Source: Spongiactinospora rosea (lineage in GTDB: Bacteria; Actinomycetota; Actinomycetes; Streptosporangiales; Streptosporangiaceae). Taken from it: 64,000 nt of DNA. Each line of letters opens with the position of its first letter. Positions within the stretch are counted from its first letter, which is position 1. Shown here in pieces: positions 1-64,000 of this stretch. The notes under the pieces were generated by a model. It did not search any database and had not been told where the DNA came from. It worked only from the letters and a program-made list of their open reading frames with translations. The position numbers were made by a program, and so were the translations under genes. The stretch is from contig NZ_QMEY01000003.1 in NCBI RefSeq assembly GCF_003315795.1, forward strand, positions 248,001 to 312,000. Reading direction: 5' to 3'.

Positions 1-347
1 CCGGCGACCATGGCCGCGTTGAGGGAGCCGAGGACGGCCCCGGTCAGGGCGGCGAGCGCGAACGGCCAGAAGGTCCCGTCCGCGCCGAGGTCGTTCATGA
101 GGACGATGACGCCGTAGCCGCTGAAGATCGCGATGGCGGTGAACGAGACGTCGATGCCGCCCGAGACGATGACCACCAGCATGCCGAGCGCGAAGGTGAG
201 GTCGACCAGCAGTGACCTGACCACGTTGGCGAAGGTCGCCGGGCCCAGGAATCCGGGTTCGACCACCCCCATCACCAGCACGAGGAGAATGATCAGGCCG
301 GCCAGCAGCCCCTCGTTGTTCTCCCCGCGCAGCCGGGAAAGTCGCAT
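1..347 (-). CDS. Sugar ABC transporter permease (RbsC-like), partial
   Basis: This is the N-terminal 115 residues of an inner-membrane permease of the BPD_transp_2 (RbsC/XylH) family; the rest lies beyond the left edge. The ATG sits 5 bp past the stop of the ATPase gene, so the two are translationally close. After a short basic start (MRLSRLRGENNE) there is a hydrophobic segment (residues 13-30), a second one around residues 45-65, and the family motif SGGIDVS (RbsC has SGGIDLS). It should form the channel for the sugar delivered by the binding protein of this operon. Family is sure; substrate is unknown. Confidence 0.85.
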   Translation of the reverse strand, partial: MRLSRLRGENNEGLLAGLIILLVLVMGVVEPGFLGPATFANVVRSLLVDLTFALGMLVVIVSGGIDVSFTAIAIFSGYGVIVLMNDLGADGTFWPFALAALTGAVLGSLNAAMVA

Positions 348-352
348 GGCGT

Positions 353-1849
353 TCACCCGGTGAGCCCGTCCGTGACGGCCTGGACGCTCATCCGGGCCGA
401 GGCGATCTCATCGACCACCCGCCCCCGCCGTACGACCAGGACCCGATGGCAGACGCTGACCAGTTCGGGCACGTCGTCGGAGATGACGAGCACCCCCATC
501 CCGGCGCGGGCGCGGTCGCGCAGCACCTGGAGGATCCCTTCCTTGGAGCCGATGTCCACCCCGACGGTGGGGCTGTTCAGCACCAGTACGCGCGGCGAGC
601 GGGCCAGCCACTTGCCGAGCACCACGCGCTGCTGGTTGCCGCCGGACAGGGTCCGCACCGGCGCGGCCACATCGGACGTCTTGATCCGCAGCGACTCGAC
701 CGCGGTGGTGACCGTGCGCTGGACGGCCTTGTCGCGCAGCCGCCCGGTCCGCGAGATGAGCCGGTCGATGCTGCCCGCGATGAGGTTGCGGCGGATCGAC
801 TGGCCGAGGAACACGCCCTGGGTCAGCCGGTCGCCGGGCACGTACGCGATCCCGGCGCGGATGGCGTCGTGGACCGAGCGCACCCGGACCGGCTCGCCGT
901 CCACCAGGATCTCGCCGGTGTCGGCGGGCCGCATGCCGAAGATCGCCTCGGCGATCTCGGTACGGCCGGAACCGAGCAGCCCGGTCAGCCCGACCACCTC
1001 CCCGGCCCGCACCGAGAAGGACACGTCGGCGAACTCGTGCCTGCGGCCGAGCCCGCGGGTCGCAAGCACCGGGCGGGTGTCGGGGGGCAGTTCGGTGACG
1101 TCGCGGTCCTCGGTGACGTCCTGGCCGGTCATCACCCTGACCAGGGTGGGCCGGTCCAGGTCCTTGACCTCGCCCGCGTGCACGACCTCGCCGTTGCGCA
1201 GCACGGTCACCCGGTCGGAGATCCGGAAGACCTCCTCCAGCTTGTGGCTGACGAACACCACGGCCAGGCCCTCGGCGCGCAGCGTGTCCACCAGGGCCAG
1301 CAGCGCGTCCACCTCGCGCCAGGTGAGGGCGGTGGTGGGTTCGTCCATGAACAGGACCTTGGCGTCGTGCGCGAAGGCCCGGCAGATGGCCGCGAGCTGG
1401 CGCTGGGCGACCGGCAGGTTCGAAGCCCGCTCGGTGAGGTCCAGGGAGACGCCCAGCCGTTCGGTGGTGGCCTTGGCCAGGGCCATCGCGTCGCGGCGGG
1501 AGACCAGCCGCCGCCGGGACGCCACCCGGGCGACCATCGCGATGTTCTCGGCGACCGACAGGTTGGGGAACAGCGACAGGTCCTGGTGGATCACCTGGAT
1601 CCCCAGCTCGACGGCCCGGGTGGGGGTGAGCCTGCCGACGTCGTGGCCGTCCAGCGTGATGGTCCCCGCGTCGGGCTGCTCCACGCCGCTCACTATCTTG
1701 ATCAGGGTGGACTTGCCCGAGCCGTTCTCCCCGGCGAGGCAGTGCACCTCCCCGCGGCGGATGTCCACATCCGCTTCGCGCAGTGCCGTCACGCCCCCGT
1801 ACGTCTTCCTGACGCCGCGGGCGCGCAGCACGATCGCCGTTTCCGGCAT
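353..1849 (-). CDS. Sugar ABC transporter, double ATP-binding protein (RbsA-like)
   Basis: Cytoplasmic energy-coupling subunit of a ribose/galactose-type importer, 498 aa, the usual length for fused two-domain ATPases. The first domain has Walker A GENGSGKST (residues 40-48) and a Walker B ending MDEPTT. The second domain is degenerate, with GLLGSGRT in place of Walker A and LNSPTVGVD in place of Walker B, but keeps a clear LSGGNQQR signature. Such asymmetry is normal in this family. It lies between the binding protein and the permease on the same strand. A 9-bp hairpin occupies the gap to the binding-protein gene. Substrate is inferred only as a carbohydrate. Confidence 0.92.
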   Translation of the reverse strand: MPETAIVLRARGVRKTYGGVTALREADVDIRRGEVHCLAGENGSGKSTLIKIVSGVEQPDAGTITLDGHDVGRLTPTRAVELGIQVIHQDLSLFPNLSVAENIAMVARVASRRRLVSRRDAMALAKATTERLGVSLDLTERASNLPVAQRQLAAICRAFAHDAKVLFMDEPTTALTWREVDALLALVDTLRAEGLAVVFVSHKLEEVFRISDRVTVLRNGEVVHAGEVKDLDRPTLVRVMTGQDVTEDRDVTELPPDTRPVLATRGLGRRHEFADVSFSVRAGEVVGLTGLLGSGRTEIAEAIFGMRPADTGEILVDGEPVRVRSVHDAIRAGIAYVPGDRLTQGVFLGQSIRRNLIAGSIDRLISRTGRLRDKAVQRTVTTAVESLRIKTSDVAAPVRTLSGGNQQRVVLGKWLARSPRVLVLNSPTVGVDIGSKEGILQVLRDRARAGMGVLVISDDVPELVSVCHRVLVVRRGRVVDEIASARMSVQAVTDGLTG

Positions 1850-1865
1850 CCGCGCTCCTTCCGGC

Positions 1866-1896
1866 GGGGCTGGGGCCGCACGCCGGTCCCAGCCCC
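1866..1896 (-). other. Intercistronic hairpin between binding protein and ATPase
   Basis: Perfect 9-bp inverted repeat GGGGCTGGG / CCCAGCCCC with a 13-nt loop, in the 55-bp gap between the binding-protein stop and the ATPase start. No T-tract follows. In many importer operons a stem here stabilises the upstream message or attenuates downstream genes; that role is inferred. Confidence 0.55.
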
Positions 1897-1904
1897 GGGA
1901 TGGT

Positions 1905-2942
1905 CTAGAACTTGTATTCGGCGGCGTTGGACTTATCCACGTCGATCCAGGCGTTGCCGTGGAAGGTCGTGGGGTTGCCGGGGAACCGCTTCAGCGACTC
2001 GTAGCCGGGCAGCCCGAGGTTCGTGCCCTCCTCGACCTGCTTGCCCTCGGCCAGCAGTTGGGCGATCTTCAGCATGGCCTTGCCCGCGACCGCGGGGTCC
2101 CAGAAGAAGATCTTGTCGATCGAGCCGTCGGCGAAGTACTTCTCCGAGACCGACGGGATCGAGGTGCCCATCACGCACACCTTGTCCTGCAGGCCCGCCT
2201 CCTGGACGGCCCGGCCGATGCCGGCGACGTCGGTCGCGGCGCTGCCGATGATGCCCTTGATGTCCGGGTTGCGGGTGAGCAGTTCCTTGGTCCGGTCGTA
2301 GGCGACGCCGGTGTTCTCCTGCGACTCGATCGGGTCGGCGACCCGCGTGACGTTCTTGAACTTCTCCTGCGCCCGCGCCTGCGCGCCGGCCGCCCACTCC
2401 ATGTGGGTCTTGGCGGTGAGGTGGCCGACGAAGTTGGCGTACTTGCCGGACTCGCCCATGCACTTGGCCAGCTCGTCCATCATGTGCGCGCCGTAGGCGG
2501 TGTTGTCGAACGCCTCGATGTCGGCGTCGGTGTTCTTCTGGTCGCTGGCCTCGTGGGTGACGACCTTGATGCCCGCGTCGCGGGCCCGCTTGAGCACGCC
2601 CTCCAGCGACTCCGGCGAGTTGGGGACGACCGCGATGGCGGTCGGCCGCTGCGGGATCAGGTCCTGGATGATCTTGACCTGCTTCTCCGGGCCGGCATCG
2701 TCGGCACCGGTCTGGGTGGCGTCGATGCCGGTCTCGGTGGCGAACTCCTTGACGCCGGTCTCCATCCGGTTGAACCAGCCGACGCCGGTCAGCTTCACGA
2801 CGGTGACGAAACGCAGGTCGGCGGGGGCGCCGCTGTTCCCGCCGCTGTTCCCGCCATCTGGGCGGAGGTCCGCGCTGGAACCACAGGCGGCGAGGGCACT
2901 GGCGGACGCGACGGCCACCAGGAGCGTTGAGAACTTGCGCAT
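1905..2942 (-). CDS. Sugar ABC transporter substrate-binding lipoprotein
   Basis: Extracellular sugar-binding lipoprotein, 345 aa, Peripla_BP_4 type (RbsB/RhaS/LsrB-like). The signal peptide ends in lipobox LAAC with the lipidated Cys at about residue 20, followed by a Gly/Ser/Asn-rich linker. Two alternating alpha/beta lobes follow (for example VVPNSPESLEGVLKRARDAG in lobe one). It is upstream of the ATPase and permease and downstream of the BtpA-like gene, all on one strand. The LsrB/RhaS resemblance hints at a pentose, deoxysugar or related polyol, but nothing in the sequence fixes the ligand. Confidence 0.9.
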   Translation of the reverse strand: MRKFSTLLVAVASASALAACGSSADLRPDGGNSGGNSGAPADLRFVTVVKLTGVGWFNRMETGVKEFATETGIDATQTGADDAGPEKQVKIIQDLIPQRPTAIAVVPNSPESLEGVLKRARDAGIKVVTHEASDQKNTDADIEAFDNTAYGAHMMDELAKCMGESGKYANFVGHLTAKTHMEWAAGAQARAQEKFKNVTRVADPIESQENTGVAYDRTKELLTRNPDIKGIIGSAATDVAGIGRAVQEAGLQDKVCVMGTSIPSVSEKYFADGSIDKIFFWDPAVAGKAMLKIAQLLAEGKQVEEGTNLGLPGYESLKRFPGNPTTFHGNAWIDVDKSNAAEYKF

Positions 2943-2967
2943 TGAGGGCTCCTGTCCCGGGGTTGAT

Positions 2968-3801
2968 TCAGGCGTCGCCCCTGCGCGACGGCTCCCAGTG
3001 GCCGGACTCGGCGGCCGCGGAGAGGAGGCGCTTGACCCGCTCGGGGTCCACCTCGTTCCACGTGACGCCGTCGCGCTTGAGGGCGGTGCCGACGATGCAG
3101 GCGTCCGCGATCGCCAGCATCTGCCCCACGGTCTTGGGGTTGACGCCGGTGTTGGCGATGACGGGTACCTCTCCGACCGCCTCCTTGGCGGCTCGGAGCT
3201 GCGCGACGTCCACGCCGGTGCCGGTCACGACACCGGACACGCACACCGCGTCGGCGAGCGAGCTGAACACGGCCGACCGCGCGGTGAGCGCGATGTCGCG
3301 GGGCGCGATCGGCGCCGCGAACTCGGCGGTGACGTTGTAGAACATCTTCACGCCGTCCGCGCCGATCCGGTCGCGGAAGGAAAGGGTCTCGGCCGGGTCG
3401 GTGTTCCACACCCCGAAGTCGCCCGCGTAGGCCCCCGTGAACACTTCACGGACGAAAACCGCGCCGGTGGCGTGGGCGAGCGCGAGCGCGGCCTTGGGGT
3501 CCCAGAGCACGTCCACGCCGAAGGGGATCGGCAGGTCGCGGCTCAGCTCGGCCACGGCCGCGCCCATCACCGCCGTGGTCTCCGGCCCGGCCACCGTGCG
3601 GTAGGGGCGGTCGCCCTCGTTGCAGAACATGACCGCGTCCACGCCGCTGTCCGCCAGGTGCTCAAGGTCGCGGCGGACGGCGTCGACCACGCCGCGCACC
3701 CCGGCCGACCTGTCGTGCAGCGGCTGGCCCGGCAGCGGCGGGAAGTGGGCCATCGCGATGATGGCCTTGCGCTTGCCGAACATCTCCTGGAAAAGGGTCA
3801 T
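2968..3801 (-). CDS. BtpA/SgcQ-family TIM-barrel protein
   Basis: 277-aa protein of the BtpA/SgcQ family, a predicted (beta/alpha)8 barrel. The recognisable start is AIIAMAHFPPLPGQP, followed by DLEHLADSGVDAVMFCNEGD and, near the C-terminus, PVIANTGVNPKTVGQMLAIADACIVGTALK. BtpA was named for photosystem I biogenesis in cyanobacteria, but in bacteria such as E. coli the SgcQ relative belongs to a sugar operon. Here it sits in a sugar-import operon and overlaps the M42 peptidase gene by 4 bp (ATGA). A sugar-phosphate aldolase- or epimerase-like role is plausible but unproven. Confidence 0.85.
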   Translation of the reverse strand: MTLFQEMFGKRKAIIAMAHFPPLPGQPLHDRSAGVRGVVDAVRRDLEHLADSGVDAVMFCNEGDRPYRTVAGPETTAVMGAAVAELSRDLPIPFGVDVLWDPKAALALAHATGAVFVREVFTGAYAGDFGVWNTDPAETLSFRDRIGADGVKMFYNVTAEFAAPIAPRDIALTARSAVFSSLADAVCVSGVVTGTGVDVAQLRAAKEAVGEVPVIANTGVNPKTVGQMLAIADACIVGTALKRDGVTWNEVDPERVKRLLSAAAESGHWEPSRRGDA

Positions 3802-4931
3802 GCCATCCCTCCATTGCGAAGTTGCGCCGCGCCGCGCGACAGGTCGGTGTCGCGCAGGCGGGCGGTGAGTGCGACGAGCAGATCGGTGGTCGCGACCACG
3901 TCCGAGAGCTGCCCGGTTTCCGTGGGCGCGTGGGTGTAGCGCACCGGGATGCCGACGCCGACGGCGGCGATGCCCTCGGCGGTGGCCATCGGCACGAACG
4001 CCGCGTCGGTGATGATGCCGACCATGGCGTCGTGCTGGAGCGGGACGCGTCCGTCGCGTCCCGCGGCCTCGACGGCGCGGACCAGCCCCGGGTGCGGGAT
4101 CAGCCCGCCCAGGGTGCCGCGCCCGTGGAAGGAGAGGCGGGAGAGCGTCGGGCCGCCGCCCAGCACGACCGAGCCGACCCCGCTGAGGTCGGGGGTGTCG
4201 GTGGCGGGGGCGACATCGACGTTCACCACCACGTCGGGGGCGAACCGGGACACCAGTGCCAGCGTGCCCCTGACGTGGAACTCCTCCTGCGTCGTGAACG
4301 CGACGTGGACGGGCTGCGGCGGCGGGTCGGCCAGCAGCCGGTCCACGTACGCCAGCAGCGCGGCCACGCCGACCCGGTCGTCCAGCGACTTGCCGGCGAA
4401 CCGGCCGCCGGCCAGCTCGTCCCAGGTGGGCGCGTAGGTGATCGGGTCACCGACCCGCACGCCCAGGCGCGTCGCCTCCTCCCGGCTGTTCGCGCCGAGG
4501 TCGAGGTAGAGGTCGGTGGCCGGGCGGGCCACGTACTTCTCCTCCGGCGGGGTCAGGTGGTGGCTCTTCACACCGACGATCGCCGGGATGTCGCCGTCGC
4601 GGGTGTGCACGACCAGGCGCGCGGCCGGCAGCACCCGCTCCGGCATGCCGCCGAGCCGGTGTACGCGAAGCCAGCCGTCCGCCTCGATGCCCCGCACGAC
4701 CAGCCCCAGCTCGTCGAGGTGGGCGCTGACCAGGATGCGCGGTCCGTCACCGGAGCCGCCCACGGTCACCGCCACCTGGCCGAGCCGGTCCACCACGGGG
4801 GTGAGCCCGCGAGCGGTGAGGTGGTCGGCCACCGCGGCGGTCAGCCGGTCCTCGTTCCCCGCGGGGGCGGGTGTCGCGGACAGCGACCTGATCAGCCCGG
4901 ACAGATCGCCGAGCGGGTCCCAGGAGGTCAA
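3798..4931 (-). CDS. M42-family metallopeptidase (SgcX/FrvX-like)
   Basis: 377-aa dinuclear-metal aminopeptidase/deblocking enzyme of clan MH, family M42. Expected metal and catalytic positions are visible: SAHLDELG (His, Asp), SLDDRVG (bridging Asp), TTQEEFHVRG (catalytic Glu pair), VNVDVAPATD (Asp) and HAPTETG (His). Proteins of this kind, often annotated as endoglucanases, occur in cryptic sugar operons of enterobacteria (SgcX, FrvX). It is the first gene of the minus-strand operon and is preceded by two palindromic operators, so it is probably controlled by the divergent DeoR protein. True substrate (peptide or glycoconjugate) is unknown. Confidence 0.88.
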   Translation of the reverse strand: MTSWDPLGDLSGLIRSLSATPAPAGNEDRLTAAVADHLTARGLTPVVDRLGQVAVTVGGSGDGPRILVSAHLDELGLVVRGIEADGWLRVHRLGGMPERVLPAARLVVHTRDGDIPAIVGVKSHHLTPPEEKYVARPATDLYLDLGANSREEATRLGVRVGDPITYAPTWDELAGGRFAGKSLDDRVGVAALLAYVDRLLADPPPQPVHVAFTTQEEFHVRGTLALVSRFAPDVVVNVDVAPATDTPDLSGVGSVVLGGGPTLSRLSFHGRGTLGGLIPHPGLVRAVEAAGRDGRVPLQHDAMVGIITDAAFVPMATAEGIAAVGVGIPVRYTHAPTETGQLSDVVATTDLLVALTARLRDTDLSRGAAQLRNGGMA

Positions 4932-4969
4932 CCTGTGCCTTCCTTCCTGCGCGAAGTTGGGCGTTAGTT

Positions 4970-4985
4970 TGCACGCTTACGTGCA
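4970..4985. promoter_or_regulatory. Palindromic operator 1 (probable DeoR site)
   Basis: Perfect inverted repeat TGCACG-CTTA-CGTGCA in the divergent promoter region between the M42 gene (start 4931) and the deoR-type gene (start 5084). It lies about 40 bp upstream of the minus-strand operon. An identical-arm copy lies 32 bp away, about three helical turns, so two dimers could bind the same DNA face. Confidence 0.75.
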
Positions 4986-5001
4986 CCAGCGTCAAGGTTT
5001 C

Positions 5002-5017
5002 TGCACGGAAGCGTGCA
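5002..5017. promoter_or_regulatory. Palindromic operator 2 (probable DeoR site)
   Basis: Second perfect copy of the repeat, TGCACG-GAAG-CGTGCA, with a further half-site CGTGCA at 5043-5048 just before the regulator gene. Identical arms with different 4-bp spacers are what a specific dimeric repressor site should look like. The regulator assignment is inferred from adjacency. Confidence 0.75.
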
Positions 5018-5083
5018 ATGGCACCGGCTCTGCGCTTTCTCCCGTGCAGGGATTCGCGTATGGTGCTGCCACCGGGAGGGGAG

Positions 5084-5902
5084 ATGCTCACGAGTCAGCG
5101 AAGGCGCGAGATCCTGCGCAGGGTGGCCGAGGAGGGCTACGTCGAGGCCCGCGCACTGGCCGGCGACCTTGCGGTGGACCCGTCCACCATCCGCCGCGAC
5201 CTCGACGCGCTCGCCCGCGCCCGGCAGATCACCCGGGTCAGGGGCGGGGCGCGTCCCGCGCCGAGCGGGGCGGCCGACGTGCCGTACGTGGTCAAGCAGC
5301 AAGAACGGCTGCACGCCAAGACGGCCATCGCGCAGGCGGCGGCCGAGCTGGTCGCCGACGGCATGTCCGTGGTCCTGGACAGCGGATCCACGATCTACCA
5401 GGTCGGCCTGGCGCTGCGCGGGCGACGGGGGCTCACCGTGGTCACCAACGACCTGCGCACGGCCAAGATGCTGGCCACCGTGCCCGACATGCGGCTGCTG
5501 GTCTCCGGCGGCGAACTCCTCGGGTCGGTGTACTCGCTGGTCGGCCACGCGGCCGAGACGTTCGTCCGCGACGTGGCGGTGGACATGGCCTTCCTCGGCG
5601 CCGACGCGATCGAGGTGGTGGCGGGCATCACCAACACCAACAGCCTGGAGGTCCCGCTCAAGCGGGCCATGATGGAGTCGGCAGGCACCACGGTCGTGTG
5701 CGCGGACAGCAGCAAGTTCGGCAGGCGCGCGCTGGTCAAGGTGGCGGCGCTGGACGAGGTGGGGCTGGTCCTCACCGACACCGAGCTGCCCGAGCACGAG
5801 GCCGAGCCGTACGGCGGGGTACTGCGCCGGGTGCCGCTCGCCGAGGCCCCCGCGCCCGATCCCGGCGACGGCGACGGCGAGGCCGTGGCGGTGTTCGCGT
5901 GA
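5084..5902 (+). CDS. DeoR-family transcriptional regulator
   Basis: 272-aa cytoplasmic repressor of sugar genes. The N-terminal winged helix-turn-helix reads LTSQRRREILRRVAEEGYV and then DPSTIRRDLDAL, the DeoR signature. The C-terminal DeoRC sensor domain has VLDSGSTIYQV and VVTNDLRTAKML and normally binds a phosphorylated sugar. I chose the ATG at 5084, preceded by GGGAGGGG, because the helix-turn-helix begins immediately after it; an upstream ATG at 5060 would add only non-conserved residues. It overlaps the FGGY kinase gene by 4 bp (GTGA), and palindromic sites upstream suggest autoregulation and control of the divergent operon. Confidence 0.9.
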   Translation: MLTSQRRREILRRVAEEGYVEARALAGDLAVDPSTIRRDLDALARARQITRVRGGARPAPSGAADVPYVVKQQERLHAKTAIAQAAAELVADGMSVVLDSGSTIYQVGLALRGRRGLTVVTNDLRTAKMLATVPDMRLLVSGGELLGSVYSLVGHAAETFVRDVAVDMAFLGADAIEVVAGITNTNSLEVPLKRAMMESAGTTVVCADSSKFGRRALVKVAALDEVGLVLTDTELPEHEAEPYGGVLRRVPLAEAPAPDPGDGDGEAVAVFA

Positions 5903-7398
5903 GCGCGCCGGGTGCCGCGGGCCGCTTCCTGGGCATCGACGTAGGCACCGCCTCCAGCAAGGCGGTCCTGGTCGCCGAGGACGGCACGCTGGTCGCCTCC
6001 GCGACCCGCCCGCACGAGACCGCCAACCCCCGGCCCGGCTTCTTCGAGCACGACCCCGAGGGCGTGTGGTGGGCCGACACGGTCGCGCTGCTGCGCGAAC
6101 TACGCGAGCGCGCGGGCCTTTCCGCGGTCGCCGGGATCTGCGTCAGCGGCATCGGGCCGGTGGCGCTGCTCACCGACGCGGCCGGAGCGCCGCTGCGGCC
6201 CGCGATCCTGTACGGCATCGACACCCGCGCCGGGCGGGAGATCGGCGAGCTGACCGGACGGCTCGGCGCCGAGCGGGTCGCCGGGGCCGCGGGCAACCCG
6301 CTGACCAGCCAGGCCGTCGGCCCCAAGCTGATGTGGGCGCGCCGCCACGAACCGGAGACGTGGGCGCGGGCCCGCCGCTGGTACCAGGCGTCGAGCTGGC
6401 TGGTCCACCGGCTGACCGGCGAGTACGTGATGGACCGCTACTCCGCCAGCGCCTCGGACCCGATGTACGCGCTGGACGCCCACGACTGGTGGGACCCCGC
6501 CTGGGAGGTCGCGGCCCCCGGGCTGGAGCGCCCCCGCCTGGCCGCCCCCGGCGAGATCGTGGGCGAGGTGGCCCCGGCCGCAGCGGACGCGCTCGGCCTG
6601 CCCGCGGGCGTGCCGGTGCTCGCGGGCACGATCGACGCGCTGGCCGAGGCGTACAGCGTCGGCGTGCGCGACGTCGGCGACATGATGGTCATGTACGGCT
6701 CGACGATGTTCTTCATCCAGCACGCCGCCGCCCCCGCCCGCCACCCCGGCCTGTGGAACAACGCCTCCCTGAGCGGCCGGGGCTTCTCGGTGGCCGCGGG
6801 CATGGCCACCTCCGGCCTGGTCACCGGCTGGCTGCGGGACCTCACCGGCGTCGGCTACGCCGAACTGGCCGCCGAGGCCGAGCGGGTCGCGCCCGGCAGC
6901 GACGGACTGGTCCTGCTGCCCTACTTCGCGGGGGAGCGCACGCCCATCTCCGACCCCCAGGCCCGCGGCGTGTGGGCCGGGCTCACCCTGCGGCACACCC
7001 GCGCCCACCTCTACCGCTCGGTCCTGGAGGGCGTGGCGTTCGGCGTGCGGCACAACATCGAGGCCATGGCCGAGGCCGGGGCCGACCCCGCCCGGCTGGT
7101 CGCGGTCGGCGGCGGCGCGACCGCGCTGTGGCCGCGCATCGTGACCGACGTGACCGGCAGGCCGCAGGACCTGCCCTCCACCGCGGTGGGCGCCTCCTAC
7201 GGCGACGCCCGCCTGGTCGCCGACGCGCTCGGCGTGGACACCGCCACCTGGAACCCCATCAAGGAACGCCTGGAGCCCGACCCCGTCCCCCGAGACCGCT
7301 ACGACGAGCTGTACGGCGTCTACCGCCGGACCTACCAGGCCCTGCGTCCCGACCTGCACCTGCTCGCCGAGATCCAGACCGGCGCGGCCGGCGGGTGA
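5899..7398 (+). CDS. FGGY-family carbohydrate kinase
   Basis: 499-aa sugar or polyol kinase (xylulokinase/ribulokinase/LsrK superfamily), cytoplasmic. The N-terminal nucleotide-phosphate loop GIDVGTASSKAVLV, the catalytic-region GTIDALAEAYSVG and the C-terminal ATP-site motif VGGGATALWPRIVTDVTG are all present. The GTG start overlaps the deoR stop (GTGA), so the two genes are translationally coupled. Its product would give the phosphorylated sugar that could serve as inducer for the DeoR protein. Substrate is not decidable from sequence alone. Its stop is 1 bp from the stop of the convergent regulator gene. Confidence 0.9.
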   Translation: MSAPGAAGRFLGIDVGTASSKAVLVAEDGTLVASATRPHETANPRPGFFEHDPEGVWWADTVALLRELRERAGLSAVAGICVSGIGPVALLTDAAGAPLRPAILYGIDTRAGREIGELTGRLGAERVAGAAGNPLTSQAVGPKLMWARRHEPETWARARRWYQASSWLVHRLTGEYVMDRYSASASDPMYALDAHDWWDPAWEVAAPGLERPRLAAPGEIVGEVAPAAADALGLPAGVPVLAGTIDALAEAYSVGVRDVGDMMVMYGSTMFFIQHAAAPARHPGLWNNASLSGRGFSVAAGMATSGLVTGWLRDLTGVGYAELAAEAERVAPGSDGLVLLPYFAGERTPISDPQARGVWAGLTLRHTRAHLYRSVLEGVAFGVRHNIEAMAEAGADPARLVAVGGGATALWPRIVTDVTGRPQDLPSTAVGASYGDARLVADALGVDTATWNPIKERLEPDPVPRDRYDELYGVYRRTYQALRPDLHLLAEIQTGAAGG

Positions 7399-7399
7399 G

Positions 7400-8248
7400 T
7401 CAGCAGACCTGGCGGCTGATGCCGCTGATTCCGTGGCTCGAATCAACCGAGACGACCGTGAATCCGGCTGAATCAGCGGCCAGGTCCAGTCCCGGATCCC
7501 GGCGCGCCACGCGCTCACGTAAGTGCTCGATGGCCGCGCCCGGCAGGGCGCCGGTGTCGGCCAGCCGTTCCCGGTAGGCCGCGTAGACCGAAAGCGCCTC
7601 GGCGGGCCGCCCGGAACGGTAGCAGGCCAGCATGAGCAGACCCGCCACCTCCTCGTCCGGCGGGCCGTCACCCGCCAGGCGGGACAGCTCCGGGATGATC
7701 CGGGCGTGCCTGCCCAGCCGGAGTTCGGCCTTGAGGAGGGCGATCACGGCGGCGCGGTGCTCCTCCCTCAGCGCCCGCCGCTGCTCGGCCGCCCACCGGC
7801 CGGTCAGCCCGTTCAGCGGTTCGCCGGGGATCAGGCGCTCCGAACCCCACTCCCGCAGCGCCGCGCGCAGCAGCCGCACGGCCTCGGGATCATCGTCGTG
7901 CAGCCGGGCATAACCCTCCCGCGCGTGGTCGCGGAACCGGTGCACGTCCACTTCGTCGCGCTCGGCGCGCACCCGGTACAGGCCGCCCTTGCCCTCGGGC
8001 AGCAGGTGGCCGCCCGCCCGCGCCCTGCCGAGGTGGCGGCGCAGGTCGCTCGCGTAGTGGTGGATGACCTTGCGCGCGCTCTTGATCGGCTCGCCGTCCC
8101 ACAGGGTGCCGATCAACTGCTCGATATGTACCGGATCGGTCTCTGAGAGCAGGAGTACGGCCAGGAGCAAACGCTGTTTACGGTCGCCGAGATGTACCCA
8201 CACTCCCTCCCGATAAGCATCGACTTCACTCAACAATCGAAACCGCAT
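7400..8248 (-). CDS. SARP-type (BTAD) transcriptional regulator
   Basis: 282-aa regulator with an OmpR-like winged-helix DNA-binding domain (residues about 1-90: MRFRLLSEVDA, LGDRKQRLLLAVLLL, ARKVIHHYASDLRRHLG) followed by a bacterial transcriptional activation (BTAD) helical-repeat domain. SARPs usually activate antibiotic or developmental genes in actinomycetes, but no biosynthetic cluster is in this window. The start at 8248 has a strong GGAGGGG site. A longer reading frame continues upstream but would run antisense through the DUF397 gene, so I rejected it. It is convergent with the FGGY kinase. Confidence 0.88.
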   Translation of the reverse strand: MRFRLLSEVDAYREGVWVHLGDRKQRLLLAVLLLSETDPVHIEQLIGTLWDGEPIKSARKVIHHYASDLRRHLGRARAGGHLLPEGKGGLYRVRAERDEVDVHRFRDHAREGYARLHDDDPEAVRLLRAALREWGSERLIPGEPLNGLTGRWAAEQRRALREEHRAAVIALLKAELRLGRHARIIPELSRLAGDGPPDEEVAGLLMLACYRSGRPAEALSVYAAYRERLADTGALPGAAIEHLRERVARRDPGLDLAADSAGFTVVSVDSSHGISGISRQVC

Positions 8249-8360
8249 CGCCCCTCCTTCGCGAACTACAAGCCGCCACCCGGCGCGATATCCGATCCTC
8301 TTTTCCAGCGGGCGGCACCGGCACCCCCGCCAACAGCCCCACAAGGGAAAGGACGTAACG

Positions 8361-8579
8361 ATGGAAACCGCACAGGAAACCCGGCGGCGTGACGCCGAAT
8401 GGTTCAAGGCCACCGCCAGTGACAACGGCGGCGGTTGTGTCGAGGTCGCCAGGCGCGGCGAGGGGGTTTCGGTCCGCGACTCCAGGGACCCCGGCGGTCC
8501 GGTGCTCCACTTCAGTGGCAAGGAGTGGACGGAGTTCATCGCCGGGGTGCACGCCGGGGAGTTCGACCTGACGACCTGA
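8361..8579 (+). CDS. DUF397 domain protein
   Basis: 72-aa protein with the DUF397 pattern: an N-terminal W-x-K/R-A-S-like segment (AEWFKATASDNGGGCVEVA), VSVRDSRDPGGPVLHFSGKEWTEF and a C-terminal GEFDL. DUF397 proteins almost always accompany XRE/DUF5753 regulators in actinomycetes and probably act as their small partners. Here the cognate regulator gene (8666-9583) is convergent rather than in tandem, an unusual arrangement. The start has a GGAAAGGA site. Confidence 0.88.
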   Translation: METAQETRRRDAEWFKATASDNGGGCVEVARRGEGVSVRDSRDPGGPVLHFSGKEWTEFIAGVHAGEFDLTT

Positions 8580-8665
8580 CACGGGGTTGTGCCTGGCGGG
8601 GGAAAGGTGCCCGCCGCCCGTCCGCGCACGGGCGGCGGGCGGCCGGGGCGCCATGGCCACGGCGG

Positions 8666-9583
8666 TCAACGCGCCGTTCCGCCGATCTCGGCGCGCAGGG
8701 CCGCGAGGAATTCGCGTGCCTCATCCTGGTAGATCGCCGTACCGGCCAGCAGATTCCATTGCCGTTCGTAGATGGCGACGTCCTCTGCGGCGTTGGCGTT
8801 CAGCCGGACATGGGTGGTCTCGACCTGGACGAAGGTGTCCTCAACGCTTTCGTCACCGATGTACACGGTGAACCCGTGCGCCGGGCAGACGACCGCTTCC
8901 CTGTTGTGCGGTATCAACCCGATCGAGACGTTCTCCAGCGTGCTCAGGGACGAGACCCGGTCCAATTGGGCCAGCAGGAGTTTCACCGGGCCTGGGCGGC
9001 ATCTCAGCGCCGCCTCGGTGACCAGGAATTCGAAACGCCGATTTTCCTGATAAAGTGCGAGCTGGCGTTGCAGGCGGGCGGCCACCGCCATCGCCAGGTC
9101 GCCCTCCGAGTAGGGCGGGTCGAATAACAGAAAGACCCGCCGCGCGTACTCGGCGGTCTGTAGCAGGCCCGGGACGAGCGTCGGCTGGAAGACCCTGACC
9201 AGCTTGGCCTGGTCCTCCTGCTCCCTTATGTCGTCCTGCAGATGGGGCTGGCGCTGCAGCGCGGCCCGCCAGGTGTGGATCTCGGTGAACGCCGACTCGG
9301 TCAGGTCGACCAGCCACTCCCGGGTCTGCGTGGAGGACTCCACCGCGTCGGCCCACGCGGTCACCTCCGGCATCGTCGGGATCACCGTGCCCGACTCGAT
9401 CCTGGAGATCTTGGACTGGCTCATCCCGATGCGATGGGCCAGGTCACGGCCGGAGATTCCGGCGAGGTCGCGCAGCCGGCGCAGCTCGGTGGCCAGCCGC
9501 TGTCGTTTGGTCAGGTGTACTCCGCCATCACCGCTGCTTCCGTCCCGCACAGCGCCCCCCGTGGCAGTCACGCAATTGAACAT
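8666..9583 (-). CDS. XRE-family regulator with DUF5753 domain
   Basis: Up to 305 aa. An N-terminal helix-turn-helix (LAGISGRDLAHRIGMSQSKISRIESG) is followed by the DUF5753/Scr1 ligand-binding-like domain (LVRVFQPTLVPGLLQTAEYARRVF). This WhiJ-like family regulates development and secondary metabolism in Streptomyces. The ATG at 9583 has almost no room for a ribosome site (AGG directly abuts it), so the message may be leaderless, or translation may start at the GTG at 9520 just before HLTKRQRLATEL. A 44-bp inverted repeat begins 10 bp upstream. Convergent with its likely DUF397 partner. Confidence 0.88.
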   Translation of the reverse strand: MFNCVTATGGAVRDGSSGDGGVHLTKRQRLATELRRLRDLAGISGRDLAHRIGMSQSKISRIESGTVIPTMPEVTAWADAVESSTQTREWLVDLTESAFTEIHTWRAALQRQPHLQDDIREQEDQAKLVRVFQPTLVPGLLQTAEYARRVFLLFDPPYSEGDLAMAVAARLQRQLALYQENRRFEFLVTEAALRCRPGPVKLLLAQLDRVSSLSTLENVSIGLIPHNREAVVCPAHGFTVYIGDESVEDTFVQVETTHVRLNANAAEDVAIYERQWNLLAGTAIYQDEAREFLAALRAEIGGTAR

Positions 9584-9592
9584 CCTCGGATT

Positions 9593-9636
9593 ACCTGATT
9601 TAGCGTGATTCCAAATGATGTAGCACTAAATCAGGT
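9593..9636. promoter_or_regulatory. Inverted repeat upstream of the XRE gene
   Basis: Perfect 11-bp arms ACCTGATTTAG / CTAAATCAGGT (9593-9603 and 9626-9636) separated by 22 bp, immediately upstream of the XRE/DUF5753 start. It is strikingly AT-richer than its surroundings. Arm centres are 33 bp apart, about three turns. Most likely an autoregulatory operator overlapping the promoter; this is inference. Confidence 0.65.
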
Positions 9637-9761
9637 CGAGTCGGGGATGTCAAACCAGGCGTAGTCCGGACATCTTCCGCGCTCTGCCGCGTCAGGCGGG
9701 TCGTGAGCCCGCAGAGTGGCCGACTGCGATTCGGGATGATGCGGATTGATGCGAGACGGCA

Positions 9762-9793
9762 GCGCCGGGCCTGCCGTCTGGCAGGCCCGGCGC
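9762..9793 (-). terminator. Strong hairpin terminator after the 86-aa gene
   Basis: Perfect 14-bp stem GCGCCGGGCCTGCC with a 4-nt loop (GTCT), about 30 bp beyond the stop of the small secreted protein gene. There is no T-run, as is common for actinomycete terminators. Confidence 0.7.
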
Positions 9794-9821
9794 CGGTCGA
9801 TCAGCCGGTTGACGTGCGGTT

Positions 9822-10082
9822 TCAGTCGAAGACGTAGCGGACGTTGACGTTGCCGTGCCGCGCGGCGTTGGCCGTCGTGCCGTTGATGTTGTTGACATCG
9901 GTGGACAGGTGCCCGTGGCCCAGAGCCTGGGTGATGCTCTCGCCGAACAGGTTGCCCGACTGTGCCGCCTCAAGGTTGCGCGTGCGGTTGCCCCAGACGT
10001 CCGCGTGGGCGGGGGCCGCCAGCAACGAGACCGCCGCGGCGGCCGCGACGACGGCGCCTGTGACACACAGCTTCTTGATCAC
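9822..10082 (-). CDS. Small secreted protein, unknown family
   Basis: 86 aa. A classical Sec signal peptide (MIKKLCVTGAVVAAAAAVSLLAAPAHA) precedes a mature peptide of about 58 residues rich in Asn, Gly and Ala (VWGNRTRNLEAAQSGNLFGES, NNINGTTANAARHGNVNVRYVFD). The mature part has no cysteine. The composition and size recall chaplin-like or rodlin-like surface peptides, but the defining chaplin motifs are absent, so I give no family. It has its own promoter region and a strong terminator, suggesting a monocistronic, possibly abundant transcript. Confidence 0.75.
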   Translation of the reverse strand: MIKKLCVTGAVVAAAAAVSLLAAPAHADVWGNRTRNLEAAQSGNLFGESITQALGHGHLSTDVNNINGTTANAARHGNVNVRYVFD

Positions 10083-10409
10083 TTGAGCTCCTGCCGAGTT
10101 GGTTGACCGTTGTGGATCAATGGCATGGTCATCCTATAACCGAGCGTGCCCGATCAGTAGCGGATCGTGACTACATTTTGATCGCCGCGTGGCCGTGCCC
10201 GGCAGGGGAGGTGACCACCCGGCAATCACCCCGAATCACGGCAGATCCCGTCATTAGTCCTTATGGTGGGCTGCGCGAGGAGGGTGGGGATTGTCGCCCT
10301 TACGTAGATGTAGCCGAGAGGGTTGACCGGGAGACGGAAGGTAGTGGATAAAGTAAACCGGGAGGGGGCCCCGTATTACAGATCTGTCCGGACCATATCG
10401 GAGCCGCCG
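10083..10409. other. Divergent intergenic region
   Basis: A 327-bp non-coding region between the small secreted protein (minus) and the LAL regulator (plus). It should carry both promoters; TATAGGAT-like sequence on the minus strand near 10131-10139 is a possible -10 element. A TTG-initiated upstream extension of the LAL gene from 10323 is possible but weaker than the ATG at 10410. I see no RNA gene or repeat. Confidence 0.4.
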
Positions 10410-13256
10410 ATGTCGAGCATGGCCGCATCCATTCTGGTGGGCCGTGACACGGAGCTTGCCGCGCTCCTCGACGTGATCACCTTGCCGCCGGCGATCGCGC
10501 TGCTGGAAGGCGAGGCGGGCATCGGGAAGACACGCCTGGTACACGCGGCGATCGACGGGCTGCCGGTGCGGGAGCGCACGGTGTTGCTCGGACACTGCCA
10601 CCAGATACGGGAGCCGTTCCCTTACGGCCCTGTCTTTGATGCGTTGAGGCATGTGTCGGGTCTGTCAGTAGACGAGCTAAATCCGGTCATCGGGGCGCTT
10701 CGTGAGTATTTGCCGGAGTTGGCGGGTGAATTGCCGCCCTCGCTGCCGCCGCTCGAAGACCCGAGGGCCGAGCGGCACCGGCTGTTCCGCGCCGTCCACG
10801 CGCTGCTCGCCGCGGTGGCCCCCGCCGTGCTCGTCATCGAGGACCTGCACTGGGCCGACGACGGCACCCGTGACCTGCTGAGCTTCCTGACCGACGAGCC
10901 GCCCGACGAGCTCGCGCTGATCGTCACCTACCGCCGCGAGGACCTGCCGATCCCCGGCCTGCCGTTCGGGCGGGCCCACCGCAGGCCGCCGGGCACCCGC
11001 GGCGGCGTGATCGCGCTTCGGCCGCTGGCCGCCGCCGACGTGGGCAGGCTGGCCGGGGCGCTGCTCGGCCGCTCCGACCTGAGCGAGGCGTTCGCCGCCA
11101 AGCTCCAGGAACGCACGGCCGGCATCCCGTTCGTGATCGAGGAGGTCGTGCGCTCGCTGCCGACCGGCGACCGCGACCCGCTCGCCGGAGAGGCGGGCGT
11201 GAACGCGCTCGACGGCATCGGCGTGCCGCTGCTGCTGCGCGAGGCCATGGCCGAACGCCTGGCCGGGCTCGCGCCCGACGCGCTGGGCGCGGTGCGGGCC
11301 GCGGCCGTGCTGCGCGTCCCGGCGAGCGAGGAACTGATCGCCGCCGTGGCCGGCGGCACCTCGGAGGCCGGGCTGCGCGAATGCCTCAAGGCCGGTGTCC
11401 TGCACGAGCACACCGAGGGCCGGTACGGCTTCCGGCACGCCCTCGCCCAGCAGGCCGTCTACGACGCCATCCCCGGCCCCGACCGCCGCCTGCGGCACGA
11501 GCGGGCGATGGCCGCGCTCGCCCCCCTGGACCCGCCGCCGCTGGTCCAGCTCGCCTTCCACGCCCGCCGCGCGGGCGCGATCCAGGCATGGCAGCGCTAC
11601 GGCGCCGCCGCCGCCGACCACGCCGCCTCCATCGGCGACATGCCGATGGCGGTCGACCTCATGGAGGGCATGCTCGCCGACTCCGAGCTGCCGAACGCCG
11701 TGCGCGGCCCCCTGGTGCTGCGGCTGAGCAGGGTGGCCGCGGTCGGCCTGTCCCACCGGCGGGTCGTGGGCCTGGTACGCCGGCTGCTCGCCGATGACTC
11801 GCTGTCGCGCGAGGTGCGCGGCGAGGCCCGGCTGAACCTCGGCGTACTGCTGTGCAACCAGGCCGGCGAGGTCGCCGCCGGGCGGAGGGAGACCCTGGCG
11901 TCCCTCGCCGACCTGGAAGACCGTCCGGACATCGCGGCGCGCGGCCTGGCGCTGCTCGCGATGCCCCCATGGGGTGACGACTCACTGGCCACCCACCTGT
12001 CCTACATGGAACGCGCGGAGAAACTGGTCGCCACCACCGGGGACCCCGAGCTGACCACGGCCGTGCACGCCAACCGGGTCGCGCTGACCATGCTCGTGGG
12101 CGCGCCCGAGGCGGCCGAGCTGGTCGGCACGCTGCCGGTGAGCGACCCGTCGGCCGCCGTGCGCAGGCAGGTCGCGCGGGCGTACGCCAACTTCTGCGAC
12201 GCGGCCGTCGCGCTCGGCACCTACGACACCGCCAAGGAGTACGAGGCCGAGACCCGGAGGCTGGCCGAGGAGACCGGGGCGCAGTACCCGAGCTATCTGG
12301 TCCACCTGTCCGCGCTGCGCCTGGACTGGCTGACCGGCCACTGGGAGGGGCTGTGGGACCGGGCCACCGCCGTGGTGCGGATGACCGCCGAGACACCGCT
12401 GGTCGCGGTGGACGCCCGGCTGGTGCTCGGCATGCTGGCCTCGGCCAGGGGCGAGTGGGACGAGGCGGAGAACCACCTGCAGGAGGCCGGGCTGCGCGAC
12501 GCCGACTCCGGCTTCCTCCCGGTCATGTGCTCGGCGTCCGGCGGGCTGATCGAGCTGTACCTGACCCGCGACATGGTGGAGGAGGCGGTCGCCGAGGCCG
12601 GGCGCGCGATCGGCAGGATGCGCCGCAAGAGCATCTGGGTGTGGTGCGACCGGCTGGTGCCGCCCGCCGTGAGCGCGCTGCTGCGGGCCGGGCGCGACGC
12701 CGACGCCGCCGAGCTGGTCACCGACTTCGAGGCGGGCGTGGTCGGCCGCAGCGCCCCCGCCTGCCTGGCCGCGCTGGAGATGGCGCGCGGGATCCTGGTG
12801 GAGTCCCGTGGCGGGTTCGAGGAGGCCGCCGACCTGTACGCGCGGGCCCGCGCCGCGTTCGAGCCGATGCCGCAGCCCTTCGCCGCGGCCAGGGCGGCCG
12901 AATCCGAGGCGGGCGCGCGGCTCGGCCTCGGCGACCGCGCCGCCGCCGCCCGGCTGCTCGCCGACGCGGCCGGCCGCTTCGCCGGGCTCGGGGCGACCCA
13001 CGACGCCGCCCGCTGCCGCAGGACGATGCGGGAGATCGGGGTGGAGAAGCCGCCGCCGAGGGGCCGCAAGAGCGGCGGCAACACGCTGTCGCCCAGGGAA
13101 CGCGAGGTCGCCAGGCTGGTCGGGCTCGGCCGCACCAACCGGGAGATCGCCGAGGTGCTGTTCCTGTCGCGCCGCACGGTGGACACGCACGTCGCCAACG
13201 TGCTGCGCAAGCTGGGCGTCCGCTCCCGCGGCGAGGTCACGCCCCCGCCGGACTGA
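10410..13256 (+). CDS. LAL-type LuxR-family ATPase regulator
   Basis: 948-aa large ATP-binding LuxR (LAL) regulator. An N-terminal AAA/NACHT-like module has Walker [12 protein letters not shown] and Walker [14 protein letters not shown] long alpha-helical TPR-like middle region follows, and the C-terminus has a LuxR helix-turn-helix ([36 protein letters not shown], quoted in part). Such proteins act as signal-integrating activators in actinomycetes. The chosen ATG has a GGAG site 6 bp upstream (TCGGAGCCGCCG). No obvious target cluster is adjacent, so its regulon is unknown. Confidence 0.9.
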
Positions 13257-13310
13257 GCCGTTCGCCATGGCACCTCCCTTCGTTCGCTGCTTCCGCTGAA
13301 GATGGCGTGC

Positions 13311-13358
13311 CCCGGCCGGTGGCGGCGCACTGGGGCGAGCGCGATGCCACCGGCCGGG
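13311..13358. terminator. Bidirectional hairpin between convergent genes
   Basis: Perfect 13-bp arms CCCGGCCGGTGGC / GCCACCGGCCGGG (13311-13323 and 13346-13358) with a 22-nt loop, lying between the 3' ends of the LAL gene and the convergent metallopeptidase gene. Probable terminator for one or both. Confidence 0.6.
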
Positions 13359-13400
13359 ACCGGGCCCCCTTCCTCTGGGGTCTGGGATGGACATGACCGT

Positions 13401-13433
13401 GCCTTTTAGGGGCCTTTTAGGGGCCTTTCAGGT
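13401..13433. repeat. Three 11-bp tandem repeats
   Basis: GCCTTTTAGGG occurs twice head-to-tail (13401-13411, 13412-13422), then a diverged third unit GCCTTTCAGGT (13423-13433), ending 4 bp before the metallopeptidase stop codon. Each unit is one DNA turn. Function unknown; possibly a slippage-generated repeat. Confidence 0.75.
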
Positions 13434-13436
13434 GCC

Positions 13437-16400
13437 CTACAGGGTGATGCTCCAGGAGTCGAGCGTCCCCTGGTCCTGCGGGTAGACGTCGGTGACCTGG
13501 AGGGTCCAGGTGCCCGCCGCGTTCTGGTTGACCGGCACCGAGTAGGTCCTGGTCTCGTACGGCGTGCAGTAGGTGCCGCCGTACTGGTCCACCAGATAGG
13601 TCGCGCCGTTCGGGGCGCGCAGGGTGAGGTGCAGGTCCTCGGCGCAGGGGTGGTCGATCGTCACGCTGAGCCGGACCGGGGACTCGGCCCGTCCGGACGC
13701 CGTGGAGGTGATCGAGCTCGACGCCGTGGTGTAGTCGTAGACCGGGTAGTCGGTGTCGTTGGTGAAGGTCCGGTCACCGTCGTCGTCGCCCACGGTCAAC
13801 CGGTAGGTCGTCGTGCGCGTGGCGGTCTCGCCGGAGCCGGTGATCGTCACGTTGTACGTGCCGGGCGGCGTGGCGTCCGAGGTGGAGATGACCAGGCTGG
13901 AGCTACCGCCGGAGGTCACCGTGGGCGGGTCGAGCGTGGCGGTGGTCCCCGCGGGCAGCCCGGTGGCGGCCGACAGGTTCACCGTCTGGGGGGTGCCCGC
14001 GGTGGTGGTCGTGCCGACCGTGGCGGTGGCCCGGCCACCGGGCTCCACCGTGCCGGACGCCGGGTTCACCGAGATCGAGAAGTCGCGGTCGTTGCCGGGG
14101 CCGCCGACGGCGAGCTTCCAGATCGCGTACGCCGAGGCGTCACCCGCCCGGTCCAGGATCGTGTCGTTGATGTTGCTGATGTTGTCGCACGCCTGGTGGT
14201 AGCAGGAGTCGTACGCCTGGTTGGCGTTGCCGCCCCACTTGGTGGCCTGGCCCGAGGTCTTGCGGGCGCTGGCGCCCGCGGCCACGCCGGAGGTGGCGAT
14301 CCCCGCGTTCCTGAAGGAGGCGTCGTCGGAGCGGTTGGCGCCCTCGGTGTTCTCCTCGGGGGAGAGGTTCAGCTCGTCGTAGAACGCCTTCAGATGCTGG
14401 GCGGCGGTCGTGCCGATGTTGTTGATGAAGTAGCCGCCGTTGCGCGAGCCCACCATGTCGTAGTTGTGGTAGACCTTGATCTTGTTCCGCTCGGTGGAGC
14501 CGAGCGAGTTGACGTAGAAGCGCGAGCCGTTCAGGCCCTGCTCCTCGTCGGTCCACCAGCCGAAGCGCACGTGCTTGGCCATCGTGGGCCGCTTCTCCGC
14601 AAGGGTCAGCGCGACCTCCAGCAGCATGGCCGAGCCCGAGGCGTTGTCGTTGATGCCGGGACCCGCGCTGACACTGTCGAGGTGCGCGCCGGCCATGATG
14701 ACCTGGTTCTCGTCCCCGCCCGGCCAGTCGGCGATCAGGTTCGGGCCGGAGCCGCCGGTGCAGCCCGAGGTGCAGGGCTGGCGGACCACCGTGTAGCCGG
14801 CCGCGCGCAGCTTGCCCTCGACGTAGGAGACCGACGCGGTGTAGCCGGCGCTGTAGGAGCTGCGGTTGCCGCCGTTGCCGGAGGCGATCGTCTGGAACTG
14901 CTGCAGGTGCGCCTTGATGTTGCCGACGCTGATGTCGGGCGGTTCGATGTCACCGGGACCACCGTCGTCCACCCGCAGGTTGAAGGTCGCGGTGTGCGTG
15001 GTCTTCCCGGCGCCCTTGATCGTGATCGCGTAGTTGCCCTCGTTCACGGAGGAACCGACCTCGAAGGTCGCGGTCGCGGAACCGCCGCTGGTCACCGAGG
15101 TGGGGTCGAGGCGGACGGTGACGCCGTTGGGCACGTTCTCGGCCGTCAGGGCGACGGTCTGCGCGTTGCCCGCGGTGGTCTGGGTGTCCACCCGTGCCGC
15201 GATCTCCTTGCCGGGCTCCACGGTGCCGGAGGAGGGCGCGAGGGAGAGCGAGAAGTCGTCGCCCGCCTGGCCACAGGCCGGCTCACCGGACTGCGTCGGC
15301 ACGCTCACCGCGTTCCAGGCGTTCTTGACCGCGTTGCACTCGGCGCTGTTGGTGCCGTACAGCTCGACCACGGCGGCCATGGACGCGGAACGGATGTTGG
15401 CGTACCGCCAGCTTGACGTCTTGCGGCTGAGCGCGCCCATGTAGACCTTGCCGGCCTTCTGGATGCCGATGCCGGTCACCGACGAGGGGCCGCCGGTGCA
15501 GATCGGGCTGCTGGGCTTGCCGCCGCCGGGGTTGCTGCCTTCGGCGACCAGGTAGAACCAGTGGTTCAGCGGGCCGGCCGCGGCGTGCACCTCGGTGTTG
15601 GGGATCTGCGAGGAGTAGCAGTTCGGGTCCCGGTTGACCAGGCTCGGGTTGTACATGTTGCGGATCGGGCCGTTGCCGACCAGGTTGACCTCTTCGCCGA
15701 CCAGGTAGTCGGGCTCGTCGAGGTTGGCCGGGTGGTTCACGTAGTACTCGGTCAGCGCGCCGAAGATGTCCCCGGTGCCCTCGTTGATGCCGCCGTTCTC
15801 GTTGCCGGAGCCGGCGCCGCCGGGCGTCGTCTGGAAGATCGCGTGACCGTACTCGTGCGCCACCACGTCGATCGGGGTGGCCTGCTTGGTGTTGGCCTGG
15901 TTGTGGCCGAAGTTGGTGTAGCTGCCGTTCCAGAACGCGTTGACGTCGTTCAGGCCGACCCGCGCGGGGAAGCCACGGCCGCTGCCGTTGATGCCGTTGC
16001 GACCCAGCCACTCGCGCAGCATGTCCCATTCCTTGCCGACGGCGAACAGCACGTCGACGCAGGCGGTCTCCAGGTTGGTGCCGCTGCCGTTGCCCCAGTT
16101 GTCGTCGGGGCCGGTGTAGGCGGTGCCGCCCTGGCCGCCGCAGGAGATGCCGGGCCTGCCGGAGTCGGTCATCGAGTACTGGCTGCCGGACTGGGAGGTG
16201 CCGATGGTCACCGGGTTGCCGTTGTAGTGGCCGTTGCCGGTGCCCGCCAGGATCTCGTCGTAGGAGTCGGCGATCTTGCCGGACCTGGCGTCCACGAACA
16301 CGTGCTGCTTGCTGGGCTTGCCCGAGGCCAGGCCGGAGACCACGACCTCCCAGGCGAGCTTGGGCTTGGCACCCCAGGCCAGGACGACCAGGCGCGGCTG

Positions 16401-16865
16401 CGCGCTGTCGTCGACCCGGCTCAGCCGGGTCTTGGCGGTGGCCAGCGCGCGGCCGGAACCGACGCTCGCCTTGGTCGGCACGCCGCTCGGGCTGGGGCCG
16501 GAGGCGGCGGCGGTGTCGCGCACCCGGCCGCTCGCGTCGGTGACCACGACGGCGTCGCCGCCGACGACGGGGAGGCCCTTGTAGGTGCGCTCGTAGGCGA
16601 CGTAGTGCATACCGCCGGCGCCCGGTGTGACGCTCAGGCGGTGGTAAGCCTCATCAGGACCCCTGCGGAGTTCGTCGAGCCCGCTGAAGACCGCCTTGTC
16701 GGCGGCGGCCGCGGCGAGCGACTTGGGGTCGGCGGCGGCCTTGAGGGCATCGGCCGCGGCAGGGGTGGCCCCTGGCGGGGCCGCGTACGCGGACGACGCC
16801 GGTAACGCCGTCGATGCGACCACGGCGGCGCCTAAAGCCGCCGCGAGGAGGGTCGTGCGTTTCAC
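13437..16865 (-). CDS. Secreted M4-M28 double metallopeptidase with P-domain
   Basis: 1142-aa exported protein with two different zinc-peptidase units. In order: Sec signal peptide (1-28); FTP/PepSY-type propeptide; thermolysin-like M4 domain with HEYGH near residue 337, downstream NEGTGD supplying the third ligand, and VHAAAGPLNHWFY carrying the catalytic His; an Ig-like domain (FSLSLAPSSGTVEPG); an M28 aminopeptidase domain with AGAHLDSV, NDNASGSA and WWTDEEQGLNGS (about residues 650-900); a second, near-identical Ig-like repeat (FSISVNPASGTVEPG); and a C-terminal proprotein-convertase P-domain. Endopeptidase and aminopeptidase activity in one chain would let it digest protein progressively outside the cell. 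The M4 motif normally reads NEGxSD; here it is NEGTGD. Confidence 0.9.
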   Translation of the reverse strand: MKRTTLLAAALGAAVVASTALPASSAYAAPPGATPAAADALKAAADPKSLAAAAADKAVFSGLDELRRGPDEAYHRLSVTPGAGGMHYVAYERTYKGLPVVGGDAVVVTDASGRVRDTAAASGPSPSGVPTKASVGSGRALATAKTRLSRVDDSAQPRLVVLAWGAKPKLAWEVVVSGLASGKPSKQHVFVDARSGKIADSYDEILAGTGNGHYNGNPVTIGTSQSGSQYSMTDSGRPGISCGGQGGTAYTGPDDNWGNGSGTNLETACVDVLFAVGKEWDMLREWLGRNGINGSGRGFPARVGLNDVNAFWNGSYTNFGHNQANTKQATPIDVVAHEYGHAIFQTTPGGAGSGNENGGINEGTGDIFGALTEYYVNHPANLDEPDYLVGEEVNLVGNGPIRNMYNPSLVNRDPNCYSSQIPNTEVHAAAGPLNHWFYLVAEGSNPGGGKPSSPICTGGPSSVTGIGIQKAGKVYMGALSRKTSSWRYANIRSASMAAVVELYGTNSAECNAVKNAWNAVSVPTQSGEPACGQAGDDFSLSLAPSSGTVEPGKEIAARVDTQTTAGNAQTVALTAENVPNGVTVRLDPTSVTSGGSATATFEVGSSVNEGNYAITIKGAGKTTHTATFNLRVDDGGPGDIEPPDISVGNIKAHLQQFQTIASGNGGNRSSYSAGYTASVSYVEGKLRAAGYTVVRQPCTSGCTGGSGPNLIADWPGGDENQVIMAGAHLDSVSAGPGINDNASGSAMLLEVALTLAEKRPTMAKHVRFGWWTDEEQGLNGSRFYVNSLGSTERNKIKVYHNYDMVGSRNGGYFINNIGTTAAQHLKAFYDELNLSPEENTEGANRSDDASFRNAGIATSGVAAGASARKTSGQATKWGGNANQAYDSCYHQACDNISNINDTILDRAGDASAYAIWKLAVGGPGNDRDFSISVNPASGTVEPGGRATATVGTTTTAGTPQTVNLSAATGLPAGTTATLDPPTVTSGGSSSLVISTSDATPPGTYNVTITGSGETATRTTTYRLTVGDDDGDRTFTNDTDYPVYDYTTASSSITSTASGRAESPVRLSVTIDHPCAEDLHLTLRAPNGATYLVDQYGGTYCTPYETRTYSVPVNQNAAGTWTLQVTDVYPQDQGTLDSWSITL

Positions 16866-17198
16866 ATGATTCCTTTCGGCTCTCCCTGGCCGGGCCGCCG
16901 GTCGGCGGCCGTTGGCCCACCGCGCCGCCGCAGGTCGTACGGCGGCACGGTGATCGGGAAACGGGGGGTGAAGGATATGTAGCGGTCAGTACGGGTTAGG
17001 AGGGTGATCGACCCGTTCTGCCCTGTGCCGCCCGACGCTAAGGTCTCGCCCCACCGAGAAAAATCCGTAAGCGTATCGGTAGCCCATACGTAAATCGGCT
17101 GAGCAGCCCGCATACGTACCGGTCCGGTCTGGAGGCGGGCGCGAGCGTCGCCTATGGTGGCCGGGGGGTGGAGACCGGCCGCGAGGCCGAGGTACGTG
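16866..17198. other. Divergent intergenic region upstream of the metallopeptidase
   Basis: A 333-bp region holding the metallopeptidase promoter (minus) and the RsbW-like gene promoter (plus). It is AT-richer near 17050-17110, with TACGTA-containing motifs (CCATACGTAAATCGG, CGCATACGTACCGG) that could be protein-binding sites. No small gene is convincing. Confidence 0.35.
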
Positions 17199-17639
17199 AT
17201 GAGGCGGTTCCCAGTGCAGGTGAGTCATCAGTCCCTCCGTCGCTTCTCGCCGCGGCCGGCTCGGGGTGAGATCGTCTTCGGCATCGCCGATCTGCAGGCC
17301 GTACGGGCGTACGCCGCCGCCTACGTCCGGGCGCTCGGGCTCACCGCCGACTGGATCGCCGACTTCCTGGTCGCGACGAACGAGGTCGCCACGAACGCCG
17401 TCGTCCACGGCGCCGGCGTCGCCCGGCTGCGGGTGTGGGACGCGGGCGGGCAGGTGGTGGCCGAGGTGTACGACGAGGGCGTGTGGCCACGGGCCGAGGG
17501 CGAGCCCGAGCTTGAGCCGCCGGGGCCCTACCCGACCGGCGGAATGGGGCTGTGGCTGGCGCACACGGTGGCGTCCGGCTTCCGGTTGAGCACCGGCGCG
17601 GCGGGTACGACCGTGACGCTGTGGTTCGACCGCGGCTGA
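17199..17639 (+). CDS. RsbW-like ATP-binding protein (HATPase_c_2)
   Basis: 146-aa stand-alone GHKL ATPase of the anti-sigma/serine-kinase RsbW class. The N-box NEVATNAVVHG and the G2-like TGGMGLWLAHTVASGFRL near the C-terminus are clear. Actinomycete genomes carry many such proteins, which phosphorylate anti-anti-sigma factors or bind sigma factors, or partner XRE/DUF397 proteins. No sigma factor or antagonist gene is adjacent, so the partner is unknown. The ATG at 17199 has GAGG 6 bp upstream; an upstream ATG at 17154 adds a non-conserved stretch and was rejected. Confidence 0.85.
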   Translation: MRRFPVQVSHQSLRRFSPRPARGEIVFGIADLQAVRAYAAAYVRALGLTADWIADFLVATNEVATNAVVHGAGVARLRVWDAGGQVVAEVYDEGVWPRAEGEPELEPPGPYPTGGMGLWLAHTVASGFRLSTGAAGTTVTLWFDRG

Positions 17640-17781
17640 CGATCGACTCTTACCGCAAATCCTCCATACCAGGAGGAAACTCTCCGTTTCCAGGCATATA
17701 CGATGTGTTGCTACTTGGATACCTCCCACGTGACACCTGGTGTTCACCCCGTCACCGGCTGCGCGCCAGACGGGCCGCCTA

Positions 17782-17824
17782 CCTTTCGTCCGGGGCGCGT
17801 TCCCCGAGCGCCCCGGACGAAAGG
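17782..17824 (+). promoter_or_regulatory. 17-bp hairpin that pairs part of the phoX-like Shine-Dalgarno
   Basis: Perfect inverted repeat, CCTTTCGTCCGGGGCGC at 17782-17798 and its complement at 17808-17824, with a 9-nt loop. The right arm ends in AAAGG, which overlaps the AAGGAG ribosome site (about 17821-17826) of the PhoX-like gene starting at 17833. A stem this strong in the transcript would hide the ribosome site, or act as a terminator or attenuator. A GTTCACC heptamer like a PhoP-box unit of Streptomyces lies upstream at 17742-17748. Confidence 0.7.
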
Positions 17825-17832
17825 AGTCGCCG

Positions 17833-18999
17833 ATGAAACGCCGTAACTTACTCCGCGCATCGGTGGTCGGCGCGGGGGCGCTGGCCTTCACCGGAAGCCT
17901 GTGGGAGGGCGCGTTCGCCGCCCCCGCCCAGAACGCCACCGGCCCCTACGGCCCGCTCCAGCCCGCCGACGCCAACGGCATCCAGTTGCCCGCGGGCTTT
18001 TCCAGCCGGGTGGTCGCCCGTTCCGGTCAGACCGTCCCCGGTACCTCCTACACCTGGCACGCGGCCCCCGACGGCGGCGCGTGCTTCGCCGACGGCAGCG
18101 GATGGATCTACGTGTCCAACGCCGAGATCGGCAGCCGCGGCGGTGGCGCGTCGGCGATCCGGTTCAACTCGGCGGGCACGGCGACGTCCGCCTACCGGAT
18201 CCTCGGCGGCACCGACCGCAACTGCGCAGGCGGCGCGACCCCGTGGAACACCTGGCTCTCCTGTGAGGAGGTGGACACCGGGCGGGTCTGGGAGACCTAT
18301 CCGTTCAGCGGCTCGAGCGGCACGGCGGTCGTCCGCCCGGCGATGGGACGCTTCAACCACGAGGCCGCCGCCTGTGACCCGGTACGCCGGGCCATCTACC
18401 TCACCGAGGACAAGTCCGACGGCTGCTTCTACCGTTTCCTGCCCACCACCTGGGGCGACCTGTCGTCCGGCACCCTCCAGGTCTTCCGCGCGGGCACCGC
18501 CACCTCCGGCTCCTTCACCTGGGCGAACGTACCCGACCCCGACGGCTCGCCCACCGCCACCCGCAACCAGGTCGCAGGGGCCAAGCGGTTCAACGGCGGC
18601 GAGGGGTGTCACTACGCGAGTGACACCGTGTGGTTCACCACCAAGGGCGACAACCGCGTGTGGCAGGTCAACCTGGCCGCGGGCACCTACGAACTCGCCT
18701 ACGACGACAACCTCGTCAACCCCGGCCCGGCCCCGCTGACCGGCGTGGACAACATCACCGGCTCCGGCTCCGGTGACCTGTACGTCGCCGAGGACGGCGG
18801 CAACATGGAGATCTGCCTGATCACCCCCGACGACAAGATCTCCGTCTTCCTGCGGATCGGCGGCCAGAGCTCGTCGGAGATCACCGGCCCGGCCTTCACG
18901 CCCGCGGGCGACCGCCTGTACTTCTCCTCCCAGCGCGGCACCAGCGGCTCCTCCTCCGGAGGCATCACCTACTGCGTGACCGGACCGTTCCGCACCTGA
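17833..18999 (+). CDS. Tat-exported PhoX-like (DUF839) phosphatase
   Basis: 388-aa exported beta-propeller protein of the PhoX/DUF839 family, calcium/iron-dependent alkaline phosphatases. The N-terminus MKRRNLLRASVVGAGALAFTG has twin arginines and a hydrophobic core, indicating Tat export. Recognisable segments are WNTWLSCEEV, GRFNHEAAACDP, IYLTEDKSDGCFYRF and NRVWQVNL, all typical of PhoX-like proteins. It is shorter than classical PhoX (about 600-700 aa) but matches the short actinomycete group. Phosphate-starvation control is inferred from the family and a single PHO-box-like heptamer. Its ribosome site is partly inside a hairpin. Confidence 0.87.
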   Translation: MKRRNLLRASVVGAGALAFTGSLWEGAFAAPAQNATGPYGPLQPADANGIQLPAGFSSRVVARSGQTVPGTSYTWHAAPDGGACFADGSGWIYVSNAEIGSRGGGASAIRFNSAGTATSAYRILGGTDRNCAGGATPWNTWLSCEEVDTGRVWETYPFSGSSGTAVVRPAMGRFNHEAAACDPVRRAIYLTEDKSDGCFYRFLPTTWGDLSSGTLQVFRAGTATSGSFTWANVPDPDGSPTATRNQVAGAKRFNGGEGCHYASDTVWFTTKGDNRVWQVNLAAGTYELAYDDNLVNPGPAPLTGVDNITGSGSGDLYVAEDGGNMEICLITPDDKISVFLRIGGQSSSEITGPAFTPAGDRLYFSSQRGTSGSSSGGITYCVTGPFRT

Positions 19000-19111
19000 C
19001 CCCCTCCTAGTGCCACCATTCCGTCACAATGGGTGAAAATCCCTATTGAAGGTGTCGGGAAAATGCAGAATCCTGGGGGGTGGTATCCGGCCGCTGAAGA
19101 GAGGGAACCCG

Positions 19112-19606
19112 ATGAGCGTCACCGACGAGGTACTGGCCAACGCCGAGCGCTACGCCGCCGCCTTCGCCCTGGGCGACCTGCGGCTGCCCCCCGCCAAGCG
19201 GCTGGCCGTGGTCGCCTGCATGGACGCCAGGCTCGACCCCTACGCCGTGCTCGGCCTGCGCGAGGGCGACGCGCACGTGATCCGCAACGCGGGCGGCGCG
19301 GTCACCGCCGACGCCCGCCGCAGCCTGGCCATCAGCCAGCGGCTGCTGGGCACCGTGGAGATCATCCTGATCCACCACACCGACTGCGGCATGCTCACCT
19401 TCACCGACGACGCGTTCAAGGCGGGCATCCAGACCGAGACCGGGATCCGGCCGGACTGGGCCGCCGAGGCGTTCAGCGACCTGGAGGAGGACGTCCGGCA
19501 GTCGATCGCCAGGATCAAGGGCGACCCCTTCATTCCGCACACCGACCAGGTGCGCGGGTTCGTCTACGAGGTGGAGACCGGCCGGCTGCGCGAGGTCAAG
19601 CCCTGA
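19112..19606 (+). CDS. Beta-class carbonic anhydrase
   Basis: 164-aa cytoplasmic zinc enzyme interconverting CO2 and bicarbonate. Zinc-site motifs are visible: ACMDARLDP (Cys plus Asp-Arg dyad) and IHHTDCGML (His and Cys). Length and sequence are very close to my recollection of mycobacterial Rv1284-type enzymes (about 163 aa; RNAGG, SLAISQRLLGT, ETGIRP and VRQS segments shared). The ATG at 19112 follows GAGAGGGAA. It is monocistronic, with a strong hairpin just downstream. Confidence 0.93.
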   Translation: MSVTDEVLANAERYAAAFALGDLRLPPAKRLAVVACMDARLDPYAVLGLREGDAHVIRNAGGAVTADARRSLAISQRLLGTVEIILIHHTDCGMLTFTDDAFKAGIQTETGIRPDWAAEAFSDLEEDVRQSIARIKGDPFIPHTDQVRGFVYEVETGRLREVKP

Positions 19607-19623
19607 AGCGGGCCGTCGCGAAA

Positions 19624-19668
19624 GGCGGCGCGGACGCCGGGGGACCAGCCCCCGGCGCCCGCGCCGCC
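19624..19668. terminator. Bidirectional terminator hairpin
   Basis: 20-bp arms with one mismatch (left arm 19624-19643, right arm 19649-19668; core GACGCCGGGGG / CCCCCGGCGCC) and a 5-nt loop ACCAG. It sits between the convergent carbonic anhydrase and amidohydrolase genes and could stop transcription from both sides. Confidence 0.8.
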
Positions 19669-19691
19669 GGAACGCTCCCGAGGGAGCCGGT

Positions 19692-21005
19692 TCAGTGCTC
19701 CTGCTCCTCTCCGCCGCCGCCCAGGCCGGGGGCCCACGGCTTGGCGGTCATCCCGTTCAGGTCCCAGACCACCTCGCCCGCGCGGACCGTCAGCTCACAG
19801 GTGAGCTTCTGGTCTCCGGCGAGCTTGAACCCGAAGCTGTCGGTGTAGCCGAACGCGCCCTTGTCCAGGTTGAAGACCGCGATGTCGGCGGGCGCCCCCA
19901 CGGACAGGTGACCGAGGTCGGCGCGCTTGACCGACTGGGCGGACTTCCAGGTGGAGGCCGCCACCACGTCCTTGAGCGGCATGCCGAGGACGAGGAACTT
20001 CGACATGACGTTGGCCATGTCCTTCATGCCGGAGTTCATGCTGGTCACGTGCAGGTCGGTGGAGAGGGTGTCCGGGGTGAAGCCCTCCTTCATGCCCGGC
20101 ACGGCGACCTTCCAGGCGAAGCTGCCGCCGCCGTGCCCGACGTCGAACAGCACGCCGCGCTTGCGCCCGGCCCACATGCCCGGGTTGAGCTTGCCGTCCT
20201 GGCCGAGTTCGCCGCGGTTGCCGGAGTAGGCGTGGGTGTAGATGTCACCCGGCCGCAGCTTCTCGGTGAGCAACTGCGCCAGCGGACGTTCCGGGCGATT
20301 GCTCCCGAAGTCCACCATCACCGGGATGTTCGCCTGCTCCCCGGCACTCACCGAGCGCTCCACCGGCTTCCAGTCCATGCCCTCGTAGTGGGCGGTCTTG
20401 ATGCCGACGATCACGCCCGGGTACTTCTTCGCCGTCCGGGCCGCGGGCCCGGCCCGCATGTCGCTCAGGTCCTGTTCGTACCTCCCGCCGGCCATCCCCC
20501 TGCCGACGATGTTGAGGAAGGCCAGCACCCGGGTCTTGGACTTGTCGATCACGTACTTCTTGAACTCGCCGAAGTTCTTCCAGCCCGCGGAACCGGTGTC
20601 CACCGCGGTGGTCACCCCCGACCGGAAGGTGAAGCCGTCCGGGGCGACGGCCAGCACGCCCGCCGCGTAGGCGTCGTTCCTGCCGGTGAACAGGTGGGCG
20701 TGCAGGTCGATGATGCCGGGCGTGACGTACTTGCCCGAGGCGTCCACGGTCCGCGCCGCCTGGGCCGGGTCGATGCCCGCCCCGACCTTGGCGATCTTGC
20801 CGTCCTTGACGGCGACGTCCGTGACCGCGTCGATCCCGTTCTTGGGGTCGATCACGTGACCCTGCCGGATCACGAGGTCGTAGGCGGCCTCGGCGTGCGC
20901 GGCCGGGGCCGCACCCGCCGTACCGGCGACCAGGGTGAGGACCGCCGGAAGCACGGCCCGGCCGAGGAGGGACCCCGGTTTGCGCGATCGTGATCTCATG
21001 CCCAT
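19692..21005 (-). CDS. Exported amidohydrolase/deacetylase-family metallohydrolase
   Basis: 437 aa, amidohydrolase superfamily (EF_0837-like, dihydroorotase/N-acyl-amino-acid deacylase relatives). A basic, hydrophobic N-terminus ending AAPAAHA is a Sec-type signal peptide, unexpected for a group whose members are usually cytoplasmic. Metal motifs are GIIDLHAHLF (HxH), GIKTAHYEG (candidate carboxylated Lys) and FDVGHGGGSF; the tail has GAPADIAVFNLDKG typical of the small beta-domain. It is last in a three-gene minus-strand operon after RidA and a SelA-fold PLP enzyme. In related operons this enzyme and the PLP enzyme act on acylated or sugar-derived amino compounds; substrate unknown. Confidence 0.87.
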   Translation of the reverse strand: MGMRSRSRKPGSLLGRAVLPAVLTLVAGTAGAAPAAHAEAAYDLVIRQGHVIDPKNGIDAVTDVAVKDGKIAKVGAGIDPAQAARTVDASGKYVTPGIIDLHAHLFTGRNDAYAAGVLAVAPDGFTFRSGVTTAVDTGSAGWKNFGEFKKYVIDKSKTRVLAFLNIVGRGMAGGRYEQDLSDMRAGPAARTAKKYPGVIVGIKTAHYEGMDWKPVERSVSAGEQANIPVMVDFGSNRPERPLAQLLTEKLRPGDIYTHAYSGNRGELGQDGKLNPGMWAGRKRGVLFDVGHGGGSFAWKVAVPGMKEGFTPDTLSTDLHVTSMNSGMKDMANVMSKFLVLGMPLKDVVAASTWKSAQSVKRADLGHLSVGAPADIAVFNLDKGAFGYTDSFGFKLAGDQKLTCELTVRAGEVVWDLNGMTAKPWAPGLGGGGEEQEH

Positions 21006-21021
21006 CTCATCCCGTCCAGGC

Positions 21022-21519
21022 TCATCTGACCGCGATGCAGTCGATCTCGACGAGCGAGTCGCCGGGGATGCCGGACTTGGCGGCGATGGTGGTGCGCACG
21101 CCCGGCTGGGCGCCGAACCGGCCCTTGAACACCTCGTTCATGCCGTCGTAGTCGGCGAGGTCGTTCAGGTAGACGTTCACCTTGAGGACCTTCTCCATGG
21201 AGGAGCCGACCGCTTCGAGGTTGCGCTTCAGCTCCTTCAGCACATGGTCGGTGTGCGCGCGGATGTCACCGGGGAAGTGCGCGCCGATCCCGGAGAGGAA
21301 CACCAGGTCGCCGTACGTGACGACCGGGCTGAACAGCGGGTCCTTCGGCGGCTGGCCGCCCGGCCAGTGGACCTCCTTGCGCGGTTTGCGGCCCTTCCCG
21401 TGGCCGGCCGCCTCCACGTCGTCGGCCGCGGCGGCGGTGGCGGTGGCGAGGACCGGCACGGCGGCGACCGCGGCCACGGCCGGCGCGCTGCGCATGAAGT
21501 CCCGGCGGTTCGAGGTCAC
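21022..21519 (-). CDS. Tat-exported RidA/YjgF-family protein
   Basis: 165 aa. The mature domain (about residues 55-165) is RidA-like: SPVVTYGDLVFLSGIG, a C-terminal PGVRTTIAAKSGIPGDSLVEID with the conserved Arg and Glu. RidA proteins hydrolyse reactive enamines and imines released by PLP enzymes. The N-terminus VTSNRRDFMRSAPAVAAVAAV is a twin-arginine signal, so this member is exported folded. I chose the GTG at 21519 because of AAGGAGG 4 bp upstream. It is encoded between the PLP enzyme and the amidohydrolase, which supports a joint pathway outside the cytoplasm. Confidence 0.88.
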   Translation of the reverse strand: MTSNRRDFMRSAPAVAAVAAVPVLATATAAAADDVEAAGHGKGRKPRKEVHWPGGQPPKDPLFSPVVTYGDLVFLSGIGAHFPGDIRAHTDHVLKELKRNLEAVGSSMEKVLKVNVYLNDLADYDGMNEVFKGRFGAQPGVRTTIAAKSGIPGDSLVEIDCIAVR

Positions 21520-21592
21520 GCTTCCTCCTTCTTCCACGCCGCTCGGGCGTGCTGGGGTTCGGGGGGTTCGGGGGGTCTTCGGGACTGAGGGG

Positions 21593-23188
21593 TCAGCCCG
21601 CACGGGTGGCCGTCCAGGTGGCCTTGAGGTACTCGCCCATGTCGAGGTCGCCGCGCATGGCGCCGCCCGCCACGGTGCCGGTGAAGGTGAAGTCGAGGGC
21701 GTCGCCGTGCGACTCGGGGTAGACGCTGCGCAGCCGTACGGTGTCGCCGCTCACGGTGCCGGTCAGGTCCCGGGTGACGAACTCCCCGGTGTGGGAGCCG
21801 GTCACCTTCTCGCCGCTCTGGGTGAGTTGCAGCCGGTGCGCGGTGGAGCTGCCGGCCAGGTACTGGATCTTCACCGCCCAGGTGCCGCCGACCTGGACCG
21901 CGGGCGGCTTCGGCGGCTCCGGCGGGGCGGGCGGGTCGCGCAGCAGCTCCACCAGCCGCCGCGCGATGACCTTCTCGTCGCCGGGGGAGAGCATGTACGG
22001 CGTGATCGACACGCCGGTCTTGCCTCCGCCGCCGGTCTGGTTCAGCGCGATCCGCGGCTCGTCGTCGTAGAGGGTGTCCATCACGGTCTTGCCGGACACG
22101 CCGAGCCGCTGCTCCTCCCACAGGATGCGCAGCGACGGCGTCCGGTTGGACAGGCCCTCGGGCTGCACGACCTCCGTGGTCACGCCCTTGACGGAGGAGA
22201 CCCGGCGGGCGATGTAGCGCAGCCAGGACTCCCAGCGGGCGTACTCGGCGTCGTGGTCGCGCCGCACCCACGTCTCCACGGCCATGAGCATGCCCATGGC
22301 CTCTTCCTTGCCGACCTTGAAGCCGCGGGCGAAGCCGTGGTGCGGGGCGCTGTGCACCCAGGCCGCCCGGACCAGGTCCTCGCGGCCGAGCAGCAGCCCG
22401 GCCGACTGCGGGCCGCGGATGGCCTTGCCGCCGCTGTAGGCGACCAGGTCGGCGCCGTAGCCCAGGTGGACGTTGGGGATGGTCAGGATCTCCGCCGCCG
22501 CGTCCACCAGGACCGGCACGCCGCGCGGCTTGGCCACCTCGGCGATGACCTTGGTGTTCAGCTCGCTCTTGTCCACGCGCGGCCCGGCCATGATGTAGAC
22601 CAGCGCGGTCTGCGGCCCGATCGCCGCCTCCAGCTCCTGGCGGGTGGAGACCTCCACGACCTTCACCCCGACCGCGCTGATCGCCGCCTCGTAGACGTTG
22701 CGGGAGTGCTTGGGGATGATCACCTCGGTCTTCTGGAAGCCGGTGAGGTCGGGGATGCGCACGTGCAGGTCGGGGTTGCCGCCCGCGACGCAGGCCGCGG
22801 TGGCGTGCGTCAGACCGGCCGCGCAGCCCGAGCTGACCAGCCCGAACTCCGCCTTGGTCAGCTCGGCCAGGCGCCTGCCCACGGCGTCGGCCAGCTCGTC
22901 CAGGTGGACGTACTGCCGGGACGCCTGGTCGATCGCCTCCCGCACCTGGGGCAGCATCAGCGAGCCGCTGAGGATGGTGAACGTGCCGCGCGCGTTGATC
23001 AGCGGGCGCACGCCGATGGCCCGGTAGATGTCCTTGGCGGCGGCGCCCGCGGCTCCGGTGGGTACGGCGTGCGCGGCGGCGGCGGCTTCGGCGGCGGGGC
23101 TCAGTAACGGACCCAGCGCGAGGGCGCCGCCCACTCCCGCGCTGCTTCGGAGGATATTACGACGAGACAGAGCGTCAGCACGCACCAT
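21593..23188 (-). CDS. Tat-exported SelA-fold PLP enzyme with C-terminal beta domain
   Basis: 531 aa. The N-terminus MVRADALSRRNILRSSAGVGGALALG has a clear twin-arginine signal. The main domain (about 55-430) is a fold-type I PLP enzyme of the selenocysteine-synthase-like/D-glucosaminate-6-phosphate ammonia-lyase group. Cofactor Lys is K255 in AYSGGKAIRGPQSAG; preceding VDAAAEI supplies the pyridine-binding Asp. A Pro-rich linker (PPAPPEPPKPPA) leads to a roughly 95-residue beta-rich C-terminal domain (WAVKIQYLAGSS, GDTVRLRSVYPE) not usual for the family. It is not SelA: it is exported and lacks a selB neighbour. Start ATG 23188 is preceded by GGGGG. Followed by ridA and the amidohydrolase. 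Confidence 0.87.
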   Translation of the reverse strand: MVRADALSRRNILRSSAGVGGALALGPLLSPAAEAAAAAHAVPTGAAGAAAKDIYRAIGVRPLINARGTFTILSGSLMLPQVREAIDQASRQYVHLDELADAVGRRLAELTKAEFGLVSSGCAAGLTHATAACVAGGNPDLHVRIPDLTGFQKTEVIIPKHSRNVYEAAISAVGVKVVEVSTRQELEAAIGPQTALVYIMAGPRVDKSELNTKVIAEVAKPRGVPVLVDAAAEILTIPNVHLGYGADLVAYSGGKAIRGPQSAGLLLGREDLVRAAWVHSAPHHGFARGFKVGKEEAMGMLMAVETWVRRDHDAEYARWESWLRYIARRVSSVKGVTTEVVQPEGLSNRTPSLRILWEEQRLGVSGKTVMDTLYDDEPRIALNQTGGGGKTGVSITPYMLSPGDEKVIARRLVELLRDPPAPPEPPKPPAVQVGGTWAVKIQYLAGSSTAHRLQLTQSGEKVTGSHTGEFVTRDLTGTVSGDTVRLRSVYPESHGDALDFTFTGTVAGGAMRGDLDMGEYLKATWTATRAG

Positions 23189-23877
23189 GGCCCCCAGGCA
23201 CTTCGTATATCGTCGGGCAGCCCAACGGTACGAAGGTGGGGGACGGGTGTTAAGCGCGTTTTTCTGATGACCGTATTCGCGGGGCGAATGAACGGCGCGC
23301 ATCCGCCGGGTGAAGAATCGGCGGTCAGGGGGCTGAGGTGCGGATTTGCCCTGGTAGATGGGGTAATGAGCGCGCCAGGGCCTCCTCACCGGTGGGCGGG
23401 GGCTGCACCTGGCGGCCGGAGAACGGCCGGTCGGCGTGTTCTGCGTCGCGGCACAACCGATCCGATCGGATCGCGCCCTAACTATACAGATAACTCCAGT
23501 TAAGGGCTGTTCGCCCCCCTGTGGGGCATTGCGCGGGCCGGGCCCGGCCCGGCTACGTAGCGTGCATCCGTAACGCCGGTACTTGCATGGAAAACCGATG
23601 TCATTACGGAGTCACGGCCCGAGTGATGCCCGCGCGGGGCGGACGGCGCTCCGCCTCGCGCCCGCGCCGGTATGACGGCCGGGGCCGGGCCGTCGTGGGC
23701 GCCGCCCGCGCGGGGGAGCGGTACCGGGGCGCTCACCGCGCCGGGGATGAACGAACTGTTTCTGGGCAGGGTGAATCGCCCACCGTGCAGGGGGCGTTTT
23801 CCATAACGCCGTGATATGCACCGGGGTGATAGATGTTATGGCCATGAGGGCTGGATGTTATGGGCTTGGATTATGGG
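23189..23877. other. 689-bp region without a convincing gene
   Basis: Contains the promoter of the exported PLP operon (minus) and the downstream flank of the lysR gene. I see a perfect 16-bp palindrome CGATCCGATCGGATCG at 23458-23473, an AT-rich stretch after it (ACTATACAGATAACTCC), and three copies of CCATAAC/GTTATGG at 23801-23807, 23835-23841 and 23857-23863; the first two are inverted and may form a stem after lysR. Short reading frames here have no recognisable family or ribosome site. Confidence 0.45.
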
Positions 23878-24849
23878 CTAGGGCACGGTCCCGAATCCGG
23901 GGTGGGCGCCGAGCCAGTTCAGATAACGCTGGCTGCGGCGTACCGCGTCCATGTGAGCGGCCTTGGCGTGCACCACGAGGGCCGGGGCGGCCTCCGCGGC
24001 CGGTGACTCCGGGTGCCAGCCGAGGACCTGCCGCCAGCGCAGCGGCGCGCCCGCGATGGGCAGCAGGGTGACCCCCGGCGTCAGCCGGAACGTCGCCTGG
24101 CACAGCGCCACGGCCCGGCCGAGCTGGGCCAGGTGGACGCAGGTCGCCACGTCGGTCTCGTAGATCGTGCGGGGGGTGAAACCGGCCCGTGCGCAGGCCG
24201 CGGCGAAGCAGTCGGCGAAGCAGCCGTCCCCCGGCGTGACCGCCCAGTTCTCCTGGGCGAGCGCGCCGAGTTCGACCTCCGGCTCGCCCGCCAGCGGGTG
24301 GTTCTCGCCGAGCAGGATGCACACCGCGTCCAGCGCCACCGACCGCCAGGACAGATTCTCGCCGGACGGCGGAGAACTGTCCCCGCAGACGCCGACAGCG
24401 GCGAAGTCGAGCCTGCCCAGCATCAGCATCTCCGACAGCTCGTTGGCCGACCAGGAGGTGTGGGTGCTGACGCTGGCGTTGGGATGGGCCGCGGCCAGCC
24501 GGTCCACCAGACCGCCCAGGATGGGGCTGTTGGTCGCGCCGATGCGGTAGCGCTGCTGTTCACCGTCGGCGTTGTCGGCGAACCTCGCGAACCGGGCGGC
24601 CTCCTCCTGTAGCTGGCGGGCGGCCGGCAGCAGCACCCTGGCACGGGTGAGCACCAGCTCTCCGAGCGCGGTGGGGCGCGCCCCGGTGTGGTCACGCTCG
24701 AACAGGGCGCCCCCGAGCGCGCGCTCGATGCGCTTGAGCTGGGCGGTCAGGGCGGGTTGGGCCAGGCCGAGCACGGTTGCGGCCTTGGATACGCTGCCTG
24801 CTTCCGCGACGGCACGAACTATCCTGAGGTGGCGGAGCTCCAGATCCAT
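23878..24849 (-). CDS. LysR-family transcriptional regulator
   Basis: 323 aa. Typical LysR N-terminus: DLELRHLRIVRAVAEAGSVSKAATVLGLAQPALTAQLKRIE (quoted for identification in parts), then a PBP2-type effector domain. The C-terminal domain is Cys-rich for this family (CGDSS, GDGCFADCFAAACARAG), which might bear on redox or metal sensing, but this is speculative. No divergent target lies next to the start: the LLM oxidoreductase is on the same strand upstream. Targets are unknown. Confidence 0.88.
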   Translation of the reverse strand: MDLELRHLRIVRAVAEAGSVSKAATVLGLAQPALTAQLKRIERALGGALFERDHTGARPTALGELVLTRARVLLPAARQLQEEAARFARFADNADGEQQRYRIGATNSPILGGLVDRLAAAHPNASVSTHTSWSANELSEMLMLGRLDFAAVGVCGDSSPPSGENLSWRSVALDAVCILLGENHPLAGEPEVELGALAQENWAVTPGDGCFADCFAAACARAGFTPRTIYETDVATCVHLAQLGRAVALCQATFRLTPGVTLLPIAGAPLRWRQVLGWHPESPAAEAAPALVVHAKAAHMDAVRRSQRYLNWLGAHPGFGTVP

Positions 24850-24948
24850 AGCCGAACGGTATGGCCCGGACGTCCCCCTGCCAATGAGAAAATGTCACGA
24901 AGTTTGACGAATCTGAGTCGGACCGTTCCTAAATCCGGCTTAACCCCG

Positions 24949-26007
24949 TTAATCGGTCATCTTGTACGCTTTGGCGATCAACTCATACGAGCGGATGCGA
25001 TTCTCGCCGCCGTACATCGTCGCCGTGATCATCAGCTCGTCCACGCCGGTCCGCTCGCGCAGCTCCGACAGCCCGGCCCGGACGGCGTCCGGCTCGCCGT
25101 ACACGACATTGGACAGCCAGGAGTCCAGGAACTCCTCCTCGACCATGGAGTAGGGGTGGTTCTCGGCCTCCTCCGGTGTGGGCACCGGCGAGGGCGTGCC
25201 GCGGCGCAGCCGCAGCATGGCCAGGCCCCCGGTGCGCGCCAGCCGGTGCGCCTCCTGGGCGGTGTCGGCGGCGATCGCGCCCACCCCGATCATCGCGTAC
25301 GGCCGGTCCAGCACCGCCGAAGGCTGGAACGCCGAGCGGTACAGGGCCAGCGCGGGCTCGGTGTTGGCGGCGCTGAAGTGGTGGGCGAACGCGAACGGCA
25401 GCCCGAGCAGGCCCGCGAGCTGCGCGCTGAACCCGCTGGAGCCGAGCAGCCAGACCGGCGGGCGGCCCGCGGGGTCGCGCGGCACGGCCAGGATGCGCTC
25501 GAAGCGGTGGCCGGGCTCGAAGGAGCCGTCCATGAACGACACCAGCTCGCCGACCTCCTGCGGGAACCGGTCGGCGTCGCCGCGGCGCAGCGCCGCCGCG
25601 GTCGCCCCGTCGGTGCCCGGGGCGCGGCCGAGGCCCAGGTCGATGCGGCCGGGGTGCAGCGCGTGCAGCATGCCGAACTGCTCGGCGATGATCAGCGGAG
25701 CGTGGTTGGGCAGCATCACCCCGCCCGAACCGAGCCGGATGGAGCTGGTGTGCGCCGCCAGGTGGGCGATGAGCACCGCCGGGGAGGAACTCGCGACACC
25801 CGGCATGCCATGGTGCTCGGCCACCCACAGCCGGTGGTAACCCCACGCCTCCGCCTTGCGCGCCAGCTCGGTGCTCGTGCGCAGCGCGTCGGCGGGGGTG
25901 TGGCCGGTGCTCACGGTCGCGAGGTCCAGCACCGACAGCGGAACTTCGGCATCGCCCTTGGCGATGCCCCTGATCTCGTCGCTCACGTCGGGCACAACCC
26001 AGAGCAT
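24949..26007 (-). CDS. LLM-class flavin-dependent oxidoreductase
   Basis: 352-aa luciferase-like monooxygenase, F420- or FMN-dependent. Diagnostic segments: [63 protein letters not shown] and [15 protein letters not shown], which match the common MsnO8-like subgroup. The reading frame extends upstream but overlaps the divergent DUF6158 gene antisense, so I start at ATG 26007 (alternatively the GTG a few codons in). Substrate unknown; the adjacent LysR gene downstream may or may not regulate it. Confidence 0.88.
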
Positions 26008-26058
26008 GCCCGGCCCTATTCCAGGTGACGCGGGGTCTCTGGTGGGTAAGCGGTAAGT

Positions 26059-26283
26059 ATGACAATGGGTATAGATCCTCGGGTACTCCCGGAAGAAGAC
26101 CTGCTTCGCGAGCTGCGCCACGTCCACGTGACGCGCACCGAGACCCTGCGGCACGGATCCGACGACGCCCTCGACAACCACACCGTCCGCACCAGGGAGC
26201 TGGAGGCGGAGTACCTGCGCCGCCACCCCGAGCGGGAGATCGACCCGGAACGCCTGAGGGAAGGAGCGCGACAACGTGTCTAG
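26059..26283 (+). CDS. DUF6158-type small protein
   Basis: 74-aa highly charged, helical, cytoplasmic protein ([46 protein letters not shown]). I recognise this as the DUF6158-type small protein common in actinomycetes; function unknown. The second Met (26065) is an equally good start. It overlaps the next gene by 8 bp, so the two are likely co-translated. Confidence 0.75.
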
Positions 26284-26548
26284 ACATGCGCCGCATTCAT
26301 CGCATTCGCCGCCGAGAAGCCTGCATGACGTCCAGGCGCTCACCGACGCCGAGACCACCGTGTACGAGGCGGTCTGCTCGCTCGCGGTGGACGGCCGGAT
26401 CGCCCACGTGCCCGACGTGGCCCAGATGACCGGCCAGCCCGAGCACGAGGTGCGTCAGCGCCTGGTCCGGCTGGTGGAGAACGGCTGGCTGAACCAGAAG
26501 GGCGAGGGCTTCGCCCTGGGCCCGCACGACTGGGGCCTCGAATACTGA
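26276..26548 (+). CDS. Small winged-helix-like protein, unknown
   Basis: 90 aa from a GTG overlapping the upstream gene. Residues 20-85 ([49 protein letters not shown], in parts) read like a small winged-helix DNA-binding domain similar to MarR/GntR wings. The acidic C-terminus ends in GPHDWGLEY. Conserved pairing with the preceding DUF6158-type gene is suggested by the 8-bp overlap. No target can be named. Confidence 0.65.
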
Positions 26549-26579
26549 GTTTCCGTCCCCCTGCCCCCCGGGAGGATCG

Positions 26580-27368
26580 ATGACCCCTGCCGACCCCGGC
26601 GCCCTCGCGCCCGCCAGGGCACGCGAGCTGTTCCGGGGCGGGTTGCGCACGCCCACCGCCGGATGGTGCCGCGGCTGGACGCAGGCCAACCTGCTCGCCG
26701 TGCCCCGCTCCCTCGCCTACGACCTGCTGCTGTTCGGGCAGCGCAATCCCGCGGCCTGCCCGGTGCTCGACGTGGGCGACCCGGGGGCCTTCCGCACCGA
26801 GATCTTCGGTGGCGACCTGCGCACCGACCTGCCCGGCTACCGCGTCTACGAGAACGGTGAGCCGGTCGCCGACGCGGCCGAGGTGACCGGCCTGTGGCGG
26901 GACGACCTGGTGGCCTTCCTGATCGGGTGCAGCTTCACCTTCGAGGACGCGCTGGTCCAGGCGGGCGTCCCGGTACGGCACCTGGAGGCCGGCACGAACG
27001 TGCCGATGTACCTCACCTCGGTGAAGTGCCGCCCCGCGGGGGCGCTGGCCGGGCCCCTGGTGGTGTCGATGCGGCCGGTGCCCGCGCCGCTGGTGGCCGA
27101 GGCGGTCCGGATCACCGCGCGCTACCCGGCGGTGCACGGCGCCCCGGTGCATGTGGGCGACCCCGCGGAGATCGGGGTGGCCGACCTCGCCCGGCCCGAC
27201 TTCGGCGATCCGGTGGAGGTGCGGCCCGGTGAGATCCCGCTGTTCTGGGCGTGCGGGGTGACCCCGCAGGCGGCGGTGATGGCGAGCGGGGTGCCGTTCG
27301 CGATCGGGCACCTGCCCGGCCACATGGCCGTCACCGACGTCCGGGACCACCGCTTCCTGGTCCCCTGA
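26580..27368 (+). CDS. DUF1445 protein (D-glutamate cyclase/putative hydro-lyase family)
   Basis: 262 aa, cytoplasmic, of the DUF1445 family. Hallmarks: [50 protein letters not shown] and [15 protein letters not shown]. Family members are annotated as hydro-lyases; the mammalian C14orf159 relative is a D-glutamate cyclase. A GGGAGGA site precedes the ATG by 4 bp. A D-amino-acid or lactam role is inference from the family only. Confidence 0.88.
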
Positions 27369-27426
27369 CCGGCTGATCCGGCCACTCCCAATATTGTTGA
27401 GTGACAGGACATTATGAGGGGGTCAG

Positions 27427-27930
27427 GTGGCGGTCTCAGGCGGCGATGCTCGGGAGACGCCGGGCGGTCCGGCGACCACGCCCGGGCCGCGGGCGGGCGT
27501 GGAGGTCGGCGACGCCGACGCCGTGAAGGAGGACGCCGCCCGGCGTTCCGGGCTGCGCGGCTGGCGCGAGGGCATCCGGGCCACGCCCGGCGGGAGCCTG
27601 GCGCTGAAGATCGGTGTCGGCGTGGCCGGGGCGGTCCTGGTGATCGGCGGCCTGATCATGGTGCCCTTCCCGGGGCCGGGCTGGCTGGTGGTCTTCGCCG
27701 GTTTCGCGCTACTGGCCACCGAGTTCGTCTGGGCGCATCGGGTGCTGCAGTTCGGCAAGCGCACGCTCGCCGCGTGGACCGACTGGCTCAAGCGGCAGGG
27801 CTGGACCGTCCGCATCCTCGTCCTCGCGGTCACCCTGGTCGCCGCCGGGGCCATCGTCTGGCTGGGGCTGAAAGTCGGCTTTGGGATTGATGTCGTCCGG
27901 ATGGCATTGTCCTATTTGGGAATGGCTTAA
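27427..27930 (+). CDS. PGPGW-family membrane protein (TIGR02611-like)
   Basis: 167 aa. An acidic/Gly-rich N-terminal tail (1-55) is followed by a transmembrane helix (LKIGVGVAGAVLVIGGLIMV), the signature PFPGPGWLVVFAGFALLATEFVWAHRVL, and a C-terminal helix (ILVLAVTLVAAGAIVWLGLKV). This is the putative transmembrane PGPGW family, function unknown. The GTG start has GAGGGGGTC upstream. Confidence 0.85.
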   Translation: MAVSGGDARETPGGPATTPGPRAGVEVGDADAVKEDAARRSGLRGWREGIRATPGGSLALKIGVGVAGAVLVIGGLIMVPFPGPGWLVVFAGFALLATEFVWAHRVLQFGKRTLAAWTDWLKRQGWTVRILVLAVTLVAAGAIVWLGLKVGFGIDVVRMALSYLGMA

Positions 27931-27963
27931 GGATTCGTCGCTCGTGGGGCTTAGGATGCCCGC

Positions 27964-28914
27964 GTGAGATTATCGAACCGTACTGGCGTGGTGGCGGGTT
28001 GCCTGGCGTTGTCCGCGTCGCTGACCCCCGCCGCGGTGGCCCAGACCGCCGCAGACACGGAGGTCGAGCTCCCCGGCACGGGAGTCGTCCTGCACGAGAA
28101 GTCCACCGACCGCCTGCTGGTCACCGCCTACACCGTGGGCGACGACGTCTACCTGCGGGACAAGGGCGGCGACAGGTTCACCAAGAAGACCGGCTACACC
28201 GAGATCACGGTCTCGCCCGGCGGCGCGCGGGCGGCCGGACTGCGCGACAAGTACGCGAGCAGCGGCTACGACCAGGTCGTCATCATCGACCGGGCGGCCG
28301 GGACGGCCAAGTTCATCAAGACCGTCAAGGACCCCTTCATCACCGCGGCGCTCTACTGGTCCCGCGACGGGCGCAAGATCCTCGGCACGACGCAGCGGAA
28401 GTCCGGCAAGGTGTGGTACACCCACGGCTTCTCCGTGATCGACGTCGCGGCGGGCACGCACAGCGAGGTCAGGCTGCCCAAGCCGCTCAAGGACCACAGC
28501 TTCGAGTGGAGCCCCGACGCGCGCGGCGTGTACATCGTGCAGGACAAGAAGATCCTGGAGTACGGGCTCGACGGCAAGCCGCGCCGCACCCTCGACGTGG
28601 GCGTCACCGCGTCCGGTGACGACGTGTTCTCCCCCTCCGGCAAGCGGCTGCTGACCTGGTGCCCGAAGAGGTACCGGGAGCCGGTGTGCGTGGCCGACCG
28701 CCGCAGCGGCAAGGTCGTCAAGCGGCTCGCGGTGGACCCGGAGCACCTGTGGGGCTGGTGGGACGAGTCCCACCTCATGATGGTGTACAAGAACGACGGG
28801 GCCTACCGGTCGGTCGTCACCGACCTGAACGGCAAGACCACCCGGGTGCTCGCCGACATCACCTCCGCCGCGTGGAAGAAGGACGACGTCTACCTCTCCT
28901 ACACGCGCAGGTGA
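27964..28914 (+). CDS. Secreted WD40-like beta-propeller protein
   Basis: 316 aa. A Sec signal peptide (VVAGCLALSASLTPAAVAQTA) precedes repeated blades of roughly 45 residues typical of PD40/TolB-type propellers (ALYWSRDGRKILGTT, FEWSPDARGVYIVQD, DDVFSPSGKRLLTWC). No catalytic motif is visible; a binding or scaffolding role outside the membrane is likely. The GTG start matches the signal peptide. Its 3' end overlaps selD convergently by 16 bp. Confidence 0.8.
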   Translation: MRLSNRTGVVAGCLALSASLTPAAVAQTAADTEVELPGTGVVLHEKSTDRLLVTAYTVGDDVYLRDKGGDRFTKKTGYTEITVSPGGARAAGLRDKYASSGYDQVVIIDRAAGTAKFIKTVKDPFITAALYWSRDGRKILGTTQRKSGKVWYTHGFSVIDVAAGTHSEVRLPKPLKDHSFEWSPDARGVYIVQDKKILEYGLDGKPRRTLDVGVTASGDDVFSPSGKRLLTWCPKRYREPVCVADRRSGKVVKRLAVDPEHLWGWWDESHLMMVYKNDGAYRSVVTDLNGKTTRVLADITSAAWKKDDVYLSYTRR

Positions 28915-29912
28915 GCCGCCGTACCGCGGATCACGACCGGATGGTCGCCGCGCGGCGTCAGCCGGCCGATGACCGGCGCGCCGGGGATCTCCCCGGCGAT
29001 GAGCAGCCCGCCTGAGGTCTGGGCGTCGGCGAGCAGCAGCAGCGTGTGCTCGCCGGCGTCGCCCGGGTCGAGGTGCGGCGCCACCCACTCCAGATTGCGC
29101 CGCGACCCGCCGGGCACGTAGCCGTCGCGGATCGCCTCCCAGGCCCCCTCGATGACCGGTACGGCGGCGGCGTCGAGTTCGGCGGTGACGCCCGAGGCGC
29201 GGGCCAGCTTGTACAGGTGGCCGAGCAGCCCGAAGCCGGTCACGTCGGTGGCGCAGCGCACGCCGGCGTCCGTCGCGAGGGCGGCGGCGTCGGCGTTGAG
29301 CGCGGTCATCACCTCCACCGCCTGGGGGAAGGTCTCGCCGGTCGCCTTGTGCCGGTTGTTCAGCACGCCGGAGCCGATCGGCTTGGTCAGGGACAGCGGC
29401 AGACCCGGGCGTCCGGCGTCGTTGCGCATCAGGCGATCGGGGTCGGCCATGCCGGTGACGGCCATGCCGTACAGCGGCTCGGGGCCGTGCACGCTGTGGC
29501 CGCCCGCCAGGTGGCAGCCCGCCTTGGCGGCGATGTCGGCCCCGCCGCGCAGCACCTCGCCCGCGACGTCGTAGGACAGGCCCTCGCGCGGCCAGCACAG
29601 CAGGTTCAGGGCGACGAGGGGGCGGCCGCCCATCGCGTACACGTCGGACAGCGCGTTGGCGGCGGCGATGCGCCCCCAGTCGTAGGGGTCGTCCACGACC
29701 GGCGTGAAGAAGTCGGCGGTGCTCACCACGGCCTGGCCCGCGGAGATCCGCACCACGGCGGCGTCGTCGCCGGTGTCCAGGCCCACCAGCAGGTCGCCCT
29801 GCGGCGCCCCCACGGTCAGCCCGGTCAGCCCGGCCAGCACGGCTTCGAGCTCACCGGCCGGGATCTTGCAGGCGCAGCCGCCGCCCAGGGCGTAGTGCGT
29901 CAAACGGAGCAT
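28899..29912 (-). CDS. selD: Selenide, water dikinase (selenophosphate synthetase)
   Basis: 337 aa; makes selenophosphate from selenide and ATP, the selenium donor for selenocysteine or selenouridine. The catalytic pair is in GGGCACKI: Cys13 and Lys16 align with E. coli Cys17 and Lys20, so this SelD is itself a cysteine form. Further landmarks are TADFFTPVVDDPYDWGRIAAANALSDVYAMGG (quoted in part: metal and ATP-site segment) and ADAQTSGGLLIA. A strong GGGAGG site precedes the ATG. It is the last gene of an operon containing a membrane protein with an in-frame TGA. No selA, selB, selC or selU gene is in the window. Confidence 0.95.
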   Translation of the reverse strand: MLRLTHYALGGGCACKIPAGELEAVLAGLTGLTVGAPQGDLLVGLDTGDDAAVVRISAGQAVVSTADFFTPVVDDPYDWGRIAAANALSDVYAMGGRPLVALNLLCWPREGLSYDVAGEVLRGGADIAAKAGCHLAGGHSVHGPEPLYGMAVTGMADPDRLMRNDAGRPGLPLSLTKPIGSGVLNNRHKATGETFPQAVEVMTALNADAAALATDAGVRCATDVTGFGLLGHLYKLARASGVTAELDAAAVPVIEGAWEAIRDGYVPGGSRRNLEWVAPHLDPGDAGEHTLLLLADAQTSGGLLIAGEIPGAPVIGRLTPRGDHPVVIRGTAAHLRV

Positions 29913-29984
29913 CGGTACCTCCCTTTCGCGGGGGACGAGCCACGGGCCGGTTCGTACCCCGCCGCGCGCCGCACCACGCGGGGC

Positions 29985-30317
29985 TCAACGGACCTTGCGC
30001 CGCAGGTGCTGCCCCAGCGCATGCAGGGCCAGGCGAACGGCCGCGCCCCGGCGGCCGGGCGCGACCAGTCCCGCCATCCGCAGCGGCAGCGCGAGCCCGC
30101 GCCAGACCCGCATCCGCCCGTTCCCGTCGACCGCCACGGCGAGCGGCGCCCCGCACCCGGCCCGGGGCGGCACGGGGTACTCGGCGGCCAGCCCGGGGTC
30201 CCGGCACGACCGCACCACGACGGGCACGGCCAGCACCGCCGCCAGCCGCCCCGCGATCACCGAACACCCCCCGCACCCGGCATCGTGCACCACCACCAGC
30301 CGCGCCACGTCCCCCAT
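29985..30317 (-). CDS. Thioredoxin-like protein with CGGC motif
   Basis: About 110 aa from ATG 30317 (in-frame GTGs at 30326 and 30359 are alternatives). The first strand and redox motif read ARLVVVHDAGCGGCSVIAGRL, with Cys15-x-x-Cys18 at the start of a helix, as in thioredoxin folds. A later GAPLAVAVDGNGRMRVWRG resembles the beta3-beta4 hairpin, although the usual cis-Pro position is not obvious. Additional Cys occur at SCRD and AGCGAP. It has no clear signal peptide, so it may act in the cytoplasm. It lies between the TGA-containing membrane gene and selD, suggesting electron transfer to that membrane protein. Confidence 0.72.
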   Translation of the reverse strand: MGDVARLVVVHDAGCGGCSVIAGRLAAVLAVPVVVRSCRDPGLAAEYPVPPRAGCGAPLAVAVDGNGRMRVWRGLALPLRMAGLVAPGRRGAAVRLALHALGQHLRRKVR

Positions 30318-30444
30318 CGAGGTCACCACCCGCAGGCCGACGCGCGAGCGACCGGCCACCGCGCGCCCCCGCCTGTCTCCGATTCCGCAGGCCGCCGCGT
30401 GCCCTCGGCCCTGCCGTGGACCATCGCCGGCCGCGTCCCTTCGT

Positions 30445-31194
30445 TCATCGGCCGCCGATGCCGCAGGCGAGGGCGATCACTGTGGCCAGGGCGGTCGCGA
30501 AGGCGAGGGGGCGGTGGGCGGCTCGCCAGCGGGCGTTCCAGGTTCCGTCGCCGCCGGGGGTGGGGCCGTCGTGGGCGACGGTGGCGGCCGCGGCGGTCCA
30601 GCGGGCCGCCGCGAAGCCGGTCGCGGCGGCGAGCGCGCCCACGGGGGGGACGGCGAGCAGCAGCGCGGCCAGCAGCAGGTGGGGGAGCGCCGAGGGGGAG
30701 TAGGTCCGCATCCCGGTGCCCATCTCGAACCCGAACTGCAGCGCCCCCGCCACCCGCCCGCGCAGCACCACGTGCTCGGGTACCAGCCGCCGGTTCTCCG
30801 GCACGGCGAACCGCAGCACCCCCGCCTCGCGGAACAGCACCGCCACCGCGGCGGGCACGAGGAGGGCGGGCCGCAGCGGGCCCGGCAGCAATGCCTGGAG
30901 CACCCCGCCCACGGCGGCGGCGCAGGCGGCGACGCTCCACGCGCCGGCCAGGAGCCCGAGGCCGAAGCAGGCCAGGGCGGTGCGTCCGCGCCAGACCGGC
31001 GCGCTCAGCAGGAACGCCGAGTTGTGGCTTCACGTACTGCCCGAGTTGGCGTACCCGGCGTTGAGCCCCGCCCACAGGAACATGACCAGGACGGGCGCGT
31101 CCAGCCCGGCGAGCGCCCACGCTCCGCCCGCGATCGGCACGGCCAGCGCCTCCGGGCGCAGCATCGCTCGCCGCGCGGCCGTACCCGCGGTCAC
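30445..31194 (-). CDS. Candidate selenoprotein: polytopic membrane protein with in-frame TGA (Sec55)
   Basis: Read as one gene, this encodes 249 aa with codon 55 = TGA (31030-31032). The GTG start overlaps the upstream stop by 4 bp (GTGA). Upstream residues 15-45 form a membrane segment ending FLWAGLNAGYANSGST; downstream the same frame continues at once with SHNSAFLLSAPVWRGR and four more hydrophobic segments (about 71-102, 104-124, 171-200, 225-247) up to a normal stop. There is no ribosome site or plausible start just after the TGA. A hairpin with a GGUCU loop follows it, and selD ends the operon, so selenocysteine insertion is the best reading. The family was not recognised. A nonsense pseudogene is the main alternative. 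Confidence 0.75.
30987..31003 (-). promoter_or_regulatory. Candidate bacterial SECIS hairpin
   Basis: On the transcript, CGCGCC-GGUCU-GGCGCG forms a perfect 6-bp stem with a 5-nt loop. The stem starts 27 nt after the UGA and the loop 33 nt after it. GGUCU is the same apical loop sequence as in the E. coli fdhF SECIS (AGGUCU). A lower pairing GCGU(U)C with GACGC and a second hairpin nearer the UGA (CUCGGC-GUUCCU-GCUGAG, nt 9-26) are also possible. The placement fits known bacterial SECIS elements, which lie inside the coding region just downstream of the UGA. Confidence 0.6.
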
Positions 31195-31745
31195 AGTTCG
31201 CACATGGCGATGGTCAGGCCCCGGTAGCGGGTGCCGTCGCCCCAGGTCACGGTGGTCATCGCGTCGGAACACCGGTAGAGGTCGCCGTCCGCGGTCCAGC
31301 GCCAGGCGCTTCTGGTGTCCCGGGAACCGCAGAAGGAGTCGGTCCGGTGCGCGGTGTACTCCTCGCCGACGTCGGAGTCGGAGCGGGAGCCCTCGAAGTG
31401 CCAGTTGGCGTCGTTGCAGGGGTAGGAGCCGATCCGCCAGCCGCCGTAGCAGGCGGCGGGTCCGGAATACCAGTTCGCGTCCGCTTCGGAGTACCCCTCC
31501 GGGTAGGCGTCCTTGCAGTCGCCCGAAGGCCACTCCGAGGACGGTCCCCGGGAGGCGCGGGCCGCGCGGCGGGTCAGGTACCAGTCGAACGGCGTGAGCG
31601 TGGCCGCGAGGGCGGCGGCGGCCAGGCCGCGCAGCAGGGCGGCGCGCGAGATCGGCGGGCCGCCGATGAGCGCGCGGACCTGGCTGGGTTCCCGTCCGGT
31701 GCCCGTGCCGATCTCCGGGATGGAGTCGGTGACCTGTGTGCTCAT
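31191..31745 (-). CDS. Membrane-anchored Cys/Trp-rich extracytoplasmic protein
   Basis: 184 aa. A hydrophilic N-terminus (1-31) is followed by one membrane-spanning segment or uncleaved signal (about 32-57, SRAALLRGLAAAALAATLTPF), then an exported domain with six cysteines (77, 99, 110, 139, 159, 182) and eight tryptophans in the whole chain. Even cysteine number suggests three disulfides. No family was recognised. It overlaps the upstream thioredoxin-fold gene by 4 bp (ATGA) with an AAGGAGGA site, and the downstream TGA-containing gene by 4 bp. It may be the electron donor, acceptor or folding client of the redox proteins around it. The Trp/Cys richness recalls amine-dehydrogenase light chains, but their motifs are not evident. 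Confidence 0.78.
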   Translation of the reverse strand: MSTQVTDSIPEIGTGTGREPSQVRALIGGPPISRAALLRGLAAAALAATLTPFDWYLTRRAARASRGPSSEWPSGDCKDAYPEGYSEADANWYSGPAACYGGWRIGSYPCNDANWHFEGSRSDSDVGEEYTAHRTDSFCGSRDTRSAWRWTADGDLYRCSDAMTTVTWGDGTRYRGLTIAMCEL

Positions 31746-32272
31746 GAGCGTCCTCCTTGGTTCGCTGGTACGGCTGGGGCGGGCAGGACCCGCGAGAGGA
31801 GGGCGGGAACGTCGGTGTCGGCGTAGACGAAGGCCCGGTGGGCGATGATGCCGTTCGCATGGACCAGGTAGAGGCAGGGGGTGTAGCCCTCGTACATCTC
31901 GGCCCACGCGCCGGGGTCGGCCAGCGGCCCGCCGGTGCCCGTGCCCGTGCCGGCGGCGGGGTCGGCGAGGCGTCGCGCGGCGTCCTCCCCGGCCACCAGG
32001 CCGAGCAGCCGGACGTCCGGCCGGCCGGCGGTGAACGCGCTCGCCTGCCGCCACAGCGCGGGGCACAGCGCGCAGCCGCCGTCCAGCAGGACGACGAGCG
32101 AGACCGACCGCCCTTCGGCGGGCGCCAGCCGGGCGGGCGCGAGCCGTACGGCGTCACCGCTTCCCTCGGCCCGCTCCAGACCCCGCAACCGCGCATAGAC
32201 GGCCCCCACGGCGAGCACCGCGAACGCCGACACCCCCATCGAGCACAGCGCCAGCGCCGTCCCGGCGTTCAC
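31742..32272 (-). CDS. MauD-like membrane-anchored thioredoxin-fold protein
   Basis: 176 aa from GTG 32272, which has GAGG 7 bp upstream (a GTG at 32305 is also in frame). An N-terminal anchor (residues 5-27) is followed by a thioredoxin fold: SLVVLLDGGCALCPALW carries Cys67-x-x-Cys70; later YTPCLYLVHANGIIAHRAFVY fits the central sheet with a Thr-Pro in the cis-Pro position. This layout resembles MauD/TlpA proteins that reduce or form disulfides outside the membrane. It lies upstream of the Cys-rich protein and the Sec-candidate membrane protein, consistent with a thiol relay. Confidence 0.8.
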   Translation of the reverse strand: MNAGTALALCSMGVSAFAVLAVGAVYARLRGLERAEGSGDAVRLAPARLAPAEGRSVSLVVLLDGGCALCPALWRQASAFTAGRPDVRLLGLVAGEDAARRLADPAAGTGTGTGGPLADPGAWAEMYEGYTPCLYLVHANGIIAHRAFVYADTDVPALLSRVLPAPAVPANQGGRS

Positions 32273-32351
32273 CGCCCACCTCGGCGACCGGTCAGGGGCG
32301 AGCACATGTTCGCGCGAGGCCCGCCGCCTGAGCGAGGGCGGGGCGCGGAGG

Positions 32352-33104
32352 TCAATCGGACCACCGGACTCGGATGCCGGTGAGGACGGTGTCCACGACG
32401 GTGCCGGCGGCCAGGCCGCGGGTCTCGTCCCGGCCGGGGCGGGTGGGGAAGACGACGGTGTAGGCGGCGGTGCCGGTGGCGTAGACGTAGCGCCACTCGA
32501 ACGGCGTGCCTGCGAGGGCGGCGCGGGTGGCCGGGTCGAGGTCGAGGCGTTCCTTCCACACCTCGGCGTCGCCGAGCCGGGCGCCGCGCCATTCCGGCAG
32601 GCCGTCCCTGGCCGCGCGGGCGTCCCGGATCATGACCACCAGCCGGTCTCCCATGCCGACCACGAACGTGCCGTACTGGCGTACGCCCGGACCGGTGCCG
32701 CGGCGCGGCGTCAGCGTCGCCCCCTGACGCGAGTCGCGGAAGCGGACCGATGTCGTGATCGAGTCGAGGACCGCAGAGCGCGGCGCGGGACCGGCGAACC
32801 ACGTCGTGGCCTCGTTGTAGGGGCCCGCCCAGACCAGGCAACTGCGCGACCGGTCCGCCGCCTCGTAGAGCACGAGGTCGTACCCCTTGCGCCCGCGCAC
32901 CTCACGCCGCGCCCCCGGCAGGATCTTGCCGGGGATCACCTTGTGCTGCCCGGCGGGCGCGAGGTCATAAGCGCGCAGCAGGCCGGGCCCCGCCATCCGC
33001 GTGTGGCCGTACCATTCCAGCCCGCCCGCCTGCGCCGGCAGGTCCACCGTCACCCGCGCGCCGTCCGCCGCCCGCAGGACGGCCTGCGCCATCGTCGCGA
33101 CCAT
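32352..33104 (-). CDS. Unknown protein, first gene of the Sec-candidate operon
   Basis: 250 aa from ATG 33104, chosen for its GAGGGG site; a longer frame starts at 33191. No signal peptide or membrane segment is obvious; it has one Cys. The sequence alternates hydrophobic strands (KGYDLVLYEAADRSRSCLVW, GTFVVGMGDRLVVMIRD, EWRYVYATGTAAYTVVF), suggesting a mostly beta fold. I do not recognise the family. It is 79 bp upstream of the MauD-like gene on the same strand and likely heads the operon that ends in selD. Confidence 0.65.
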   Translation of the reverse strand: MVATMAQAVLRAADGARVTVDLPAQAGGLEWYGHTRMAGPGLLRAYDLAPAGQHKVIPGKILPGARREVRGRKGYDLVLYEAADRSRSCLVWAGPYNEATTWFAGPAPRSAVLDSITTSVRFRDSRQGATLTPRRGTGPGVRQYGTFVVGMGDRLVVMIRDARAARDGLPEWRGARLGDAEVWKERLDLDPATRAALAGTPFEWRYVYATGTAAYTVVFPTRPGRDETRGLAAGTVVDTVLTGIRVRWSD

Positions 33105-33249
33105 ATGCCCCTCAACATGCCCTTCATCGACCGAAGTCACGAAACCCGGCCAGGCTATGCGCGCGGGCCGCGTCGCCCCCGGCGAGGACACACCACATGG
33201 TCAACGCTTGAACCGCACCCGGTGCACCCTGGGCGCGAGGCGGCGGGGC

Positions 33250-33570
33250 TCAGAGGTACAGGCCGGTGCCGTGGTCGGTCTGCGGGGTGGCCACGGCGTG
33301 CAGGTCGCGCTCGCGCATCACCAGGTAGAGCTGTCCCTGGACCTCGACCTCGTACTGTTCTTCGGGGTTGAACAGCACCTTGTCGCCGACCTTGACCGAG
33401 CGCGCGTTGACCCCCACCCCGCATACCTCGCCCCAGGCGAGCCGGTTGGCCATCTTCACCGTCGCGGGGATGACGATTCCAGAGGTGCTGCGGCGCTCTT
33501 CCGTCTCGCCGTCCGCCTTGATCATCACGCGGTCGTGCAGCATCTGGATCTCGAACTTCGGGTCAGCCAC
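33250..33570 (-). CDS. GroES-like co-chaperonin
   Basis: 106 aa, GroES/Cpn10 fold: LHDRVMIKADGETEERRSTSGIVIPA (mobile-loop region, quoted in part), GEVCGVGVNARSVKVGDKVLFNPEEQYEVEV. There is no groEL gene next to it. It is somewhat diverged from housekeeping GroES (the usual PLxDRV becomes LHDRV), so it may be the paralogous GroES-type protein seen in many actinomycetes rather than the main groES. Start ATG with GGGGAAG upstream region. Confidence 0.85.
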   Translation of the reverse strand: MADPKFEIQMLHDRVMIKADGETEERRSTSGIVIPATVKMANRLAWGEVCGVGVNARSVKVGDKVLFNPEEQYEVEVQGQLYLVMRERDLHAVATPQTDHGTGLYL

Positions 33571-33641
33571 AGGGGAAGTCTATGCATCTGTGCGACCACA
33601 ATTGCGGAAAGCGCTCTCTTGGCCGGATCCGACGCCGCCGG

Positions 33642-34466
33642 TCAGCCGCTCGCCGCGGGGGCGGGGCTACGCCGGCGCGACTCGGGGACGATCAGCGGGG
33701 TGCGGCTCTGCGGGTCTTCGATGATCTCGCAGCGCAGGTCGAAGACCTCGGCCACCAGGTCGGCGGTGACGATCTGCGCGGGGTCGCCCTCCGCGATGAT
33801 CCGGCCGTCGCGCATCACGATCAGGTGGGTGGCGTAGCGGCACGCCTGGTTCAGGTCGTGCAGTACGGCGACCAGCGTGCGGCCCTGTTCGTGCAGGTCG
33901 GCGCAGAGGTCCAGGACCTCGATCTGGTGGGCGATGTCCAGGAAGGTGGTCGGTTCGTCAAGCAGCAGGATCGGCGTCTCCTGGGCGAGCACCATGGCCA
34001 GCCACACCCGCTGGCGCTGTCCGCCGGACAGCTCGTCCACCGGGCGGTCGGCCAGGTCGGAGACGTGCGTGGCGTCCATCGCGGCGTTGACCGCCGCCTC
34101 GTCCTCGCGCGACCACTGGCGCATCAGCCGCTGGTGCGGATAGCGCCCGCGGGAGACCAGGTCGGCGACGGTGATCCCGTCGGGCACGATCGAGCTCTGC
34201 GGCAGCAGCCCGAGCCGCCTGGCCACCTCCTTCGACGGCAGCGAGGTGATCACGCCGCCGTCCAGGTAGACGGCCCCGGTGCGCGGCTTGAGCATGCGGG
34301 CCAGGGCGCGCAGCGTGGTGGACTTGCCGCAGGCGTTGGGGCCGATGATCACGGTGAAGGACCGGTCGGGGATGGCGATCTGGAGGTTGGTGGCGATCTC
34401 ACGCTCGCCGTACCCGAGGGTGAGGTCGGTGCCGTGCAGGCGCGGGCCGGTGCCATCGATGCTCAA
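33642..34466 (-). CDS. Iron-siderophore ABC transporter ATP-binding protein (FepC-like)
   Basis: 274 aa. Walker A GPNACGKST, signature ELSGGQRQR, Walker B ILLLDEPTTFLDIAHQ, and an H-loop at VAVLHDLNQACRYATHL, all typical of FepC/FhuC ATPases. I use the TTG at 34466, which overlaps the permease stop (TTGA) and follows GGAAGGAA; the longer frame upstream is antisense-like and overlaps the permease. It energises uptake by the two FecCD permeases upstream; the lipoprotein is divergent. Expected to be repressed by iron through the box at 36597. Confidence 0.92.
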   Translation of the reverse strand: MSIDGTGPRLHGTDLTLGYGEREIATNLQIAIPDRSFTVIIGPNACGKSTTLRALARMLKPRTGAVYLDGGVITSLPSKEVARRLGLLPQSSIVPDGITVADLVSRGRYPHQRLMRQWSREDEAAVNAAMDATHVSDLADRPVDELSGGQRQRVWLAMVLAQETPILLLDEPTTFLDIAHQIEVLDLCADLHEQGRTLVAVLHDLNQACRYATHLIVMRDGRIIAEGDPAQIVTADLVAEVFDLRCEIIEDPQSRTPLIVPESRRRSPAPAASG

Positions 34467-35485
34467 CGTCGTTCCTTCCGCAGGAGCAGGACCAGGTAGC
34501 CACCGCCGAGCGCGGCGGTGAGCACGCCGACCGGGAGCTGGACGGGCGCGAGCACACGCTGCGCCGCGAAGTCGGCGAGTACCAGCAGCACCGCGCCCAT
34601 CAGCGCGGACGCCACCAGCGTGACGCCGGAGGAGCGGGTCAGTCGGCGGGCGAGCTGGGGCGCGGTGAGCGCGACGAACGCCACCGGGCCCGCCGCGGCC
34701 GTCGCCACGCCGCACAGCATCACCGCGACGGCCATCGCGCAGCCGCGTACGCGCTGCACCTTGATGCCCATCGCCGCGGCGGCGTCGTCGCCCATCTCCA
34801 TCATCCGCATCGGCCGCGACAGCGGCACGCACAGCGGCAGCAGCACGGCCAGGGCGAGCGCGACGGGCACGGCGTGTTCCCACCCGCGCCCGCCCAGGCT
34901 GCCGGTCAGCCAGGCCGCGGCCGTCGCCGCGTCGTTGATGTTGGCGCGGGTGAGCAGGTAGGAGTTGACCGCGAGCAGGATGGCGTTGACGCCGATGCCC
35001 ACGAGGACCAGCCGGTAGCCGTGCACGCCGCGCCGGTAGGCCAGGACGTAGACGCAGACCGCCGCGAGCGCGCTGCCGGCCAGCGCACCGCCCGCGATCA
35101 TCGCCGTCGCCCCTCCGGCGACCGTCGCGATGATCGCCCCGGTGGCCGCGCCGGAGGTGAAGCCGAGGAAGTCGGGGCTGCCCAGCGGGTTGCGGGTGAG
35201 GCTTTGGAACAGCGCGCCGCTGACCGCGAACGCCGCCCCCACCAGCAGCCCGGTGACCACGCGCGGCGCGCGCAGGTTGCCGACGATGAACTCGCTCGCC
35301 GGAGTGCCGCCACCGGTCAGCGTGGCCACCACCTCGCCGATCGGCAGCGGGAAGTCGCCGGTGGCGATGGCGAGCACCGCGACCACCGTGCCCGCGACCA
35401 CCAGGCCCGCGGCGACGATGATCCCGCGTGGGGACAGCCGGATGGACAGCCGCCGGGCGCGCAGGGCGGAGATGCCTTGGCTCAT
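34463..35485 (-). CDS. FecCD-family iron-siderophore permease
   Basis: 340-aa inner-membrane permease with about 9-10 hydrophobic helices. Family landmarks: RAPRVVTGLLVGAAFAVSGALFQSLTRNPLGSPDFLG (in part) and GPVAFVALTAPQLARRLTR. It overlaps the ATPase gene by 4 bp downstream and the second permease gene by 4 bp upstream (ATGA), so the importer subunits are translationally coupled. It pairs with the adjacent permease to form the heterodimeric channel. Confidence 0.92.
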   Translation of the reverse strand: MSQGISALRARRLSIRLSPRGIIVAAGLVVAGTVVAVLAIATGDFPLPIGEVVATLTGGGTPASEFIVGNLRAPRVVTGLLVGAAFAVSGALFQSLTRNPLGSPDFLGFTSGAATGAIIATVAGGATAMIAGGALAGSALAAVCVYVLAYRRGVHGYRLVLVGIGVNAILLAVNSYLLTRANINDAATAAAWLTGSLGGRGWEHAVPVALALAVLLPLCVPLSRPMRMMEMGDDAAAAMGIKVQRVRGCAMAVAVMLCGVATAAAGPVAFVALTAPQLARRLTRSSGVTLVASALMGAVLLVLADFAAQRVLAPVQLPVGVLTAALGGGYLVLLLRKERR

Positions 35486-36537
35486 AGCGCGGCGAGCCTC
35501 CCCTTGCGGACCAGCGCGATGAAGAAGGGGGCTCCGAGGATCGCGCACACGATCCCGGCCTGTACCTCGCCCGGCCGCCCGATCAGCCGCCCGGCGATGT
35601 CGGAGCCGAGCAGCAGGATGGGCGCGAGCAGCGCGGAGAACGGCAGCACCCACCGCTGGTCGGGGCCGACCAGCGCGCGTACGGCGTGCGGCACCGCCAG
35701 GCCGACGAAGAAGACCGGGCCGATCGCCGCGGTCGCCGAGCCGCACAGCAGCGTGATCGCCACCGCGGCCAGCAGGCGGGTGCGGCCGACGCTCATGCCG
35801 AGGGCGCGGCCCGCGTCGTCGCCGAGCGCGAGCGCGTTGAGCGGCCCGGCCAGCAGTACGCCGAGCAGCACCCCCGCTGCCATGAACGGCACGAGCTGGG
35901 CGACCACCTCACCGCCCTGCCCGGCCAGCGAGCCGGACATCCAAAAGCGCATCCGGTCGTAGGTCTCGGTGTCGATCCTGAGCACGGCGGAGGAGGCCGC
36001 GGTGAGCACCGCGCCCATCGCCACGCCCGCCAGGGCCAGCCGTACCGGGCTGGTCCCGCTGCGGCCGGCCGAGCCCAGCGCGTAGACCGCGGCGAAGGCG
36101 AGCGCCGCCCCGGCGAAGGCGAACCAGACGTAGACCGCCGGGCTGGACCAGCCGAGCAGGGCCAGCGCGATGACCACGCCGAACGCCGCCCCCTGGCCGA
36201 TGCCGAGCAGCCCCGGGTCGGCGAGCGGGTTGCGGGTCAGGCTCTGCATCAGCGCCCCGGCCAGCCCGAGCGCGGCCCCCGTGCCGATGCCGAGGACGGT
36301 GCGCGGCACCCGGAGCTCACGGATCACGACGTGGTCGGCGGAGCCGGTGGGGTCGGTCAGCGCCTGGACGACGGTGGCCAGCGGCATCGACCGTGCGCCC
36401 AGCACCAGGCTGAGCACCGCGACGAGCAGCAGCAGCGCGACTCCTGCGGCCAGGCCGATGCTCCGTGCGGTGTTGGCCTTGCGCGGCACTCGGCGGGACG
36501 TCTCAGGTGTGGTCGCCGCCAGGGTGGCCGGGCTCAC
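35482..36537 (-). CDS. FecCD-family iron-siderophore permease
   Basis: 351-aa polytopic permease, partner of the following gene. Motifs: RVPRTVLGIGTGAALGLAGALMQSLTRNPLADPGLLG (in part) and GPVFFVGLAVPHAVRALVG. I chose GTG 36537 rather than ATG 36555 because the sequence between them (AAAGGAGGGGG) is the ribosome site. It is the first minus-strand gene of the divergent siderophore locus, and the IdeR-type box lies about 60 bp upstream. Confidence 0.9.
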   Translation of the reverse strand: MSPATLAATTPETSRRVPRKANTARSIGLAAGVALLLLVAVLSLVLGARSMPLATVVQALTDPTGSADHVVIRELRVPRTVLGIGTGAALGLAGALMQSLTRNPLADPGLLGIGQGAAFGVVIALALLGWSSPAVYVWFAFAGAALAFAAVYALGSAGRSGTSPVRLALAGVAMGAVLTAASSAVLRIDTETYDRMRFWMSGSLAGQGGEVVAQLVPFMAAGVLLGVLLAGPLNALALGDDAGRALGMSVGRTRLLAAVAITLLCGSATAAIGPVFFVGLAVPHAVRALVGPDQRWVLPFSALLAPILLLGSDIAGRLIGRPGEVQAGIVCAILGAPFFIALVRKGRLAAL

Positions 36538-36596
36538 TCCACCCCCTCCTTTCACTGTGCGGCCGAGGCCGGGCTACCCTCAAGCGCACTGAATGA

Positions 36597-36611
36597 AGGT
36601 TAGCCTAACCT
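36597..36611. promoter_or_regulatory. Iron box (IdeR/DmdR-type operator)
   Basis: AGGTTAGCCTAACCT is a perfect 7-1-7 palindrome in the 97-bp divergent promoter of the siderophore importer. It closely matches the actinobacterial IdeR/DmdR1 consensus TTAGGTTAGGCTAACCTAA. Iron-loaded regulator bound here would block both the permease/ATPase operon and the binding-protein gene. Confidence 0.9.
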
Positions 36612-36634
36612 CATAAGATCGTATGGGAGGGGTC

Positions 36635-37648
36635 ATGTCCAATCCTGTCCTGCACCGCCGGGGCTTTCTGACCGCGGTGGCGGGCTCCGCCGCCCTCATG
36701 GGGCTGGCCGCCTGCGGGGGCTCGGGCGGCGGCGCGGCGGCCTCCCCGGCCGCGAGCGGCGGTGGGTGGGCCTTCACCGACGACCGCGGCAAGAAGGTGT
36801 CCCTGTCCGCGCGGCCGACCCGGGTCGTGGCACAGGCGGCCGCCGCGGCGGCGCTGTGGGACTTCGGGGTGCGCCCGATCGCGGTCTTCGGCCCGCACCG
36901 GCTCAAGGACGGCGGGCGCGACCCGCAGGTCGGCGAGGTGGACATCACCAAGGTCGAATCGCTCGGCAACGTGTTCGACGAGTTCAACGTGGAGAAGTAC
37001 GCCTCGCTGCGGCCGGAGCTGCTGGTCAGCGGGATGTACGACAAGAACGAGCTGTGGTACGTGCCGGAGAAGTCGGCGGCGGCCATCGAGAGCGTGGCCC
37101 CCACGGTCGGCGTGATGCTCTCCGGCCCGCCGCTGGACAAGGTCATCGGCAGGTACGCCGAGCTGGCCGCCGCACTCGGCGCCGATCTCAACGCGCCCGC
37201 CGTGCTGGCCGCCAAGGCCAGGTTCGACGCCGCGTCGGCCAAGCTGACCGAGCTGGCCGGGGAGAAGAAGCTGAAGGTCCTGATCATGTCGGGCGGCCCG
37301 GACAGCATGTGGGTCGTCGTTCCCGCCGACCACGCGGGCGTCACGTACATGAGGTCCGTCGGGGTGGATGTGGTCGTGCCGGAAAAGCCGGACTCCGCGG
37401 GCTTCTTCGAGACGTTGAGCTGGGAGAACGCCGACAAGTACGCGGCGGACGTGATCCTCTACGACGACCGCGCCCGGTCGATGACCATCGCGGAGATGAA
37501 GCAGAAGCCGACCTTCGCCAAGCTGCCCGCGGTGGCGGCGGGCCAGACGTACCCGTGGCGCGCGGAGGAGCGGTTCAGTTATCTCGGCCACGCGGGGGTG
37601 CTCGAAGAGCTGATCGCCGCCCTCGACAAGTCGAAGAAGCTCGTCTAG
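36635..37648 (+). CDS. Iron-siderophore ABC transporter substrate-binding lipoprotein
   Basis: 337 aa. The N-terminus HRRGFLTAVAGSAALMGLAACGG combines twin arginines with a lipobox (LAAC), so export may be by Tat with lipidation. The mature part is a FecB/FhuD-like type III binding protein (TRVVAQAAAAAALWDFGVRPI, EKYASLRPELLVSGMYD). GGGAGGGG precedes ATG 36635. Divergent from the two permeases across the iron box. Its TAG stop is shared in overlapping CTAG with the convergent helicase-domain gene. Confidence 0.92.
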   Translation: MSNPVLHRRGFLTAVAGSAALMGLAACGGSGGGAAASPAASGGGWAFTDDRGKKVSLSARPTRVVAQAAAAAALWDFGVRPIAVFGPHRLKDGGRDPQVGEVDITKVESLGNVFDEFNVEKYASLRPELLVSGMYDKNELWYVPEKSAAAIESVAPTVGVMLSGPPLDKVIGRYAELAAALGADLNAPAVLAAKARFDAASAKLTELAGEKKLKVLIMSGGPDSMWVVVPADHAGVTYMRSVGVDVVVPEKPDSAGFFETLSWENADKYAADVILYDDRARSMTIAEMKQKPTFAKLPAVAAGQTYPWRAEERFSYLGHAGVLEELIAALDKSKKLV

Positions 37649-40059
37649 CCGGGAAGGTGCGCCCCGCGGACCTCGACGATCTCGGCCAGCGGGAACTCCA
37701 GATAGTCGCCCGCCTCCTCGCACCAGGCGTCGAGCACGCCGCTGCGCAGCTCGCCGTGGCTGATGGTGGCGGTCAGGCCGCCGGTCAGCGTGATCGCCGC
37801 GCGTACGCCGCGGTCCACCACGAATCCGAGCAGCGACTGCTGCGCGGTGGGCAGGCGGGTGGCGCCCCGGCCGATCACGGCCCAGGTACGGCCGCCGGGG
37901 CGGGGCTCGGTACCGGCCGCCGCCAGCAGCCGCCTGGCGTGCTCGCGTGGATCGGGCGGCGGCTCGGCGATGTCGGCGGGCGGGGCCTCCTCCAGCTCGG
38001 CGACCTGCCCGCCGGGCAGCAGGATGAGCCGCCCGCCCCGGGGCTCTTCGATCTTGGCGCGGCGGATGGTGATCTCACCGGTGTCGTCGATCGGCACCGG
38101 GGCGTACCCCGCCTCGCGCAGCGCCGCCAGGGTGCGGTCGGCGGGGGCCGAACCTGCCAGCACGGTGGGGGCCAGGGCGCGCAGGCCGAGCCGGGACAGC
38201 CGCCGGTTGGCGGCGATCTCGGCGAGCAGCGCGGGATCGGACGCCTGCACGATGCAGGTGACGCTGGTCACGGTCACCTCGCCGTGCCGCCGCGCCACGT
38301 CGTGGACCAGGTAGCTGAGCGGCTGCGGGACGGTGCCCACGGCCGCGAGCTCGTCGAGCAGGCCGTCCGGGGTGTCGCCCGCGTCGAGCGCCCTGCGCAC
38401 GCTCTGCGGGGAGAAGCGCCAGACCGAGGCCGCCGCCGCGCCGCGCGACTCCCGGTCGGCGGCGCGGTCGAGCAGCGCGGCCAGCTCCGCCGACGGCGGG
38501 CCGGTGACCACCGCGGTGAGGTCGGCCCCGAACAGCGCGCTGCGGCGTACGCCCGCCAGGGCCCGGGTGGAGCACTCGACCAGCGCCGGATCGTGCTCCA
38601 CGGCCGGAGCGTGGTCGTCGTGCTCGGCCCCGGCCACGCGGTCCAGCGCGGCGAGCGCCCGGCCGAGGTCGGTGAGCGCGTCGTGGGCGATCAGGCCGAG
38701 CAGCCTGGCCTCGTCCAGCACGGCGGGGGTGATCTCGGCAAGCAGCGCGGGGTCGAGGGTGGGGGCGTGCCAGCCCACATGGCGTACCAGGCCCGCGCGG
38801 TCGGCGTGCGCGGTGGCGTCGGGCAGCCCGGCGAGCACGCCGAGCACCGAGCGGCGGATACGGGCGATCACCGGCCCGGCCGGGTCGTCGCCGAGCACCG
38901 TCGCGTACTTGCCGTTGACCTTGCGAAGTGAGGAGCGCTCCATCCGCCACCAGGCGCTCAGCAGCGCGCGCAGCCGGGTCGCGCCGTCGTCCAGCCGCCA
39001 GTGGTCGAAGCGCTCGGTGGGCACCAGCCCGCCGGCCGCCTCGTCCCAGGCCAGCAGCCTGGCCACGGCGCAGATCTCCAGCAGCAGCCGGGTCTCGTCC
39101 TCGTCGCAGGAGGTCTCCTTGGCGACCCTGCGCACCTCGCGCACGCCCACCCCGCCGCTCTTGAGCAGCGGCAGCGGGGTCTTGGCGGTGTTGTCCAGCA
39201 GCGCCGCGCAGCGCTCGACCACGTGCGGGGCCGCCAGCGCCATCAGGTGATCGACCTCCTCGGGATCGACCGGCAGGGTGGCGAGGTCGGGCGGCGCGGC
39301 GGTCAGCGGCGGGTGCCAGCCGGGCCCGCGCACGGCCAGCGCGACCTCGCGCGACATCTCCGCGACGTTCCAGCTCGACCGGAACAGCAGGCCGTGGTCG
39401 GCCGCCCACTTCTCCGCCGAACCCGGCACGACGAACAGCCCGCCGTCCACCTCGCGCGCCGGGCCCTCCCAGGCGAACTCCTCGGCCAGTTTGCGCGCGC
39501 CCTGCGGCGCCTCGGCCAGCAGCGCCGCCACCTGCGCGGGGTCGGAGAGGATCTCGGTCACCCGCAGCGCGGCCCGCCGCTTGGGGCCGTGGGCGGGCAC
39601 GCCGAGGTTCTTCGCCAGGGCGCGCAGGGCGTCCGCGCTGATCGTCCAGGAGTTGAGGTAGTGGGCCAGCGGCTCGCCGAGGCCGCACGGCGCGGGCCAC
39701 CAGCGGGCCAGCGCGGGGGCCAGGCGTACCCGGCCCTCGTCGTCGGGCCAGGCCAGGGCGTGGTCGTACAGGCGCTCCAGCCAGGGGCGCACGTCGTCCT
39801 CGGGTACGTCGAGCAGCCCGGCCAGGCGCGCCGCCGTGGGAGCGCCGCCGGCCACCAGGCACGCCTGGGCGATCTCCAGGCACGGCAGCGGCAGGCCGCG
39901 GACCGCCTCAGCGGTCGCGATGCCGTTGGCCAGCCGCTCCGCCAGGGTGTCCAGGCGGCGCGGCCAGGGGGCGGCGATGGCGTCGGGCCGGTTGGCAAGG
40001 ACGCGGGCGAGCCTGTCTTCGTCGAGGGTCTTCAGCCAGCCGAGCAGGTGATCGTCCAT
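37645..40059 (-). CDS. Helicase-associated (XPB/Ssl2-like N-terminal) domain protein
   Basis: 804 aa, cytoplasmic. Actinomycete proteins like this carry the helicase C-terminal-associated/XPB-type domain without the helicase motor: no Walker A or DEAH box is visible. Segments include DDHLLGWLKTLDEDRLARVLANRP at the N-terminus and, near the C-terminus, PQPLSYLVHDVARRHGEVTVTSVTCIVQASDPALLAEI (in part), matching the family. It may work with a separate XPB-like helicase in DNA repair or transcription; that partner is not in the window. Convergent with the siderophore-binding lipoprotein gene with overlapping stops. Confidence 0.85.
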   Translation of the reverse strand: MDDHLLGWLKTLDEDRLARVLANRPDAIAAPWPRRLDTLAERLANGIATAEAVRGLPLPCLEIAQACLVAGGAPTAARLAGLLDVPEDDVRPWLERLYDHALAWPDDEGRVRLAPALARWWPAPCGLGEPLAHYLNSWTISADALRALAKNLGVPAHGPKRRAALRVTEILSDPAQVAALLAEAPQGARKLAEEFAWEGPAREVDGGLFVVPGSAEKWAADHGLLFRSSWNVAEMSREVALAVRGPGWHPPLTAAPPDLATLPVDPEEVDHLMALAAPHVVERCAALLDNTAKTPLPLLKSGGVGVREVRRVAKETSCDEDETRLLLEICAVARLLAWDEAAGGLVPTERFDHWRLDDGATRLRALLSAWWRMERSSLRKVNGKYATVLGDDPAGPVIARIRRSVLGVLAGLPDATAHADRAGLVRHVGWHAPTLDPALLAEITPAVLDEARLLGLIAHDALTDLGRALAALDRVAGAEHDDHAPAVEHDPALVECSTRALAGVRRSALFGADLTAVVTGPPSAELAALLDRAADRESRGAAAASVWRFSPQSVRRALDAGDTPDGLLDELAAVGTVPQPLSYLVHDVARRHGEVTVTSVTCIVQASDPALLAEIAANRRLSRLGLRALAPTVLAGSAPADRTLAALREAGYAPVPIDDTGEITIRRAKIEEPRGGRLILLPGGQVAELEEAPPADIAEPPPDPREHARRLLAAAGTEPRPGGRTWAVIGRGATRLPTAQQSLLGFVVDRGVRAAITLTGGLTATISHGELRSGVLDAWCEEAGDYLEFPLAEIVEVRGAHLPG

Positions 40060-40257
40060 CTCTCAGCTCTCTTTGGGGGTCGCGCGCGGGACTTACCGAG
40101 GGCCGTAGGCAACCACGGTAATGCAGATCAGATGCCTGACGGGGGAGAGCGGCCCACAATGGAACGCGTTGTGTGGGCCGCGTGGCATCGACGCCCGCTC
40201 AGCGCGGCGAGATGAGCGCGCCCGGCGACCGGCCGCCGCCGTGTCGCCCGCTGGCAC

Positions 40258-40860
40258 CTATCCGCCGAGGACGGCCCAGACGATCTTTCCGTACGGCGGC
40301 AGCGGCGACCAGCCCCACCGCGCGCTCAGCGACTCCACGATGTGCAGGCCGAGCCCGCCGGGCTCCAGCGGCCCGGGGTGGCGCAGCACGGGGCCGTTGG
40401 CCTCGGGGTCGGAGATGGCGCAGGTGACCATGGCGCCCCGGCGGACCAGCGACAGGCGGATCTCCTGCGCACGCCGGGAGTACTCGCCCGGCGCCAGCCG
40501 GAGGCCGTGCCGCAGGGCGTTGGTGGCCAGCTCCGAGACGATGAGCGCGGTGGTCTCGCACAGCTCGGGCAGGCCCCAGCCGGTGAGAGTGCCCGTGGCG
40601 AAGCTGCGGGAGCAGTGCACGGAGACCGCGCTGGGCGGCAGAACGAACGTGGCGCTGGCCGTCGCCGCCGGCGAGGGGCCGGTCACCAGGTCTCGCGCGG
40701 CATCGGGCCACCAGCCTGCGGGCGGCCACCAGCCTGGCGCGGTCGCGTGACCGGGCGCGCGCACAACTCCGGTATAGCCGGTATGAGCGGACTGCACAGG
40801 ATCATGATGATGCAAACTAGCGTGCATGTGCAAGAGCGGATGCACGTGCATCCGGGACAT
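40258..40860 (-). CDS. RsbW-like ATP-binding protein of a WhiJ-type triad
   Basis: Up to 200 aa. The conserved GHKL ATPase part begins near residue 68 (ASATFVLPPSAVSVHCSR), with N-box ALIVSELATNALRHG and C-terminal GGLGLHIVESLSARWGW. The predicted N-terminus is unusually His-rich (MHVHPLLHMHASLHHHD) because it crosses a cluster of TGCA palindromes; the true start may be an internal GTG near 40767. Divergent from an XRE/DUF5753 regulator followed by DUF397, the classic WhiJ/AbaA-like arrangement. Confidence 0.82.
   Translation of the reverse strand: MSRMHVHPLLHMHASLHHHDPVQSAHTGYTGVVRAPGHATAPGWWPPAGWWPDAARDLVTGPSPAATASATFVLPPSAVSVHCSRSFATGTLTGWGLPELCETTALIVSELATNALRHGLRLAPGEYSRRAQEIRLSLVRRGAMVTCAISDPEANGPVLRHPGPLEPGGLGLHIVESLSARWGWSPLPPYGKIVWAVLGG
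40823..40851. promoter_or_regulatory. TGCA palindrome cluster in the divergent promoter
   Basis: TGCATGTGCA at 40823-40832 and the perfect 12-bp palindrome ATGCACGTGCAT at 40840-40851, flanked by further TGCAA copies near 40810 and 40860. Located between the ATPase core and the divergent XRE gene, a likely regulator-binding cluster that would also explain the odd His-rich frame. Confidence 0.5.
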
Positions 40861-40984
40861 GCAACCGCTACCGTTACCCCTGAACCAGTACTTCTAAAGC
40901 AAAGGAGGAACTTGATCGCGGGCAGATCCAACGGCCCGTAAAAGTGACACACTGTGAATGAGTAAAACGACCTAGGAGCAGCAC

Positions 40985-41851
40985 GTGTCGATGGATCCGC
41001 CGGGAACCGGTTCCACTGTTCGTCGCATCATGCTCGGCGCGAGCCTGCGCCGGCTGCGCGAGAGCAGAGGGCTCACCCGTGAGGCGGCCGGATTTCACAT
41101 CCGGGCCTCGGAATCCAAGATCAGCCGCATGGAACTCGGCCGGGTCGGATTCAAGACGCGTGACGTAGAAGACCTGCTCACGTTGTACGGCGTGCTCGAC
41201 GACGCCGAGCGGCGGAGCCTGCTGGAGATGGTCCGCGAGGCCAACACGCCAGGCTGGTGGCACAAGTACGGTGACGTGCTGCCCGGCTGGTTCAACACCT
41301 ACGTCGGGCTGGAGGAGGCGGCGAGCGTCATACGCACCTACGAGGTGCAGTTCGTTCCCGGCCTGCTGCAGACGATGTCGTACGCGCGAACCGTGGTCCA
41401 ACTGGGCTATCCCGACGATTCGGCACAGGACATCGAGCGACGTGTGCATCTGCGCATGCAGCGGCAAGAACGCTTCACCACGACGGACGGACCCCGGTTG
41501 TGGGCCGTCATCGACGAAGCGGCGCTGAAGCGGCCCATCGGCGGGCCCGCGATCATGCGCGAGCAGCTCCATCACCTGCTGGAGGTCGCCACCCTGCCCA
41601 ACATCACCATCCAGGTGATGCCGTTCAGGTTCGGCATGCACGCCGCTGAGGGTGGCGCGTTCAGCATTCTGCGGTTTCCCGAGTCCGATCTTTCGGACGT
41701 CGTTTACGTCGAGCAGCTCTGGGGTGCCCTCTACCTGGACAAACGTGAGGACGTTGACCCGTACCTCACCGCCATGGAGCAGTTGTGCGTGGAAAGCACC
41801 ACTCCTGGGGGCACTGCCGAGATCCTCGGCGAACTTCTCAGAGAGATATAG
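40985..41851 (+). CDS. XRE-family regulator with DUF5753 domain (WhiJ-like)
   Basis: 288 aa from a GTG preceded by AGGAG. Helix-turn-helix: LRRLRESRGLTREAAGFHIRASESKISRMELG (in part); DUF5753 follows with ASVIRTYEVQFVPGLLQTMSYARTVVQLG (in part) and ends with TAMEQLCVESTTP. Immediately followed, with no gap, by a DUF397 gene, and divergent from an RsbW-like ATPase gene, forming the complete three-gene unit known from Streptomyces development loci. Confidence 0.92.
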   Translation: MSMDPPGTGSTVRRIMLGASLRRLRESRGLTREAAGFHIRASESKISRMELGRVGFKTRDVEDLLTLYGVLDDAERRSLLEMVREANTPGWWHKYGDVLPGWFNTYVGLEEAASVIRTYEVQFVPGLLQTMSYARTVVQLGYPDDSAQDIERRVHLRMQRQERFTTTDGPRLWAVIDEAALKRPIGGPAIMREQLHHLLEVATLPNITIQVMPFRFGMHAAEGGAFSILRFPESDLSDVVYVEQLWGALYLDKREDVDPYLTAMEQLCVESTTPGGTAEILGELLREI

Positions 41852-42088
41852 ATGAACCACACCTACAACGGCATGCCCGCACATGACCTGATCGACGTGA
41901 GCTGGCGCAAGTCGCGGTGGAGCAACTCCACCGGCAACTGCGTCGAGCTGGCCAAGCTTCCCGACGGAAGCGTCGCGGTCCGCAACTCCAGGTTCCCGCA
42001 GGGCCCCGCGCTGATCTACACGCGCGAGGAGATGCGGGCGCTGGTCCTGGGGGTCAAGGACGGCGAGTTCGACAGCCTTCTCGTGTAA
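41852..42088 (+). CDS. DUF397 domain protein
   Basis: 78 aa: SWRKSRWSNSTGNCVELAKLPDGSVAVRNSRFPQGPALIYTREEMRALVLGVKDGEFDSLLV (quoted here only for its motif pieces WRKSRWS, NCVELA and GEFD) is a textbook DUF397 sequence. The ATG directly follows the stop of the XRE gene, so the pair is translationally coupled. Likely a small partner that controls the activity of the XRE regulator. Confidence 0.92.
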   Translation: MNHTYNGMPAHDLIDVSWRKSRWSNSTGNCVELAKLPDGSVAVRNSRFPQGPALIYTREEMRALVLGVKDGEFDSLLV

Positions 42089-42509
42089 CGCCGTTTCTCA
42101 TATCCGGCGCACCGGCCGATGAGGATCGGCGCGCGGGATGCGTTACGGGGTGGTCTTGCCCGGCGGGCGGACACCGGCTCACCACTGGTGCCGGCGCGAC
42201 CGGGAACAGGGGCATGCTCGGCCGGATGACCGTGCGTCCGATGACGGACGCCCGGTGGACGGCGCGTGCGGCCATCCGCGTCACCGGAGGTGGGGACACC
42301 GCGAACTACGCCCGCCACCGGCCGTGGAGACGGCCGTCCGGGCGCGGTATCCCGCCATGCGCGGCGGCCGGATGAGCGCTGCCCGGCGCACACCTGGTGG
42401 CGTCGGCGCGTGGTCGCCATGCCGCGCGCCCGCGAAGACCCTCCCGTGCGGATATCTCGGGTGCCGTTGCCCACGCGGCGCCCTCCTTCCACACGACCGC
42501 CAGACGAGG
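42089..42509. other. 421-bp region without a gene
   Basis: Between the DUF397 gene and the 3' end of the convergent histidine-phosphatase gene. Apart from a weak GTAACGC/GCGTTAC inverted pair (42085-42091, 42140-42146) and several short GC-rich stems (for example around 42170-42195), I see nothing: no ribosome site plus family-like reading frame, no tRNA, no repeat. Confidence 0.4.
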
Positions 42510-43091
42510 TTAGACGCGCGAGTTCCACTGGAGGATTACCGGCTTTTCATGTTCGTGGCCAAGTTCGCTGTAGGTGCCGGTGTCGAGCTTGAACAACCGC
42601 CCGTCCTCGGGCGGCAGGCCGAGCCACCGGGCCGCCAGCACCCGCAGTACGTGGCCGTGCGCGACCACGGCCACCGCGCCCTCCGCCGCGCGGGCGCGGG
42701 CGATCACCTTGTCGGCGCGCTCGCCCACCTGGGCGGCGGTCTCGCCGGGGTGGTCGGCGTCGCCGGGGATCACGCCGTCCCGCCACAGGTACCAGCCGGG
42801 GCGTGAGCTTCGGATCTGCGGCGTCGTGATGCCCTCGTAGCCCCCGTAGTCCCACTCCCACAGGCCGGGCTCCACCTCATATCCGGTGAGGCCGGCCAGC
42901 TCCGCGGTCGATCGGGCCCGCTGGGCCGGGCTGACCAGGACGGCTCCGAACGCGCGCCCCGCGACCAGCGGCGCGAGCGCCCGCGCCTGCCCCTGGCCCC
43001 TGGCGGTGAGCGGCACGTCGGTACGCCCGGTGTGGCGGCCGTCCCGCGACCACTCCGTCTCCCCATGTCGTAGCAGCAGCATCTCGTTCAT
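42510..43091 (-). CDS. Histidine phosphatase-family protein
   Basis: 193 aa, phosphoglycerate-mutase-like fold. The catalytic LLLRHGETEWS motif is at the N-terminus, followed by HTGRTDVPLTARGQGQA, and the second His in VAVVAHGHVLRVLAARWLG. Closest in style to acid phosphatases such as the MSMEG_4193-type small-molecule phosphatases. GGAAGGACC precedes the ATG at 43091; the longer frame runs antisense over the next gene's start. Substrate unknown. Confidence 0.9.
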   Translation of the reverse strand: MNEMLLLRHGETEWSRDGRHTGRTDVPLTARGQGQARALAPLVAGRAFGAVLVSPAQRARSTAELAGLTGYEVEPGLWEWDYGGYEGITTPQIRSSRPGWYLWRDGVIPGDADHPGETAAQVGERADKVIARARAAEGAVAVVAHGHVLRVLAARWLGLPPEDGRLFKLDTGTYSELGHEHEKPVILQWNSRV

Positions 43092-43188
43092 GGTCCTTCC
43101 ATCTTCTCCCGCGACGCGGTGAGGTCCGCGGCCGGGGAACCCGACGGCGCCCCATAGGCTCATCGGAGCCGTCAAAGGAGGAAACAGA

Positions 43189-44052
43189 ATGGATCCGGTG
43201 CCCGTGGGGCTGGTGGGGGCGGGGCCGTGGGCCGCGCGGATGCACGCGCCGGTGCTCGCGGCGGGGCCGCACACCAGGCTGGCGGGCGTGTGGGCGCGGC
43301 GTCCCGAGGCCGCCGCGGAGCTCGGCGCGCCCGTCTTCACCCGGCTTGAGGACCTGTTCGAGGTGTGCGAGGCGGTGGCGTTCGCGGTGCCGCCCGCCGT
43401 ACAGGCCGAGCTGGCGGTGCGGGCGGCCCGCGCGGGCAAGGCCCTGCTGCTGGAAAAGCCGCTCGCCGCCGACCTCGATGGCGCCGAACGGGTCGCCGCG
43501 GCGGTGGCCGAGGCCGGTGTGCCCTCCCAGATGGTCTTCTCCTGGCGCTACGCGAAGGGCGTGCGGGAGTTCCTGGCCGAGGCCCGCGCGTGCGAGCCGT
43601 TCGGGGCCCAGGCCCGGTACGTCTCCGGCTCGCTGCGCCCGGAGTCGCCGTTCGCCACCCCCTGGCGGCTGGCCCGTGGCGCGGTGCTCGACATCGGCCC
43701 GCACATGATCGACCTGGTGGACGCGGCCCTCGGCCGCGTGGTGGACGTCCGCGCCCGCGGCAGCGTCCTCGGCTGGGCCGGGCTGCTGCTCGAACACGAG
43801 GGCGGCGCGCTCAGCGAGGTCTCACTGTGCATGAGCGCCCCCGGCGAGCGCGACGCGGCCGTCACCGTGTACGGCGAGCGGGGCCGCGCCCACGTCGATC
43901 ACACCGCGCTCGGCGACGACGTCGTGTTCCCCGCCATGGCCGCCGAGTTCGCCGCGACGGTCAGAAGCGGCGCCCCGCACCCCCTCGACGCCGCCCGCGG
44001 CCTGCACGTGCAGCGGCTGATCGCCGCCGCTGAGGCGCAGTTCACCGCCTGA
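43189..44052 (+). CDS. Gfo/Idh/MocA-family oxidoreductase
   Basis: 287-aa NAD(P)-dependent dehydrogenase-like protein. Rossmann start VGLVGAGPWAARMHAPVLAA and the family motif LLEKPLAADLDGAERV are clear; SWRYAKGVREFL and DIGPHMIDLVDAALG are in the C-terminal domain. AAAGGAGG precedes the ATG. Shorter than typical members (about 330-380 aa), so it is a compact version. Substrate unknown. Convergent with, and overlapping by 11 bp, the ABC membrane-protein gene. Confidence 0.88.
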   Translation: MDPVPVGLVGAGPWAARMHAPVLAAGPHTRLAGVWARRPEAAAELGAPVFTRLEDLFEVCEAVAFAVPPAVQAELAVRAARAGKALLLEKPLAADLDGAERVAAAVAEAGVPSQMVFSWRYAKGVREFLAEARACEPFGAQARYVSGSLRPESPFATPWRLARGAVLDIGPHMIDLVDAALGRVVDVRARGSVLGWAGLLLEHEGGALSEVSLCMSAPGERDAAVTVYGERGRAHVDHTALGDDVVFPAMAAEFAATVRSGAPHPLDAARGLHVQRLIAAAEAQFTA

Positions 44053-44650
44053 GCGCGACGGCCGTGAGCAACAGCCCCGCCACGTACACCGCTACCGCGA
44101 ACGCCCACGACACCGGGTCATCGGCGGCCCGCAACGGCACCAGCCACCACGGCCGGAAGTCACGCGGGTGCCCGCCGGCCGCGTACAGCATGACCATGAA
44201 CGCGACCAGCGGCGTGCTCAGCGCCGCCATGTGACCGAGCACCCGCCCGATCACCAGTGCCGCGCCGCTGAGAAACAGGAACGTCCTTCCGGCCTGGAGC
44301 AGCCACTCCTGCCCCAGGCCCGACACCGCCCCCGCTGCGAGGCAGCCCGCCGCCGCCACGGACAGCGCGGCGGCCCAGCCCGTGCTCCACAGGCTCAGCG
44401 GCCGGGGTGGGGCCGCCTCCAGGTCCCGATGCTCGGACCGGGTGACCAGGACGACGGCGGCGGCCAGGACGATCGGAACGGCGAAGGTCAGCGGGACGAA
44501 CACGTCCCGCGCGGCCAGTGGCGGCCTTATCCATAGGGCCACCCGGCCCCACAGCGGGCAGGTGAGGAGCAGCCCGGCCATGATGGCGCCGGCCGTCGCC
44601 GCGTTGCGGGCCCGTCCGCACAGCAGCGCGCCGCGGGCGGGGGAGGTCAT
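44042..44650 (-). CDS. Membrane protein of ABC-type export locus
   Basis: 202 aa with about six hydrophobic segments (AGAIMAGLLLTCPLWG, VFVPLTFAVPIVLAAAVVLV, AALSVAAAGCLAAGAVSG, LFLSGAALVIGRVLG, PLVAFMVMLYAAGG, SWAFAVAVYVAGLLLTAVA). No known family motif. Its start is 5 bp beyond the stop of the larger membrane protein, which follows the ATPase gene, so it is likely a second transmembrane subunit of the same ABC system. Confidence 0.75.
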   Translation of the reverse strand: MTSPARGALLCGRARNAATAGAIMAGLLLTCPLWGRVALWIRPPLAARDVFVPLTFAVPIVLAAAVVLVTRSEHRDLEAAPPRPLSLWSTGWAAALSVAAAGCLAAGAVSGLGQEWLLQAGRTFLFLSGAALVIGRVLGHMAALSTPLVAFMVMLYAAGGHPRDFRPWWLVPLRAADDPVSWAFAVAVYVAGLLLTAVALRR

Positions 44651-44654
44651 CGGG

Positions 44655-45974
44655 TCACCGGGTCGCCGGCCAGCCGGGCAGCGGGGCCTTCGGGGCCGCG
44701 CGGTCACAGGAGCCGAGTGAGTCGATGGCCGCCTCCAGCCAGCGGTCTTGGGCGGCGGTGTCCAGTCGCATGAACCTCTCGATGTCGCGGTCCAGGCTCC
44801 GCCACCCGGTGCCGCCGGGCAACCCGGCCCGCAGCGCGAGGATCGAGTGGATGTAGAACGTGATCGGGGCGGCGTCCGCCGAATCCGGGTAGAGCCGGTC
44901 ACCGCAGGGGAGCCGGTCGCCCTCGCGGGACACCACCGTGTCCAGGATCGACCGCGTCAGGCCGGGCACGGTGGGCCTGGCATCGCCGATATGGATGGAC
45001 GTACCGGGACCCGCGCCGGCCAGGCCGAACTGGGACAGCCGGGCGGGGAAGCCCTCCAGCGTGCCCGCGCCCTGCCGGGCCCTGACGTAGGCCGAGGTCA
45101 CCAACGGTCGCAGGTACTCATCGCTCGGCCACAGGCACACCGTGCCGCCCTGCCCGGCGGGCGCGCAGGCGGCGGCGGGCGGCGTGCGCTTGATCGGGAT
45201 GGGGCCGGAATAGGTGACCAGGAACACCGCGGACGCCACGGCGGCGGCGACCACCAGGCCGCGCAGCAACACCCCGCCCCAGTGCTGGGTGCCGTCCAGT
45301 GACAGCACGACGATCAGCGACAGGCCGCCGAGCAGCAGCCAGCACACGATGCCCACCGCCAGGTCGCCGGGCAGGGAGCCGATCGGGTCCCAGCGTTCGC
45401 CGAACACGGGGTAGAGCAGCCCGGTCCGGCTGCGTCCGTCGTAGGAGACCATGGCCCCGCCGAAGTACAGGACCGCGCCGAGGACGACGGGGACGAGTTT
45501 GCGCGGCCACAGCGAACCCACCGCGATCCCGATCGACGCGCCGAAGACGAGGAAGGCGGCATTGAGCGCGAGGAGGTCCCAGGGCGGCTCCCCGGCGGGG
45601 TTCACCTGGGCGGTCTGCCAGAAGGCCAGGGCGGTCATGGCCGCGTACCCGGGCAGCGCCCACAGGCACACCGTCGCCAGCAGCGACAGCAGGCGGGCCG
45701 ACCGGCCCCGCGCCGCGGCGTCCTCCAGCACGGCTTGTCCGGTGCGTCGTGCGTCACCGGCCAGCCATGCCGCGATGACCGCCGTCAGCGGGCACAGCAC
45801 GGCGCCCGCGGCGGAGTTCAGGGCGAGGCCGGTGTTGATCCACCGGCCCAGCCAGTTCTGCTGGTGCTGGAACGCCAGCCATACCGACGCCGCCCACAGC
45901 AACGGGATGCCCGCCAGGGCAGGGCTGCGCCGCGCGCGGATCCACATGATCCGCAGGCTGGTCAGGGCTCTCAC
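44655..45974 (-). CDS. ABC transporter membrane subunit with extracytoplasmic C-terminal domain
   Basis: 439 aa. Six or so membrane helices in the first 260 residues (LWAASVWLAFQ, AVLCPLTAVIAAWLAGD, LLATVCLWALPGYAA, GIVCWLLLGGLSLIVVLSL, LVVAAAVASAVFLVTYSG) precede a soluble domain of roughly 175 residues with Cys pairs (ACAPAGQGGTVCLW; LPCGD; GSCDRA). Overlaps the ATPase gene by 4 bp (ATGA). The exported tail is unusual for an ABC-2-like permease and might engage the secreted protein encoded upstream. Confidence 0.78.
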   Translation of the reverse strand: MRALTSLRIMWIRARRSPALAGIPLLWAASVWLAFQHQQNWLGRWINTGLALNSAAGAVLCPLTAVIAAWLAGDARRTGQAVLEDAAARGRSARLLSLLATVCLWALPGYAAMTALAFWQTAQVNPAGEPPWDLLALNAAFLVFGASIGIAVGSLWPRKLVPVVLGAVLYFGGAMVSYDGRSRTGLLYPVFGERWDPIGSLPGDLAVGIVCWLLLGGLSLIVVLSLDGTQHWGGVLLRGLVVAAAVASAVFLVTYSGPIPIKRTPPAAACAPAGQGGTVCLWPSDEYLRPLVTSAYVRARQGAGTLEGFPARLSQFGLAGAGPGTSIHIGDARPTVPGLTRSILDTVVSREGDRLPCGDRLYPDSADAAPITFYIHSILALRAGLPGGTGWRSLDRDIERFMRLDTAAQDRWLEAAIDSLGSCDRAAPKAPLPGWPATR

Positions 45975-46771
45975 CGCTCGTCCAGGGGCATCATTGAGCG
46001 GTCCGCTTTGGACATCAGCGCCAGATACGCTCTTTCGACGTCGGAGGTGGTGACGCCGCCGGGCTCGCCCGCCAGGGCGACCAGTTCCGGCACCTCCCCG
46101 GTGAAGATCACCCGTCCGTCCTTCAGTACGACGGCGCGCGCCGCCAGCGCGGCGACGTCTTCCACCAGGTGCGTGCTGACCAGCACCGTCATGGTGTCCG
46201 GCAGTGCCTTGATCACCTGCCGCAGCCGGACGCGCTGCTCAGGGTCCAATCCGTTGGCGGGCTCGTCGAGCAGGATCAGATCCGGCTCGTGCACGATGGC
46301 CTGGGCGATGCCGACCCGGCGCAGCATGCCACCGGACAACTCACGCAGCCGCCGCGCGCCCGTTCCCGCGAGATCCACGAGTTCGAGCACTTCGTGAATT
46401 CGGGCCCGTAGGTCGGGTCGCCGATATTTCCGCAGCCAGGCGGCGTATTCAAGGGTCTCCGCCACGGTGAAACGCGGATGGAAGGTGAAATTCTGCGGAA
46501 GCAGCCCGATCCGGCGTCGCAGCCGGGCCGTCTTCCGCGCCGCCTGCCACGACAGCAGCCGTGGCGTCGCGGTCATCCGGAATCCATGGACGACGACCTC
46601 GCCGTCCTGGATCGGATATGCCGTCGAAAGGAGGTTCAGCAATGTGGATTTGCCCGCGCCGTTCGGCCCTAATAACGCGGTTACCCCGCGCGGCACGGTG
46701 ACACTGATGCCGTTCAGCGCCACCGTGCGGCCGTAGCGGTGGGAGAGTTCAGAGATCTGCACCGCGTCCAT
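45971..46771 (-). CDS. ABC transporter ATP-binding protein (ABC-2/drug-export type)
   Basis: 266 aa. Walker A LLGPNGAGKST, signature RELSGGMLRRVGIAQA, Walker B ILLDEPANGLDPEQR, H-loop VLVSTHLVEDVAALA: the CcmA/NatA type associated with exporters. It follows the gene of a small secreted protein (39-bp gap) and is coupled to the membrane subunit downstream. Cargo is unknown; export of, or resistance to, a peptide is possible. Confidence 0.9.
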   Translation of the reverse strand: MDAVQISELSHRYGRTVALNGISVTVPRGVTALLGPNGAGKSTLLNLLSTAYPIQDGEVVVHGFRMTATPRLLSWQAARKTARLRRRIGLLPQNFTFHPRFTVAETLEYAAWLRKYRRPDLRARIHEVLELVDLAGTGARRLRELSGGMLRRVGIAQAIVHEPDLILLDEPANGLDPEQRVRLRQVIKALPDTMTVLVSTHLVEDVAALAARAVVLKDGRVIFTGEVPELVALAGEPGGVTTSDVERAYLALMSKADRSMMPLDER

Positions 46772-46810
46772 GTGTTTCAGTGTTCGGATTTTCCGTTCGC
46801 CTATCGCCTA

Positions 46811-47248
46811 TCAGTATGCGTCAGCATACGAGTAGGTCGTCGAATCCTCATCCCCGTCCAGTGGATACGCGGTGAGGTCGGTGTAATACTGCCGGTTGAT
46901 GCTGGTGGCGCCGCCGCTACCGCACTGCTTACCGTTGGGGCCCTGGTAGGTGGCCCCCGTGATGAAGGCGTCGGGCCAGTTGTCCCGGCCCTCGTATAAG
47001 GACGCGGCGGCCGCCGAGTCGGGATTGGTCGCCCCGACCATGTTGCCGCATTGGCGGGCACGGCCCGTTGATGGGCCGTAGAAGTAGCTCCCTTCCTGTG
47101 ACCCCCAGCCGGAGATGGTGACCCGGCTGCGGGATATTTCGCTCGCGATCGCCGGGGTTACGGAAGCCGTGACGGCCGCCACCATGATGGAGACGGCGGC
47201 AGCGTAGCGGATGCTGGTCCATTTTGTGCCGGGTGTTCGGTGTGTCAT
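46811..47248 (-). CDS. Small secreted protein upstream of the ABC locus
   Basis: 145 aa from ATG 47248 (AAAGGGGATACGAA upstream); an ATG at 47287 is in frame but has no ribosome site. Signal peptide IRYAAAVSIMVAAVTASVTPAIASE, then about 100 residues of exported sequence with two cysteines (RQCGNM, GKQCGSGG), likely one disulfide, and an acidic Tyr-rich tail (DGDEDSTTYSYADAY). No family recognised. It is the first gene of the ABC operon, so it may be the exporter's accessory or client. Confidence 0.75.
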   Translation of the reverse strand: MTHRTPGTKWTSIRYAAAVSIMVAAVTASVTPAIASEISRSRVTISGWGSQEGSYFYGPSTGRARQCGNMVGATNPDSAAAASLYEGRDNWPDAFITGATYQGPNGKQCGSGGATSINRQYYTDLTAYPLDGDEDSTTYSYADAY

Positions 47249-47407
47249 TTCGTATCCCCTTTGCTCATATATCGAGGACACTGGCATAAGCGTGATCGTT
47301 TCGGCAATGATCCCATCGATGTGATCTTCATCACAGTGAATTAGACCCTGATCAGCGGTATCAGTGGGCCCGGAAAGGCTTCTTTTGGCTGGCCGCGAAG
47401 GCGTGGC

Positions 47408-48094
47408 TCAGTGCTTGATCGCTGGGGTTTCCGCGGTTTTCCAGGCGTGCTGGAGGAGGTCGGCGAAGAGCTCGGGGGGCTGGGCTCCGGCGATGACGTG
47501 GGTGTGTTGGAAGACGAAGGACGGGGCGCCGGTGATGCCGAGGGTGTGGGCCTGGGCCGTGTCGGCGCGTACGGCGTCGGCGTATTCGTCGCCCGCGAGC
47601 ACTGCATGGACCCTGCTGGGGGGCAGGCCGGTGGAGAGGGCCAGGGCGGTCAGGGTGTCGTGGTCCGAGAGCAGGGCGCCCTCGGTGGCGAAGGCGCGCA
47701 TCAGGCGGTCCCACAGCGCGTCCGCGCGGTCGTGGGCGGCGGCGAGGTGGATGAGGCGGTGGGCGTCGAAGCTGTTGACCGGGCGGGCCTCGGCCATGTT
47801 CAGGCGCAGCCCGGATTCGGCGGCGAGGTCGTCCAGTCTGGCGATCGCCTCGTCGGCCTGCGCGGGGGACAGGCCGAGATCGCGCTGGATGCGGTGGGGG
47901 ACGCGCAGTGGCGGGCGCGCGGGGTCGTCGTGGCGGGGGCCGGTGGGGTCGAGTTCCAGGCTGCGGATCCGGACGTCCACGCGGTCGCGGTGGCCGAAGC
48001 CGGCGAGCGCGGCCTGGAAGCGGTGCCTGCCCAGGTAGCACCAGGGGCAGACGACATCGGTCCATATCTCGACGCTGATCCTCTTGCTGTCCAT
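47408..48094 (-). CDS. FrnE/DsbA-like thiol oxidoreductase
   Basis: 228 aa, cytoplasmic DsbA-family protein (COG2761, FrnE). The active site is VEIWTDVVCPWCYLGRHRF with CPWC; a helical insert follows (NSFDAHRLIHLAAAHD) and the cis-Pro loop is GITGAPSFVFQ. Members act as disulfide isomerase-like proteins or polyketide-modifying enzymes. Divergent from an HxlR regulator across a 12-bp palindrome, which suggests control by a redox- or aldehyde-sensing switch. Confidence 0.9.
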   Translation of the reverse strand: MDSKRISVEIWTDVVCPWCYLGRHRFQAALAGFGHRDRVDVRIRSLELDPTGPRHDDPARPPLRVPHRIQRDLGLSPAQADEAIARLDDLAAESGLRLNMAEARPVNSFDAHRLIHLAAAHDRADALWDRLMRAFATEGALLSDHDTLTALALSTGLPPSRVHAVLAGDEYADAVRADTAQAHTLGITGAPSFVFQHTHVIAGAQPPELFADLLQHAWKTAETPAIKH

Positions 48095-48129
48095 ACCGGC
48101 TCACGCTAGGAGATGAGCTTTCTCATCGT

Positions 48130-48141
48130 AAGTACGTACTT
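48130..48141. promoter_or_regulatory. Palindromic operator between frnE-like and hxlR genes
   Basis: Perfect 12-bp palindrome AAGTACGTACTT in the 64-bp divergent promoter, with flanking GTAAG/CTTAC-like sequence (TCGTAAGT, GAGTAAGC). HxlR-family dimers typically bind GTAC-rich inverted repeats, so this is the likely site of the regulator encoded at 48159. Confidence 0.7.
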
Positions 48142-48158
48142 CTGAGTAAGCTCCTGAC

Positions 48159-48560
48159 ATGTCCGATGCCCCAGACGCCCCCGTGACCCTCAACGACGTC
48201 TTCCAGCGCGACTGCCCCGGCCGGGTCGTGATCGACCACATCGCCGGCCGCTGGGGGATGCTCATCCTGGTGGCGCTCTGCGAGCGGCCCATGCGCTTCT
48301 TCATGCTGCGCGACCGGATCGGCGGGATCAGCGAGAAGATGCTGTCCCAGACCCTCAAGACGCTGGTCCGCGACGGGCTGGTGGCGCGCGAGGTCGAGCC
48401 GTCCACGCCGCCCAAGGTCACCTACCGGCTCACCCCGCTCGGCGGCGAGCTGGCGGGCGCGGTGCGCACGCTGGTCGGCTTCATCGGCGAACGGGTCCCC
48501 GCCATCATGGCCGCGCAGCGGCGCTACGACCGCGGGGACGGCCCTCCTGAGGGGGATTGA
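48159..48560 (+). CDS. HxlR-family transcriptional regulator
   Basis: 133-aa winged-helix regulator: CPGRVVIDHIAGRWGMLILVALCERPMRF (in part), LRDRIGGISEKMLSQTLKTLVRDGLVAREVEPS (in part). The CP dipeptide at the N-terminal end of the HTH (DCPGR) is the position of the redox-sensing Cys in YodB/HxlR-type regulators, so thiol control of the divergent FrnE/DsbA-like gene is attractive. Likely also autoregulated through the palindrome upstream. Its stop is directly followed by the cobalamin riboswitch. Confidence 0.9.
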   Translation: MSDAPDAPVTLNDVFQRDCPGRVVIDHIAGRWGMLILVALCERPMRFFMLRDRIGGISEKMLSQTLKTLVRDGLVAREVEPSTPPKVTYRLTPLGGELAGAVRTLVGFIGERVPAIMAAQRRYDRGDGPPEGD

Positions 48561-48685
48561 TACCGTTTGCCGGACGCGCTGCGCACAGCGAAGTCCGGTG
48601 AGAGACCGGCGCTGTCCCGCAACTGTGACGGCCCCCGCGCGGGCCGAAGCCAGGTCGCCTGTGCGCCGCGCCGACGTCACAGCCC
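48561..48685 (+). ncRNA. Cobalamin riboswitch
   Basis: Core elements of the AdoCbl/B12 riboswitch are legible: GAAGTCCGGTGAGAGACCGG, then GCTGTCCCGCAACTGTGA (48611-48628), and a B12-box-like GAAGCCAGGTCGCCTG (48646-48661). It begins right after the hxlR stop and precedes btuF by about 70 bp. High cobalamin should lower expression of the btuFCD-cbiZ operon. Exact ends are approximate. Confidence 0.93.
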
Positions 48686-48752
48686 TCGCGGAAAAGGGTG
48701 ATCCGTCGTTTCACGGGTCTCTCGGTTCCAGCGACTCTGGAAAGGATTCCTT

Positions 48753-49706
48753 GTGAGGCCCTTGAGATCGGCCTTCGCGGGTGTCTTGCTCGGGGTGCTG
48801 GCGCTGGCCGGATGCGGTCAGACAGGCACGACGGGCGGGCAGACCGCCGCCTCGGCGACGCCCGCCGCCTCCCCCGGCGCCGGATTCCCGGTCACCGTAC
48901 AGGCCGGCAACGGCACGGTCACCATCGCCGAGCGCCCGCGCCGCATCGTCTCACTCAACCCCACCGCCACTGAGAACCTGTTCGCGATCGGCGCCGGGCC
49001 GCAGGTCATCGCCGTCGATGACCTGTCCAACCACCCGAAGGAGGCGCCGAAGACCGCGCTCTCCGGGTTCAAGCCCAACGCCGAGGCGATCATCGCGCAG
49101 AAGCCCGACCTGGTGGTGCTCAGCAATGACCTCGGCGGCGTGGTCGCCGCCCTGCAGAAGGTCAAGGTGCCGGTGCTGCTCGAACCGGCCGCCACCAAGC
49201 TGGCCGAGAGCTACGACCAGATCACCGACCTCGGCGCGGCCACCGGCAACGCGTCCGGCGCGGCCAAGGTCGTGGCGGGCATGAAGGAGAAGATCGAGGG
49301 CCTGGCCGCCGCCGCGCCCAAGGACCACAAGCTCACGTACTACCACGAGCTGGACGTCACCCCGTACTCCGCGACCTCCGGCACCTTCATCGGCGAGATC
49401 TACGGCCTCTTCGGGCTGCGCAACATCGCCGACGAGGCCCCCGACGCGGCGGGCGGCTACCCCAAGCTGTCGGCCGAGTTCGTCGCCAAGGCCGACCCCG
49501 ACCTGATCTTCCTGGCCGACGTCAAGTGCTGCGGCCAGTCCAAGAAGACGCTGGCCGAGCGGCCGGGCTGGAGCGGCCTTTCGGCGATCAAGAACGACCG
49601 GGTGGTGCAGCTCGACGATGACATCGTCTCCCGCTGGGGGCCGCGCGCGGCCGAGTTCGCCCAGGTCGTCGCCGACGCCGTAGCGAAGGCCGCGGCCGGC
49701 GGGTGA
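48753..49706 (+). CDS. btuF: Cobalamin/corrinoid ABC transporter binding lipoprotein
   Basis: 317 aa. Signal peptide with lipobox LALAGC, then a BtuF/FhuD-type binding fold: RPRRIVSLNPTATENLFAIGAG, KPDLVVLSNDLGGV and HELDVTPYSATSGTFIGEIYGLFG. The GTG start has AAAGGA upstream. Identification as the corrinoid binder rests on the riboswitch upstream and cbiZ in the operon, not on the protein alone. Overlaps btuC by 4 bp (GTGA). Confidence 0.9.
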   Translation: MRPLRSAFAGVLLGVLALAGCGQTGTTGGQTAASATPAASPGAGFPVTVQAGNGTVTIAERPRRIVSLNPTATENLFAIGAGPQVIAVDDLSNHPKEAPKTALSGFKPNAEAIIAQKPDLVVLSNDLGGVVAALQKVKVPVLLEPAATKLAESYDQITDLGAATGNASGAAKVVAGMKEKIEGLAAAAPKDHKLTYYHELDVTPYSATSGTFIGEIYGLFGLRNIADEAPDAAGGYPKLSAEFVAKADPDLIFLADVKCCGQSKKTLAERPGWSGLSAIKNDRVVQLDDDIVSRWGPRAAEFAQVVADAVAKAAAGG

Positions 49707-50794
49707 CGCACTCCCCGTCCGCCCCTCCGGGCCGACCGCCGCGCGCGTCCGCCCCGGACGGGCAGGCGCGGGCGTCCGCGCGGCTGCGGCCCTGGTGGGT
49801 CGCCGCCGCGCTGCTGTTCCTGGCGGGCAGCCTGCTGGCCGGGCTGCTCACCGGGGCCGCGGAGATCCCGGTGCGGGGGGTCGTGCTCCAGGCGATGGAC
49901 TGGCTGCCGTTCGTCTCGGCCGACCACGGCCTCACCCCCGTCGAGCAGGGCGTGCTGGTGGAGCTGCGGCTGCCCCGGGTCCTGATCGCCGCCGTGGTGG
50001 GCGGCCTGCTCGCCATCGCGGGAGCCGGATACCAGGGCGTGTTCCGCAACCCGCTGGCCGATCCCTACCTGCTCGGGGCCGCCGCGGGCGCGGGGCTCGC
50101 GGTGACGCTGGCGATCGTGCTGATCGGCGGGGACGCCGGGGCCGCGCTGGTCCCGCCGATGGCGTTCGGCGGCGCGGTCGGCGGGGTCTTCCTGGCGTAC
50201 GCGCTCGGCCACACCGCCCGCCGCGGCGGCACCGCGACGCTGGTCCTGGCCGGGGTAGCGGTCACCTCCTTCCTCACCTCGATCCAGACCTTCGTCCAGC
50301 AGCTCAAGGTCGAAGAGCTCCAGCGCATCTACGCCTGGATCCTCGGCGACGTCGGCGGCGGCTGGGAGGACCTGCGGCTGGTCGCCCCCTACGCCGCGTT
50401 CGCGGCGGTGGTGATGCTGCTGCACGGCCGCATGCTGGACGTGCTGTCGGTCGGCGACGACGAGGCGGTCAGCCTGGGCGTGCGCGCCACCCGGGTACGC
50501 CTGGCCGTGCTGCTGGCCGCGTCCCTGGCCACGGCGGCGGCGGTCGCGGTGAGCGGGCTGATCGCGTTCGTCGGCATCGTGGTCCCGCACCTGGTGCGCC
50601 GCCTGGCGGGCGGGTCCTACCGGGTGGTGCTGCCGCTCTCGCTGGTCGGCGGGGCGGCGTTCCTGGTGCTCGCCGACCTGGTGGCGCGGACCATGCTGGC
50701 CCCCGCGGAGCTGCCCATCGGCGTCGTCACGGCGTTCGTCGGCGCGCCGTTCTTCGTCTTCGTGCTCCGGCTCACCCGCAGGGTGGACACATGA
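49703..50794 (+). CDS. btuC: Cobalamin ABC transporter permease
   Basis: 363-aa FecCD/BtuC-type permease with about ten helices. Landmarks: LRLPRVLIAAVVGGLLAIAGAGYQGVFRNPLADPYLLG (in part) and GLIAFVGIVVPHLVRRLAGG. A 30-residue Pro/Ala-rich cytoplasmic N-tail precedes the first helix. Translationally coupled to btuF (GTGA) and btuD (ATGA). Confidence 0.92.
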   Translation: MTHSPSAPPGRPPRASAPDGQARASARLRPWWVAAALLFLAGSLLAGLLTGAAEIPVRGVVLQAMDWLPFVSADHGLTPVEQGVLVELRLPRVLIAAVVGGLLAIAGAGYQGVFRNPLADPYLLGAAAGAGLAVTLAIVLIGGDAGAALVPPMAFGGAVGGVFLAYALGHTARRGGTATLVLAGVAVTSFLTSIQTFVQQLKVEELQRIYAWILGDVGGGWEDLRLVAPYAAFAAVVMLLHGRMLDVLSVGDDEAVSLGVRATRVRLAVLLAASLATAAAVAVSGLIAFVGIVVPHLVRRLAGGSYRVVLPLSLVGGAAFLVLADLVARTMLAPAELPIGVVTAFVGAPFFVFVLRLTRRVDT

Positions 50795-51570
50795 GCATGA
50801 TCTCCGTCAGCGGGCTGACCGTCACCCTGGGCGGCCGCGACGTGCTCCGCGGCGTCGATCTCGACGTGCGGCGCGGCGGCTGGCTGGCGGTGATCGGCCC
50901 CAACGGGGCCGGGAAGTCCACACTGCTGCGGGCCCTCGCCGGGGTCCTGGACGGCCAGGGGGAGATCCTGATCGACGGGACGCCCGCGGCCGGGCTGTCG
51001 CCGCGGCGGCGGGCGCGGCTGGTCGCCTTCGCCCCGCAGACCCCCGCGCTGCCCCCCGACATGACCGTCTACGACTACGCGCTGCTCGGCCGCACCCCCT
51101 ACATCCGCTATCTGGGGCGGGAGAGCAGGGCCGACCGCGAGGTCACCGCCGGGGTGCTCGACCGCCTGGACCTGGGCGGGTTCGCCGCGCGGCGGCTGGG
51201 CCACCTGTCCGGCGGCGAGCGGCAGCGCGTGGTGATCGCCCGCGCCCTCGTCCAGCAGGCTCCGGTACTGCTGCTCGACGAGCCGACGACCGCGCTCGAC
51301 CTCGGGCACCAGCAGCAGGTGCTCGAACTGGTGGACCGGCTGCGGCTGGCCGACCGGCTCACCGTGCTGTCCTCGCTGCACGACCTGAGCCTGGCCGGGC
51401 AGTACGCCGACACCATGACGCTGATCGCGGGCGGCGCGGCCGTGGCCTCCGGGCCCCCGGCGGCGGTGCTGACCGAGGAGTTGATCGCCGACCACTTCGG
51501 GGCCACCGTGAAGGTGGCGGCGGGGCCGGACGGAAGGCCCCACGTCCACCTGATGAGAGGGGATCGATGA
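50791..51570 (+). CDS. btuD: Cobalamin ABC transporter ATP-binding protein
   Basis: 259 aa. Walker A IGPNGAGKST, signature HLSGGERQR, Walker B LLLDEPTTALDLGHQ, and an H-loop in LSSLHDLSLAGQYAD: a BtuD/FepC-type ATPase. ATG overlaps the btuC stop and its own stop overlaps the cbiZ start, so all four genes are coupled. Confidence 0.93.
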   Translation: MSMISVSGLTVTLGGRDVLRGVDLDVRRGGWLAVIGPNGAGKSTLLRALAGVLDGQGEILIDGTPAAGLSPRRRARLVAFAPQTPALPPDMTVYDYALLGRTPYIRYLGRESRADREVTAGVLDRLDLGGFAARRLGHLSGGERQRVVIARALVQQAPVLLLDEPTTALDLGHQQQVLELVDRLRLADRLTVLSSLHDLSLAGQYADTMTLIAGGAAVASGPPAAVLTEELIADHFGATVKVAAGPDGRPHVHLMRGDR

Positions 51571-52244
51571 ACCACGGCCCGGTGCTCGATTGGCGGACCG
51601 AGGACGGCGAACGGCTCGGGGCGCTGTTGTGGGAGTTCGGGCCGGGGTGGCGGATGATCTCCTCGGCGGTGCTCGGCGGCGGCATCGGGCCGCGCGAGTG
51701 GGTGCTGAACGCGCAGGTCGTCGCCGGATACTCGCGGATGGACCCGGCCGAGCACCTGGCCGGGCTGGGCCCGGCGGCGGGCGCGGGCGTGGGGATGATG
51801 ACCGCCGCGAAGGTGGAACGGTACACCCTGGCCGCCGACGGCGGCGTCCGCGCGCTGGCCACGGTCGGGCTGCGGGTGCCGACCTGGGCCGCCGCGCCCG
51901 AGGGCGCGAAGGACCCGGAGCTCGCGCCGATCCGGAGCGACGGCGCGATCGTGCCGGGGACGATCAACATCGTCGTGGCCGTGCCCGTGCCGATGACCGA
52001 CGCGGCGCTGGTCAACGCGGTGATGACGGTGACCGAGGCCAAGACCCAGGCGCTGGCCGAGGTGGGGTTCCCCGGCACCGGCACCGCCTCGGACGCGGTG
52101 TGCGTCGCGGTGCCGATCGGCTCGGACGCGGGCGAGCCGGGCGAGCCCTTCGGCGGGCCGCGCTCGACCTGGGGGGCGCGCGTCGCGCGGGCCGTGCACG
52201 CGGCGGTACGCCGGGGCGCGGAGGAGTGGACCGGTGGGCGCTGA
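51567..52244 (+). CDS. cbiZ: Adenosylcobinamide amidohydrolase
   Basis: 225-aa CbiZ-family enzyme, which removes the aminopropanol side chain of adenosylcobinamide to give cobyric acid for cobalamin resynthesis. Recognisable stretches: WRMISSAVLGGGIGPREWVLNAQV, GVGMMTAAKV and GTASDAVCVAVP. As the last gene of the riboswitch-controlled importer operon, it shows that the organism takes up and remodels incomplete or foreign corrinoids. Confidence 0.9.
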   Translation: MNHGPVLDWRTEDGERLGALLWEFGPGWRMISSAVLGGGIGPREWVLNAQVVAGYSRMDPAEHLAGLGPAAGAGVGMMTAAKVERYTLAADGGVRALATVGLRVPTWAAAPEGAKDPELAPIRSDGAIVPGTINIVVAVPVPMTDAALVNAVMTVTEAKTQALAEVGFPGTGTASDAVCVAVPIGSDAGEPGEPFGGPRSTWGARVARAVHAAVRRGAEEWTGGR

Positions 52245-52405
52245 AAGGGGTTCCGCGGCCTGGCGGCGGGGCCGGACACATATGTGACCCGATTTGATAA
52301 CGCCTTTTGGCGATATTTGGCTTACTGCCGGTCCTTGTATTGACTTATCCGGGCCGGTTGGGAACCTTGTCGTATCCCGTCGACTGCTCCTGTGGGGGAG
52401 GCGTG

Positions 52406-54052
52406 ATGCGGCGCCCTGGTCCGCTGATCCGGCTCGCGCTCGGCGCGTTCGCCGGTGTGGCCGGTGTGACGTCCGTGGCCGTGCCCGCGCTCGCGCACGA
52501 GCACCCGAGCGGCATCACCGACCTCGTCACCCCCGCCGTGGTACGCGTCGAGGCGGTCGCGCACGTGGAGGTCACCCTGCTCGATCACGTGGGCGAGCTG
52601 CAGCACGTGGAGCGGTCCTACGAGGTGCCGATCGGCAGCGGGACCGGCGTGGTGGTCAACCCCGAGGGCGCGGTCGTGACGCTGACCAGGGTGGTCAAGT
52701 CCGAGGACGACGCCGCGGTTTATGCGGCGAACAAGGTCTTCGCTGATCACCACAAAGTGGACATCAAGCAAGATTTTCAGCGGCATCGGCTGGACGATTC
52801 GATCTTGAATCGGCACCTTCAGCAGTGCTACCCGCCGAAGACGGAGTCCGCGACCTGCCTCACCAAGGTAACCCCGCAAATCAAGATATTTCCGAACATT
52901 GCGCCCGCCGACAAGGAAGGGATCAACGCCGAGATCGGGCACACCGGTGACGATCCCGACAGCCCCGCCGTGCTCCTCCCCGTGGGCCGCGCCGACGGCG
53001 GCGCCGGACTCCCGACCGCCCCGCTCGCCGCCCGCGTGCCGGACAAGCCCGGCTCGCCGGTCTCGCTGGCCGGGTTCACCGGCAGGCCCGCCGCCGACCG
53101 CCCGCACCTGATCGACATCGCGCACCTCGACGCCGGTGGCGCGGGGAAGGGCGGCAGGCCGTTCAAGGATCCGGAGGGCAAGGTCGACGAACCGCGCAAG
53201 ATCGGCGAACTCGCCGGTAAGGGACTGGCCGGGGCGCCGGTGATCGGCGACAAGGACGGGGCCGTCGTGGGGCTGCTCGCGGGCGGCGCCGGGGACGGCC
53301 GGATGATCGGCGTCAGGGAGGTCACCAAGGCGCTGGCCGAGGCCAAGGTCGAACCCAGGCGCGGGCCGCTGGACGCGGCCTTCGAGGTGGCGCTGACCCG
53401 GTTCCACACCAAGTACTTCGGTGACGCCGTACCGGCCCTGCGCCGCGTCCTCGACCTGTACCCGGGGCACGTGGTGGCCGCCAAGCACCTGAAGACCGCG
53501 CAGGACAAGCGCGGCGGGCCCGACGACGCCGGAGCCCTCGCCGCGCCCGCGCAGGCCGGTGGCGACGTCCCGCTGTGGCCGTTCATCGCCGGGGCGGGCG
53601 TGCTGGTGGCCGCCGTCATCGGCGGCACGCTGCTGATCCTGCGCAGGCGGGCGCGGCGCGACACCGCCGCCACGGCACCGATGACACCGAACGACCGGCG
53701 GGTCGCCCCCGCCGTACCGTCCGCGCCGCCGTCCCCATCACCGTCCTCATCACTGGCCCCGCCACCGGCCCCATCGCCCGCGGGGGAGCAGGACCCCGCG
53801 CGGGGCGAGCCGTCGCCGGCCGACGTGACGCGCATCGTCACGCGCTCGCCCATGCCGCCCGGCCTGCCCGCCGCGCCGGAGGGCGCGCAGGGACCGCCGC
53901 TGCTCACCGCCCGGCAGCCCGCCACCGCGCCTGCCGGGGTGCCCGCCGGCGTGCCGGGCAGAGCGGGGCAGCGGTTCTGCACCGCCTGCGGGATGGGCCT
54001 CGGGCCCGCCCACCGATTCTGTGGCTACTGCGGCCACCCGGCCGAGACGTGA
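52406..54052 (+). CDS. Exported HtrA-like pseudoprotease with membrane anchor and zinc ribbon
   Basis: 548 aa. Signal-like N-terminus; a trypsin-fold domain whose catalytic residues appear lost: IGSGTGVVVNPEGAVVTLTRVV where HtrA proteins have TNAHVV (His to Arg), and GKGLAGAPVIGDKDGAVVG where GNSGGP is expected (Ser to Ala). Two Cys (QQCYPPK, ATCLTK) occur in an insert. A transmembrane helix (WPFIAGAGVLVAAVIGGTLLIL) leads to a Pro/Ser-rich cytoplasmic tail and a terminal zinc ribbon (FCTACGMGLGPAHRFCGYCG). ATG 52406 follows GGGGAGG. It overlaps the kinase gene by 1 bp (TGATG). A sensor or scaffold for the kinase is inferred. Confidence 0.82.
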   Translation: MRRPGPLIRLALGAFAGVAGVTSVAVPALAHEHPSGITDLVTPAVVRVEAVAHVEVTLLDHVGELQHVERSYEVPIGSGTGVVVNPEGAVVTLTRVVKSEDDAAVYAANKVFADHHKVDIKQDFQRHRLDDSILNRHLQQCYPPKTESATCLTKVTPQIKIFPNIAPADKEGINAEIGHTGDDPDSPAVLLPVGRADGGAGLPTAPLAARVPDKPGSPVSLAGFTGRPAADRPHLIDIAHLDAGGAGKGGRPFKDPEGKVDEPRKIGELAGKGLAGAPVIGDKDGAVVGLLAGGAGDGRMIGVREVTKALAEAKVEPRRGPLDAAFEVALTRFHTKYFGDAVPALRRVLDLYPGHVVAAKHLKTAQDKRGGPDDAGALAAPAQAGGDVPLWPFIAGAGVLVAAVIGGTLLILRRRARRDTAATAPMTPNDRRVAPAVPSAPPSPSPSSSLAPPPAPSPAGEQDPARGEPSPADVTRIVTRSPMPPGLPAAPEGAQGPPLLTARQPATAPAGVPAGVPGRAGQRFCTACGMGLGPAHRFCGYCGHPAET

Positions 54053-55614
54053 TGCCGGTGAACGAGCGCTCACTGATCGGCCAGGAGGTGGCCGGCTACC
54101 AGGTGGAGGAGATCGTCGGCCGGGGCGGCATGGCCGTGGTCTACCTCGCCATCGACACCCGGCTCGACCGCCGGGTGGCGCTGAAGATCCTGCATCCGGC
54201 GCTCAGCGCCGACGACCGCTTCCGCCAGCGCTTCGTGCTGGAGTCGCGCATGGTCGCCGGGATCGACCACCCCAACATCATCCCGATCTACGAGGCCAGC
54301 GCCGACGGCGAACTGCTCTACATCGCCATGCGCTACGTGGCCGGGATGGACATGCGCCGCCTCTTCCTGGACCGGGGGCCGCTGGAGATCAGCCAGGTCA
54401 ACCAGATCTTCGCCCAGGTCGCCGCCGCCCTGGACACCGCGCACGCGCACGACCTGATCCACCGCGACGTCAAGCCCGCCAACATCCTCATCGCCGGGGG
54501 CGCGACCGGCGAGCACGTCTACCTCACCGACTTCGGCATCACCAAGCACCAGACCTCGATCTCCGGGCTGACCAAGACCGACCAGTTCATCGGCACCCCG
54601 CGCTACATGGCCCCCGAGCAGATCAACAAGGACCGCGTGGACGGGCGGTGCGACCAGTACGCCCTGGCGTGCGTGGTCTACGAGGCGCTGGCCGGGCGGC
54701 TGCCGTTCCAGCGGGACAACGACATCGCGCTGCTGTGGGCGCACCTGGCCGAGACGCCCGCGCCGCTGAGCGGCCTGCGCCCGGAACTCCCGCTCGGCGT
54801 GGACGGGGTGATGGCGCGGGCGCTGGCCAAGTCACCCGACCAGCGGTATCCGAGCTGCGCCGACTTCGTCGCCGAACTGCGGGACGCGATCGACGGCAGG
54901 GCCGTGCCCGTGGTGGCCGGGCCCACGGCGCCCGCGCCCGCCCCGGCGGACCCGGCGCCCGCCACGCAGCCGTCGCCGGTCCCAGCGGGCGGGCGGCGCG
55001 GCAACAGGGGCATCATCGTCGCCGCGGCGGCGGCCGTGGCGCTGATCGTGGCGGTCGCGGCGGTGCTGGCCGTACTGCTGCGCGGCGGCGAATCCGAGTG
55101 GACCCGGTACGCGGGCTCGGCCGCCGCGCCGCTGCGGTTCGACCATCCCGGCGACTGGGTCGCGCGGACCCACACGGACGTGTTCACGGTCGCCTCGCCG
55201 CACGGGGCCGCCTTCGAACGGCTCTTCGTCACCCCGGTCAGCGCCGACTGGAGCGAGGCCAACCGGCTGCTGCGCGATGACCCGGAGACGGCCACCGGCC
55301 TGTTCGTGCAGGTCCTGGACACCCTCGACCCCAACGCGGGCGTACAGGACCTCCAGGAGACCCTGCGCTCCTCGCTGCCCGGCACGGTCAGCATAACCTC
55401 GGGCATCGTTCAGGTGCCGGTGGGCGGCAGGCCCGCCGTGCGGATCGAGGGGACGCTCGCCGACCCGCAGGGCGGCGGGAACCTGGACCTCATCGGCTAC
55501 GCGGTGGACCGGCCGGGCGCGGCGGCGCTGCTGGTGTACTTCTGCGCGCCCGGCACCTGCCGGGACGATGTCGCGCAGCGGATCGCCGGGAGCGTGGAAC
55601 TGCGCCCCTCGTGA
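54052..55614 (+). CDS. Receptor-type Ser/Thr protein kinase
   Basis: 520 aa. Kinase domain (about 15-280): GRGGMAVVY, VALKIL, catalytic loop IHRDVKPANILI, DFGITK and GTPRYMAPEQ are intact, so it should be active. Then a Pro/Ala-rich juxtamembrane stretch, a membrane helix (IIVAAAAAVALIVAVAAVLAVLL) and a C-terminal extracytoplasmic domain of about 160 residues (LRFDHPGDWVARTHTDVFTVASP; FCAPGTCRDD with a likely disulfide). It is PknB-class in layout without PASTA repeats. Directly coupled to the pseudoprotease gene. Confidence 0.93.
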   Translation: MPVNERSLIGQEVAGYQVEEIVGRGGMAVVYLAIDTRLDRRVALKILHPALSADDRFRQRFVLESRMVAGIDHPNIIPIYEASADGELLYIAMRYVAGMDMRRLFLDRGPLEISQVNQIFAQVAAALDTAHAHDLIHRDVKPANILIAGGATGEHVYLTDFGITKHQTSISGLTKTDQFIGTPRYMAPEQINKDRVDGRCDQYALACVVYEALAGRLPFQRDNDIALLWAHLAETPAPLSGLRPELPLGVDGVMARALAKSPDQRYPSCADFVAELRDAIDGRAVPVVAGPTAPAPAPADPAPATQPSPVPAGGRRGNRGIIVAAAAAVALIVAVAAVLAVLLRGGESEWTRYAGSAAAPLRFDHPGDWVARTHTDVFTVASPHGAAFERLFVTPVSADWSEANRLLRDDPETATGLFVQVLDTLDPNAGVQDLQETLRSSLPGTVSITSGIVQVPVGGRPAVRIEGTLADPQGGGNLDLIGYAVDRPGAAALLVYFCAPGTCRDDVAQRIAGSVELRPS

Positions 55615-55726
55615 GCGGCGGCCACTTGGGACTCACTTGGAATCGAGTTGCTTGGGCGTTTTGTCCGGTATGCAGGAACGGTTCCGCACTCTAGGCTCCG
55701 GGCTGACGCTACTCGGAGGTACTGCC

Positions 55727-56398
55727 ATGGAGTCCAGGGACGCGATCCGCGTCGTGATCGCCGACGATCAGGCGATGGTCCGCGCGGGCCTGCGCATGGT
55801 CCTCGAATCCGAGGCGGACATGCGCGTGGTGGGCGAGGCCGGCGACGGGGTGGACGCGGTCGCCGTGGCCCGGCGTACCACCCCGGACATCGTCCTGATG
55901 GACATCCAGATGCCCCGCATGGACGGCCTGGCCGCCACCACCGAGCTGCTGTCCCGGCCGAGCCCGCCCAAGGTGATCGTGCTGACCACCTTCGACAGCG
56001 ACGACAACCTGTACGCCGCGCTGCGCGCGGGCGTCAGCGGCTTCCTGCTCAAGGTCTCACCCCCCGAACAGCTCGTGGACGGCGTACGCGTGGTCGCGGC
56101 CGGGGAGGCGCTGCTCGACCCGGCCGTCACCACGCGGGTGATCGCGTCCTTCGCGGGGCGGCACGACCCCGTACCGCCGCCCCGCCTCGGCCTGCTCACC
56201 CCCCGCGAGCTGGAGGTGCTCGGCCTGCTCGCCCGGGGGCACAGCAACGCCGAGATCGCCCGCGCGCTGTTCGTCGGTGAGGCCACCGTCAAGACCCATG
56301 TGGCGCGGGTGCTGATGAAGCTCCACCTGCGCGACCGCGCCCAGGCCGTGGTGTTCGCCTACGAGGCGGGCGTGGTACGTCCGGGCGCCTCCGGATAG
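55727..56398 (+). CDS. NarL/FixJ-family response regulator (orphan)
   Basis: 223 aa. Receiver domain VVIADDQAMVRAGLRMVLES with phospho-acceptor Asp in IVLMDIQMPRMDG, Thr in VLTTFDSDDN and Lys in GFLLKVSPPEQL; LuxR-type HTH LTPRELEVLGLLARGHSNAEIARALFVGEATVKTHV (in part). CGGAGGT precedes the ATG at 55727. No histidine kinase is adjacent; the upstream Ser/Thr kinase could conceivably modify it. Its last 40 bp overlap the convergent membrane-protein gene. Confidence 0.92.
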   Translation: MESRDAIRVVIADDQAMVRAGLRMVLESEADMRVVGEAGDGVDAVAVARRTTPDIVLMDIQMPRMDGLAATTELLSRPSPPKVIVLTTFDSDDNLYAALRAGVSGFLLKVSPPEQLVDGVRVVAAGEALLDPAVTTRVIASFAGRHDPVPPPRLGLLTPRELEVLGLLARGHSNAEIARALFVGEATVKTHVARVLMKLHLRDRAQAVVFAYEAGVVRPGASG

Positions 56399-57057
56399 AA
56401 CGCCGCCCAGTCCGCCGGGCCCATCCGCAGGATGCGCACGCCGACCGAGCCGAGCGCCACCGCGGGCATCGCCCAGAACGGGATGGTCGCCGGTCCGTAC
56501 GGCACCAGCATCGACCCCAGCACGCCCGCGGCGACCAGCGCGGGCACCCACCAGTGCGCCTGCCCGGCCCGCCAGACCGCCACCGTCAGCAGGGGCAGCC
56601 CCACGATCCCCAGGTACAGCCACGGGATGGTGAACCCGAACACCACCCCCGGCAGGTCCAGCACCTCCCCGGCCAGCCGCTCGGCCTCCTCCGCCGGGTA
56701 GCGTTCGCCGAACCACCAGGACACCGGGTCGGTGAGCAGCAGCGCCGACATGCTGCCGTAGCCGACGACGGTCATCGCCCCCGCGATGTGGCCGAGCGCC
56801 ACCGCCCGCCGCCGTACCAGGTGGAGCAGCCCGAAGGCGGCGAACGCGGTGAGCAGCCAGCTCCAGTGGTAGAGCACCGACTGCACCTGCGCCAGGACCG
56901 GATCGTCGCCGAAGCTGACGGCCTCGCGGTCGTCCCCCCACGTCCCCGGGTCCACGACGACGGCGGCGGTCTGCAGCAGCGGGGCCACGATCAGCAGTGA
57001 TCCGGCGGCCACCCGCCTGAAGGTCGAGTCGAGCACGAGAGCCCCCTGGGCGGTCAT
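56359..57057 (-). CDS. Polytopic membrane protein, unknown
   Basis: 232 aa with roughly six membrane helices (RVAAGSLLIVAPLLQTAAVVV, YHWSWLLTAFAAFGLLHLV, HIAGAMTVVGYGSMSALLL, PWLYLGIVGLPLLTVAVW, WWVPALVAAGVLGSMLVP, IPFWAMPAVALGSVGVRIL). No family recognised. ATG 57057 is preferred over upstream extensions. Converges on the response regulator gene with a 40-bp overlap. Confidence 0.75.
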   Translation of the reverse strand: MTAQGALVLDSTFRRVAAGSLLIVAPLLQTAAVVVDPGTWGDDREAVSFGDDPVLAQVQSVLYHWSWLLTAFAAFGLLHLVRRRAVALGHIAGAMTVVGYGSMSALLLTDPVSWWFGERYPAEEAERLAGEVLDLPGVVFGFTIPWLYLGIVGLPLLTVAVWRAGQAHWWVPALVAAGVLGSMLVPYGPATIPFWAMPAVALGSVGVRILRMGPADWAAFYPEAPGRTTPAS

Positions 57058-57248
57058 GGGACGGCGGGGGCCGTGCCCGTCCGCCGTACTGTCGGCCGGA
57101 ACGCTATCCGCGCGCCCCGGCGCGGGTCGTCCGCCCGGCGGGGGACGGCGGGTCCGCCACGCGGCGGAAAACGGGTGACCTCGTCCGTGCCGGGCCGCGC
57201 CTCGCCGTAAGCTCGGTTGCGTCATCGATCGCGCGAGGGGAGCGGCTG

Positions 57249-57920
57249 TTGAGCGCGAAAGTGATCGTGGTCACCGGGGCGGGCGGCCCGGCCGGGCAGG
57301 CCGTCGTCCGGCGGCTGGCCGCCGAGGGGGACACGGTGCTGGCGGTGGACGCCCACCACCACCCCGACGTCGAGGGCGTGGAGCGCCACACCGTCGATCT
57401 GCTCCAGCCGCACGCCGTGGGCGACCTGGCCCGCGACGTCGCCGCCCGGTACGGCAGGGCGGACGGCGTCGTCCACCTGGTGGGCGGGTGGCGCGGGGCC
57501 AAGTCCTTCGCCGAGACCTCGCTGGCCGACTGGGAGCTGCTGCACGGTCTGCTGATCCGCACGCTCCAGCACGTCTCGCTGGCGTTCGACCCGCTGCTGC
57601 GCGAGAGCGGCGACGGCAGGTTCGTGATCGTCTCGGCCGAGGCCGCCCGCTCGCCCACCCAGGGGAGCGCCGCCTACGCGGCGGCCAAGGCCGCCGCCGA
57701 GGCATGGACCCTCGCGATGGCCGACGGCTTCGCGGGCACCCGCGCCGCCGCCACGATCCTGGTGGTCAACGCGCTGGTCCACGACGCCATGCGGGCGGAG
57801 AACCCCGGCGCGACCTTCCCCGGCCACACCGACGTGAACGACCTGGCGGAGATCGTCGCCGGGCTCTGGGAGGCCCCCGCGGTCGAGATCAACGGCCGCC
57901 GCCTGGACCTTTCCAAATGA
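57249..57920 (+). CDS. Short-chain dehydrogenase/reductase
   Basis: 223 aa, classical SDR: TGAGGPAGQAVVRRLAAEG (glycine motif), VHLVGGWRGAKSF, SAEAARSPTQGSAAYAAAKAAAEAWT with the Tyr-x-x-x-Lys catalytic pair YAAAK. Translation starts at TTG 57249 after GGGGAGCGG. It is 7 bp upstream of the threonine aldolase-like gene, so the two form an operon. Substrate unknown. Confidence 0.88.
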   Translation: MSAKVIVVTGAGGPAGQAVVRRLAAEGDTVLAVDAHHHPDVEGVERHTVDLLQPHAVGDLARDVAARYGRADGVVHLVGGWRGAKSFAETSLADWELLHGLLIRTLQHVSLAFDPLLRESGDGRFVIVSAEAARSPTQGSAAYAAAKAAAEAWTLAMADGFAGTRAAATILVVNALVHDAMRAENPGATFPGHTDVNDLAEIVAGLWEAPAVEINGRRLDLSK

Positions 57921-57927
57921 CCGCCGC

Positions 57928-58998
57928 ATGACCGTCGTACGACGCAGGCACGATCCCGCGGCGCGCGGGTTCGCCAGTGACAACCAGGCGGGGGTCCACC
58001 CGGAGGTGCTGCGGGCCCTCGCGCTGGCCAACGAGGGCCACCAGAGCGCCTACGGCGACGACGTCTACACCGACGCCATGGAAGAGGTCTTCCGGGCCGT
58101 GTTCGGGCCGCAGGCGCGCGTCTGGCCGGTGTTCAACGGCACCGGGGCCAACGTGGTCGCGCTGCGCGCGATGTGCGCCCCCTGGGAGGCCGTCGTCTGC
58201 GCGGAGAGCGCCCACGTCCACACCGACGAGGGCGGGGCCCCCGAGGTGACCGGCGGCCTCAAGCTGCTCACCGTGGCGGCCCCGGACGGCAAGCTCACCC
58301 CTGACCTCATCGACCGCCGCGCCCACGGGTTCGGCGACCCGCACCGGGCGCAGCCGAAGGTCGTCACCATCTCCAACGCCACCGAGCTGGGCACCGTCTA
58401 CACCCCTCGGGAGACCGCGGCCGTCTGCGCGCACGCCCACCGGCTCGGCCTGCGGGTCCACCTGGACGGCGCGCGGCTGGCCAACGCCGCCGCCGCGCTG
58501 GACGTCCCGCTGCGCGCGCTGACCACCGACGCGGGCGTGGACGCGCTGTCCTTCGGCGGCACCAAGTCCGGCCTGATGTACGGCGAGGCCGTGGTCGTGC
58601 TGAACCCCGGCGCGGCCGGCGGGCTTGAGTACGTCCGCAAGACCGCGATGCAGCTCGGGTCCAAGCTGCGGTTCCTGTCCGTCCAGTTCGAGGCGCTGCT
58701 CGGCGGCGACCTGTGGCTGCGCAACGCCCGGCGGGCCAACGCGATGGCGGCGCGGCTGGCGCGGGCGGTACGCGAGATCCCGGGGGTGCGGGTCCGCTCG
58801 CCGGTGCAGGCCAACGCCGTGTTCGCGGTGCTGCCCGCCGCCGTCGCCGACCGGCTGCGCGACCGCTTCGCCTTCTACACCTGGGACGAGAGCACCGGCG
58901 AGGTCCGCTGGATGTGCTCCTTCGACACCACGGAGGCCGACGTGGACGCCTTCGCCGCGGCCGTCGCCGAGGAAATGGCCGCCGGACGGCGGCCTTAG
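57928..58998 (+). CDS. Low-specificity L-threonine aldolase-family PLP enzyme
   Basis: 356 aa, beta-eliminating lyase/threonine aldolase family. Key segments: FASDNQAGVHPEVLRAL, NGTGANVVAL, HVHTDEGGAPEV, RVHLDGARLANAAAAL (PLP Asp) and SFGGTKSGLMYGEAVV carrying the Schiff-base Lys. Cleaves beta-hydroxy amino acids to glycine and an aldehyde. Operon with the upstream SDR, which could reduce the aldehyde; this coupling is inferred. Stop is 1 bp from the stop of the convergent oxidoreductase. Confidence 0.9.
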   Translation: MTVVRRRHDPAARGFASDNQAGVHPEVLRALALANEGHQSAYGDDVYTDAMEEVFRAVFGPQARVWPVFNGTGANVVALRAMCAPWEAVVCAESAHVHTDEGGAPEVTGGLKLLTVAAPDGKLTPDLIDRRAHGFGDPHRAQPKVVTISNATELGTVYTPRETAAVCAHAHRLGLRVHLDGARLANAAAALDVPLRALTTDAGVDALSFGGTKSGLMYGEAVVVLNPGAAGGLEYVRKTAMQLGSKLRFLSVQFEALLGGDLWLRNARRANAMAARLARAVREIPGVRVRSPVQANAVFAVLPAAVADRLRDRFAFYTWDESTGEVRWMCSFDTTEADVDAFAAAVAEEMAAGRRP

Positions 58999-58999
58999 A

Positions 59000-60418
59000 T
59001 CAGGTCTCGCGCAGCGCCAGGCGGGCCGCCTCCCGGCCGCCCATGCCGTGCGCCCCCGCGCCCGGCGGGGTGCTCGACGAGCACAGGTAGACGCCGCGCA
59101 GCGGGGTGCGCCACGGGTGCGGCGACAGCACCGGCCGCGCGGCGAACTGCCACAGGCCGGCCAGCCCGCCGCCGATGTCGCCGCCCACCAGGTTGGGGTT
59201 GTGCCGCTCCAGCTCGGCGGGGCCGCGCGCGCTGCGCGCGAGGATCAGGTCGCGAAAGCCCGGCGCGTACCGCTCGATCTGCGCCTCGATCGCCTCGGTC
59301 ATGTTCACGCCGGAGCCGTTCGGCACATGGCAGTAGCCCCACAGGGTGTGCCCGCCGGCCGGGGCGCGCGTGGGATCGGCCGCGCCCGGCTGCACCACCA
59401 GCACGTACGGCCGGCGCGGGTGCCGCCCCGCGGCCACCTCCGCCTCGCTGTGCGCGATCTCCGCGAGCGTCCCGCCGAGGTGGACCGTGCCCGCCCCCGC
59501 CACCGCCGGATCGCGCCACGGCACCGGGCCGGACAGCGCCCAGTCCAGCTTGAACGCCCCCGGCCCGTAGCGGAACCTGGACAGCCTTTCCCGATAGCGG
59601 GCGGGCAGCCGCGGCCCGGCCATCCGCAGGAACTGGCGCGGGGTCACGTCCAGCAGGATCGTCCGGGCGGGCGGCAGCTCGGCCAGGTCGCCGACCCACT
59701 GCCCGCTCACCACCTCACCGCCCAGCTCGCGCAGCCTGGCCACCAACGCGTCGGCGAACGTCTGGGAGCCGCCCCGCGCCACCGGCCAGCCGACCAGGTG
59801 CGCCAGCGAGGCCAGCATCATGCCGTACCCGGAGGAGACCGGCGCACGCAGGTCGAGCATCGAGTGCGCGGCCATCCCGGCCAGCAGGGCCCGCGCCCGG
59901 GGCGCGCGGAACACCGTGCCGGCGAGCACCGTGGCGGGCAGCAGGGCCAGCGGGCCGAACCGGGCCAGCGCGACCGGCGCGCGCGGCACGCCGAACGGCG
60001 CCAGCAGCGTGTCCACCAGCGGCAACCCGGCCCGCGCCGCCGCGCCCACCGTCTCCAGCCAGGCGACGCCGTCGCGGCCCAGCCCGGCGGCGGTCCGCGC
60101 GGGATCGCGGTGGAGCAGCACCGCGGGCCCGTCGTCCAGCGGGTGAGCGGCCGGGACGGGCGGATGCGCGAACTCGACGTTCAGACCGAGGTCACGGAAC
60201 GCCGGGGAGGCCACCGCGATGGCCAGCACGGACGCGCACACGTCGTGGGCGTGGCCGGGCAGCGTCAGCTCCTCGGTGCGCAGCCCGCCGCCGAACCGCC
60301 GGGCGCCCTCCACCAGCAGCACCCGCCTCCCGGCGGCGGCCAGCGTCAGCGCCCCGGACAGCCCGTTGGGCCCGGACCCCACCACGACCGCGTCGAAACC
60401 GTCGGCCGCCACGCGCAC
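59000..60418 (-). CDS. FAD-dependent oxidoreductase (phytoene desaturase-like)
   Basis: 472 aa. N-terminal dinucleotide-binding motif AVVVGSGPNGLSGALTLAAAGRRVLLVEGARRFGGGLRT (in part) of the CrtI/phytoene-desaturase-like NAD(P)/FAD superfamily; C-terminal GVYLCSSSTPPGAGAHGMGG is the FAD-closing motif. No crtB or other carotenoid gene is adjacent, so it is probably one of the pyridine nucleotide-disulphide oxidoreductase-domain-2-like proteins of unknown substrate. GTG start. Confidence 0.88.
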   Translation of the reverse strand: MRVAADGFDAVVVGSGPNGLSGALTLAAAGRRVLLVEGARRFGGGLRTEELTLPGHAHDVCASVLAIAVASPAFRDLGLNVEFAHPPVPAAHPLDDGPAVLLHRDPARTAAGLGRDGVAWLETVGAAARAGLPLVDTLLAPFGVPRAPVALARFGPLALLPATVLAGTVFRAPRARALLAGMAAHSMLDLRAPVSSGYGMMLASLAHLVGWPVARGGSQTFADALVARLRELGGEVVSGQWVGDLAELPPARTILLDVTPRQFLRMAGPRLPARYRERLSRFRYGPGAFKLDWALSGPVPWRDPAVAGAGTVHLGGTLAEIAHSEAEVAAGRHPRRPYVLVVQPGAADPTRAPAGGHTLWGYCHVPNGSGVNMTEAIEAQIERYAPGFRDLILARSARGPAELERHNPNLVGGDIGGGLAGLWQFAARPVLSPHPWRTPLRGVYLCSSSTPPGAGAHGMGGREAARLALRET

Positions 60419-60448
60419 GCCCCCCTTTGTCGGCGGCCACCCGATCTT

Positions 60449-60745
60449 TCAGACCTTGTGACCGGTCTCCTTCTCATAGGCGGTGAGCTGCTGCTCAAGC
60501 GCCTTCATCAGCTCGAAGACCTGGCTCGGGGGAAGGCGGATACGGCTGACGATGCGGGTCGGGACGCTCAGGATGCGCTGCCCGGACTGCGGATCGCCGG
60601 TGAGCTGCGGCGGCCTGGTGATCACCGCGAAGTCGAGGACGAACCCATCGCGGGTGTGCCAGACCGATGCGAAGTTCGCGTACATCCCCGCTTCGACCTC
60701 GGCCGAGATGCTCACCTCAAGATGGCTCTCCGGCTCGTCGTTCAC
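60449..60745 (-). CDS. DUF3467 domain protein
   Basis: 98 aa: VSISAEVEAGMYANFASVWHTRDGFVLDFAVI (in part) and SRIRLPPSQVFELMKALEQQL match the DUF3467 family of small cytoplasmic proteins found across bacteria. Function unknown. Followed on the same strand, 30 bp later, by the oxidoreductase gene. Confidence 0.88.
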   Translation of the reverse strand: MNDEPESHLEVSISAEVEAGMYANFASVWHTRDGFVLDFAVITRPPQLTGDPQSGQRILSVPTRIVSRIRLPPSQVFELMKALEQQLTAYEKETGHKV

Positions 60746-60813
60746 TGTCTCTCCGTCCTTCGCGGCGGTGGGGGTGGGAGGGGGAGGACGCCTCCGGCCT
60801 GGGGCCGGACGCG

Positions 60814-61482
60814 TCAGTCGAGGATCGTCGGGTACGGCTTCGCGCCGCGGGCGCGGAGCAGGTCGGTCATCAGCTTGATCTCGCCGCTCTGACCGGCGCT
60901 GATGTGCCTGGCCATGGTGGCGACCTCCTCGCGGTCGGACAGGCGCAGCAGGCCGTCGGCCATCTGCACGCCCCCCTCATGGTGACGGATCATGAGCTGC
61001 AGGAACAGCACCTCGGCCGCCTTGCCCTGGGCCTGTCGCAGCCGGTCCATCTCCGCGGCGCTCGCCATGCCGGGCATCAGCCCGCCGGCGGGCGTCGCGG
61101 GCTTCGCCCGGCCCGCGCCGTGTCCGTGACCGGACATCCAGGCCATCCGCGGCAGCTCACCCGCCTGGTTCAGCCCCCACTGCTGAAGCCAGCCCATGAA
61201 GATCCCGCGCTGGGCGGTCTGGGTGAGAATGATGTCGCTGGTGAGCGCCCGCAGCGTCTCGTCCTGGGTGGCGTCGTGGGCGGCGAACGCCATCTCCACG
61301 GCCTGGGCGTGATGGACGGCCATGTCCCGCGCGAACCCCGCCTCCGGGGAGGCGTCCGAGGGCGTGCCGTACCGGCCGGCGAACACGACGGCGGCGACGA
61401 CGGCGACCAGGACGGCGCAGACCGCCACGACGAGCAGCGGGCGGCGCCGTGGGCGTGCGGGAGTTTCAACGGGGACGTCCAT
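60814..61482 (-). CDS. Membrane-anchored DUF305 protein
   Basis: 222 aa. N-terminal anchor (RPLLVVAVCAVLVAVVAAVVFAG), then two ferritin-like DUF305 halves with His-rich pairs: FARDMAVHHAQAVEMA and QLMIRHHEGGVQMA, plus a His-rich loop GHGHGAG. DUF305 proteins are linked to copper handling. Divergent from a DUF3105 gene, a recurring actinobacterial neighbour. Confidence 0.9.
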   Translation of the reverse strand: MDVPVETPARPRRRPLLVVAVCAVLVAVVAAVVFAGRYGTPSDASPEAGFARDMAVHHAQAVEMAFAAHDATQDETLRALTSDIILTQTAQRGIFMGWLQQWGLNQAGELPRMAWMSGHGHGAGRAKPATPAGGLMPGMASAAEMDRLRQAQGKAAEVLFLQLMIRHHEGGVQMADGLLRLSDREEVATMARHISAGQSGEIKLMTDLLRARGAKPYPTILD

Positions 61483-61601
61483 CGTTTGCTCAGCGTACCC
61501 GTGATCTCCGGTAAGCGGCGTGAGGAGAACTTAAAGCCCTTATTCTCCACATACGTTGGTACGGAATAAGGTGACCCCTGATTGGGCCCGCCGATGGAGG
61601 A

Positions 61602-62330
61602 ATGATGTCCAAGGAGAAGGCGCAGGCGAGGCGTGAGCATCTGGCGCAGATGCGAGCCGCGCAGAAGCGCAAGGAGCGCCGTACCGCCATGCTCATGTGG
61701 GGCGCGGGCGGGCTCGTCATCATCCTGCTCGTCGGCGTGGTCGCGTTCTATCTGATCAGGGAACGGTCGGCGACCTCGCTCGGCGATGTGGTCTCCGCGA
61801 AGTACCCGGCCAGCCAGCACAAGGAGACCAAGATCTCCTACAAGGAGAACCCGCCGCTCGGCGGTGAGCACAACAGCGTCTGGCAGCGCTGCGGCATCTA
61901 CGACGAGCCGGTCAACAGCGAGCACGCGGTCCACTCCCTGGAGCACGGGGCGATCTGGATCACCTACCAGCCCAGCCTCCCCAAGGCCCAGGTGGACACC
62001 CTGAAGAAGCTGGCCTCCGAGGAGTACATGCTGCTCAGCCCGTACCCCGGGCTGCCCTCGCCGGTCGTGGCCAGCGCGTGGAACAACCAGCTCAAGCTGG
62101 CCACCGCCGACGACCCCAAGCTTCCGCGGTTCATCAGCAAGTACCGCAACAACCCGACCAACACGCCGGAGTTCGGCGCCTCCTGCGAAGGCCCGTACAG
62201 CACCGACAAGACCGCGGCCCAGAAGGAGATCCCGGCGGTCGCGCCGAGCGGATCGGCGGACACCATGGGCACGCCGCCCGCCGAGCCCAGCGCCCCCGCG
62301 ACCGGCGCCCCCGAGCCCAGCGCCTCCTGA
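61602..62330 (+). CDS. Membrane-anchored DUF3105 protein
   Basis: 242 aa. A basic cytoplasmic start (KEKAQARREHLAQMRAAQKRKERR), one membrane helix (LVIILLVGVVAFYLI), then the DUF3105 domain with NPPLGGEHNSVWQRCGIYDEP, HAVHSLEHGAIWITYQP and a second Cys in GASCEGPY. The conserved His residues suggest metal binding. A Pro/Ala/Ser tail ends the protein. Function unknown; pairs divergently with DUF305, suggesting shared copper-related function. Confidence 0.9.
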   Translation: MMSKEKAQARREHLAQMRAAQKRKERRTAMLMWGAGGLVIILLVGVVAFYLIRERSATSLGDVVSAKYPASQHKETKISYKENPPLGGEHNSVWQRCGIYDEPVNSEHAVHSLEHGAIWITYQPSLPKAQVDTLKKLASEEYMLLSPYPGLPSPVVASAWNNQLKLATADDPKLPRFISKYRNNPTNTPEFGASCEGPYSTDKTAAQKEIPAVAPSGSADTMGTPPAEPSAPATGAPEPSAS

Positions 62331-62345
62331 GCCGCGGGGACGGCC

Positions 62346-63461
62346 CTACGTCAAGAACTCATCGACGCCCGCGAACTCCAGCCCGTGCGCCTCGGCCACG
62401 GGCCGGTTCGTCACATGGCCCTCGTGCGTGTTCAGGCCGCGGGCGAGGGCCGGGTCGGCCCGTAGCGCCGCCCGCCAGCCGAGGTCGGCGACGGCCAGCG
62501 CGTAGGGGACGGTGACGTTCGTCAGCGCGTAGGTGGAGGTGTGCGGGACCGCGCCCGGCATGTTCGCGACGCAGTAGAAGACCGAGTCGTGGACCCGGTA
62601 CGTCGGGTCGGCGTGGGTCGTCGGGCGGGAGTCCTCGAACGAGCCGCCCTGGTCGATGGAGATGTCCACGAGCACCGAGCCCGGGCGCATCCGCGCGACC
62701 AGCTCGTTGGTGACCAGCTTGGGGGCCCTGGCCCCCGGTACCAGAACCGCCCCGATCACCAGGTCCGCCTCACGGACGGCACGCTCGATCTCGTAGGCGT
62801 TGGAGGCGATGGTCTGGCAGTGGCCCTGGTAGATGATGTCGGCCTGGCGCAGCCGGTCGATGTTCTTGTCCAGCAGCACCACCTCCGACTGCATGCCCAG
62901 CGCGATCGCCGCGGCGTTCATCCCGGCGACCCCGGCCCCGATCACCACCACGCGGGCCGCGTGCACCCCCGACACGCCGCCCATCAGCACCCCGCGCCCG
63001 CCGCCCTGGCTCATCAGGTGATAGGCGCCCACCTGCGGCGCGAGCCGCCCGGCCACCTCCGACATGGGCGCGAGCAGCGGCAGGAAGCCGCTCGCCGTCT
63101 GCACGGTCTCGTAGGCGATGCCGGTGATCCCCGACTCCAGCATGGCCGTGGTGCAGGGCGCCGACGCGGCCAGGTGCAGATAGGTGAACAGCACCTGGCC
63201 CTTGCGCATCCGGTGGTACTCCACCGCGACCGGCTCCTTGACCTTCAGCACCAGGTCGGCCTGCCCCCACACCTCGTCGGCCGACGCCACGATCACCGCC
63301 CCGGCGGCGGCGAAGTCGTCGTCGGGGATCGCCGAGCCGGTACCGGCGTCCCGTTCGATGAGGACCTGATGCCCGTGCCGGACGAACTCGTGCGCCCCGG
63401 CCGGCGTGAGCGCGACGCGGTATTCGTTGTCCTTTACCTCGCGCGGAACTCCGATCTGCAC
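62346..63461 (-). CDS. ald: Alanine dehydrogenase
   Basis: 371 aa, exactly the usual length. IGVPREVKDNEYRVALTPAGA at the start (substrate-binding Arg), LKVKEPVAVEY (catalytic-site Lys), FTYLHLAAS (catalytic His), and NAD-binding VVIGAGVAGMNAAAIALGM. Interconverts L-alanine and pyruvate/ammonia. I chose GTG 63461 with GGAGGAGCC upstream; the frame extends further but not with conserved sequence. Confidence 0.96.
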   Translation of the reverse strand: MQIGVPREVKDNEYRVALTPAGAHEFVRHGHQVLIERDAGTGSAIPDDDFAAAGAVIVASADEVWGQADLVLKVKEPVAVEYHRMRKGQVLFTYLHLAASAPCTTAMLESGITGIAYETVQTASGFLPLLAPMSEVAGRLAPQVGAYHLMSQGGGRGVLMGGVSGVHAARVVVIGAGVAGMNAAAIALGMQSEVVLLDKNIDRLRQADIIYQGHCQTIASNAYEIERAVREADLVIGAVLVPGARAPKLVTNELVARMRPGSVLVDISIDQGGSFEDSRPTTHADPTYRVHDSVFYCVANMPGAVPHTSTYALTNVTVPYALAVADLGWRAALRADPALARGLNTHEGHVTNRPVAEAHGLEFAGVDEFLT

Positions 63462-63664
63462 GGCTCCTCCTCGCGTAGCCCCGTCTTTCACTGTGCGTTC
63501 CCCCGGGGAGGACCACCACGCGCAGGGTGGAGGGAATCGGCGGAGCTTGATGACAATTTGTCGGGGAAGCAATGCCTTTACGCGTGGATTACGCGGGGTT
63601 GGGGACGATCGGTAGGCTCGTTCCCGCCAGCGAGCAACGTCATGAACATATGGGGTCCACACCG

Positions 63665-64000
63665 ATGGAGAAGCAGCCGGTGGAGAAGCGGCCGGATTCC
63701 GGCGAGGAGCCAGGGGCGCCCTCGTCCGCGGAGGCCGCCCCGGCAGATGACGAGCCGAAGGCCAGCAGGGCGACCACGGCGCTGCTCGCGGTCGCGCTCG
63801 TCCTGGTCGTGGTCATCACCGGGGTGCTCGCCACCGTCGCCGTGCTGATGACGGTGAACCCCGACGCGCTGCCCGGCGGCACCCGGCCCAGCAAGCTGGC
63901 CGCGCCGATCTTCTTCGCGCCGCTGACCGGCACCCAGCCCGCGCCCTGCCCGGGCCGCGAGGCGCTGCTCGACGACGCGGGCACCACCTGCTACTTCATG
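63665..64000 (+). CDS. Membrane-anchored protein, truncated by window edge
   Basis: N-terminal 112 residues only. An acidic/Pro-rich cytoplasmic tail (about 1-37) precedes one membrane helix (ATTALLAVALVLVVVITGVLATVAVLM) and the start of an extracytoplasmic domain (APIFFAPLTGTQPAPCPGREALLDDAGTTCYFM, in part) with two Cys. No family assigned. An in-frame ATG at 63650 is an alternative start. Divergent from ald. Confidence 0.65.
   Translation, partial: MEKQPVEKRPDSGEEPGAPSSAEAAPADDEPKASRATTALLAVALVLVVVITGVLATVAVLMTVNPDALPGGTRPSKLAAPIFFAPLTGTQPAPCPGREALLDDAGTTCYFM

Follow-up and report, generated by a model that had tools for sequence, protein, structure and literature searches.

Does a minus-strand gene of Spongiactinospora rosea, divided by a single in-frame TGA, encode a selenoprotein, and what might the selenium do there? 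The gene (Table 1) lies in a 64,000-nt stretch of S. rosea DNA, hereafter the window, and its relatives are called the window family or window clade. A sequence-only reading of the window had described two stretches in the same minus-strand frame parted only by TGA 31030–31032, and its coordinates are exact: between GTG 31192–31194 and the stop TGA 30445–30447, this is the sole interruption. As it also described, the GTG start overlaps the stop of the preceding gene, sharing bases with it (GTGA), and 194 open codons follow the internal TGA down to the final stop. The earliest in-frame ATG, GTG or TTG past that TGA is GTG 30912, where the 155-residue database entry P0002 begins. With the high GC content of this DNA, chance often leaves long frames open (a 265-residue frame on the minus strand and a 672-residue frame on the plus strand cover this stretch), so relatives are needed to decide. 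The open frame and hairpin of one sequence prove little, given these chance frames and a loose SECIS rule that is also passed when the window sequence is recoded synonymously, in 55 of 100 versions. At the level of sequence, the evidence that exceeds chance is the comparison with relatives, with TGA in 80 of 80.

Table 1 Features of the selenoprotein locus in the window
Feature	Position	Strand	Description
selD, selenophosphate synthetase	28899..29912	−	TIGR00476, 383 bits
Small CGGC-motif frame between selenoprotein and selD	29985..30359	−	124 codons; no Pfam or NCBIfam match
Predicted selenoprotein gene	30445..31194	−	249 codons + stop, Sec as residue 55; helical membrane-type, chains to CcdA superfamily
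SECIS-type hairpin	30987..31003	−	6 bp, GGUCU apical loop 30993–30997, 32 nt from UGA to loop; covariation, RNAalifold
Second small hairpin, possibly accessory	31005..31020	−	5 bp, between UGA and SECIS loop; not in RNAalifold consensus
In-frame TGA, predicted Sec codon	31030..31032	−	TGA in 80/80 aligned relatives; aligns with TGC/Cys in distant relatives
Tat-type exported (predicted) Cys-rich protein, upstream partner	31191..31745	−	Invariant Cys, invariant WxW; alignment A2
Thioredoxin-like, MauD-like protein	31742..32305	−	Hydrophobic stretch near the N terminus; CxxC and a Pro both invariant; alignment A3
279-residue protein of unknown family, first gene of conserved neighbourhood	32352..33191	−	Cluster 0, 57/80 loci

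Relatives were collected by a pattern and tblastn scan, taking one genome per species, and the scan did not favour TGA, as the query had Cys at position 55. All of the best 80 of 96 relatives, which were fetched, have TGA at the aligned codon. The surrounding motif is SGSxU-x-x-NSA, in which the SGS before the TGA and the N, S and A after it are invariant in 81/81 sequences, as is QFGFEMGT further downstream. The frame continues for 184–200 codons after the UGA in 77 of the 78 loci with a stop present, the exception being L016 with 295; L041 and L066 reach contig ends and are outside this count. In the order to which S. rosea belongs, 69 of 249 genomes contain the family, in 79 matches, and 77 of these matches have exactly one stop, a TGA, in a count of stops per match rather than a codon-by-codon reading of stop position. 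The two stop-free matches start downstream of the Sec position; one of them, L118, has the UGA a short way upstream, and L117 is without that region. Genome G186 has L117 as a second copy; its match begins at profile column 72, and it looks degraded. Two family matches each are found in 10 of the 69 genomes (such as G183, G230, G147 and G202), some of them a few kilobases apart. No Cys member was seen among the relatives read within the window’s own clade, and a database search with residues 36–100 returned no full-length Cys form of this clade among 136 candidates, which is weak evidence for the absence of Cys forms since the search needs exact 5-residue words.

A larger family, marked by SPUG or SPCG and found in other classes of the phylum (L100–L119), has both Sec and Cys forms. 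Of 20 such distant loci fetched, 18 were readable at the Sec position, with UGA in 16 and Cys in two (L102 and L108); selA is found in all 16 genomes with UGA loci and is absent from both genomes with Cys loci. Full-length database proteins have Cys, as WSPCG, in 12 of 12 cases, and several of the distant loci place GGUC-loop hairpins after the UGA. Both the alignment and the profiles put the Sec column of the window family onto the Sec/Cys column of the distant family. Judged from these sequences, the pattern in the distant family is a classical Sec/Cys exchange that tracks the presence of selA. With a UGA common to all 80 relatives read and aligned with Cys in distant ones, the predicted product of the gene is a membrane protein containing selenocysteine.

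The RNA around the codon was examined in the same relatives. The hairpin CGCGCC-GGUCU-GGCGCG, proposed from the window alone, does lie 27–43 nt past the UGA, and its SECIS-like character gains support across relatives from both synonymous constraint and covariation. For synonymous constraint, the 81 sequences were thinned to 49; codons 56–71 have a mean z of 6.06, versus 0.57 elsewhere (s.d. 1.54, 200 codons). The signal within this segment sits mostly at codons 56, 59 and 62–67, with codons 58, 60, 61 and 69–71 unconstrained; codons 49, 51, 52 and 54 are constrained too, and isolated codons outside the UGA region exceed a z of 5 (169, 187 and 209). Covariation was measured on 80 of the 81 sequences (66 distinct rows), with L060, one codon shorter, omitted. 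Columns 31–45 pair as GC in 32, UA in 20 and UG in 13, linking a first codon position to a third codon position, and a possible seventh outer pair (29–47) is unpaired in 44 of 66. The hairpins have 92.2% of cells paired versus 87.2 in shuffles, and a covariation of 0.184 versus 0.112; shuffles equalled them in 0 of 500 cases on four of five measures and in 41 of 500 on pair types. Versions of the structure slid along the alignment pair at 30–48%, and all are beaten on covariation. RNAalifold recovers the 6-bp hairpin unaided; the second hairpin (helix 1), which it does not recover, has 95.2% of its cells paired and small covariation.

The best hairpins have a GGUCU loop in 75 of 81 sequences. 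A SECIS rule simplified from the bacterial rule of PMC13188914 is passed by 74 of 81 sequences versus 2,070 of 8,100 synonymous controls, the seven failures all missing the energy rule. For any single sequence, passing is uninformative, since the Cys form L102 passes too, as do 55 of the 100 window controls mentioned above. The window has no Rfam match at gathering thresholds, a result meaningful for SECIS only if Rfam has a bacterial SECIS family.

The machinery for selenocysteine is encoded in the same genome: selA (416.7 bits), selB (245 bits) and tRNA-Sec (67.5 bits) each score over their family cut-offs, selB only just (cut-off 242.25 bits). selB adjoins tRNA-Sec (C19:2767-3898), selA is on another contig (C17) and the selenoprotein operon is on C23. 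Downstream of the selenoprotein gene the sequence-only reading had recognized selD, correctly; one small frame lies between the two genes. Within the order, selA is over cut-off in 143 of 249 genomes and in 69 of the 69 that have the gene (p = 2.6e-21, genomes being treated as independent; as their relatedness is uncorrected, this is not a calibrated probability). The 80 loci come from 76 distinct genomes, of which 73 have selA over cut-off, two (G608 and G615) have fragments at contig edges and one, the 4.5-Mb MAG G605 behind L041, has the gene with no selA found. Within the 5-kb flanks, selD is present in 13/80 loci and selA in 13/80; by hand count, selA is within about 12 kb of the gene in about 18 of the 69 genomes. 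A 2016 survey (PMC5029168) counts Amycolatopsis vancoresmycina DSM 44592 among the organisms that have selD with no known selenium use; a different strain of this species has the gene (L028) together with selA.

Placing Sec at residue 55, the sequence-only reading had named what would speak against it: homologues with neither Cys nor TGA at that position, a genome lacking selA, selB and selC, or a sequencing error at the TGA. None of the three was found. The relatives have TGA in 80/80 and the distant ones TGA or Cys; selA, selB and tRNA-Sec are present, with selD in the window itself; and an error is very unlikely, as independent genomes share the TGA, including that of the 91%-identical L001. 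Taking these comparisons together, the product of this gene is predicted with high confidence to contain selenium.

What the selenium would do is suggested by the neighbouring genes. Pfam and NCBIfam searches on the selenoprotein and its neighbours gave no match in the window except selD. The neighbouring families were followed with profiles to which some of the counted loci had themselves contributed; by this count, the thioredoxin-like family lies upstream in 81/81 loci and the Cys-rich family in 77/81. The Cys-rich family has seven cysteines that are invariant or nearly so; invariant ones in the window row are Cys 80, 102, 113, 142, 162 and 185. TAT_signal was detected in 7 of 28 of its members, and the structure model of this partner is poor (pLDDT 64, pTM 0.42). 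The thioredoxin-like family has weak matches to secreted thioredoxins. The CGGC-motif frame on the other side of the gene could be a thiol partner or selenium carrier. Elsewhere in the window, the genes at 33642–37648 look like those of a putative iron-siderophore ABC transporter, with two permeases, an ATPase and a binding protein.

Among the distant loci, 14 of 18 have a match to the thioredoxin-like family, and in 7 of 18 (L105, L109, L111, L112, L114, L115 and L116) a Tat Cys-rich protein ends 68–78 nt before the Sec codon. The Tat-type protein directly upstream in L105 has 22 cysteines in 150 residues. In at least seven of the 18, the WSPUG loci L100, L101, L103, L104, L106, L107 and L110, no Cys-rich Tat protein was seen directly upstream, where there is a thioredoxin-like gene alone or neither. 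MauE scores over its cut-off at three loci: it lies upstream in L103 and in L105, and on the opposite strand close to L026, a member of the window clade. MauD is matched in L111 and L116 at 96 bits (96.5 versus an equivalog cut-off of 188.6), and the start of the Cys-rich protein of L116 matches the methylamine dehydrogenase (MADH) small-subunit model at 25.6 bits versus a cut-off of 196.85. As these MauD and MADH matches fall below the equivalog cut-offs, we speak of a mau-like cassette and not of a mau cluster. The window’s own MauD-like and Cys-rich proteins have no NCBIfam match, and the Cys-rich family compared with solved MADH chains gave no match at E up to 10.

The protein itself is linked to CcdA in two steps, a link that, like the mau-like cassette, was out of reach of the sequence-only reading. 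The window family matches the SPUG/SPCG family at E 4e-28, and that family matches CcdA at E 1e-7 (probability 91.6); compared directly, the window family and the CcdA profile give no match (hhalign probability 0). Along this chain, Sec falls at the SPC motif in the first helix of CcdA. DsbD_TM or DsbD_2 is found below threshold in 5 of 10 distant relatives (13.4–22.2 bits versus cut-offs of 24.9 and 27.1), and no Pfam DsbD match exceeds its gathering score in 42 window-family members; some database relatives carry PF13386 or PF02683, and one, P0138, is named CcdA by its source. CcdA requires a second redox Cys, in its fourth helix, and alignments A1 and A5 contain no further invariant or nearly invariant Cys at all. 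An invariant Arg163 was considered as a replacement for it and dropped, as the profile alignment does not place Arg163 there. In structure comparison, the top Foldseek match is CcdA (5vkv), weakly (E 0.29, TM 0.33); the top VIA-align rows are an Rnf subunit and amino-acid transporters, with CcdA not among the rows shown. Comparing its halves with each other detected no internal two-fold repeat (E 0.14 over 16 columns and E 0.013 over 23).

We consider it likely that the gene encodes a CcdA-related membrane protein whose selenocysteine relays electrons across the membrane to the thioredoxin-like partner, a judgement we have lowered slightly because no Cys-rich partner was seen next to the gene in the WSPUG relatives. 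In the proposed scheme, the hairpin would direct SelB and tRNA-Sec to insert Sec. The resulting selenolate, lying at the site of CcdA’s first redox Cys, would attack the CxxC of the MauD-like thioredoxin, predicted to lie outside the membrane, which in turn would set or reset disulfides of the neighbouring Tat-exported Cys-rich protein. With no second conserved Cys, the resolving thiol would need to come from the partner. That electrons flow in this direction is a reading we lean towards, less firmly than towards the presence of selenium.

The most durable of the other explanations, and still an unlikely one, keeps the Sec and has the protein transport or export a compound of sulfur or selenium, its CcdA fold used in the manner of LysE or TauE and its Sec serving to bind the substrate rather than to relay electrons. 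Some relatives are named ‘sulfite exporter TauE/SafE’ by their sources, transporters make up most of the top VIA-align rows and only one conserved candidate redox residue is present; against these stand the CxxC gene and the Cys-rich exported protein upstream, and MauE in L103 and L105, all of which point to thiol chemistry on an exported protein. A little less probable again is a real Sec with the flow reversed, in which the protein would be a DsbB-like, oxidase-side partner that makes disulfides in the Cys-rich protein. The seven conserved cysteines of that exported partner would suit such a role, as would the mostly aerobic life of actinomycetes; the relatives, however, chain to CcdA and DsbD, which donate electrons to the outside, and not to DsbB or VKOR.

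It is very improbable that translation simply ends at the UGA and that re-initiation then yields the downstream half as a protein of its own. Databases would seem to show such a protein: of 298 homologues, the 120 listed are all 146–185 residues long and comprise the downstream half only, and among the matches listed nearly all that have a name bear the label hypothetical or uncharacterized, with DUF1772 added for one. These entries lack the upstream half because annotation truncated them at the UGA. Also in favour of this reading, 3 of 80 loci have an ATG no more than 15 codons past the UGA. Re-initiation would leave unexplained the TGA in every relative, the invariant residues on both sides of it, the synonymous constraint around it, the co-occurrence of the gene with selA and the Cys homologues that run through as one protein; the AlphaFold model of the read-through product also folds as a whole (pLDDT 93.9, pTM 0.91). 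Least probable of all is readthrough of the UGA as another amino acid such as Trp, with no selenium: occasional readthrough is known in general, but relatives with a sense codon have Cys and not Trp, selA is in the 16 UGA genomes and absent from the two Cys genomes, and a SECIS-type hairpin is present.

Returning to the selenocysteine relay, the family would be new. The sequence-only reading knew of no described selenoprotein of this kind, and the family is indeed absent from the 119 prokaryotic selenoprotein families and subfamilies of Table 1 in a 2026 review (PMC13188914), as far as that table can tell: neither SGSxU nor SPUG is given for any entry, and some entries give no motif. Within the scope of that table, this would be a selenoprotein family missing from the 2026 catalogue. 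NCBIfam (June 2026) has no match to the selenoprotein up to E 1 and no selenoprotein match for 10 distant relatives, and no earlier description appeared among the open-access papers that literature searches listed. A current selenoprotein finder may, by its own statement (PMC12013277), filter out families without Cys homologues; depending on these, it could miss the window clade.

If the prediction is true, a new selenoprotein family is spread over about 25 named actinomycete genera, and all 120 listed database entries are cut at their UGA. Selenium would then be part of a membrane thiol relay, and an exported Cys-rich family of unknown role would gain a testable partner; the prediction also bears on why actinomycetes retain Sec machinery. 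More tentatively, we envisage a membrane electron relay with a single selenium, in which a CcdA-type protein has lost its second Cys and kept one Sec, and in which an actinomycete mau-like cassette matures a new class of Tat-exported Cys-rich proteins; this may be one reason that many soil actinomycetes keep their Sec machinery.

The locus resembles several known systems in part. With the catalogued selenoproteins, as far as PMC13188914 describes them, it shares the UGA, the SECIS-type hairpin and the Sec machinery, and YeeE/YedE and the DsbD-fusion-like TsoB of that catalogue are membrane-related by name, as here; it differs in that NCBIfam, cited there for many entries, gives the window family no selenoprotein match. 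The membrane domain of CcdA and DsbD (PF02683, PF13386) has in its first helix the SPC to which SPUG/SPCG aligns, whereas the selenoprotein family has Sec for the first Cys, the second conserved Cys is missing and the window family itself matches neither model. The order of a thioredoxin gene followed by one for a Tat-type Cys-rich protein is that of the mau genes (MauE, MauD and MauA), from which the cassette differs in its MauD and MADH matches under cut-off and in the window’s proteins, which match none. Finally, the GGUCU apical loop is identical to that of the E. coli fdhF SECIS. Here the loop lies 32 nt past the UGA, farther than in fdhF, with a possible second hairpin between the two.
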